A stretch of DNA of 32,678 nt, from positions 1 through 32,678 of IMG/VR virus record IMGVR_UViG_3300045107_000878, one strand, 5' to 3'. The DNA comes from a virus. The notes below the pieces were generated by a model. That model did no database searches, was not told where the DNA came from, and worked only from the letters and a program-made list of their open reading frames with translations. The position numbers and the translations under genes were made by a program. Below, piece by piece: positions 1-32,678 of this stretch. Position 1 is the first letter of the stretch; each line of letters begins with the position of its first letter.

Positions 1-159
1 CGGCATGAGCCCGAGCGCGGCGAAGACCGCCGCCTCGTCTGCCGCGCCGGCAATCCCTTCGGCCTGCCGGCGAAGGATCGCAGCGGCCGTCTCGATGTCA
101 CCGAGCCGCCCGACCTCGGCGCGCTGCTCTCCAAGATCAACGCAACCCCGAAAGGATGA
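1..159 (+). CDS. Partial CDS: C-terminus of a probable phage RecA-like/AAA ATP-binding protein
   Basis: The window opens inside a gene; frame 1 is open from base 1 to a TGA at 157-159, giving 52 residues that end in KINATPKG. The piece has a short GNPFGLPAKDRSG stretch and an acidic-hydrophobic tail (DLGALLSKIN), which resembles the C-terminus of phage Sak4-type RecA-like ATPases that often sit directly upstream of a DUF669-like protein. No catalytic motif is in the window, so the family call rests on this tail and on gene context. The next gene starts 6 bases after the stop, with GACGAGCC between them, so the two are almost certainly one transcription and translation unit. Confidence 0.55.
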   Translation, partial: RHEPERGEDRRLVCRAGNPFGLPAKDRSGRLDVTEPPDLGALLSKINATPKG

Positions 160-165
160 CGAGCC

Positions 166-909
166 ATGAGCTTCGACATGAACGACGCCGAGCCGCAGAA
201 GAGCGGCGAACTGATCCCCGACGGCACCTTCGCCAAGGTCACCATGACCATCCGGCCGGGCGGGACCGACGGCCAGAGCGAGATCGACCGGGGGCTGCTC
301 AAGGCCTCGAACGCGCCCGGCAGCGACGTGCTGATGGTGGATGCCGAGTTCACCGTCGCGGAGGGTCCGCACGTCCGGCGCAAGTTCTGGCAGATGTTCA
401 CCGTCTCCGGCGGCAAGGTCGACGAGCACGGCGTCTCGATCGGCTGGAAGATTTCCAAGGGCAGCTTCCGCGCGATGATCGACAGCGCGCTCGGGCTCGA
501 TCCGCAGGACATGAGCGACGCGGCGAAGGCGAAGCGGATCCTGCGCGGTCTGGCCGACCTCAACGGCATCACCTTCGTTGCCAAGATCAAGGTCGAGCCC
601 AGCGACGATCCGCGCTACGGCGACAGCAACAAGCTCGACCGTGTGGTTCTGCCGATCGAACCCGAATGGCGGAAGGTGATGGACGGCGAGGTCCTGGCGC
701 CGAGCCCCAGCACCCGCGCGCGGCCGAAGGCTGCATCGCCCGCATCGCCCGCAGCTCCGGCCTGGGGGCAGCCCGCCGCATCGCCGCCCGCGAGCGCTGC
801 CCCGGCCTGGAGCCGGCCGGCACAGCCGGGCACGGCTCCGGCAACGGCCCCGGCAGCCGCACCTGCAGCGACGCCGGCCCCGAGTGGCCCGGCTTGGCTC
901 AACACCTGA
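166..909 (+). CDS. DUF669-like phage protein, candidate ssDNA-binding recombination partner
   Basis: 247 residues from the ATG at 166 (MSFDMNDAEPQKSGELIPDG). Residues 1 to about 150 form one domain with the DUF669-like opening (a short statement of the allowed properties, LIPDGTFAKVTMTI) and a central segment with RKFWQMFTVSGGK and WKISKGSFRAMIDSA. From about residue 175 the chain becomes Pro/Ala-rich low complexity to the end. Families of this type sit next to Sak4-like or RecA-like ATPases and are thought to bind single-stranded DNA or help load the recombinase; that role is inferred from context here. The Pro/Ala tail is probably a disordered linker, as in many SSB-like proteins. The following gene starts 5 bases after the stop. 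Confidence 0.6.
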   Translation: MSFDMNDAEPQKSGELIPDGTFAKVTMTIRPGGTDGQSEIDRGLLKASNAPGSDVLMVDAEFTVAEGPHVRRKFWQMFTVSGGKVDEHGVSIGWKISKGSFRAMIDSALGLDPQDMSDAAKAKRILRGLADLNGITFVAKIKVEPSDDPRYGDSNKLDRVVLPIEPEWRKVMDGEVLAPSPSTRARPKAASPASPAAPAWGQPAASPPASAAPAWSRPAQPGTAPATAPAAAPAATPAPSGPAWLNT

Positions 910-914
910 CCGTC

Positions 915-1142
915 ATGACGGCCGATGAGTGGCAGGCGCACGTCACGCGCGAGGCAGCGAAGGCGATGGGACAATGGCTCGAAGGACGCGGAAGGCTTCA
1001 CCAGCCCATCGCCGCTCTCACGCTCCCCGAACTGGAAGCCATGGCGGCGAACGCGATCGCGCGGTTCATCGTCCTGGCCTCACACCGGATCAAGGATCAG
1101 CCGGACGACGCAGAGGACCTGACCCGGCTCTTGCTCGGGTAG
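915..1142 (+). CDS. Small hypothetical phage protein (75 aa)
   Basis: ATG at 915, stop TAG at 1140-1142. The 75-residue product (MTADEWQAHVTREAAKAMGQ...) is predicted mostly helical and charged, without transmembrane segments or cysteines. I do not recognise a defined domain; it looks like a small conserved protein of alphaproteobacterial phage replication operons. The reading frame is open far upstream of 915, but that part is the shadow of the preceding gene. The next coding stretch, a zinc ribbon, is in the -1 frame relative to this gene and overlaps its stop, so a frameshift relation between the two is possible (see findings). Confidence 0.6.
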   Translation: MTADEWQAHVTREAAKAMGQWLEGRGRLHQPIAALTLPELEAMAANAIARFIVLASHRIKDQPDDAEDLTRLLLG

Positions 1143-1498
1143 CCGTCTGCGCCGTCTGCGGACGTCAGGCGCGGGGCTTCGGCTACGTCCACCAGCTGCG
1201 CTGGGACCGCTTTCCCTACCACCGCTTCTGCTCGATGCGCTGCCTCGACGTCGGCGCGGCGCTCGCCAACAGGAACAACGGGATGATCGACAAGACCGAC
1301 ATGGAGACCCAAGCGATCAAGGAGGCGCGCCGGTTTTTCGCCGAGACGCTCACCGAGCTCGACCTGATGGCGCCGTTCTACGACCGGAAGCCGGAAGAGA
1401 TCGATCGCATCATCGAAGCCTGCGTCGACGGGTTTCAGGAGTCGATGCAGCGCCAGGCAGCCGCCCGCGACCCGCTCGACGATCCGATTCCCTTTTGA
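1139..1498 (+). CDS. DUF6511-like zinc-ribbon phage protein; start codon not evident
   Basis: Recognisable coding begins at about 1139 (codons GTA GCC GTC TGC) and ends at TGA 1496-1498, about 119 residues. Near the N-terminus is CAVCGRQ and about 25 residues on CSMRC, a Cys4 zinc-ribbon pattern (C-x2-C ... C-x3-C). The rest is helical (TDMETQAIKEARRFFAETL) and ends acidic. I recall similar phage proteins starting right at this Cys motif, hence the DUF6511-like call. No ATG, GTG or TTG lies in frame between 977 and the motif; the only canonical starts that keep it are ATG 974 and ATG 929, both of which would read through the upstream gene in another frame. GTA at 1139 is one base from GTG. 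The true start, a frameshift fusion, or decay cannot be decided here. Confidence 0.5.
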   Translation, partial: VAVCAVCGRQARGFGYVHQLRWDRFPYHRFCSMRCLDVGAALANRNNGMIDKTDMETQAIKEARRFFAETLTELDLMAPFYDRKPEEIDRIIEACVDGFQESMQRQAAARDPLDDPIPF

Positions 1499-1506
1499 GG
1501 TGGCGC

Positions 1507-2277
1507 ATGGGAATCGATCTCAACCACGGCTCCGGCTTCATCTATGGCCGCATCGGCCACGCGATCAGCGTGTCCGATCGGGTCAATGCCCTGATCGATG
1601 CAGCGCTCGTCGCACGCAATCGCCGGCAGACGCCGCGCGATTATCTCGGGGGCAGCCGGATCGGCGAGCCCTGCGCGCGCAAGCTCGTCTACGAGGTGAC
1701 CCATACACCGAAGGATGAGGGACAGGATTTCGATGGCGCGATCCTGCGCATCTTCGACGCCGGCCACCAGTTCGAGACGCTCTCCATCCGCTGGCTGCGC
1801 GGCGCGGGCTTCGACCTTCGCACCGAGCGCGGCGACGGCGGACAATTCGGGTTCGAGGCGGCGGGCGGCAAGCTGCGCGGCCACATCGACGGCGTAATCG
1901 TCGCCGGTCCCGATGTCGGTCTGCGCTGGCCTGTGCTCTGGGAGCACAAGACGCTCAACGCCAAATCCTGGAACGACCTCGTCAAGCGTGGCTTACGCAC
2001 CTCCAAGCCAGTCTACTTCGCGCAGGTCCAGCTCTACATGGGCTATCTGGAGCTGGAGACCGCCCTCGTCACGACCCTGAACAAGGACACCGAGGCGCTC
2101 CACCACGAGGTGGTCGCGTTCGATCCGCCCTGCGCGCAGGCGCTGTCCGACAAGGCCGTCGATATCCTGCGCGCTGCGGCAGCCGGCGATCTCCCACCAC
2201 GGATCGCCGCAGCCCGGGACTTCTATCTCTGCCGCATGTGCGCCTATGCGGAGCGCTGCTGGGAGGGCGAGCGATGA
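1507..2277 (+). CDS. PD-(D/E)XK nuclease, Cas4/RecB-like, with probable Fe-S cluster
   Basis: 256 residues from ATG 1507, chosen because a strong Shine-Dalgarno (GAGGTGG, about 1497-1503) precedes it; an in-frame TTG at 1495 only adds four residues. The nuclease core is visible: D128 in HIDG and E146-x-K148 in WEHKT, the D ... ExK signature of the RecB/Cas4 superfamily. Four cysteines, C56 (GEPCARK) near the N-terminus and C242, C245, C251 (CRMCAYAERC) at the end, match the split [4Fe-4S] arrangement of Cas4 and AddB-type nucleases. A role in end resection for phage recombination is likely, given the SSB-like gene upstream and the helicase that follows with an ATGA overlap. The superfamily call is firm; the substrate polarity is unknown. 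Confidence 0.85.
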   Translation: MGIDLNHGSGFIYGRIGHAISVSDRVNALIDAALVARNRRQTPRDYLGGSRIGEPCARKLVYEVTHTPKDEGQDFDGAILRIFDAGHQFETLSIRWLRGAGFDLRTERGDGGQFGFEAAGGKLRGHIDGVIVAGPDVGLRWPVLWEHKTLNAKSWNDLVKRGLRTSKPVYFAQVQLYMGYLELETALVTTLNKDTEALHHEVVAFDPPCAQALSDKAVDILRAAAAGDLPPRIAAARDFYLCRMCAYAERCWEGER

Positions 2278-3554
2278 GCTTCATCCCGTCTCCGCAGCAG
2301 GCGGCGGCAATCGCCGCGATCGAGGACTGGTTTCGGCGCCGCACGCGCGATCAGCAGGTGTTCCGCCTGTTCGGTTACGCAGGAACGGGCAAGACCACCA
2401 TCACCCGGCATGCGATCGGCGAGCTCGGTCTCGAACCGATGGATCGCACGGGCGGCTCGGGCGGCGTGCTCTATGCCGCCTTCACCGGCAAGGCGGCCCT
2501 GGTGATGACCCGGAAGGGAACGCCAGCCTCGACGATCCACAGCCTGATCTACAAGGTCTCCGAGGCGACGCCCGAGGAGATCGAGCGTGTCACCCGCGAA
2601 CTGGAATCGCTTCGCGGCGGCCTGCGCGCAATGGGACCGGCCGAGCGTTCCTTCGCGGAGACCCAGATCCGCCGCCTTAAGTTCCGGCTCGCCGACATCC
2701 ATCAGCCTCGTTTCATTCTGAACGAGCAGTCGCTGGTCCGCGACGCCGACCTGATCGTGCTCGACGAGGTCTCCATGGTCGGCGCCGAAATGGCGAGCGA
2801 TCTGCTCGCCTTCGGCAAGCCGATCCTGGTGCTCGGCGACCCCGGCCAGTTGCCGCCGATCAAGGGCGACGGCGCCTTCACCGACGCCGATCCCGACGTG
2901 ATGCTGACCGATATCCATCGCCAGGCGGAGACCAGCGCGATCATCCGTCTCGCCACGCTCGCACGGCAGAGCGTGCCCATTCCCTACGGCGAGCACGACG
3001 ACTTCGTCTGGAAGATGCGGCGCTCCGACATCGGCCCGCATCAATTCCTCAAGGGCGGTCAGGTGATCTGCGGCCGCAACGCGACGCGGCTCTTTTTGAA
3101 TACCGCGATGAAACAGGCAGCCGGCTTTCCAGACGCTTATCCGCGCGGGCTCGGCGAGAAGATCATCTGCCTCAAGAACCGGCACGATCTCGGTCTCGTC
3201 AACGGCATGTTCCTCGACCTGTCGGACATCCGCGACGAAAGCCCGCTCGCCTTCAGCGCGTCGGTGCGCACCGAGGACGGGACGAGCGTCCCCGGCCGCC
3301 AGTGGTTCTACAAGGGCCATTTCGACGACCACGTAGCCTACGACGCCGAGCGCCTGCGCCGCGATTGGCGTGACATGCGGGGACTTGTCGAGAGCGTCTG
3401 GGGCTACGCCATCACCTGCCACAAGGCTCAAGGGTCGCAGTGGGAGAACGTGATCGTCTACGACGACGGTCTCGGGCGGACCGCCGAGGACCGCGCCCGC
3501 TGGCTCTACACCGCCATTACGCGCGCGGAGCAAGGGCTGGTGATCCTTGATTGA
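2274..3554 (+). CDS. RecD/Dda-like SF1 ATP-dependent DNA helicase
   Basis: 426 residues from ATG 2274, which overlaps the nuclease stop (ATGA). Walker A is GYAGTGKTT at residues 34-42, Walker B DEVS at 164-167, motif III GDPGQLPP from 188, and the UvrD_C_2 motif with CHKAQGSQW around K384, followed by TAITRA near residue 415. This set is typical of superfamily 1B helicases of the RecD2/Dda type, which move 5' to 3' on ssDNA. The length (about 430) fits the small phage Dda-like members without a large N-terminal extension. Coupled translation with the Cas4-like nuclease suggests the two act together in end processing or replication restart. The last bases overlap the start of the primase-helicase gene by 8 nt. 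Confidence 0.88.
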   Translation: MSFIPSPQQAAAIAAIEDWFRRRTRDQQVFRLFGYAGTGKTTITRHAIGELGLEPMDRTGGSGGVLYAAFTGKAALVMTRKGTPASTIHSLIYKVSEATPEEIERVTRELESLRGGLRAMGPAERSFAETQIRRLKFRLADIHQPRFILNEQSLVRDADLIVLDEVSMVGAEMASDLLAFGKPILVLGDPGQLPPIKGDGAFTDADPDVMLTDIHRQAETSAIIRLATLARQSVPIPYGEHDDFVWKMRRSDIGPHQFLKGGQVICGRNATRLFLNTAMKQAAGFPDAYPRGLGEKIICLKNRHDLGLVNGMFLDLSDIRDESPLAFSASVRTEDGTSVPGRQWFYKGHFDDHVAYDAERLRRDWRDMRGLVESVWGYAITCHKAQGSQWENVIVYDDGLGRTAEDRARWLYTAITRAEQGLVILD

Positions 3555-6474
3555 CTTCAACGACATCGCACCCGCCAGAACGCCTGCGGTTCAATACGAT
3601 CTCGAGGCCATCGTGGCCGGCCTGCGTGACAGGACCGGCGCCTGGGTGCCGCAGCACTTTCCGAACGGCCGTCGCAACGGCGACGAATGGCGCCTCGCCA
3701 ACATCAATGGCGCTGCGCCGCGAAAGAACGGCTCCTGCGTGATCACGCTCAGAGGCGAGCACGCCGGCGACTGGATCGACTTCGACGGCGGCCAGGGCGG
3801 CGGGCCGCTAAGCACGCTGGAACAGGCGACCGGCCTCAAGGGCCGCGATCTTTTTGCCTATGCCGCCGATCTGGTCGGATGGTCGGCTGCGGCGCCAGCC
3901 CGGCGTGAACCCTCGGCGGCTTCCGCGAAACATGAGAAAGACTCTGCTCGAGAAATCGAGATCATCCTCTCGCGGGCCCTCCCGATCGCCGGTACGCCGG
4001 GCGAGGCCTATCTGCGCGCGCGAGGTCTCACGGTTCCGCCACCGTCCGACCTCCTGTTCCATCCGGATCTCGCGCATTGGGATACGAGGACCGGGTTCCC
4101 AGCAATCGTCGGCCTGGTTCGCGACCGCGCCGGTAGCGTGGTTGCCCTGCACCGCATCTACCTGCGGCCGGATGGGGCTGCGAAAGCCGAGGTTGAAAAG
4201 CCGAAGAAGATGCTGGGCCGCGTCGGCGGTGGCGCCGTGCGGCTGGCCTCGATCGGCGGCGACGCTGTCCTTGGTCTCAGCGAAGGCATCGAGACGGCGC
4301 TCGCCGTGATGACGGCCTGCCCGGGCATGGCGGTATGGGCGACGCTCTCGGCCACCAACCTCGAACAGATCGTCCTGCCGCCAGAGGCCCGGCGTGTCGT
4401 TTTGCTCGCCGACCACGATGCGTCGGGCACGGGCCTTCGTGCCGCCCAGGCGGCGGCGCGGCGTCTCCTGGCCGAAGGCCGCAGCGTCGCCATCGCCCTG
4501 CCGCGAGCGGAAGGCGATGACTTCAACGACGTCCTGCTGCGCGACGGCGCGGACGCGGTCCGTCAGATCATCGACGCGGCCGAGCCGTATGCAGTGGTGG
4601 ATGGCACGGATGCGCAGGATGGCGCTCGAAACCGTCCGATCGGCTTCGTCGAGCCGCCGGGCCGCTTGCCGCAACTGCGCGCCGATGAGGGCGATCTCGC
4701 CCGCGCCCACGCACGCAGCTGGAGTCTGCTGCTCGCGTCGAACAGGACGCCCTGGCTCTTTCGCAGCGGCGGCATGCCGACCTGGGCCGTGCATGACGAT
4801 GACGGCCTGCCCATGGCCCGGCCCGTCACGGAAGAGCGCCTGCGCCACATGCTGGCCAAGCTCGCCGATTGGCGGCGTCTGGCGCGAAACGGCGATCTCG
4901 TCCCCGCGCATCCACCAACGCCGCTGATCAAGTCGCTGCTGGCGACGCCGGACCCGGGCCTGCCGGTGCTGGCGGGGATCGTCACCACGCCGGTCTTCGG
5001 CCGCAATGGCGCGCTCCTGACCGAGCCCGGTTACCACCCCGATGCCCGACTGCTCTACCAGCCCACACCGGGATTTGCCGTGCCGCAGGTGCCGGAGCGC
5101 CCGTCGCCGGCGGAGATCGCGACCGCGCGCAGTTTCATCGTCGACGACATGTTGGGCGAGTTCCCCTTCACCGGCCACGCGGAGCGGGCGCATGCCGTTG
5201 CCCTGATGCTTCTCGGCTTTCTTCGCGCCATGATTGACGCGCCGGCGCCGCTCCATCTGATCGAAAAGCCGACACCCGGCACCGGTGCGACGCTGATGGT
5301 CGACGCAATCGCGACCGTGCTCACCGGTGTCGGCGCCTCCGTCATGACCGAGGGCCGCGACGATGAAGAGTGGCGCAAGCGGCTGACCGCCAAGCTGCGC
5401 CAGATCCCCTCGATCGTGCTCATCGACAATCTGCGTCACACGCTCGACTCCTCGGCGCTTGCGGCAGCGCTCACCGCGCCCTTCTGGGAGGACCGCATTC
5501 TCGGGGCGTCTGAGATGACGCGATTGCCGATCCGCTGCGTCTGGATCGCGACCGGCAACAATCCCGAATTCTCCAACGAGATGGCGCGCCGCATCGTGCG
5601 CATCCGGCTCGATGCTCGTGTGGATCAACCCTGGCGGCGCGAGGGGTTCCGCCACCCCGATCTCATGAGCTGGGTTCGCGCCAACCGGCCGCGCCTCGTC
5701 GCGGCCTGCCTTACGCTGTGCCGGGCCTGGCTGGCCGCCGGCAGGCCACGGGGCGCGCGCATGATCGGGAGCTACGAGAGCTGGTCGCGCATCATGGGCG
5801 GCGTCCTCGAGGTCGCCGGGATCGAAGGGTTTCTCGCCAACCTCGACGAGATGCTCGCTGCCGCCGATGGCGAGGGCGCGATCTGGCGCAGTTTCATCGG
5901 CGCCTGGTGGGACCGCTTCGGGACGGCGGAGGTCGGCACCGGCGATCTCTACGAGGTGGCGTTGGCCTGCGAGCCCCCGCTGCCGCTGGGCGCCGGGGGC
6001 GACCGCTCACAGCGCACACGGCTCGGCAAGGCGCTCGCCCGCATGCGCGACCGGGTCTTCGATATCGACGGCCGCAAGATGCGCGTGCGCACGCTGGGGG
6101 TCTCCCATCAGGCCAAGCGCTGGCAGCTCACAATCGAAGGGGAACGTGGGGAACGTTTTCCGCAAGGTGTCGCGGCATCGGGCGGGGAACGTTGTGGCGA
6201 GGAGGGGAACGTCGAAAACCAACGTTCCCCGGCACAACCCATTGAAACAAAAGGCTCCGGGGAACGTGGGGAACATGGGGAACGTTTTTCGACACTAACG
6301 CATGTGCGCGGCTGCGCCCACGCGATGGAGGATGGGGAAAAACGTTCCCCACCTTCGTCACCTTCCCAAAGCGCTTGTTCCTCAACGGCTTGCACCGGGG
6401 AACGTGCGGGGGAACATCCCTCACCACGTTCCCCGAACGGCGCTGCGCCGGACTGGCTCAAGGAGGTGCTCTGA
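3547..6474 (+). CDS. Phage primase-helicase fusion (Toprim plus AAA-like helicase)
   Basis: 975 residues from a TTG at 3547, overlapping the helicase stop by 8 nt; the first in-frame alternative I see is GTG 3613, which would trim a conserved-looking N-terminus. Residues 1 to about 120 hold a primase-associated domain (DEWRLANING, GDWIDFDGGQGGG). A Toprim domain follows, with E246 (LSEGIE) and D289-H-D291 (LADHDASG). From about 550 an ATPase/helicase-like region is seen: PTPGTGATL at 576-584, SIVLIDN, and an ATGNNPEFSNEMARR segment with a likely sensor and arginine finger. The Walker A lysine position is Ala (GTGAT), so ATPase activity is uncertain. From about residue 862 the tail is low-complexity (GERGER, GEHGER) because the DNA holds a 9-bp repeat cluster. 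It probably primes and unwinds at the phage origin. Confidence 0.8.
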   Translation: MIDFNDIAPARTPAVQYDLEAIVAGLRDRTGAWVPQHFPNGRRNGDEWRLANINGAAPRKNGSCVITLRGEHAGDWIDFDGGQGGGPLSTLEQATGLKGRDLFAYAADLVGWSAAAPARREPSAASAKHEKDSAREIEIILSRALPIAGTPGEAYLRARGLTVPPPSDLLFHPDLAHWDTRTGFPAIVGLVRDRAGSVVALHRIYLRPDGAAKAEVEKPKKMLGRVGGGAVRLASIGGDAVLGLSEGIETALAVMTACPGMAVWATLSATNLEQIVLPPEARRVVLLADHDASGTGLRAAQAAARRLLAEGRSVAIALPRAEGDDFNDVLLRDGADAVRQIIDAAEPYAVVDGTDAQDGARNRPIGFVEPPGRLPQLRADEGDLARAHARSWSLLLASNRTPWLFRSGGMPTWAVHDDDGLPMARPVTEERLRHMLAKLADWRRLARNGDLVPAHPPTPLIKSLLATPDPGLPVLAGIVTTPVFGRNGALLTEPGYHPDARLLYQPTPGFAVPQVPERPSPAEIATARSFIVDDMLGEFPFTGHAERAHAVALMLLGFLRAMIDAPAPLHLIEKPTPGTGATLMVDAIATVLTGVGASVMTEGRDDEEWRKRLTAKLRQIPSIVLIDNLRHTLDSSALAAALTAPFWEDRILGASEMTRLPIRCVWIATGNNPEFSNEMARRIVRIRLDARVDQPWRREGFRHPDLMSWVRANRPRLVAACLTLCRAWLAAGRPRGARMIGSYESWSRIMGGVLEVAGIEGFLANLDEMLAAADGEGAIWRSFIGAWWDRFGTAEVGTGDLYEVALACEPPLPLGAGGDRSQRTRLGKALARMRDRVFDIDGRKMRVRTLGVSHQAKRWQLTIEGERGERFPQGVAASGGERCGEEGNVENQRSPAQPIETKGSGERGEHGERFSTLTHVRGCAHAMEDGEKRSPPSSPSQSACSSTACTGERAGEHPSPRSPNGAAPDWLKEVL
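6139..6434. repeat. Cluster of GGGGAACGT motifs in both orientations, candidate replication origin iterons
   Basis: Exact GGGGAACGT occurs on the plus strand at 6139, 6148, 6184, 6204, 6259, 6277 and 6397, and as its complement ACGTTCCCC at 6222, 6342 and 6426. Two GGGGAACAT variants lie at 6268 and 6409. That is ten exact and two near copies in 296 bp. The motif is a half-site of the palindrome GGGGAACGTTCCCC, and several copies extend towards it (AACGTT core). Most plus copies lie in codon frame (Gly-Glu-Arg), but the one at 6204 is in another frame and three are inverted, so the repeat is kept at DNA level rather than for the protein. A slightly A-rich stretch lies at 6241-6252. Position inside the 3' end of a replication gene matches lambda-type origins. 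Confidence 0.7.
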
Positions 6475-7121
6475 TGGGCATGCTCCGTCAACTCGGCCGT
6501 CTCCCGGCCGCAGCGACCGGTCCGCCGCGATGGGTCTTCGATCCGAAAGCCGACCCTTGCCCGCGCGCCTTGGAGACACTCATGATTTCGACCATCGAAA
6601 CCGGCCCCGCCGAAGCGGGAGCCACCGCATTCCGCCCGCATCCGGCTCATGCGCGGCGCGCCATTCTCAGCCTCGACCTCGGCACCACGACCGGCTGGGC
6701 ACTGCGCAGCCATGACGGCCTTATCACTAGCGGCACGGTCTCGTTCCGGCCGAGCCGCTATGACGGTGGCGGCATGCGCTACCTGCGCTTCCGGAGCTGG
6801 CTGGACCAGATCACTGCCGACGCCGGCGGTCTCGCGGCGATCTATTTCGAGGAGGTCCGGCGCCATATCGGCACTGACGCGGCCCATCTCTATGGCGGCT
6901 TTCTGGCGACGCTGAGCGCTTGGTGCGAGAGCCACGCGATCGCCTATCAGGGCGTTCCCGTCGGCACGATCAAGCGGCACGTCGCCGCCAAGGGCAACGC
7001 CGACAAGGCCGCCGTCATGGCTGCCGTTCGCGCGCGCGGCTTCTCGCCCGCGGACGACAATGAAGCCGACGCCATCGCCATTCTGCTCTGGGCCATCGAG
7101 ACCGATGGAGGTGTGCGATGA
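6474..7121 (+). CDS. RuvC-like Holliday junction resolvase
   Basis: 215 residues from ATG 6474, which overlaps the primase stop (TGATG) and follows a strong Shine-Dalgarno AGGAGGTG at 6461-6468. The RNase H-like fold of the RuvC family is seen: D68 in LSLDLGTTTGWA, E126/E127 in YFEEV, and the C-terminal DDNEADA cluster with D194, D195, E197 and D199. Residues in between (TIKRHVAAKGNADKAAV) match the usual basic helix of phage RuvC-like proteins. The N-terminal 60 residues before the first catalytic strand look disordered, and an internal ATG at 6582 could give a shorter form; the ribosome site favours 6474. It should resolve branched DNA before packaging or during recombination. Confidence 0.8.
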   Translation: MGMLRQLGRLPAAATGPPRWVFDPKADPCPRALETLMISTIETGPAEAGATAFRPHPAHARRAILSLDLGTTTGWALRSHDGLITSGTVSFRPSRYDGGGMRYLRFRSWLDQITADAGGLAAIYFEEVRRHIGTDAAHLYGGFLATLSAWCESHAIAYQGVPVGTIKRHVAAKGNADKAAVMAAVRARGFSPADDNEADAIAILLWAIETDGGVR

Positions 7122-7375
7122 GCGGGGAGACGATGCTCAGGCATGCCGCGTCGGTCGTCGCCGAGCGCCGCAAGATATATGGCGATCCGGCCGCCGCGAT
7201 GGCCGTGGTCGCCAGACGCTGGTCGATCACGCTCGGTCGGCCCATCACGCCAGCGGAGGTCGTGCTCTGCCTCATCGATCTGAAGCTGGCGCGGCTCGCG
7301 CACGATCCTAAGCATCAGGATTCGATCCTCGACATCGCCGGCTATGCAGCGGTGCTTCAGGAGGTCGGACGATGA
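7118..7375 (+). CDS. DUF6378-like small phage protein
   Basis: 85 residues from ATG 7118, which overlaps the resolvase stop (ATGA). The sequence has the pattern AERRKIYGDP ... RRWSITLG ... LCLIDLKLARL ... DSILDIAGYAAVL seen in DUF6378 phage proteins, an all-helical family with a fold reminiscent of MazG-like helical nucleotide pyrophosphatases. The function is not known; the acidic metal-binding residues of a true MazG are not evident. It sits in the early operon between the resolvase and another small gene with the same ATGA overlap, so it is probably made with the replication proteins. Confidence 0.65.
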   Translation: MSGETMLRHAASVVAERRKIYGDPAAAMAVVARRWSITLGRPITPAEVVLCLIDLKLARLAHDPKHQDSILDIAGYAAVLQEVGR

Positions 7376-7572
7376 GGTGGCTGCCGAAAGGATATGGCGG
7401 CGAACGCCGGTCGGCCGAAGAGGTCAAGCGGGAGGGTTGGCGCGAGCAGGGCCTCCTCGTCGTCAGCCCCACCGATCCGCGCCTCACCTGGCCCGAGCGA
7501 GAACTCGTTCGCCAGCTCGGCGAGAAGCTCTATGGCGGACGGCGCCAGCCGACGGAGCAACGGCATGGCTGA
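7372..7572 (+). CDS. Hypothetical small basic protein (66 aa)
   Basis: ATG at 7372 overlaps the preceding stop (ATGA); TGA ends at 7572. The product is rich in Arg, Lys and Glu (GYGGERRSAEEVKREGWREQ) with a helical C-terminal half (WPERELVRQLGEKLYGG). I recognise no domain, membrane segment or metal-binding site. The coupling on both sides (8-nt overlap with the next gene at 7565) supports real translation. Confidence 0.55.
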   Translation: MRWLPKGYGGERRSAEEVKREGWREQGLLVVSPTDPRLTWPERELVRQLGEKLYGGRRQPTEQRHG

Positions 7573-8005
7573 TTGGACTCGCGAACAGGTCGAGGAACGG
7601 CTGATCGAAGCTGCCGACGTCATGATGCGTCTGCCCGAGGTTCGGGTGCAGGGCTACTTCTCGGTGTGGCCGAAGATCGTGCATGAGTTCGCTGATCTCG
7701 TCGGTCAGGAGCCGCCGTGCATGAAGCGTCCGCCGCCCTTGCCCGACGCCATCAGCCGCATGGAGGCGACGCTGCCCTGGCTTAGATGGCTGGAACCCGA
7801 CGATGCCCGGCTTGTATGGGCGCGCGCCGAGGGCACGCCGTGGAAGCCGATCTGCTGGCGCTTTGGGATCTCCCGCGCCACCGCGTGCCGTCGCTGGGAG
7901 TACAGCCTCAGCGTCATCACCTGGAAGCTCAACGGACAGAAAGTACCGGCGAAGCGCTCGCGCGCCTTCCTCGTCGACCGCGTGCGGTCGTCAAGTTCAT
8001 TTTGA
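7565..8005 (+). CDS. DUF6362-like phage protein with HTH-like C-terminal half
   Basis: 146 residues from ATG 7565 (MADWTREQVEERLIEAADVM), overlapping the previous gene by 8 nt. The first half resembles the DUF6362 helical region (MMRLPEV, WPKIVHEFAD). The second half reads like a sigma-factor-type helix-turn-helix: RLVWARAEGTPWKPICWRF followed by GISRATACRRWEYSL, that is a helix, a turn and a recognition helix rich in Arg. Phage families with this layout may be late-gene regulators, but that is inference. The last residues (VRSSSSF) differ in character from the rest and the stop lies next to the GAGACA repeats at 8011, so the very C-terminus may have been altered by an insertion. Confidence 0.65.
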   Translation: MADWTREQVEERLIEAADVMMRLPEVRVQGYFSVWPKIVHEFADLVGQEPPCMKRPPPLPDAISRMEATLPWLRWLEPDDARLVWARAEGTPWKPICWRFGISRATACRRWEYSLSVITWKLNGQKVPAKRSRAFLVDRVRSSSSF

Positions 8006-8398
8006 TGCGTGAGACAATTTTTGCTGAGACATTTCCCGGCGAGACACAGATCGGCGATTTGGGCTAGTTCTCGGGTATGCTCGGGCGAGCCGCGTGCGGC
8101 GACGACCACCGACCGGCGATGCACGGTTCCTCCCTGGCCGAAATCGTATGCTGGCGGCAATGGCGCGACGCTTGCCCAGTGACGGCGCCGAAATAGGCCA
8201 TTTCGTTTCGCCAGCATCCTCGCGCTCGTGAATCCAAACACTTAGGCGTCTGCGTGCCTCGGCGATGGCGAAGCCGCCGGTCGGGGGCGTTTCGTTTCGA
8301 GCGCATTGACGAAGCGGGACCCGTTTCGCCGGCGCAGCACAACGGCGGGCTTTCGCGACCGCCGGATCAGATCCTTCACCCATCGCACCGGACCGACC
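8006..8398. other. 393-bp non-coding gap, possible insertion-element remnant or regulatory region
   Basis: No convincing gene lies here on either strand; minus-strand ORFs run through it but continue antisense into the methyltransferase gene. Notable content: GAGACA at 8011, 8026 and 8041, exactly 15 bp apart; TTTCGTTTCG at 8201 and again at 8290; and a run of lower GC around 8011-8035. Multiple short direct repeats at regular spacing are typical of the ends of IS21-family elements, and the text of this region looks to me like such an end, but no transposase is present and I see no second end in the window. It could equally hold operators and a promoter for the methyltransferase gene. Confidence 0.4.
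8011..8046. repeat. Three GAGACA direct repeats with exact 15-bp period
   Basis: GAGACA begins at 8011, 8026 and 8041. The intervening bases differ between units apart from the first two, which share a T-rich part after the hexamer (AATTTTT and TTTCCC). The array begins 5 bases after the stop of the DUF6362-like gene. Either a protein-binding array or the multiple terminal repeats of an insertion sequence end. Confidence 0.5.
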
Positions 8399-9721
8399 AT
8401 GGACGTCGTCGAAACGCCGATCGACAAGCTTGTGCCCTATGCGCGCAACCCGCGCCGCAACGAGGAGGCTGTCGCCACGGTCGCCGCCTCGCTGGCCGAG
8501 TTCGGCTGGCGACAGCCGATCGTCGTCGACGAGGACATGGTGATCGTCGTCGGCCACACCCGGTACGAGGCGGCCAAGCGCCTCGGCATGACGAGCGTGC
8601 CGGTGCATGTCGCCCATGGCCTGACGCCGGCGCAGCTGCGCGCCTACCGGCTGATGGACAACCGCTCGCATCAGAATGCGAGCTGGGATGACGAGCTGCT
8701 CAAGCTCGAACTGGCCGATCTGAAGCTCGACGAGTTCGACCTGGCGCTGACCGGTTTCGAGGACGACGAACTGGCCCGTCTCCTGGCCGAGGCGCCCGGC
8801 GAGGGGCTGGTGGACGAAGACGAGGTTCCGGAACCGCCCGCCACGCCCGTCACCCGCCGCGGCGATCTCTGGATCCTCGGGGACCACCGCCTGCTCTGCG
8901 GAGACTCGACTTCGGTCGAGGACGTCACCCGCCTGATGAACGGCGAACGCGCCGCACTGTTTGCGACCGATCCACCCTATCTCGTCGACTATGACGGCAC
9001 CAACCATCCGACGAAGAAGAACGCGTCCGCCCGCGCCAAGAAGATCGCGAACAAGGACTGGTCCGAGGACTACATCGAGCAGAAGCACTGGGACGATTCA
9101 TCTCAGGGGCCGCAGTTCTATGAAGCGTTCATGCAGGTCGCCATCGACTGCGCCATCAAGGAGGACGCGGCCTGGTATTGCTGGCATGCCTCGCGGCGCC
9201 AGGCGATGCTGGAAGCCTGCTGGTCGAAGTTCGACGTTCTGCATCACCAGCAGATCATCTGGGCCAAGAGCCGTCCGGTGCTCACGCGCTCGATCATGCT
9301 GTGGGCGCACGAGCCCTGCCTGTTCGGCTGGCGCTCGGGCAACAAGCCGCGCGTCAATCGCGAAGGCTTCGAGAACTGGCCGACGACGGTGTGGTCCATC
9401 CCGTCGAGCGAGATCGAGACGCGCGAGCACCCGACCTCGAAACCGGTGCGCGTGTTCACGCTGCCGATGGAGCTGCACACCGTGCCGGGGGAAATCTGCT
9501 ACGAGCCCTTCTCGGGCTCGGGCTCGCAGATCATCGCGGGCGAGCGCACGGGGAGACGCGTCTACGGCCTCGAACTCTCCGAGACCTTTTGTGACGTGAT
9601 CGTCAACCGCTGGCAGGCCTTCACGGGGAAATCGGCAAGGCTGGAGGGCGAGAATCGCAGCTTCGACAAGGTGAAGACCGAGCGCATCGGCGCTCGTGAC
9701 GGCGATCAGGACGCCGCATGA
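8399..9721 (+). CDS. DNA methyltransferase with N-terminal ParB-like domain
   Basis: 440 residues from ATG 8399. An in-frame TTG at 8306 would add 31 residues of arginine-rich sequence; 8399 is preferred because ParB-like domains usually begin just before the VETPIDKLVPYARNPR segment. Residues 1-100 are ParB/sulfiredoxin-like (FGWRQPIVVDE, VVGHTRYEAAKRLG). The methyltransferase has DPPY at 191-194 before FSGSG at 371-375, the order of beta-class amino-methyltransferases acting on adenine N6 or cytosine N4. No restriction gene is adjacent, so it is an orphan phage enzyme that probably protects the phage genome or marks it; the target site cannot be read from sequence. The next gene overlaps by ATGA. 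Confidence 0.85.
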   Translation: MDVVETPIDKLVPYARNPRRNEEAVATVAASLAEFGWRQPIVVDEDMVIVVGHTRYEAAKRLGMTSVPVHVAHGLTPAQLRAYRLMDNRSHQNASWDDELLKLELADLKLDEFDLALTGFEDDELARLLAEAPGEGLVDEDEVPEPPATPVTRRGDLWILGDHRLLCGDSTSVEDVTRLMNGERAALFATDPPYLVDYDGTNHPTKKNASARAKKIANKDWSEDYIEQKHWDDSSQGPQFYEAFMQVAIDCAIKEDAAWYCWHASRRQAMLEACWSKFDVLHHQQIIWAKSRPVLTRSIMLWAHEPCLFGWRSGNKPRVNREGFENWPTTVWSIPSSEIETREHPTSKPVRVFTLPMELHTVPGEICYEPFSGSGSQIIAGERTGRRVYGLELSETFCDVIVNRWQAFTGKSARLEGENRSFDKVKTERIGARDGDQDAA

Positions 9722-9939
9722 TGCAGTCCCGCCGAATGTCCTTGATCGAGGCGTTGAGCAATGTCGCGATCGGTTACGGCGTGGCCGTGCTGACCCAGAT
9801 CGCGGTATTCCCGCTGTTCGATCTGCAGGCGTCCCTGAGCGACAATCTGTTGATCGGCGCTCTGTTCACGCTGGTATCGGTGGCGCGCAGCTATACCGTG
9901 CGGCGCATGTTCGAGAGGATGCGCTCTTGGAATGCATAA
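9718..9939 (+). CDS. DUF7220-like small membrane protein
   Basis: 73 residues from ATG 9718 (overlapping the methyltransferase stop as ATGA; a second ATG at 9721 is possible). Two hydrophobic segments are visible: about residues 13-30 (NVAIGYGVAVLTQIAVFP) and 43-57 (LLIGALFTLVSVARS), followed by a basic tail (YTVRRMFERMR). This matches the DUF7220 family of short two-helix phage membrane proteins. Holin activity or superinfection effects are conceivable but unsupported. It is the last plus-strand gene before a minus-strand cluster. Confidence 0.7.
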   Translation: MMQSRRMSLIEALSNVAIGYGVAVLTQIAVFPLFDLQASLSDNLLIGALFTLVSVARSYTVRRMFERMRSWNA

Positions 9940-9946
9940 GCGAAAC

Positions 9947-9974
9947 GCCGCCGCCCATGGCGGGCAGCGGCGGC
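9947..9974. terminator. GC-rich hairpin between convergent genes
   Basis: GCCGCCGC at 9947-9954 pairs with GCGGCGGC at 9967-9974, with further partial pairing inside (CC/GG). It lies between the stop of the plus-strand gene ending at 9939 and the end of the minus-strand gene at 9992. There is no clear T-run on either side, so a bidirectional terminator is plausible but not secure. Confidence 0.35.
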
Positions 9975-9991
9975 TCAGTGAGGATGGCGTG

Positions 9992-10237
9992 TCAGCGGGT
10001 GGTCGTTCCGAGCAGCTTCGCCCGGAAGTCGGCGCCCATCGGCCGGCTCTCGCCCACGGTGCGGCCGGCCCGGAGCGCGCCGGCACGGCCGACAAAATAG
10101 AAGCCGACCTGCTCGCCGGTTTCCCGGCGCGTTCGCGTGAGGACCGTGTAGCGGGTCGAGCGTGCATCAGCGATGATCGCTTCGCCTCGGTGCTGCAGGG
10201 CGGCGACGAGACGGTCGTGGATGGTGATCCTTGCCAT
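9992..10237 (-). CDS. Hypothetical protein (81 aa), last gene of minus-strand cluster
   Basis: On the minus strand from ATG at 10237 down to 9992. The start is preceded by GAGGGCTGAGG, which includes the stop of the upstream DUF3489 gene, so the two are coupled. The product (MARITIHDRLVAALQHRGEA) has a beta-rich middle (TRYTVLTRTRRETGEQVGFY) and a basic tail with ADFRAKLL. I do not recognise the family. No membrane segment, cysteine or catalytic pattern is seen. Confidence 0.5.
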   Translation of the reverse strand: MARITIHDRLVAALQHRGEAIIADARSTRYTVLTRTRRETGEQVGFYFVGRAGALRAGRTVGESRPMGADFRAKLLGTTTR

Positions 10238-10241
10238 AGCC

Positions 10242-10787
10242 TCAGCCCTCCCGGCTGAGGCGGTAGACCCGACCGCGTCCGTCGACCTTCTCGGAGGTCA
10301 CGTCGAGCCCGAGCTTCTTCTTGAGCGCCCCGGCGATGGCGCCGCGCACGGTGTGCGGCTGCCACCCGAATGCGGCGGCGATCTCGGCGACGGTTGCTCC
10401 GTCTGCTCCCTGCAGCATGGCGATCAGCTGGGCCTGCTTGCTGCCTTCGCGGGCATTTGGCTTCGATGGCGTCTTGACGGCAGCATGATCGCTTTGCGTC
10501 GACTCCGCAGCGTCACGCGGGGCCTCCGGCTCGATGCCGATGGCGGCGAGCCCGTGCTCGGTGATGGCGAGTGTGACGCCGTGGCCGTCGCCGGTCTCGC
10601 GCCAGATGTGTTCGCCGATGCGCGTGTCGGCATCGATCTCTTCGAGCAGGCCCTGCTTGAGGAGCGAAGCAATCACTTTCTGCGCTGCGCCGCCCTTGAG
10701 GTTCTTCGGGAGCGGTAGAGCCAGCATGTTCGCGCGCTGTGCGGCGGCGCTGAGGACGATCGTCTGTGTGTCGGAGAGTTTGGTCAT
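10242..10787 (-). CDS. DUF3489 protein with HTH-like C-terminal domain
   Basis: 181 residues on the minus strand from ATG 10787, preceded by an AAGGA ribosome site. The N-terminal part (MTKLSDTQTIVLSAAAQRAN ... LKGGAAQKVIASLLKQGLLE) is a winged-helix-like unit often seen with DUF3489. A linker rich in Ala, Ser and Pro spans about 90-115. The C-terminal DUF3489 domain (SKQAQLIAMLQGADGATVAEIAAAFGWQPHTVRGAI) reads as a helix-turn-helix. Such proteins are common in alphaproteobacterial phages and genomic islands and are thought to be DNA-binding; no target is known. A regulator or modifier acting between early and late modules is plausible, but this is inference from position and strand. Confidence 0.75.
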   Translation of the reverse strand: MTKLSDTQTIVLSAAAQRANMLALPLPKNLKGGAAQKVIASLLKQGLLEEIDADTRIGEHIWRETGDGHGVTLAITEHGLAAIGIEPEAPRDAAESTQSDHAAVKTPSKPNAREGSKQAQLIAMLQGADGATVAEIAAAFGWQPHTVRGAIAGALKKKLGLDVTSEKVDGRGRVYRLSREG

Positions 10788-10889
10788 GGGGCAATCCTTA
10801 TTCAGGCGAGGCTCGCGACCATCGCGGACCTTCTACTGCCCCGAGCCCCGAGGGCGAGCCCATCGGGGCGAAGCCGGGAAGCAGTGCGC

Positions 10890-11111
10890 CTAATCGGCGT
10901 GCTCGCCCTCCTTGAAGGCGGCGTCGGTGATGCGCTTCAGGAGTTCGGCGTAGTGGCTGAGCGTTCCGACATGGCCCCAGTTGATCTCGTCGGGGCTGGT
11001 GTCGAAATGGTCGTCGCTCAGCGCCTGAATGCGCTCCAGCATCGCGTCGATCTCCGCCTTCTTGGCGGTGAAAGCGTCGAGTGCGGAAGCGGTGTTTCGG
11101 GACTTGGTCAT
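10890..11111 (-). CDS. Hypothetical small acidic helical protein (73 aa), first gene of minus-strand cluster
   Basis: Minus strand from ATG 11111 with GGAGACCGTC just upstream. The product (MTKSRNTASALDAFTAKKAE) is helical, with an acidic core (DHFDTSPDEINWGHVG) and an acidic end (EGEHAD). I recognise no domain. It lies 102 bp upstream of the DUF3489 gene on the same strand; that gap (10788-10889) holds GC-rich self-complementary sequence but no gene. The promoter of the cluster should lie in 11112-11258. Confidence 0.5.
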   Translation of the reverse strand: MTKSRNTASALDAFTAKKAEIDAMLERIQALSDDHFDTSPDEINWGHVGTLSHYAELLKRITDAAFKEGEHAD

Positions 11112-11258
11112 GACGGTCTCCAGCGCTTGATGGTGACCCCATACAGGCTCTGATCGGCACCCTCATCAAGTCGATAAGTGCATCATTTCATTGCTTTTTC
11201 TGCAGTGATAGCGGGGCTCCCGACATGACCTGATCTTGCCCGGGAGCGGCCCCCGTTC
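11112..11258. promoter_or_regulatory. Divergent intergenic region; likely promoters, possible cos-like region upstream of terminase
   Basis: The 147-bp gap separates the minus-strand cluster from the terminase genes. It contains the most A+T-rich stretch nearby (about 11165-11212), as expected for divergent promoters, but I find no clear -35/-10 pair. Just before the terminase start, GCTCCCG at 11216-11222 is complementary to CGGGAGC at 11241-11247 across an 18-base loop, with flanking GGG and CCCC runs. In lambda the cos site lies directly upstream of Nu1; with a Nu1/A-type terminase here the same position is the first place to look. That is inference from gene order. Confidence 0.35.
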
Positions 11259-11828
11259 ATGGCGACCAATACCCAACCCATCGCGGTCATCGCCCGGCTC
11301 CTGGACCTGACCGAAAGGCGGGTCCAGCAGCTGGCGCGCGACGGGATCATCCCGGCGTCAGCTCGCACCGGCCCCGAACGTGGGCGCTACGACCTCGTCG
11401 GCACGGTGCGCGGCTATGTGCGCTACCTGCGCGAGCTGGCGACGCGGTCGCAGACGGGCGCCGCGGATTTCGGTGTCGAGCGCGCCCGGCTGATCAAGGC
11501 CAAGGCCGATCTCGCCGAAATGGACGCAGCTGTCCGGCGCGGCGACCTCTTGCCGGCCGCTCAGGTCGAGGAGGCGTGGATCGCCGTGCTGGCCCGCCTG
11601 CGCGCGCGTTTGCTGGTCCTGCCCGACAGGCTGGCGCCGCTGGTCCATGAGGAGTCCACCATTGCCGGCACGCGCGCGCAGATCCGCGACGCGATCACCG
11701 AAGCGCTCGCGGAACTCGCCAGCCTCCCGGCCATCGCCGTTGATGCTGAAGGGGCCGGCGCGGCTGGCGCAGGCGACGCGCAAGGCGCTGACGATCCTGG
11801 CGCCGCCGCCGACCCTGACGATCAGTGA
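11259..11828 (+). CDS. Terminase small subunit, Nu1-like
   Basis: 189 residues from ATG 11259. The N-terminus (IAVIARLLDLTERRVQQLARDGI) is a winged helix-turn-helix as in lambda Nu1, which binds cos DNA. The middle has RARLIKAKADLAEMDAAVRRGDLLPAAQVEEAW, the helical coiled segment typical of Phage_Nu1 proteins, then a helical part that contacts the large subunit. The last 30 residues are Ala/Gly/Asp low complexity and overlap the large-subunit gene by 86 nt in another frame, so their composition may be set by the overlap. It recognises the packaging site and recruits the large subunit. Confidence 0.8.
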   Translation: MATNTQPIAVIARLLDLTERRVQQLARDGIIPASARTGPERGRYDLVGTVRGYVRYLRELATRSQTGAADFGVERARLIKAKADLAEMDAAVRRGDLLPAAQVEEAWIAVLARLRARLLVLPDRLAPLVHEESTIAGTRAQIRDAITEALAELASLPAIAVDAEGAGAAGAGDAQGADDPGAAADPDDQ

Positions 11829-13719
11829 GTGGGCCGACGCCAGGCGCCGCCTGAGTTCCGAAGCCAGCGCCGAGCCCGGCCGCTGGCGCACCGAGCGGGC
11901 CATCTACCAGCGCGGCATCATGGACGCGATCTCCGATCCGGCGGTCGAAAGCGTCGTCGTGATGTCGTCGAGCCAGACCGGCAAAACGGAGGTGCTGCTC
12001 AACACCGTTGCATTCCACATCGACCAGGACCCGGCGCCGGTGATGGTGGTGATGCCGACGGAACGCGATGCGGAGACCTGGTCGAAGGACCGTTTCTCGC
12101 CGATGGCGCGCGATACGCCCTGTCTGCATGGGCGCATCTCGGATCCGAAGTCGCGGGACGGTTCGAACAAGATCCTGCACAAGAAGTTTCCCGGCGGGCA
12201 TCTGACCATCGTCGGCGCCAATGCACCCTCGGGGCTGGCCAGCCGGCCGATCCGCATCCTCCTGTGCGACGAGGTCGACCGCTATCCGTTCAGCGCCGGC
12301 GCCGAGGGCGATCCGGTCAATCTGGCGAAGAAGCGCACGGTCACCTTCTGGAACCGCAAGATCGTCCTGGTCTCGACGCCGACCATCCGTGGCGCGAGCC
12401 GGATCGAGACCGCCTATGCCGAAAGCGACAGGCGCCGCTTCTTCGTGCCGTGCCCGGAATGCGGCGAGCATCAAACGCTGGTCTGGGAGCAGGTTCGCTG
12501 GGACCGCGAGGCGGACGGCGCCCACCGGCCGGAGACCGCGCGATACCAATGCCGCCATTGTGGCGCGCATTGGAGCGACGCCGAACGCTGGGCCGCCGTA
12601 CGCAGGGGCGAATGGCGGGCCGAGGCGGCCTTCGATGGCATCGCCGGCTTTCACCTGAACGAGGTCTACTCCTCCTGGGTCCGTCTGGAAGCCATGGTGC
12701 GCACCTTTCTGTCAGCGAAGGATCACGGCGACGAGGCGATGAAGACCTTCGTCAACACCTCGCTGGGCGAAACCTGGGTCGAGACGGGTGAAGCGCCGGA
12801 CTGGCAGCGGCTCTACGATCGCAGGGAGAGCTGGCCGGCCGGCACGGTGCCGATGGGTGGTTTGTTTCTCACCGCCGGCGCCGACGTCCAGAAGGATCGC
12901 ATCGAGGTCGATGTCTGGGCATGGGGGCGCGGGCTGGAGAGCTGGCTCGTCGACCACATCGTCATCGAGGGCGGCCCCGAACATGCCGCCGCCTGGTCCG
13001 CGTTGGACGGTCTCTTGGGCCGCACCTGGCCGCACGCCTCTGGGGTGGCGATGGGCCTGTCGCGTCTCGCGATCGACACCGGCTTCGAGGCGCCGTCGGT
13101 CTACGGCTGGGCCCGGCGCGCCGGCTTCGCGCAGGTGGCGCCGGTCAAGGGTGTCGAGGGTTTCAACCGGGCGAGCCCGGTCTCCGGGCCGACCTTTGTC
13201 GATGCGACAGCCGGCGGCAAGCGACTGCGGCGCGGCGCGCGGCTGTGGTCGGTCGCGGTCTCGACTTTCAAGGCCGAGACCTATCGCTACCTCCGGCTCG
13301 AACGGCCGACCGACGAGGAGCGTGCCGGAGGCGCGCGCTTTCCTGCAGGGACCATCCACTTGCCGGCTTGGGCCGACAGCGAGTGGTGCAAGCAGTTCGT
13401 CGCCGAGCAGCTGGTGACGGTGAAGACCAGGCGCGGGTTTCAGCGGCTCGAATGGCAGAAGCTGCGCGAACGCAACGAGGCGCTGGATTGCCGGGTCTAT
13501 GCGCGAGCCGCCGCCTGGATCGCCGGCGCCGACCGCTGGGGCGAGGAGAAATGGCGTGATCTCGAACGCCAGGTCGGCTCGCTCGATCGACGCGACACAG
13601 CGGCGCCAGAGACCACGGCCTCTGACCCCGGCGCGCCAGAGATCGCCTCCGCGGGTCTGGTGCGACGAGCACCAGCCCGGCGCGGCCGACGGGTGTTCAC
13701 GCCCAGCTATCTGAGTTGA
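11743..13719 (+). CDS. Terminase large subunit, GpA-like
   Basis: 658 residues from ATG 11743; the longer open frame upstream reads through the small subunit gene and is low quality. A Walker A-like SSSQTGKT is at 75-82, Walker B LLCDE with D176-E177, a Cys4 zinc unit at C237, C240, C270 and C273 (CPECG, CRHCG), and the nuclease segment opens with LTAGADVQKDRIEVDVWAWG around D381. This is the Phage_GpA family that drives DNA into the prohead and cuts at cos; lambda gpA is about 640 residues. A basic C-terminal tail (VRRAPARRGRRVFTPSYLS) may dock to the portal. No strong Shine-Dalgarno is seen, consistent with coupling to the small subunit. Confidence 0.9.
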   Translation: MLKGPARLAQATRKALTILAPPPTLTISEWADARRRLSSEASAEPGRWRTERAIYQRGIMDAISDPAVESVVVMSSSQTGKTEVLLNTVAFHIDQDPAPVMVVMPTERDAETWSKDRFSPMARDTPCLHGRISDPKSRDGSNKILHKKFPGGHLTIVGANAPSGLASRPIRILLCDEVDRYPFSAGAEGDPVNLAKKRTVTFWNRKIVLVSTPTIRGASRIETAYAESDRRRFFVPCPECGEHQTLVWEQVRWDREADGAHRPETARYQCRHCGAHWSDAERWAAVRRGEWRAEAAFDGIAGFHLNEVYSSWVRLEAMVRTFLSAKDHGDEAMKTFVNTSLGETWVETGEAPDWQRLYDRRESWPAGTVPMGGLFLTAGADVQKDRIEVDVWAWGRGLESWLVDHIVIEGGPEHAAAWSALDGLLGRTWPHASGVAMGLSRLAIDTGFEAPSVYGWARRAGFAQVAPVKGVEGFNRASPVSGPTFVDATAGGKRLRRGARLWSVAVSTFKAETYRYLRLERPTDEERAGGARFPAGTIHLPAWADSEWCKQFVAEQLVTVKTRRGFQRLEWQKLRERNEALDCRVYARAAAWIAGADRWGEEKWRDLERQVGSLDRRDTAAPETTASDPGAPEIASAGLVRRAPARRGRRVFTPSYLS

Positions 13720-13729
13720 GACCGAGACC

Positions 13730-13942
13730 ATGACGCTTGAGGACATGATCGCGCGCCGCGATGCGCTGCTCGCCGCCCGATGGCGCGGCGTGCGCACCGT
13801 CGAGGTCGAGGGGCGCCGCATCACCTATGCGAGCGATGCCGAAATGGCGGCCGCCCTCGGCGACCTCGAACGGCGGATCGCCGAGGAGCAAACCGGCGCG
13901 CGCCGTCGCATCATTCGCACGACGGCAAGCAAGGGGCTCTGA
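13730..13942 (+). CDS. gpW-like head-tail joining protein
   Basis: 70 residues from ATG 13730, 10 bases after the terminase stop. The pattern LEDMIARRDALLAARWRGVR, then VEVEGRRITYASDAEMAAAL and a C-terminal helix with basic end (RRRIIRTTASKGL) fits the short gpW-type head-tail joiners; lambda gpW is 68 residues. Position between terminase and portal is the lambda order (A, W, B). It should occupy the portal ring after DNA filling and form the site for the FII-like connector. The next gene begins 4 bases on. Confidence 0.8.
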   Translation: MTLEDMIARRDALLAARWRGVRTVEVEGRRITYASDAEMAAALGDLERRIAEEQTGARRRIIRTTASKGL

Positions 13943-13945
13943 CTC

Positions 13946-15424
13946 GTGCTGGAATCGATCACACGGTGGCGCCGCCGCATCGGCGCTCTGGTGGGCGGCT
14001 TTGAAGCGGGACAGGGAAGCCGAAGGCTGCGGCACTTCCAGCCGAGCCGGGCGCATCTCAACACGCTGATCGCGGCCGCCGGTGCCGACATCACCGCGCG
14101 CGCCCGATGGCTGGTCCGCAACAACGGCTATGCGGCGAACGCCATCGAGAGTTGGGCCGGCAATGTGGTCGGCGACGGCATCAAGCCGTCGTCCCTGATC
14201 GCCGATGCCGATCTCAAGGCGCGCGTGCAGCGACTCTGGCTCGATTGGACCGACGACAGCGACGCCGAGGGGTTCACCGATTTCTACGGCCAGCAGCGGC
14301 GCGCCGCGCGCGAGGTATTCATTGCCGGCGAGGTGTTCTTCCGCTTCCGTCCGCGCCGGCCCGAGGACGGGCTCATGGTGCCGCTGCAGCTGCAGATGAT
14401 CCCCTCCGAGATGCTGCCGCTCTCGCGCAATGAGCAGGTGGCGGGCGGCAATGTCATTCGCCAGGGCATCGAATTCGACCGTATCGGCAGGCGTGTGGCC
14501 TACCATTTCCTGCGCCGCCATCCGGGCGACGTGACCGATCCGGGCCTCTCCGGCGAGACGGTGCGGGTGCCGGCATCCGAGGTCATCCACGTCATCGATC
14601 CGGTCGATGCGGGGCAGTTGCGCGGGATTTCCCGCTTCGCGCCGGGCATCGTGAAGCTGTTCCTGCTCGACCAGTACGACGACGCGGAGCTCGACCGAAA
14701 GAAGGTCGCGGCGATGCACGCGCTGTTCATCACCACACCGGCGCCGGCGGAGCCCTTCGACATCGCCGAGAGCGACGAAGGCGGCGAGCGGACGATGGAT
14801 CTGCAGCCCGGCCAGATCGTGATGCTGGAGCCGGGCGAGGAGGTGCAGACCTCGGCGCCGGCGGATGTTGGCCAGACCTACGAACCGTTCCAATACCGCA
14901 CGCTGCTGCAGGTCTCGGCGGCGCTCGGCATTCCGTATGCGTATCTGTCGAACGACATGCTGAAAGCGAACTACTCGAACTCGCGGCTCGCGCTCCTCGA
15001 GTTTCGCCGCCGCATCGAGGCCTATCAGCACTCGGTCATGGTCTGGCAGATCTGCCGACGGGTCTGGGCGCGCTGGGTCGATACGGCGGTCATGGCGGGC
15101 GCGATTGCCTTGCCCGATTACGAACAGCAGCGGCGCGCCTGGCTCGGCTGTTCCTGGCTGCCGCCCAAATGGGACTGGGTCGATCCGCTGAAGGACGCCC
15201 GCGCCGAGATCGAACAGATCGAGGCGGGGCTGAAGAGCCGGACGCAGGCGCTCGCCGAGCGCGGCTATGACGCCGATCAGGTCGATGCCGAGATTGCTGC
15301 GGATCGTGCGCGAGAGCGTCAGCTTGGCCTCTCCTTCGGCAGCGCCTCATCCGACCCGAAACTGATGACCGATGCTCAAGAGGCAGCACCAGCGGACAAC
15401 CAGGCGAACGTCGCCGCCGACTGA
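13946..15424 (+). CDS. Portal protein, lambda family
   Basis: 492 residues from GTG 13946, chosen because AAGGGG at 13931-13936 lies 9 bases upstream and the gene begins straight after the gpW stop. The sequence shows the lambda portal pattern: ARWLVRNNGYAANAIESWAG near the N-terminus, a stretch FRPRRPEDGLMVPLQLQMIP, then VIHVIDPVDAGQLRGISRFA and YAYLSNDMLKANYSNSRLAL, the last being highly typical of this family. It forms the dodecameric ring at one vertex through which DNA enters. The C-terminal 60 residues are helical and acidic and probably disordered. The protease gene starts 7 bases after the stop. Confidence 0.9.
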   Translation: MLESITRWRRRIGALVGGFEAGQGSRRLRHFQPSRAHLNTLIAAAGADITARARWLVRNNGYAANAIESWAGNVVGDGIKPSSLIADADLKARVQRLWLDWTDDSDAEGFTDFYGQQRRAAREVFIAGEVFFRFRPRRPEDGLMVPLQLQMIPSEMLPLSRNEQVAGGNVIRQGIEFDRIGRRVAYHFLRRHPGDVTDPGLSGETVRVPASEVIHVIDPVDAGQLRGISRFAPGIVKLFLLDQYDDAELDRKKVAAMHALFITTPAPAEPFDIAESDEGGERTMDLQPGQIVMLEPGEEVQTSAPADVGQTYEPFQYRTLLQVSAALGIPYAYLSNDMLKANYSNSRLALLEFRRRIEAYQHSVMVWQICRRVWARWVDTAVMAGAIALPDYEQQRRAWLGCSWLPPKWDWVDPLKDARAEIEQIEAGLKSRTQALAERGYDADQVDAEIAADRARERQLGLSFGSASSDPKLMTDAQEAAPADNQANVAAD

Positions 15425-15431
15425 GGTTTCC

Positions 15432-16757
15432 ATGACGCGATTGACTCCGCTGCTCACCCGGCTCGGCGGCCGGCCCTTGGCGATCGCCCCGCGGGCGCTC
15501 GACGGCCTGCTCGCCGCCGGCCCAATGCTCGATACACGCCAGGCCATGCTTCCGGCCCGCGATGCGCCGCCGGTGGCGAGCCATTCCGTTACCGGTCCCG
15601 GTATCGCCGTGGTGCCGATCCTCGGACCGTTGGTGACGCGTGGCGACTGGCTGACCAGTCTTCTGGGCGCCAGCGACTATGGCGAGATCGCCTCCGCCGT
15701 GGAAGCCGCGCTGGCCGATCCTTCTGTGCGGGCCGTGTTGTTGGAGATCGACTCGCCGGGCGGCGAGGTCGGCGGTCTCTTCGACTTGGTCGATCGCCTC
15801 GTGTCGTTGCGCGAAGCCGCGCAGAAGCCGCTCTGGGCTGTCGCGAGCGAAAGCGCGCTGTCTGCTGCCTTTGCCATCGCCAGCGTGGCGGACCGCCTTT
15901 ACGTCACCCGGACGGCGGAGGTCGGATCCATCGGCGTCGTCGCCATCCATGTTGAGGAGAGCGTCGCCGACGTCATGGCCGGCCTCAAATGGACGCTCGT
16001 TCACGCGGGCGACCGCAAGATCGACGGCAATGCCCACGAACCGCTCTCGGATACGGCGTTTTCGGCGATCCAGGCGGATGTCGACGTGCTCCATGCCGAC
16101 CTCGTCGCCCTGGTGGCGCGCAATCGGAACATTAGTCCCGACGCCGTGCGCGCCACCGAAGCCGCGATCTATCGGGGTCAGCGCGGCATAGACGCCGGCC
16201 TGGCCGACAAGCTCGGCACTGTCGATCTCGCTCTTGTGGATCTCGCCCGGGCGCTGGACCCGCCAAGCCTCATCACGGGCGCACCGCAACGCGCCCGCGC
16301 TCATCAACCCTCAAGGAGAAAGACCGCAATGACAGTAGAACTCGACCACAACCCGGCTGCCGAAGACGCGGATGTCGAGGAGACGAACGCGTCCGATCCG
16401 GAAACTCTCGGAACGCCGCAACCAGCGGCGCCCGCCGTGCCGCCGGAGGCGACAGCGGCGACGGAGGCGCAGACGCATCAAACGGCCGAGCGGCTGCGCG
16501 CCGAATATGCGGAGATCGCCGCCATCGCCGCCCAAGGCGCCCGGCTGGGCGTCGCCATCGACGCCGCCGACGCCATGGCGAAGGGAGTGGCGCCTCATGC
16601 GCTGCGAAGCTCCATCCTCGACGCCCTCGCGGCACGCGCCGAGGCGAGCTCTGTCGTCGCCGTGGCGCCGTCACCGGCCGGCTCGCCAGCATCGAACGGC
16701 GGCGAAAGCCCCATCGTGCGTCGTGCGCGTGAGCGCGCCTCGGCCAACCGCAGCTGA
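15432..16757 (+). CDS. S49 (lambda C-like) prohead protease with C-terminal scaffold
   Basis: 441 residues from ATG 15432. The S49/SppA-type protease domain spans about 1-285. The catalytic serine is S144 in ALSAAFAIAS, the lysine K196 in HAGDRKIDG, and the usual VGSIGVV strand lies between. Residues 300-441 are acidic, Ala/Pro-rich then helical (RLRAEYAEIAAIAAQGARLG), as in the scaffold part of lambda gpC, whose total length (about 440) is the same. An internal ATG at 16329 with its own ribosome site would make that part alone. The protease cuts scaffold and itself during prohead maturation. Confidence 0.88.
   Translation: MTRLTPLLTRLGGRPLAIAPRALDGLLAAGPMLDTRQAMLPARDAPPVASHSVTGPGIAVVPILGPLVTRGDWLTSLLGASDYGEIASAVEAALADPSVRAVLLEIDSPGGEVGGLFDLVDRLVSLREAAQKPLWAVASESALSAAFAIASVADRLYVTRTAEVGSIGVVAIHVEESVADVMAGLKWTLVHAGDRKIDGNAHEPLSDTAFSAIQADVDVLHADLVALVARNRNISPDAVRATEAAIYRGQRGIDAGLADKLGTVDLALVDLARALDPPSLITGAPQRARAHQPSRRKTAMTVELDHNPAAEDADVEETNASDPETLGTPQPAAPAVPPEATAATEAQTHQTAERLRAEYAEIAAIAAQGARLGVAIDAADAMAKGVAPHALRSSILDALAARAEASSVVAVAPSPAGSPASNGGESPIVRRARERASANRS
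16329..16757 (+). CDS. Nested in-frame scaffold protein, Nu3-like
   Basis: 142 residues from an internal ATG in the frame of the S49 gene, sharing its stop. AAGGAG at 16313-16318 lies 10 bases upstream, a ribosome site as good as those of the flanking genes and unusual inside a coding sequence. The product begins acidic and Pro/Ala-rich (MTVELDHNPAAEDADVEE), has a helical core (HQTAERLRAEYAEIAAIAAQ), and ends basic (PIVRRARERASANRS), the composition expected of a capsid scaffold whose basic end binds the shell. In lambda, Nu3 is nested in gene C in the same way, so the arrangement is known for the family; expression here is inferred. Confidence 0.7.
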   Translation: MTVELDHNPAAEDADVEETNASDPETLGTPQPAAPAVPPEATAATEAQTHQTAERLRAEYAEIAAIAAQGARLGVAIDAADAMAKGVAPHALRSSILDALAARAEASSVVAVAPSPAGSPASNGGESPIVRRARERASANRS

Positions 16758-16774
16758 CGACAAGGAGGATCATC

Positions 16775-17164
16775 ATGACCGTTCTCACCATGTCGCCGAC
16801 CCTTGGCGACCTGCTCAAATACGAGCTCAATGCGAGCTACTGCCGCGAGGCTGTGACCCTCAAGGCTGGCACGAACTACGCGCTCGGATCCGCCCTCGGC
16901 CAGATCACCGCGTCGGGCAAGTACCGCCTGTCGCCGGACGCCGAGGTTCTCGGAGACGAGGGTGCGGAGGTCGCAACGGCCGTCCTGATCGAGGCGGTCG
17001 ACGCAACGGCCGGCGACAGGACCGGGCTCGTGGTTGCCCGCGGCCCGGCGATCGTCTCCAAGGCGGTGCTCGTCTTCGACGCCTCCGTCGATGACGCGGC
17101 CAAGACGGCCGTCAAGCACGCCGAGCTGAGCTCTGCCGGCATCGTGCCACGCGACACCGCCTGA
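16775..17164 (+). CDS. Head decoration protein D
   Basis: 129 residues from ATG 16775 with a perfect AAGGAGG at 16762-16768, 6 bases upstream, suited to very high expression. Sequence features fit the lambda gpD family: a flexible N-terminal arm (MTVLTMSPTLGDLLKYELNA), then YCREAVTLKAGTNYALGSALG and the beta-strand pairs TAVLIEAVDATAGDRTGLVV and AIVSKAVLVF. gpD trimers cap the threefold axes and stabilise the shell after expansion. Lambda gpD is shorter (110), the additional length being mainly at the C-terminus. A hairpin terminator follows before the capsid gene. Confidence 0.88.
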   Translation: MTVLTMSPTLGDLLKYELNASYCREAVTLKAGTNYALGSALGQITASGKYRLSPDAEVLGDEGAEVATAVLIEAVDATAGDRTGLVVARGPAIVSKAVLVFDASVDDAAKTAVKHAELSSAGIVPRDTA

Positions 17165-17193
17165 TCCACGCTCGTCAGACCCAACCCGTCACC

Positions 17194-17225
17194 GGCTCCG
17201 AGGCGTCCGCCTTCGGGGCCTTTTT
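17194..17225 (+). terminator. Rho-independent terminator between decoration and capsid genes
   Basis: GGCTCCGAGG (17194-17203) pairs with CTTCGGGGCC (17211-17220), ten pairs with two G-T wobbles and a 7-base loop, followed by TTTTT at 17221-17225. It lies between the genes for decoration protein and major capsid protein, both of which have strong ribosome sites. A partial terminator here would adjust their ratio; alternatively the capsid gene has its own promoter, which I do not see. Confidence 0.7.
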
Positions 17226-17258
17226 CATGCCCGTTCCATCCCAAGGAGACTCGACATC

Positions 17259-18281
17259 ATGGTCGCCATGATCAATCCGTTCGACGCGGGCGGCTACTCG
17301 CTCGCCGAGATGACCCAGGCCATCAACATCCTGCCCAACGTCTATACCCGGCTCGGGCAGATGGGCCTCTTCCGCTTCGAGGGCGTGACCCAGCGCTCCG
17401 TCGTCATCGAGCAGGCCGAGGGCGTGCTGAACCTCCTGCCCACCGTGCCGCTCGGCGGCCCGGCCACCGTCGCCAACCGCGACACGCGCTCCATGCGCTC
17501 CTTCACGGTGCCGTGGATTCCCCACGACGACGTGATCACGCCCCAGGACATCCAGGGCGTGCGCGGTTTCGGCGTCGCCGATGCCGCCGACCCGCTCGCC
17601 ACCGTCATGGAGCGCAAGCTCACGCGCATGCGGGTCAAGCACGCCCAGACGCGCGAGTACATGGAGGTCAACGCGCTACGCGGCATCGTCAAGGACGGCG
17701 CCGGCACCACGCTCTACAACTACTTCACCGAGTTCGGGCTCACGCAGCTTGAGACGGACTTCGTGCTCGGCACCGCCGGCACCCAGGTTCAGGGCAAGGT
17801 GCGCGACGTTCTGCGCAAGGTCGAAACCGAGCTCAAGGGCGAGACCATGACGGGCGTGCTGGCGATGGTGAGCCCGGAGTTCTTCGACAAGCTGATCGGC
17901 CACGCCAAGGTCGAGGAGGCCTACAAGTACTATTCCTCGACCGGGGCGCAGCCGCTACGCGAGGACACCCGCCGACGTTTTCCCTTCGCCGGCATCCTGT
18001 TCGAGGAGTACAACGCCACCGTCACGCTCTCGACCGGCGCAACGGAAACGCTGATCCCCTCCGGCGAGGGCATCGCCTTCCCGCTTGGCACGCTCGACAC
18101 CTTCGTCACCCACGGCGCCCCGGCCAACCTGATCGAGACGGTCAACACGGTGGGCCTGCCGATTTACGCGCGGCAGATCGCCCGACCCGACGGCAGCGCC
18201 ATCGAGGTCAAGACCGAGGCCTCGATCCTGCCGATCAACAAGCGTCCGCGTCTCGCCGTGCGCATCTTCTCCAGCAACTGA
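17259..18281 (+). CDS. Major capsid protein E
   Basis: 340 residues from ATG 17259 with AAGGAG at 17243-17248. The length is that of lambda gpE (341). Family features include NPFDAGGYSLAEMTQAINI at the N-terminus, GLFRFEGVTQRSVVIEQAEG, a P-domain-like middle (WIPHDDVITPQDIQGVRGFG), and the C-terminal AIEVKTEASILPINKRPRL typical of the Phage_cap_E family. It forms the HK97-fold shell. The next gene begins 2 bases after the stop. Confidence 0.92.
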   Translation: MVAMINPFDAGGYSLAEMTQAINILPNVYTRLGQMGLFRFEGVTQRSVVIEQAEGVLNLLPTVPLGGPATVANRDTRSMRSFTVPWIPHDDVITPQDIQGVRGFGVADAADPLATVMERKLTRMRVKHAQTREYMEVNALRGIVKDGAGTTLYNYFTEFGLTQLETDFVLGTAGTQVQGKVRDVLRKVETELKGETMTGVLAMVSPEFFDKLIGHAKVEEAYKYYSSTGAQPLREDTRRRFPFAGILFEEYNATVTLSTGATETLIPSGEGIAFPLGTLDTFVTHGAPANLIETVNTVGLPIYARQIARPDGSAIEVKTEASILPINKRPRLAVRIFSSN

Positions 18282-18283
18282 GC

Positions 18284-18598
18284 ATGAGCATCTTCGCAGA
18301 GGCGATCGACGACCTCTTCGCCGATCCCAATCTCGCGCGGGATGCCATCTGGCGGGCAGGCAGCACGGGTGCGCCGGTGCCTGTCAGGATTGTTTTGCGA
18401 CAGCCGGATCGTGTCGAGAGCTTCGGCGAGACGCGCATCTGGACTGAGAGCGTCATTGGCGATGTGCGTACGCACGACGCCACGAGTCTGGCGGAAGCGG
18501 ATATCTTCGAAATCGACGGCGCGAACTACGTCGTCCAGGGAGAGCCCGTGCGCGACAGCGAACGCCTTGTCTGGAGCGTGGAGCTGAGACCGGTATGA
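18284..18598 (+). CDS. FII-like head-tail connector
   Basis: 104 residues from ATG 18284. The N-terminus FAEAIDDLFADPNLARDAIW followed by beta strands (PVRIVLRQPDRVESFGET, ADIFEIDGANYVVQGEP) is the pattern of Phage_attach (lambda gpFII) proteins, which join the gpW-filled portal to the tail. Lambda gpFII is 117 residues. Its position right after the capsid gene matches lambda. The stop overlaps the next start by 4 bases (ATGA). Confidence 0.8.
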   Translation: MSIFAEAIDDLFADPNLARDAIWRAGSTGAPVPVRIVLRQPDRVESFGETRIWTESVIGDVRTHDATSLAEADIFEIDGANYVVQGEPVRDSERLVWSVELRPV

Positions 18599-19254
18599 GG
18601 CTGTCCGCAACCATCATTGGCGACCTCGGGCGCATCTTGGCCGAGGAGGTCAAGGCGGCCGAAGAGGCTGTCACGGCCGGTGTCGGTGAGGCGGCGGAGG
18701 GACTCAAGACCGAGCTCAGGACGCAGATCACCAGTGCGGGGCTCGGTCCCCGACTTGCCAGGACCTGGCGGTCCGAGACCTATCCCAAGGGGCAGGACAG
18801 CATCAGCGCGGCGGGGCTCGTCTGGTCGAAAGCGCCCGGCATCATCCGTGTCTACGAGAACGGCGCCGTCATCCGCTCAAGGAACGGCTTCTATCTCGCC
18901 ATCCCCACAGCTGCAGCCGGACGCTTTGGCGATGGCGGCCGCAAGATCACTCCGGGCGGATGGGAGCGGCGGATAGGGCAGCGGCTGCGCTTCGTCTATC
19001 GTCGCAACGCTGCCTCTCTGCTCGTCGCCGACAATATGCGGGCGCGGACGGGCAAGAGGGGCGGATATTCGCGAGCAAGTGCAGCGGCGTTGCGGAGCGG
19101 GCGGGGCCTTGTGACGGTGCCGATCTTCGTTCTGGTGCCGCAGGTGACGGTCCGTAAACGGCTCGATGTCGCTTTCGCAGCGGAGCGCTGGATCGATCGC
19201 TTGCCCGGCCTTGTCACGCGCAACTGGTTTTCCGGCGATGAGAGGAGCCGCTGA
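18595..19254 (+). CDS. DUF6441 phage protein, probable tail-completion component
   Basis: 219 residues from ATG 18595, overlapping the FII-like gene by 4 bases. The N-terminal helix (IGDLGRILAEEVKAAEEAVT) and the middle (LARTWRSETYPK, GLVWSKAPGIIRVYENGAVI, NGFYLAIPT) fit the DUF6441 family, which sits in the place where lambda has gpZ. A role in finishing the tail near the head is inferred from position between the connector and the tail terminator; no activity is known. The C-terminus (VPIFVLVPQVTVRKRLDVAF) resembles that of HK97 gp10/gpZ-type proteins, supporting this. It shares one base with the next start. Confidence 0.75.
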   Translation: MRLSATIIGDLGRILAEEVKAAEEAVTAGVGEAAEGLKTELRTQITSAGLGPRLARTWRSETYPKGQDSISAAGLVWSKAPGIIRVYENGAVIRSRNGFYLAIPTAAAGRFGDGGRKITPGGWERRIGQRLRFVYRRNAASLLVADNMRARTGKRGGYSRASAAALRSGRGLVTVPIFVLVPQVTVRKRLDVAFAAERWIDRLPGLVTRNWFSGDERSR

Positions 19255-19685
19255 TGTCCCGGCGTGAAGAGATTCTCGCGGCGCTTTTCGCGACCCTCGA
19301 TATCGCGCTCGCCGCGAACGTGCGTCGCAACGAGGTGCTGCCGGAAAAGGTGCCGGCGACCGGTCTCGTCATCCTGCGCGATGGCGATCCCGGCGAGCCT
19401 GACGTGACGATCAATCCGCGCACGGAGTTCTACGCCCATCGCATCGAGATCGAGGTCTATGTGCCCCACGATCCGACGGGCGGAGGCGAGGCAGCGCTCG
19501 ATGCGCTTCTGGGATCGATCGGAATGGCGCTCAGGATTGATTCCTCCCTCGGCGGACTCGCTGAGAACCTGACGCCGTCGGCGCCCGAGACCGGTGCGCT
19601 GGCGATCGAGGGCGCGGCCCCGGTCCTCACCGCCCGGCTCGTCGTCACGGTCGAATACCTGGTGAGCGATCCGCTCAGCCACTGA
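19254..19685 (+). CDS. Tail terminator-like protein (gpU-type)
   Basis: 143 residues from ATG 19254, sharing one base with the preceding stop. The order helix (REEILAALFATLDIALAAN), strand with VPATGLVILRDGD, and EFYAHRIEIEVYVPHD, then a long helix (GEAALDALLGSIGMAL) and a final strand LTARLVVTVEYL, is that of gpU-like tail terminators. Members of this family in alphaproteobacterial phages have sometimes been misnamed acyl-CoA transferase; nothing enzymatic is seen. It should cap the tail tube at its proper length and dock to the head connector. Confidence 0.7.
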   Translation: MSRREEILAALFATLDIALAANVRRNEVLPEKVPATGLVILRDGDPGEPDVTINPRTEFYAHRIEIEVYVPHDPTGGGEAALDALLGSIGMALRIDSSLGGLAENLTPSAPETGALAIEGAAPVLTARLVVTVEYLVSDPLSH

Positions 19686-19707
19686 TCTTCAAGAACAGGA
19701 GTAATCC

Positions 19708-20979
19708 ATGCCCAAGGTGCGCGCTTACGGCGCGGACGCCACGCTGAAGGCTTGCCGCGAGGCGAGCTACGGGGTGGCTCCGCTCTCCGGCTACCGGAGC
19801 CTCGATTTCAAATCGACCGACCTCTCTTCGGCCCAGCCACTCGGGGACGACCCGCTGCTGGGGCGCGGGCGCAACGCGCAGGATCCCTACCGGGGCCTTA
19901 TCACCGACGAGGGCCAACTTGACGTCCCGTTCGACCTTCGCGGCACCGGCTTCTGGCTGACCGGCCTGTTCGGCGATCCCGTGACGACGTCGGTGAACGC
20001 CTCCGGCTCGATCGTCTTCGCCGTCAATCCCGCGGCGGGCGACACGATCACCTTGAACGGCACGGTCTGGACGTTCGTCTCCGGCACGGCCGGAGCGCAG
20101 GAGACGCAGATCCAGGGAACGGCGACGCAGACGGTCGACCAGCTGGTCAGCGACCTCCACGCATCGGTCGATGCCGAGATCGCGAAGTGCACATACTCTC
20201 GACCGACGAGCACGCAGACCCTCATCATCGCGTTCGATGTCGCCGGGCCTTCCGGCAACAGCTTCACCATCGCGGCATCGGCGGCGACCGTGTCCGCACC
20301 GACGCTGACCGGCGGCGGCTATGCCCATGTCTGGGAAAGCGGCGCCGACGACATCCCGAGCTACACCATCGAGGTCGGGCACCCCAAGCTCACGACGCCG
20401 GTCTTCTTTCGCCACCTCGGCACGGTGATGGAGAGCATCAATTTCGAGATGGGTCAGGAAGGGCCGGCCAACGCCCGCCTCCAGCTCGTGGCACAGGGCG
20501 AGGAGCGTTTCGTCGCCACCGTCGATGGGAGTCCTGACGCTTTCTCGCTGCGCCGCTTCAGCCAAGGGCGCGGCTTCATCCGGCGCGGCGGATCGGCGCT
20601 GGCGGGTGTCACCGGCGGCAGTCTCACCTTCTCGAACAATCTCGAACGGGTGCGGGTGATCCGCGAGGACGGCAAGATCGAGGCGGCCGATCCAACCTTC
20701 GCTTCCGCCGAAGGCTCGATGTCGGTGCGCTTCGACGGCGCGACGCTGGTCGCCGAGGCCGCCAATGGCGATCCCGTCGCACTCGATTACGGCTTCACCT
20801 TCCCCGAGGGCTACGCGCTGCGCTTCGAGCTGCCGCGCGTCTTCCTGCCCAAACCCAAATACGCCGTCTCCGGCCCCGGCGGGGTCGAGGCGAGCTTCGA
20901 CTGGCGCGCCGCCTACGATGACAGCGAAGGCACGATGCTGCGCGCCCACCTCCTGAACGACGTCACGAGCTACACCTGA
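19708..20979 (+). CDS. Major tail tube protein with inserted surface domain
   Basis: 423 residues from ATG 19708 with AGGAG at 19697-19701. Residues 1 to about 92 and 205 to 423 form the tube protein (Phage_tube_2-like), with GLITDEGQLDVPFDLRGTGF and later TPVFFRHLGTVMESINFEMG. Between them, about residues 95-204, lies a beta-rich module (SIVFAVNPAAGDTITLNG ... GNSFTIAASAATVSAPTLTG). This type of insert recurs in many phage tail and adhesin proteins and should decorate the outside of the tube. Lambda gpV carries its additional domain at the C-terminus instead. The gene follows the tail terminator directly, as in lambda (U then V). Confidence 0.82.
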   Translation: MPKVRAYGADATLKACREASYGVAPLSGYRSLDFKSTDLSSAQPLGDDPLLGRGRNAQDPYRGLITDEGQLDVPFDLRGTGFWLTGLFGDPVTTSVNASGSIVFAVNPAAGDTITLNGTVWTFVSGTAGAQETQIQGTATQTVDQLVSDLHASVDAEIAKCTYSRPTSTQTLIIAFDVAGPSGNSFTIAASAATVSAPTLTGGGYAHVWESGADDIPSYTIEVGHPKLTTPVFFRHLGTVMESINFEMGQEGPANARLQLVAQGEERFVATVDGSPDAFSLRRFSQGRGFIRRGGSALAGVTGGSLTFSNNLERVRVIREDGKIEAADPTFASAEGSMSVRFDGATLVAEAANGDPVALDYGFTFPEGYALRFELPRVFLPKPKYAVSGPGGVEASFDWRAAYDDSEGTMLRAHLLNDVTSYT

Positions 20980-20989
20980 GGCCATTCCC

Positions 20990-21427
20990 ATGATCCGCCT
21001 GAACCTGTCGCGCGAGCCGACCTGGCTCGACCTCGGACATGACGTGCGTGTGCGCGTCGCTCCCCTCACCACCTCGCTGATGGCGGCCGCCCGCAGTGAT
21101 CCGGCGGTGGCAGCCTTGCCCGAAGGCGCGTCGAACGAAACCATCGCGGTCACCATGGCCAAGGCCCTGGCACGGCTGGTCGTCTTGGAATGGGAAGGGG
21201 TGGGCAACGCCGAAGGCGATCCGGTGCCCGTCACACCGGAAGGCATCGACGCGCTGCTGGACATCCTGCCGATCTTCGAGGCCTTCCAGCTCCGCTACGT
21301 GTCGAAGGGCCTGTTGCTGGAAGCGGAAAAAAACGGCTCCGCGCCCTCGCCGAATGGCACTTCAGCGGGGGCGACCAGTATTGCCGATCCTGCCGCGGCA
21401 CCTGCAGCGAATGCCCCGCCGTCCTGA
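20990..21427 (+). CDS. Tail assembly chaperone, unshifted form (gpG-like)
   Basis: 145 residues from ATG 20990. The body (MIRLNLSREPTWLDLGHDVR, VAPLTTSLMAAARSD, NETIAVTMAKALARLVVLEW) is the N-terminal chaperone domain in the place of lambda gpG, between tube and tape measure. A slippery heptamer A AAA AAC lies at 21328-21334; after it the unshifted frame reads a Ser/Ala/Pro-rich tail (NGSAPSPNGTSAGATSIADP) with no domain character, which suits a form whose end matters less. The unshifted chaperone should coat the tape measure before tube assembly. Confidence 0.78.
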   Translation: MIRLNLSREPTWLDLGHDVRVRVAPLTTSLMAAARSDPAVAALPEGASNETIAVTMAKALARLVVLEWEGVGNAEGDPVPVTPEGIDALLDILPIFEAFQLRYVSKGLLLEAEKNGSAPSPNGTSAGATSIADPAAAPAANAPPS

Positions 21428-21657
21428 ACCGCCCATTGACGGTCGAAGGATGGCAGGTCTGGGATCTCGCCAAAAAGCTCACGGGACAGCTGCGCGCCGT
21501 CCCCGGTGCGGTCCTCGGCCTCGACATGACGGCCGCTCTCGCCTGCGCGCACGCGCTTGGAGTGGACACCCTCGTCTGCGCGGAACTGCTACCCGAGGTG
21601 GAGGGCATGATGGTGCGCGGACTGAACGCGCAAATCAGGACTGATCAAGATGGCTGA
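20990..21657 (+). CDS. Tail assembly chaperone, -1 frameshift product (gpGT-like)
   Basis: With a -1 shift at A AAA AAC (21328-21334) reading moves into the frame that ends at 21657, giving 222 residues. The added part (RLRALAEWHFSGGDQ, then CRSCRGTCSEC, LTVEGWQVWDLAKKLTGQLR) is a real domain: four cysteines C-x2-C-x3-C-x2-C, then a helical segment and MTAALACAHALGVD. It has no usable start codon of its own upstream of the cysteines. The lambda GT fusion binds tube protein through its T domain; the same job is likely here. The product ends 8 nt into the tape measure gene. Confidence 0.78.
21328..21373 (+). promoter_or_regulatory. Programmed -1 ribosomal frameshift signal
   Basis: Slippery heptamer A AAA AAC at 21328-21334 in the correct phase of the 20990 frame (GAA AAA AAC). 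After a 7-base spacer, CGCCCTCGC (21342-21350) pairs with GCGGGGGCG (21365-21373): nine pairs including one T-G wobble, loop of 14 bases. Spacing and stem are as expected for a stimulatory hairpin. Both frames downstream are open, and only the -1 frame has domain character. Confidence 0.85.
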
Positions 21658-24139
21658 GAAACGCGTCTCCGTTCGCCTTGCCGTGGTCGGGGGGCGTGAA
21701 GTCCGGGCCGAGCTGCAGGGCATCGGCGATGCGGGCGAGCAAGGCTTCCGTCGGCTATCGCGGGAGATGGACGCCGCGAACAGCCGTGTCGCGGCCTTTT
21801 ATCGGCGCGTGCAGATCGCGGCCGCCGCCGCGGCGACCGCCTTCGCCGCGGGCGCTGCGGCCATGATCCGCTCCGGCCTTCAGGTCGTGGACGCACAGGC
21901 CAAGCTCGCCCAGTCGCTCGGGACCACAGTCGAGAGCATTCAGGTTCTGGAACGCGCCGGCGAACTGGCCGGCGTCTCGATGTCCGGCATCGAACAGGCG
22001 ACCAAGGACCTCACCCGCCGCCTCAGCCAGGCGGCCGCCGGGACCGGTCCTGCCGTCGCGGCGCTCGAACGGCTCGGGCTCTCGGCCTCGGCCTTGCTCG
22101 CCCTGCCGCTGGATGAGCGCGTCGGTCGTATCAATCAGGCGATCGAAGACTTCGTGCCCGCGGCCGAGCGTGCGGCGGTGGCTGGTCAGCTGTTCGGCGA
22201 GGAAGGCAGCATCGCCATCTCCCGGATCGACACGGCGACGCTCCGTCAGGCGACACGGGACGTTCGCGATTTCGGCGTGGTCGTGTCCGAACAGGACGCC
22301 GATCAGATCGAGCGGACGAACGATGCGATCTCCCGCCTCGGTCTGATCTGGCGCGGGCTGTCGAACCAACTCGCCGTTGCCGCCGCCCCCGCCCTCGAAG
22401 CCGTCGCCGACGCGCTGGCGGCGATGTCGCGCACGACCGATCCGCTTGGCCAGGGCATTCGGCTCCTGTTCGACAACATCGGTCGGCTCGCCTCGGTCGC
22501 TGCTGCCTTCGCCGCCTTCATCGCCGGGCGCTGGGTCGCCGGCATGGTTGTGGCTGCCGCCTCGGTGCGCGGCCTTGCCACCGCGCTGGTCTTTCTGCGC
22601 GGCGCGTTGATCCGCACTGGGATCGGCGCGCTCATCGTGGCTGCCGGGGAGCTGATCTACCAGTTCGGTCGCCTGGTGCAGGCGACCGGCGGCTTCGGCG
22701 CCGCGCTCGGCCTTCTTGGCGACGTGGCGGCCGAGGTCTGGGACAGGATCGGTCTGCTGGCCGGCGCCCTGAAAGCGCGCATCGACGCCGCCTGGAGCGG
22801 CATTCAAGCGAGCATCGCCGACGCGCTGCAGGCGTCGCTCGAGGCCGTCGTCACCTTCGGCAATCGCACCATCGGGGCGTTTCAGGGCGCTTTCGATGCG
22901 ATGGTCGTCATCTGGAGCAACCTGCCTCGGGCCATCGGCGATCTGACGATCCAGGCGGCGAATGCGCTGATCGCCGGGCTGGAGTCGATGCTGAACGGCG
23001 CGGTCGACGGCATCAATTCGCTCATCGAGGGCGTCAATGCGGGTCTGGCGGCGATCGGCATCGAGGGGGCCATCGAACTGGTGCCGGACGTCGATCTCGG
23101 CCGGATCGAGAACGAGTTTGCGGGCGCCGCAAGCCGGGCTGGCAATGCAGCGCGTGATGCCTTCGCCGCTGCGTTCGAGACGGACACCTTCGCGGCACCG
23201 GATTTCGGCCTGTCGGCTTTCGCCGAGGATGCGCGCGCTGCCGCCGACAGTGCACGAGAGACGGCGACGGCGCTGGGAGAGCTGGCAGGCGCGCCCCTCG
23301 CTTCCATCGCGGCGCTCCGGGAGGCCATGGCGGGCGCAAACACCGAAATCGACAACGCAGCCGGCGCGACGGAGCGTCTTGATGAAGCCTTCGCAGCCAT
23401 CGGCGGCGCCGGAGGCGATGCCGCAGGAGATGGCGAAGGCTCGGCCGGTTCCGCCGCACGCGCTGCGGAAGCAAGCCGCGCCGCCGGGGAGGCAGCGGCT
23501 TCGGCGGCCACACAGGCGGCAATCGGCTGGGCGGCGGTTCGCGAGGAGTTGTCCCGCTATGCCAGCGAGGCGATGGACTGGGGCAAGGGTCTCGGCAGCG
23601 CTCTCACCAGCGCCTTTCGCAGCGCCGAGGACGCCATCGCCAGCTTCGTGACCGGCGGCAAAATCGACTTCAAGGCACTCGCCGACAGCATCCTCGCCGA
23701 CATCACCCGCATCGCTGTTCGTTCCGCGATCCTCGGGCCGCTTGCCAATGCGCTCGGCGGAAGCGGCGGAGGACTGTTCGGCGGCTTGTTCGGCGGCGGA
23801 GGCGGGCTGTTTGCCGGCATCTTCCATCAAGGCGGCGTCGCCGGGGGTCCCGCCCAGCAGCGGCTCGTCCCGGCACTCGCCTTTGCGGGCGCGCCGCGCT
23901 TCCACGACGGCGGCGTTGCGGGGCTTCGTGCCGACGAGGTGCCCGCGATCCTGCAGCGCGGCGAGATGGTGTTGTCACGGGCTCAGCTGGCAGCGATGGG
24001 CTCGACCCGTGAATCTCGTCCGCCCGTCAACGTGGTGATGAACATCTCGACGCCGGACGCCGGCAGCTTTCGCTACGCCCAAGGGCAGATCGCCGCCGAC
24101 GCCGCCCGCGCCATGGAGCGGGCCCGACGTAATCTCTGA
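21650..24139 (+). CDS. Tail tape measure protein
   Basis: 829 residues from ATG 21650, overlapping the shifted chaperone by 8 nt. The N-terminus (RLAVVGGREVRAELQGIGDA) is the usual tape-measure opening, followed by a long helical, Ala-rich rod. Hydrophobic segments at about 55-73 and 280-305 may insert in the host membrane during ejection. The C-terminal 150 residues match the lambda tape-measure C-terminal domain: KIDFKALADSILADITRIAV, then glycine-rich GGLFGGLFGGGGG and HQGGVAG ... HDGGVAGLRADEVPAILQRG. A length of 829 suggests a tail somewhat shorter than lambda's (tape measure 853 residues). Confidence 0.88.
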   Translation: MAEKRVSVRLAVVGGREVRAELQGIGDAGEQGFRRLSREMDAANSRVAAFYRRVQIAAAAAATAFAAGAAAMIRSGLQVVDAQAKLAQSLGTTVESIQVLERAGELAGVSMSGIEQATKDLTRRLSQAAAGTGPAVAALERLGLSASALLALPLDERVGRINQAIEDFVPAAERAAVAGQLFGEEGSIAISRIDTATLRQATRDVRDFGVVVSEQDADQIERTNDAISRLGLIWRGLSNQLAVAAAPALEAVADALAAMSRTTDPLGQGIRLLFDNIGRLASVAAAFAAFIAGRWVAGMVVAAASVRGLATALVFLRGALIRTGIGALIVAAGELIYQFGRLVQATGGFGAALGLLGDVAAEVWDRIGLLAGALKARIDAAWSGIQASIADALQASLEAVVTFGNRTIGAFQGAFDAMVVIWSNLPRAIGDLTIQAANALIAGLESMLNGAVDGINSLIEGVNAGLAAIGIEGAIELVPDVDLGRIENEFAGAASRAGNAARDAFAAAFETDTFAAPDFGLSAFAEDARAAADSARETATALGELAGAPLASIAALREAMAGANTEIDNAAGATERLDEAFAAIGGAGGDAAGDGEGSAGSAARAAEASRAAGEAAASAATQAAIGWAAVREELSRYASEAMDWGKGLGSALTSAFRSAEDAIASFVTGGKIDFKALADSILADITRIAVRSAILGPLANALGGSGGGLFGGLFGGGGGLFAGIFHQGGVAGGPAQQRLVPALAFAGAPRFHDGGVAGLRADEVPAILQRGEMVLSRAQLAAMGSTRESRPPVNVVMNISTPDAGSFRYAQGQIAADAARAMERARRNL

Positions 24140-24166
24140 ACTGGTCAATCTCTGACGGATCGACAG

Positions 24167-24769
24167 ATGAGCGGCTTTCACGAAGTTCAGTTCCCGCCGG
24201 ACATTTCCTACGGGGCCTCCGGCGGCCCTGGCTACTCGACCACCGTGGTGACGACGATTTCTGGACACGAGCGGCGCAACGCCAACTGGGCCGCCGCGCG
24301 GGGCAAATGGAACGTGGCGCACGGCCTGAAGAAACGCGATCAGGTGGCCGCCCTCATCGCCTTCTTTCGCGCGCGACGCGGACGTGCCTATGGCTTCCGC
24401 TTCAAGGACTGGACCGACTACCAGGCGCTGGCCCAGTTGCTCGGGCAAGGCGACGGCGCGCGCAAGACGTTCCAACTCGTGAAGACCTACGCGAGCGGCG
24501 GCGAGGTCGAGACCCGGGTCATCAGCAAGCCCGTTCCCGGAACGGTGAAGATCTACCGCGACGGCGTCGAGGCGGTCTCTGGCTGGAGCATCAATACGGC
24601 GACCGGGCTCGTGACTTTCAATGTTGCCCCCGCATCCGGCGTCCAGGTGACGGCGGACCTCGAGTTCGACGTGCCCGTCCGCTTCGACAGCGATCAGATG
24701 GACCTCACGATCGAAACCTATCAGCTCGGCAGTTGGGGCCAGATCCCGGTGCTGGAGATCAGACCATGA
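24167..24769 (+). CDS. DUF2460 protein, distal tail / tip component (GTA-like)
   Basis: 200 residues from ATG 24167. The opening (FHEVQFPPDISYGASGGPGY), then RRNANWAAARGKWNVAHGLK and FFRARRGRAYGFRFKDWTDY are diagnostic of DUF2460 (TIGR02217), the family of Rhodobacter GTA gp12. The second half holds beta strands (GTVKIYRDGVEAVSGWSINT). In GTA particles this protein forms the distal tail ring that connects tube and tip hub. The gene sits right after the tape measure, as in GTA, and overlaps the next gene by ATGA. Confidence 0.85.
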   Translation: MSGFHEVQFPPDISYGASGGPGYSTTVVTTISGHERRNANWAAARGKWNVAHGLKKRDQVAALIAFFRARRGRAYGFRFKDWTDYQALAQLLGQGDGARKTFQLVKTYASGGEVETRVISKPVPGTVKIYRDGVEAVSGWSINTATGLVTFNVAPASGVQVTADLEFDVPVRFDSDQMDLTIETYQLGSWGQIPVLEIRP

Positions 24770-26376
24770 AATCGACTTCGGCAGCCCTCGCGGCGCACCT
24801 CGCTGGACCGGTGACGACGCTCGCCACCTGCTGGCGCATCTCTCGCGTTGGCGGCAAGGAGTTCTTCTTCACCGACCACGACCGGGATCTGTCGTTCGAG
24901 GGCAACGTCTATAAGGCGAGTTCCGGCTATTCGCGCACGGCCATCGCCAATGATGCGAGCCTGAGCGTCGACAATCTCGACGTCGAGGGCGTCTTCGACA
25001 GCGCGGCGATCACCGAGGAGGAGCTGCGCGCGGGTCTCTTCGATCAGGCAGAGGTACGGATCTTCCTGGTCAACTGGGCGGATCCCGCCATGGGCGCTCT
25101 TCGGATGCGCCGCGGCTGGTTCGGCGAGGTCGTGCTGACCGAGCAGGGCATTTTCCGGACTGAACTGCGCGGCATGACGCAAGCGCTGCAGCAACGCATC
25201 GGCGAGCTCTACAGCCCCGAATGCCGCGCCGATCTCGGAGATCATCGCTGCAAGGTGCCGGTCAATCCGCCAGAAATCGCCCGGTCGACGGCGTACTCCG
25301 TTGGTGACGTGGTGCGCGTGCGTACGACCGGCACGCCCGTCAGCTTCGCACTGCCGATCGTCAACGGCAGCTTCGAGGCGGATGGCGCCGGCGACGGCTC
25401 CAGCTTCACGCCCACCGGATGGACGAAGGTGTCCGGCGACTGGGACGTGCACGACGCTGCCAACGGCGGTCTGTCCCCTGCGGTTGGCAGCTTCTATTTG
25501 GAAGGCGGAAGCTCGGCATCGGGGGAACTGACCCAGTCACTCGACCTCCTCGTCGCGGGGCTGGATCCTTTGCAGATCGACGGCGACGCCTACCGGCTGG
25601 ACGCATCGGTGAGCCAGGCGAATTCGTTCCCGGACGATCTGGGGCGGGTCGTCATCGAAGCTCTGGACGGCTCGTCGAACCTGCTCTCAACGCTTCTCGA
25701 CACGGGCTTCGAGGTGATCCTGCCCGAGGACAGCTGGGTTCAGCGGGGCGTTTCGCAGGCCCAGCTGCCGGTAGGAACCAGGTTTCTCCGCTTCCGGCTC
25801 CTGCATCAGCTCGCGGCCGGCAGTCAGTCGAACGCGGCCTTCGATGCTGTCGTGTCGACGATTACGGACACAACGGCATCGGTACCGACTTCCGCAGATT
25901 TTGAGAACCGCGTCTATCGGTGCGTGACCGCCGGAAAGACCGCAGCTCAGCAGCCGAGTTTCGACACCACCGTGGGCACGCAAACGGCCGATGGTGGCGC
26001 GGTTTTCGAGGCCGAGGAAGCCTGGAGCCGGTCGGGCATCGTGACGGCAGTCACCGAACGGGCCATCTTCAACGCCACGCTCAATGAACCACGAGCGGTT
26101 GATGGCTGGTTTGCTGGTGGTGTGCTGACCTGGGAGACCGGCGCCAATGCCGGTCGCTCCATCGAAGTCAAGGGCTGGACCCAAGGCAGCGGGCGGATCG
26201 AGCTGTTCCTGCCGATGGGATACGCGATCGAGCCCGGCGACGCCTTCCGCGTTCATCCCGGCTGCGACAAGCGGCTCGACACCTGCATCGACCGGTTCGC
26301 CAACGTCCTGAACTTTCGCGGCGAGCCCTACGTGCCGGGCCAGGACGCCATGATGAGCTATCCCGATGCACGCTGA
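24766..26376 (+). CDS. DUF2163 tail tip protein with a large inserted beta domain
   Basis: 536 residues from ATG 24766 (ATGA overlap). Residues 1-190 are the DUF2163/GTA gp13 core (CWRISRVGGKEFFFTDHDRD, GVFDSAAITEEELRAG, C153 and C162 in the PECR and HRCK turns), and the end has the conserved HPGCDKRLDTC (C500, C507) and FRGEPYVPG. These four cysteines match the iron-sulfur site reported for the GTA hub. Between them lies about 175 residues (194-368) that look like a jelly-roll carbohydrate-binding module (NGSFEADGAGDGSSFTPTGW ... GSFYLEGGSS), then a short module 370-420 (YRCVTAGKTAAQQPSF). The usual length is about 290, so the insert is large. Confidence 0.82.
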   Translation: MKSTSAALAAHLAGPVTTLATCWRISRVGGKEFFFTDHDRDLSFEGNVYKASSGYSRTAIANDASLSVDNLDVEGVFDSAAITEEELRAGLFDQAEVRIFLVNWADPAMGALRMRRGWFGEVVLTEQGIFRTELRGMTQALQQRIGELYSPECRADLGDHRCKVPVNPPEIARSTAYSVGDVVRVRTTGTPVSFALPIVNGSFEADGAGDGSSFTPTGWTKVSGDWDVHDAANGGLSPAVGSFYLEGGSSASGELTQSLDLLVAGLDPLQIDGDAYRLDASVSQANSFPDDLGRVVIEALDGSSNLLSTLLDTGFEVILPEDSWVQRGVSQAQLPVGTRFLRFRLLHQLAAGSQSNAAFDAVVSTITDTTASVPTSADFENRVYRCVTAGKTAAQQPSFDTTVGTQTADGGAVFEAEEAWSRSGIVTAVTERAIFNATLNEPRAVDGWFAGGVLTWETGANAGRSIEVKGWTQGSGRIELFLPMGYAIEPGDAFRVHPGCDKRLDTCIDRFANVLNFRGEPYVPGQDAMMSYPDAR

Positions 26377-26830
26377 CTGCCCACCATCAGCATCCGCCAG
26401 CGCGAGCGCGGATCTGGCCGATGTGATCGTCGCCGAGGCCCGGACCTGGCTGGGTGTTCCCTGGCGGCACCAGGGACGCAGCCGCGCCGGTGTCGACTGC
26501 GCAGGGCTCGTGGTGCTGGTGGCGCGGGCGCTCGAACTCGCCGACCACGACAGCACGGCCTATGGGCGCCGCGCGCAGGGACAGGGCTTCGTCGAGCACT
26601 TTCGCGGGCACATGGATGGTGTCGCCGTCACGCAAGCGCGGCCCGGCGACGTCCTCGTCTTCGCCGATCAGGCTTATCCCTGCCACTGCGGCTTTCTGAC
26701 GGAGAGGCTCGAACGGCCGCATCTCCTGCACGCGCACGCGACGCGCAGGCGGGTGATCGAGGAACCCTATGCCGGCGAATGGCCGGCCAAGATCAAGTTC
26801 GCATTTCGCTTTCGTTCTCCCGGATCCTGA
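26366..26830 (+). CDS. NlpC/P60 family peptidase, tail tip (GTA gp14-like)
   Basis: 154 residues from ATG 26366, overlapping the DUF2163 gene by 11 nt. The NlpC/P60 cysteine is C45 in GVDCAGLVV, the first histidine H107 in CHCGFL, and the third catalytic position is likely H122 or H124 (LLHAHA). The domain opens with VIVAEARTWLGVPWRHQGRS. This is the peptidoglycan-cutting enzyme of the tail tip in GTA-like phages, used to get DNA through the host wall. The next gene starts 6 bases after the stop. Confidence 0.87.
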   Translation: MHADCPPSASASASADLADVIVAEARTWLGVPWRHQGRSRAGVDCAGLVVLVARALELADHDSTAYGRRAQGQGFVEHFRGHMDGVAVTQARPGDVLVFADQAYPCHCGFLTERLERPHLLHAHATRRRVIEEPYAGEWPAKIKFAFRFRSPGS

Positions 26831-26836
26831 CCTCCC

Positions 26837-29800
26837 ATGGCCATTCTCGTTGCAGTGGGCGGGGCCGCGCTCGGCTCCGCGGTCGGCGTCGGCTGGCAGG
26901 CCGGCTGGCTCGTCGGCTCGGTGGTCGGCAGCCTCTTGTTCCCGGCCAAGGGGCAGAACGTCACTACCGAGGGACCGCGCCTCGGCGACCTGACCGTTTC
27001 CTCGTCCGCCTATGGCGCAGCGATCGCCATCGGCTACGGCACCCTACGCATGGCCGGAAACATGATCTGGTCGTCCGGGATCCGCGAGCAGCAGAACGTC
27101 ACCCGGACCCGCTCGGGCGGCAAGGGCGGCGGCGGAGCCACCCAGACCTCGGTCACGTATTCCTACTTCGCGTCCTTCGCCCTCAGCTTCGGCGAAGGGC
27201 CGGCCGAGGACGTGCTTCGGATCTGGGCGGACGGCAAACTCATCTACGACAAGACCGGCGCGAGCCCCGACGTCGCCAAAGCGGATCTCAAGTTCCGTTT
27301 CCATTCGGGGGCGGAGGATCAGCTGGCCGATCCGCTGATCGAAACGCACGTCGGCGCGGGCCGCGCGCCCGCCCATCGGGGTCTTGCCACCATCGTCTTC
27401 GAAGATCTGGCGCTCGCGGACTTCGGCAACCGCATCCCCAACATTACGGCTGAGATCACCTACCAGCGGGCGGCGCAGCAGCCCTACCAGCTGCTCGATT
27501 TCATCACGACGGGCGAAGGCGGATATTTCGGAACCTACCAGATCGACGACCTGGCCGTCGATTGGCGGCGCGGATACGGCTACTTCCTGGACAGCGACGT
27601 CAACGCCGCCGAGGCCGGGATCCGCCGCTTCAGCCTGCGGACCATGAAAGAAGACCGCCAGGCGCGGATGACGGACATCACGGCCGTCGCGCCGAACAAC
27701 TTCCCGAGCACGCTGTTCTGCGGCGAGGACGGTCACCTCTATGTCGTGACCGGATCGAGCAACTCACGACCGATCCTGCGCATCGAACCGAATGCCCTCA
27801 AGGAAGTCGGCCGCTTTGGTTCCACCAGCAGCGGCCTGACCAATTCGACCCTGCGGTTCGTCGCCACGACGTGGATGGGGATGGTCTCCGCTTACGGCCC
27901 CTCTGGCCGCGTCGATTTCGTTCTAACCGGATCGCTCTTCGACGATGTCGGACTCATCCGCGCCGACACTATGAGCTATGTCTGGGGCGCCGGGCAAAGC
28001 GTCACGGAGCCTCGCGTTCGGGGCGTCATTGGTGGTGCGGTCGGAGAAGGCTTCGGGGATGGCTGGATCCTCGGCAGCGGGACGAGCACGAACCATGGAA
28101 GCCTCAGCCTCTATCGCCTGCGGGTCTCTGCGCTTGCAGGGTACGACGGCCTCACCGGCCAATCCCTCGGCGTCACCTTCGAGAAGGTTGCCACCTTCGC
28201 AGCCTCGGATGTCGAGAGCGGCGCCACTGGCTTCTACGGCAGCGCGGGCGGGCTCACCTACGACACGACAGACGACAGCGTCATCTTTCAGGCGCGCATC
28301 TCGAACGGGGGATCACCCGGCGCGATCTATACGCTGAAATGGCGCAGCGACACCGGCATCGTCTGGAAGACGGTCGTTCCGATCCAGATCAACTACGAAG
28401 GGCCTTACTACGGTCAGAGCCGGTTGCGCGGGCAGCGTTGGACGCTGATGCGGGCCACGCGCGTCATCCAGCTGGACACCGCCACGGGCGTTCTCGTTCT
28501 CAATGAGATCTGGCCGGGCGCCGTCAGCGAAGGCGGCGCTCAGGTCTACGATGCCGTCACCGACACGCATCTGGTTCGCGGCAGCCAGGGCTGGGCGAAA
28601 CTCTTCCTCAATCGCGGCGGTGGTGGTGGAGAGACGCTCTCCGGCATCGTCTCCGACCTTTGCGCCCGTGGCGGCCTTGGTCTGTCCGATATCGACGTCG
28701 CCGATCTCGGGGCGACGGTCCCCGGCTATGTCATCGGGCGACAGACCACCGTGCGGGGCGCGATCGAGCCGCTTGCGCAGGCCTATTTCTTTGATGCTGC
28801 GGAAAGCGACGATGCCCTGCGTTTCCGGACACGGGGACGACCGCCCGCCGCGACCATCGAAGCGGATCTTCTGCTGCCGCTGGATGAGCGGACCGGCGAG
28901 AGCTGGCGTGAGCGTCGCACGCAGGAGGTCGAACTGCCGGAACGGGTCAGCGTCGTCTACATGGACGCGCAAGCCGACTACCAGCAGGGCACGCAGAGCG
29001 AAAAGCGCACCTCCCTGCCGCTACCGACCATGCATTCGCGCAACCAGTCCAGCGTGGAACTGGCCCTTACGCTTGATGCGACGACGGCCAAGCAGATCGC
29101 AGCCAAGACGCTCTACAGCGCGTGGATCGAACGCAGCGCTTACGAAGCAGAGCTGCCGGCCGACTGGCTGCGCCTAGATCCCACCGATGTCGTGGACGTG
29201 GTCTTTGCCTCGGGCTCGACCTTCCGGACCCGCATCACCCGTCTCGATGTCGGGGCCGATTTCTCGCTCGCCGTGAAAGGGGTTTCGGAGGCTGCCGCCA
29301 CCTACGTCTCCAATGTGGCTGCCGATGGCGGCTCCGGCAAACCGGTCCAATTCGTCGGCAGTCAGGCCGCGACGCGGCTGATCCTGCCGGACTTGTCCCT
29401 GCTGCGCGACACCGATGACACCGGCGGGTCGGGGTCGCGGATCTACTACCTCATGGGCGGCTTCGGAGGTGCGGGATGGCCCGGCGCCTCTCTCTACCGC
29501 AGCGCCGACGGCACGGCGTGGGCACAGGTCGGGCGATCCCTGAGCGAGGCGGCCTGGGGCGCCACGGCAAATGCCCTCGGCACGCCGACATCCCCGTTCG
29601 CGACCGATGAGACAAACAGCCTAACGGTGTTCATGACCACCGGCGGCGAACGGCTGGAGAGCGTCACACAGGACTCGATGCTCAGCGGCGCCAACGCGGC
29701 CCTCGTCCTCAAGGCCAACGGCGAGCCCGAGATCATCCAGTTCCGCGACGTGACGCTGAACCCGGACGGCTCCTGCACCCTGTCCGGGCTTCTGCGGGGC

Positions 29801-30340
29801 CGCCGTGGCACTGATGTCTTCGTGGAGGGACACGAGGCCGGCGAGTTGTTTGTCCTCCTCGACCCCGACGATGTCGAGACCATGGTCACCTCGCTCGGCG
29901 ATCTCGATCTCCCCCGGTCCTGGAGAGCGGTCGGCTTCGGCACGATCTTCGAGGATGCGGAAACATTGGTCACCAGCCACTCGGGCCGTGACCTGAGGCC
30001 GTACGCGCCTTGGAACCTCCAAGCGGCGCTGACCGGCAGTCCGGCCGACATCAGCCTCTCCTGGGTCCGGCGGACGCGGATCGGCGGCGAGCTGAAGGAC
30101 GGCACCGGCCTCGTGCCGCTCGGCGAGACCTCCGAAACCTACGAGATCGACATCCTCTCCGCCCCTGGCGGCGCGGTGAAGCGGACGCTCACCGCGACGA
30201 GCCCAAACGTCGTCTACGCCAATGCCGACATCCTCGCCGACTTCGGTGTGGTTCCGTCGTCCCTGACCGTCGCCGTCTTCCAGATCAGCGCCGTCGCGGG
30301 CCGCGGCTTCCCGCGCACCGTCACATTGGAGATCAACTGA
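26837..30340 (+). CDS. Large tail tip hub / host-specificity protein (GTA gp15-like)
   Basis: 1167 residues from ATG 26837. The N-terminus has a Gly-rich hydrophobic stretch (VGGAALGSAVGVGWQAG) and the conserved GYGTLRMAGNMIWSSGIRE and FALSFGEGPAEDVLRIWADG of phage hub proteins. Residues about 235-595 are repetitive beta sequence (DGHLYVVTGSSNSRPILRIE, DTTDDSVIFQARISN), looking like a propeller, where GTA gp15 has a glycosidase-like barrel. From about 610 the Phage-tail_3 region follows (VPGYVIGRQTTVRGAIEPLA), then a late region ending in an FNIII-like domain (residues about 1055-1167). It is the receptor-proximal hub; host choice is inferred. Confidence 0.8.
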   Translation: MAILVAVGGAALGSAVGVGWQAGWLVGSVVGSLLFPAKGQNVTTEGPRLGDLTVSSSAYGAAIAIGYGTLRMAGNMIWSSGIREQQNVTRTRSGGKGGGGATQTSVTYSYFASFALSFGEGPAEDVLRIWADGKLIYDKTGASPDVAKADLKFRFHSGAEDQLADPLIETHVGAGRAPAHRGLATIVFEDLALADFGNRIPNITAEITYQRAAQQPYQLLDFITTGEGGYFGTYQIDDLAVDWRRGYGYFLDSDVNAAEAGIRRFSLRTMKEDRQARMTDITAVAPNNFPSTLFCGEDGHLYVVTGSSNSRPILRIEPNALKEVGRFGSTSSGLTNSTLRFVATTWMGMVSAYGPSGRVDFVLTGSLFDDVGLIRADTMSYVWGAGQSVTEPRVRGVIGGAVGEGFGDGWILGSGTSTNHGSLSLYRLRVSALAGYDGLTGQSLGVTFEKVATFAASDVESGATGFYGSAGGLTYDTTDDSVIFQARISNGGSPGAIYTLKWRSDTGIVWKTVVPIQINYEGPYYGQSRLRGQRWTLMRATRVIQLDTATGVLVLNEIWPGAVSEGGAQVYDAVTDTHLVRGSQGWAKLFLNRGGGGGETLSGIVSDLCARGGLGLSDIDVADLGATVPGYVIGRQTTVRGAIEPLAQAYFFDAAESDDALRFRTRGRPPAATIEADLLLPLDERTGESWRERRTQEVELPERVSVVYMDAQADYQQGTQSEKRTSLPLPTMHSRNQSSVELALTLDATTAKQIAAKTLYSAWIERSAYEAELPADWLRLDPTDVVDVVFASGSTFRTRITRLDVGADFSLAVKGVSEAAATYVSNVAADGGSGKPVQFVGSQAATRLILPDLSLLRDTDDTGGSGSRIYYLMGGFGGAGWPGASLYRSADGTAWAQVGRSLSEAAWGATANALGTPTSPFATDETNSLTVFMTTGGERLESVTQDSMLSGANAALVLKANGEPEIIQFRDVTLNPDGSCTLSGLLRGRRGTDVFVEGHEAGELFVLLDPDDVETMVTSLGDLDLPRSWRAVGFGTIFEDAETLVTSHSGRDLRPYAPWNLQAALTGSPADISLSWVRRTRIGGELKDGTGLVPLGETSETYEIDILSAPGGAVKRTLTATSPNVVYANADILADFGVVPSSLTVAVFQISAVAGRGFPRTVTLEIN

Positions 30341-31620
30341 TGCCCAGCCCCAATCTGGCCGTGACCCATGTCGCGGCCGCCCAGAACCAGAAAGAGGTCA
30401 CGATCAATGACGCGGTCGATGCCCTCGACAACGCCATGAACCGGGCGCTGTCGGTAGCGATGGCCGACGCCAACCTGACGCTGACTGGCACCCAAGCCAA
30501 CCGTAACGGCCTCATCATCCTCACCGGTACGCTGACTGCATCGCGGACCCTGACGCTGCCCGCCAATCACCGGCGGCTCGCAATCCGAAACGCCACCAAT
30601 GGCGGCCAGGACGTCCGCGCCAAATATGCGGGCTCCGGCGCAGAGGTCGTCATCGTTCCAGGCGCGACGGTGCTGGTTCAGGGCAATGGCAGCGATCTCT
30701 ACGGTGTCGGCGGTGGCGCTGGCGCATTGGGTGATCTCACCGACGTCTCCATCGCCGGCGCGGCCAATGGCGACGTCCTCCAGTTCGATGGAGCCGCGTG
30801 GGGCGCCACAGGTGTAGGCGTCTACAACCGCGCTCTGCTGCCCTTCCGTGGTGCGCTGCTGCGACGCTCGACCAATTTCAGCGTCGCGACGACCGGCGTC
30901 TACGTCGCCGTGCCATGGCAAAGCGCCGAGTACGACAGCGATGCATTCTGGGATGCGGGCCAGCCCTCCCGCCTGACCATTCCCGCCGGGGTGACGAAGG
31001 TCCGGATCGTCGGAAACATCGAATGGCAGACCTCGCCGACCAGTCAGCTGGTCGAGGTGCGCAAGAACGGCAATAGCGTGCTGGGCGGCGGGGCCTTCAT
31101 AGTGCGGGGCGACAGCGGCTACTCCAACCAGATGCGCAATCTGGCGAGCGCGGTCCTGCCGGTATCGGCGGGCGACTGGTTCGAGCTGGCCGTCTATGTC
31201 GGCACTGTCGGGGAGCTGCGTGGCCTCGAGCGCACGTGGTTTGCGATCGAGGTCGTTGAGACCGCGGATGCGGCCGATCCCCCGGCCGACATCAGCGGCT
31301 ACAAGGCCGGGCAGCCGGCAGCGGACGAGGTGATAGCGCGGGTGCCGGTGGCGCGACGCATCCGGCTGAAGATCGATCTTGCAGGCAGCCATGCCAGCGC
31401 CGAAGCCGCCGCAACCGCCCAGACAGACTTCGACATCCGGGTCGACGGCGTGAGCAGCGCCACCATGCGCTTCGCCGCCGCCGCCACGAGCGGCACCTTC
31501 ATCGCCGCCAGCGAAACCGTGCTGGAGCCTGGTCAGGTGCTCAGCGTGGTCGCGCCATCGACGCCCGACGCCACCCTCGCAGGGATCGGGTTCACGTTGG
31601 CCGGCACGCTGGTCCTCTGA
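30340..31620 (+). CDS. Tail fibre-like protein with C1q/TNF-like jelly roll
   Basis: 426 residues from ATG 30340 (TGATG overlap with the hub gene). The first 35 residues (PNLAVTHVAAAQNQKEVTIN) are the virion-attachment opening shared with DUF2793-type phage proteins. Residues 45-115 are beta-rich, 116-150 Gly-rich with DLTDVSIAGAANGDVLQFDG, a short repeat-like unit found in phage fibres. About 165-305 read like a C1q/TNF jelly roll (RRSTNFSVATTGVYVAVPWQ, RLTIPAGVTKVRIVGNIEWQ), then a last beta domain to the C-terminus. It probably trimerises and binds the cell surface. Confidence 0.65.
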   Translation: MPSPNLAVTHVAAAQNQKEVTINDAVDALDNAMNRALSVAMADANLTLTGTQANRNGLIILTGTLTASRTLTLPANHRRLAIRNATNGGQDVRAKYAGSGAEVVIVPGATVLVQGNGSDLYGVGGGAGALGDLTDVSIAGAANGDVLQFDGAAWGATGVGVYNRALLPFRGALLRRSTNFSVATTGVYVAVPWQSAEYDSDAFWDAGQPSRLTIPAGVTKVRIVGNIEWQTSPTSQLVEVRKNGNSVLGGGAFIVRGDSGYSNQMRNLASAVLPVSAGDWFELAVYVGTVGELRGLERTWFAIEVVETADAADPPADISGYKAGQPAADEVIARVPVARRIRLKIDLAGSHASAEAAATAQTDFDIRVDGVSSATMRFAAAATSGTFIAASETVLEPGQVLSVVAPSTPDATLAGIGFTLAGTLVL

Positions 31621-31638
31621 TCACTCCCGGATTGCGTC

Positions 31639-31929
31639 ATGGACAAGGAACCAGACAGCGGGGCGCTGATCGCGCTGCCGGCCGCCGAGTTTGAAGCCCT
31701 GCTGGAGCGCGCGGCCGAGACGGGCGCGCGGCGCGCCCTGCATGAGGTCGGCCTCGATGGCCAGGATGCGGCCGAGGACATCCGCGATCTTCGCTCGTTG
31801 CTCGCGGGTTTCCGCCTCGCGAAACAGACGGCCGTCCAGACCGCTGTGCGGCTGATCACCACCGGCGTCCTGCTCGCCCTGATGGCCGGCATCGCCATCA
31901 AGCTGAAGCTCTTCGGACCGACGCCTTAG
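31639..31929 (+). CDS. DUF6127-like small membrane protein
   Basis: 96 residues from ATG 31639. A helical, acidic cytoplasmic part (FEALLERAAETGARRALHEV, EDIRDLRSLLAGFRLAKQ) is followed by one hydrophobic segment at about residues 71-88 (LITTGVLLALMAGIAIKL) near the C-terminus. Matches the DUF6127 family of alphaproteobacterial phages. Its position just before the endolysin makes a role in lysis (holin-like or accessory) reasonable, but a single C-terminal helix is not proof. A terminator follows at 31957. Confidence 0.65.
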   Translation: MDKEPDSGALIALPAAEFEALLERAAETGARRALHEVGLDGQDAAEDIRDLRSLLAGFRLAKQTAVQTAVRLITTGVLLALMAGIAIKLKLFGPTP

Positions 31930-31956
31930 CCCATCCGCCCGACCCATTAGACCACC

Positions 31957-31986
31957 GCCCGCCCTCGTCGAGGAGCGGGCTTTTTT
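31957..31986 (+). terminator. Strong Rho-independent terminator after the tail operon
   Basis: GCCCGCCCTC (31957-31966) pairs with GAGGAGCGGGC (31970-31980), one bulged A, 3-base loop, then TTTTTT at 31981-31986. It ends the tail transcript before the endolysin gene, whose ATG is 18 bases further on, so the endolysin is expressed by read-through or a separate promoter that I do not see. Confidence 0.85.
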
Positions 31987-32003
31987 GTGCCTGGAGACCT
32001 GCC

Positions 32004-32678
32004 ATGACGACAATGACCTACAAACACTGGCGCGACGTGCCCGAGCGCTCGTGGCGCTGGAAGAATTTCTCCCCCGCCGAGATCGCCTGCCGAGGCAGCG
32101 GCTCCCTGCGGATCAACGAAGAAGCGCTCGACAAGCTCCAGGCGCTGCGCGATCGGGTTGGCAAGCCGCTCATCGTCCGTTCGGCCTACCGCAGTCCGGC
32201 GCACAACCGTGCCGTCGGCGGCGCGCCTCGCTCGAAGCATATGGACGGCACGGCCTTCGACATCGCCATGGCGAACCACGATCCGGTCGCCTTCGAGGCC
32301 GCCGCCCGAGCCGTCGGCTTCCTCGGCTTCGGCTACTATCCCCGCTCTGGCTTCATGCACATCGATCTCGGCCCGGCTCGGCAATGGGGCGAGCGCTTCC
32401 CGGTGCGGGCGACGGCGTTCGCCGCGGAAACGGCGCCCGTGCGGGAGGTCCTAGCAGACAGCCGCACGATGAAGGGCAGCGGCGCAGCTGGCGTGGCCAC
32501 GCTGGGCGCAGCGGGTGTCGAGGTGGCGCAGAGCGTTCTGACGGAGACACAGACCGCGATCCTGCCGCTCGTCCCCTATCTCGACACCTTGCGCTGGGTG
32601 TTCATCGCCGTGGCGCTCGCGGGCCTTGCCGTGACGATCTACGCCCGCATCGACGACTGGAAGCGGGGGCATCGATGA
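32004..32678 (+). CDS. M15 family endolysin (D-Ala-D-Ala carboxypeptidase-like) with C-terminal membrane segment
   Basis: 224 residues from ATG 32004; TGGAG (31991-31995) lies 8 bases upstream. The M15 fold is clear: PLIVRSAYRSPAHNRAVGGA, then SKHMDGTAFD with zinc ligands H79 and D86, and FMHIDLG with H119. These enzymes cut peptide bridges of peptidoglycan at lysis. Residues about 192-213 form a hydrophobic helix (LRWVFIAVALAGLAVTIYAR), followed by a short basic tail. Phage endolysins are more often soluble; a C-terminal anchor could tether it in the inner membrane or add a holin-like function. The gene is complete, its TGA ending at the last base of the window. Confidence 0.85.
   Translation: MTTMTYKHWRDVPERSWRWKNFSPAEIACRGSGSLRINEEALDKLQALRDRVGKPLIVRSAYRSPAHNRAVGGAPRSKHMDGTAFDIAMANHDPVAFEAAARAVGFLGFGYYPRSGFMHIDLGPARQWGERFPVRATAFAAETAPVREVLADSRTMKGSGAAGVATLGAAGVEVAQSVLTETQTAILPLVPYLDTLRWVFIAVALAGLAVTIYARIDDWKRGHR

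Follow-up and report, generated by a model that had tools for sequence, protein, structure and literature searches.

The alpha protein of P4 (NC_001609; OBD structure 1KA8) combines a Toprim-type primase, a helicase and a C-terminal DNA-binding domain in one protein, and ten type 1 repeats, mostly GGTGAACA and in both orientations, are found in a region of 300 bp that lies immediately beyond the 3' end of the alpha gene. The Rep protein of SaPI elements recognises, by its C-terminal domain, iterons situated directly downstream of its own gene (PMC7581432), and at lambda ori the iterons lie within the coding sequence of the initiator, gene O (PMC7466680). Covariation of iterons with residues or domains of the initiator has been described for the iteron-related domain of geminivirus Rep (PMC10653810) and for the RepA_N/ori modules of PLE (PMC8263062). 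Here we analysed a virus record of 32,678 nucleotides (IMGVR_UViG_3300045107_000878, hereafter the window) that carries an array of 9-bp iterons inside the end of a primase-helicase gene. This array is most probably the replication origin of a temperate phage, recognised by the C-terminal winged helix of its own self-loading primase-helicase.

The original prediction, made from the letters of the window alone, had described ten exact copies (seven plus and three minus) and two one-mismatch copies of a 9-bp motif, GGGGAACGT, within 296 bp, with irregular spacings of 9, 36, 20, 18 and 120 bp. Our motif search gave the same counts and the same spacings, and both one-mismatch copies, at 6268+ and 6409+, read GGGGAACAT. 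In shuffled sequence of 32.7 kb, 7.9 matches with at most one mismatch were obtained, so that about 0.07 would be expected per 296 bp, compared with 12 observed. The array lies within the last 112 codons of the gene, and no exact copy was detected in the rest of the window, which is a virus record and may be incomplete. In two host chromosomes of 3-4 Mb, only 3 and 16 scattered copies were found outside the cluster. We did not see any AT-rich unwinding element in the array, and the GC skew of the window was uninformative: it merely dips to a shallow local minimum at 6-7 kb, and a comparable low is seen where the contig ends. The coordinates of the features are given in Table 1.

Table 1. Features of the primase-helicase locus and of the iteron array in the window.
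Feature	Coordinates	Strand	Basis
Primase-helicase gene, 975 aa, TTG start	3547..6474	+	Pfam/PHROGs matches, fold search
C-terminal winged-helix domain (aa 766-868), proposed iteron-binding domain	5842..6150	+	AF2 pLDDT 86.9; covariation
Recognition helix (aa 819-835); 820, 824, 828 covary with iteron positions 6, 7, 8	6001..6051	+	AF2, covariation
Wing hairpin (aa 843-863); tip 854-856 covaries with iteron positions 1, 3, 5	6073..6135	+	AF2, covariation
Iteron array, proposed replication origin	6139..6434	.	inside coding tail; motif search and relatives
Iteron GGGGAACGT	6139..6147	+	exact match
Iteron GGGGAACGT	6148..6156	+	exact match
Iteron GGGGAACGT	6184..6192	+	exact match
Iteron GGGGAACGT	6204..6212	+	exact match
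Iteron GGGGAACGT, inverted	6222..6230	-	exact match
Left core triplet: tandem 9-bp iterons at 6259, 6268 (GGGGAACAT), 6277	6259..6285	+	motif search
Central 56-bp spacer of dyad, flanked by TTTT and AAAA	6286..6341	.	sequence
Right core triplet, inverted	6342..6368	-	exact copy at 6342 in window
Iteron GGGGAACGT	6397..6405	+	exact match
Iteron GGGGAACAT	6409..6417	+	one mismatch
Iteron GGGGAACGT, inverted	6426..6434	-	exact match
RuvC-like resolvase gene, probable ATG start 6474	6474..7121	+	sequence; PHROG RuvC-like match

The protein is composed of a primase part (DUF7146 and Toprim_3), an AAA+ part resembling D5 and SaPI Rep, a C-terminal winged helix and the coding tail that bears the array. 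In a fold search, the AF2 model of aa 361-868 matched NrS-1 CTR, PriRep1, D5/E5 and the SaPI5 primase-helicase with E-values between 5e-6 and 4e-4 and a probability of about 1; the TM-scores were modest (0.3-0.4). In the model of aa 766-868 we observed helices, among them the recognition helix, followed by a two-stranded wing hairpin (843-853/856-863). A Foldseek search with this domain by itself turned up winged-helix folds at weak scores only (E of 0.6 or more), and searches of PDB sequences with the whole protein and with domain profiles returned no solved relative. At the 3' end of the gene, the probable start of the resolvase overlaps the primase stop in the sequence TGATG, with AAGGAGG just upstream; this overlap would account for a primase ORF that stays open across the array. 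The gene directly before that of the primase-helicase (2238-3554) encodes a RecD2/Dda-like SF1 helicase and is present in 134 of the 146 relatives described below; it is probably a fixed partner of the replication module.

Scans of viral and genome sequences yielded 146 distinct loci that could be used, with an effective number of 67 at 90% identity; they are prophages and viral contigs, for the most part from Alphaproteobacteria. An array is present, for instance, in the lysogen Erythrobacter cryptus DSM 12079 (C3:350445-350740). Each locus was required to hold at least 7 copies within one mismatch of its consensus, and two further loci with fewer copies were left out. About 12 nine-bp repeats are found at the same place in all 146 loci, with positions and orientations that are largely conserved. 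Taking window position 6067 as offset 0, the common sites are 117+ 137+ 155- / 192+ 201+ 210+ / 275- 284- 293- / 330+ 342+ 359/368-, with small shifts. At the core of this geometry, two triplets of tandem 9-mers face each other across a gap of about 56 bp, and outer sites are added to them. The position of the left triplet of the window is kept in most relatives; the right one is degenerate in the window at 6351 (GACGAAGGT) and 6360 (TGGGAAGGT), while many relatives have three good copies there.

The iteron itself changes from one lineage to another (GGGGAACCT, TGTGAACCT, GGTGAATGT, GGGGAGGAT and others), and within one locus most copies carry the same lineage-specific 9-mer. More than 30 iteron types occur in the data set. 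With rare exceptions they follow the pattern [GTC]G[GT]G[AG][AG][CTG][GCAT]T, in which G2 and G4 are invariant. For the exact copies, a single cluster was found in the window as well as in each of eight further records of this phage type (38-45 kb). The motif had been read at first as half of a palindrome. That reading was not supported: GGGGAACGTTCCCC is not present in the array, nowhere does a plus copy overlap a minus copy so as to create it, and the repeat of the relatives is a non-palindromic 9-mer, for example GGGGAACCT or TGTGAGCCT. To judge from these sequences, the resemblance to a palindrome is a coincidence of the one variant found in the window. The pattern search also returned five loci without a primase match. 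In three of them (L087, L111 and L114) the array lies at a contig edge, and another (L103) is a collagen-like gene that matches by chance. A short tandem of GGGGAACGT 9-mers (L113:5142-5168) stands in an unrelated context, with a weak match to the N-terminal part of the primase only, and perhaps belongs to a different replicon with a similar iteron.

We then compared the alignment columns of the protein (aa 1-875) with the iteron consensus of each locus, using a background-corrected (APC) covariation score. For iteron positions 1, 3 and 5-8, the top columns all lie in the C-terminal domain (APC z from 5.6 to 15): columns 854/855 go with positions 1 and 3, 856 with position 5, 820 with position 6, 824 with position 7 and 828 with position 8. 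At position 3, G is found with H854 and T with R/Q854, and 144 of the 146 loci fit this rule. Position 5 carries A with A856 and G with T856 (142/146 loci), and position 6 carries A with R/K820 and G with Q/N/T820 (142/146). At position 7, C accompanies T824, T accompanies I824 and G accompanies V/A824 in 136 of the 146 loci.

The same pairs were followed along a tree built from aa 1-780, so that the covarying winged-helix residues were excluded from it. At position 5, each of the 11 changes falls on a branch where residue 856 changes too, and at position 3 the same holds for 16-17 of the 20 changes and residues 854/855; for the other positions, the changes shared with the matching residue are 16/21 (position 8), 11/22 (position 7), 10/13 (position 6) and 13/21 (position 1). 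The p-values for the winged-helix residues range from 4e-8 to 1e-16. The test weighs all branches equally and these values are therefore indicative, the real control being the empirical null given by other columns. The other 765 columns, from the primase and ATPase parts, reach a p of 3.9e-4 at best, and those of seven neighbouring proteins 4.6e-5. Since the array closely follows the winged-helix codons and the 3' end could thus move as a block, a control tree was built from non-contact C-terminal columns; the same residues came out on top, with p from 5e-7 to 2e-14; at position 6, Q822 narrowly outranked R820. None of the covarying codons (6004-6114) overlaps an iteron.

When whole clusters at 85% identity were left out, the code predicted the iteron better than the nearest relative did at positions 3, 5, 6, 7 and 8, and position 1 was predicted no better than by relatedness. 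Clusters at 75-80% identity were uninformative for this purpose, as single linkage merges nearly all loci. In the AF2 model (pLDDT 87), the covarying residues are placed on the recognition helix, with i, i+4, i+8 spacing, and on the wing tip. Such a pattern is what direct reading of the iteron by the modelled winged helix predicts, and the array is very probably a binding site for the winged helix of the helicase itself. The covariation thus lends strong support to the initial proposal of a candidate iteron origin, located in a replication gene and bound by the primase-helicase. No dedicated initiator had been seen at that stage, and the most likely initiator now appears to be the C-terminal domain of the same protein.

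Distant homologues were found in an Azospirillum plasmid prophage, in a Methylobacterium plasmid and in viral relatives of these. In these, tandem 9-mers (AGTGGGTTT, AGGGGGTTT, TAGGGGTTT), two or three in number, are opposed by inverted copies, and the repeats lie in the non-coding DNA that directly follows the helicase stop codon. Since the arrays of these homologues, of P4 and of SaPI all lie 3' of the gene, a downstream origin seems to be the common plan, and the ORF of the window's clade would have been extended through it. In six of the homologous loci (L335, L336, L337, L339, L340 and L341), the spacer between the facing triplets holds AACTGTCA, within about 200 bp after the helicase stop, and most of them also have a matching TGACAGTT, which makes an inverted repeat; a second protein may bind there in origins of this type. 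In large lytic phages of Ruegeria and Rhodobacter with about 35% identity (L332, L333), no array was found near the gene.

Among the described systems, P4 alpha and SaPI Rep come closest, and, on the sequence comparisons, the window most probably encodes a primase-helicase of this self-loading kind and carries the iteron origin that serves it. It shares with P4 alpha the Toprim-type architecture, and the P4 type 1 repeats fit [GTC]G[GT]G[AG][AG]NN, the superpattern of the window's family. By eye, the P4 wing TKQGIQTN also resembles the Q-G wing variants found here (TYQGAQRW, paired with T at position 3). P4 differs in that it is a satellite, whereas the window phage has its own structural genes, and in that crr lies outside the alpha gene and a second iteron cluster (ori) is found elsewhere. 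Membership of the P4 alpha family proper was considered and rejected, as neither hhalign nor the PDB profile search gave sequence homology between the DNA-binding domains: hhalign of the winged helix against the P4 alpha C-terminus returned a probability of 0.07% (single-sequence template), and 1KA8 was absent from the PDB sequence matches of the winged-helix profile and from the fold matches listed. Not all of the recognition code carries over to P4 alpha. With the self-loading initiator helicases SaPI Rep, the SaPI5 primase-helicase (7ola) and SCCmec Cch2, the protein shares the AAA+ fold match, but there the origin is non-coding and the primase is of the AEP type, not Toprim. The literature searched on SaPI Rep and Cch2 gave no comparable natural recognition code. 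The likeness to lambda ori, put forward originally, holds insofar as the iterons lie inside the initiator gene; however, O is not a helicase, and its iterons are longer inverted repeats beside an AT-rich region, in mid-gene and not in a C-terminal tail. With its 9-bp iterons, a helicase as the proposed initiator and no AT-rich region, the window does not have a lambda-type ori. Geminivirus Rep and PLE RepA_N have protein folds other than that of a winged-helix primase-helicase, and the PLE covariation consists of whole-module swaps, whereas in the window's family single residues match single bases.

The repeats could in principle be the by-product of a repetitive coding tail (Gly-Glu-Arg) without a role as DNA, and most forward copies indeed share one codon frame, reading GER in the window. 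This is refuted by several observations, and we give it practically no chance. Inverted and out-of-frame copies are common, the tail peptides differ according to iteron type, three relatives with shortened tails retain 11 iterons, and homologues carry the array after the stop codon. Between relatives, substitution rates at codon positions 1/2/3 are 0.035/0.025/0.303 in the helicase part but 0.185/0.190/0.218 in the tail outside the iterons, where there is almost no codon-position bias. It had been argued from the outset that protein-level selection cannot explain the array, and these rates and the truncated tails bear this out: on the sequence evidence the DNA, not the protein, is under selection, and the coding tail appears to evolve nearly neutrally, under little protein-level constraint. 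Another phage or host protein, a repressor or a partition protein, might instead bind the array, the correlation with the winged helix being due to recombinational hitch-hiking. Since the array abuts the winged-helix codons, within about 25 bp, recombination of the 3' end could indeed shift both together. Yet different iteron positions pick different single residues, all of them on the recognition helix or the wing tip, and winged-helix columns that change often without a contact role score much lower. This specificity and the tree from non-contact columns argue against recombination as the sole cause. A possible example is the product of a gene that lies a few genes past the array (8306-9721) and joins a ParB_N domain to an N6/N4 DNA methylase; it does not show strong covariation with the iterons, and it is among the seven neighbours whose best column reached only the value given above. 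We consider binding by another protein to be very improbable.

A further alternative accepts that the winged helix binds the array and takes the latter as a secondary element that enhances replication or controls copy number, replication itself starting at another place. P4 offers a precedent, as its type 1 repeats occur both in crr, adjacent to alpha, and in a distinct ori some 5 kb from it, and the array of the window lacks an AT-rich element; but a second cluster of exact iterons was found neither in the window nor in the eight phage records of 38-45 kb, and origins of the SaPI type are single arrays directly downstream of rep (PMC7581432). We regard this alternative as unlikely, though less so than the two preceding ones, and the sequence data make origin activity of the array likely.

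In most relatives, the sequence between the facing triplets shows in succession TTTTC, a tract of alternating purines and pyrimidines (CG/CA/TG steps) and GGAAAA. Over the central 85 bp of the 146 loci, the longest alternating run has a median of 27 nt and a weighted mean of 22.7, compared with 6.5 nt in other 85-bp stretches, and it is the longest run of the whole locus in 128 of them. The tract of the window is shorter than this median, 13 nt at 6298-6310. An alternating run of 16 nt, ATGCGCGTGCGCACGC, is found at 6079-6094 in the winged-helix codons and is among the two longest of the window. Alternating purine-pyrimidine tracts are prone to form Z-DNA under negative supercoiling, and we would guess at a role of the central tract in melting or torsional control. 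A literature search on Z-DNA together with phage iteron origins listed no paper that mentions Z-DNA. A wider proposal, that the GC-rich, Z-DNA-prone tract opens the origin in place of an AT-rich element and that lineages have repeatedly shifted, step by step, to new and mutually orthogonal pairs of iteron and winged helix, is tentative and, taken as a whole, somewhat improbable. On this proposal, the stepwise co-substitution of residues and bases would perhaps be driven by competing prophages or by parasites that target the origin.

In the reading that we prefer, with the array as the origin of the phage, one winged helix would bind each 9-bp iteron, with the wing tip (aa 854-856) in contact with positions 1, 3 and 5, and with positions 6, 7 and 8 read through residues 820, 824 and 828 of the recognition helix. 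The facing triplets and the outer iterons may then assemble two helicase rings, which would open the DNA in the central spacer; the two helicases would leave in both directions, and the Toprim domain would prime. We infer direct binding, ring loading, spacer melting and origin activity from the observed array, its geometry, its change between lineages and the covariation. What is unusual here with respect to the described systems is the location of the proposed origin in a neutrally evolving coding tail, the central alternating tract of most relatives and a readable, nearly one-to-one recognition code.

For a large, hitherto uncharacterised group of prophages in Alphaproteobacteria, these results name a putative initiator and a putative origin. 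The central alternating tract poses the question of how a GC-rich origin melts. The loci also constitute a natural data set in which single residues of a winged helix map to single bases of its site, and they make testable the long-standing question of how an initiator and its multi-copy origin can switch specificity in concert, given that about 12 sites have to follow.
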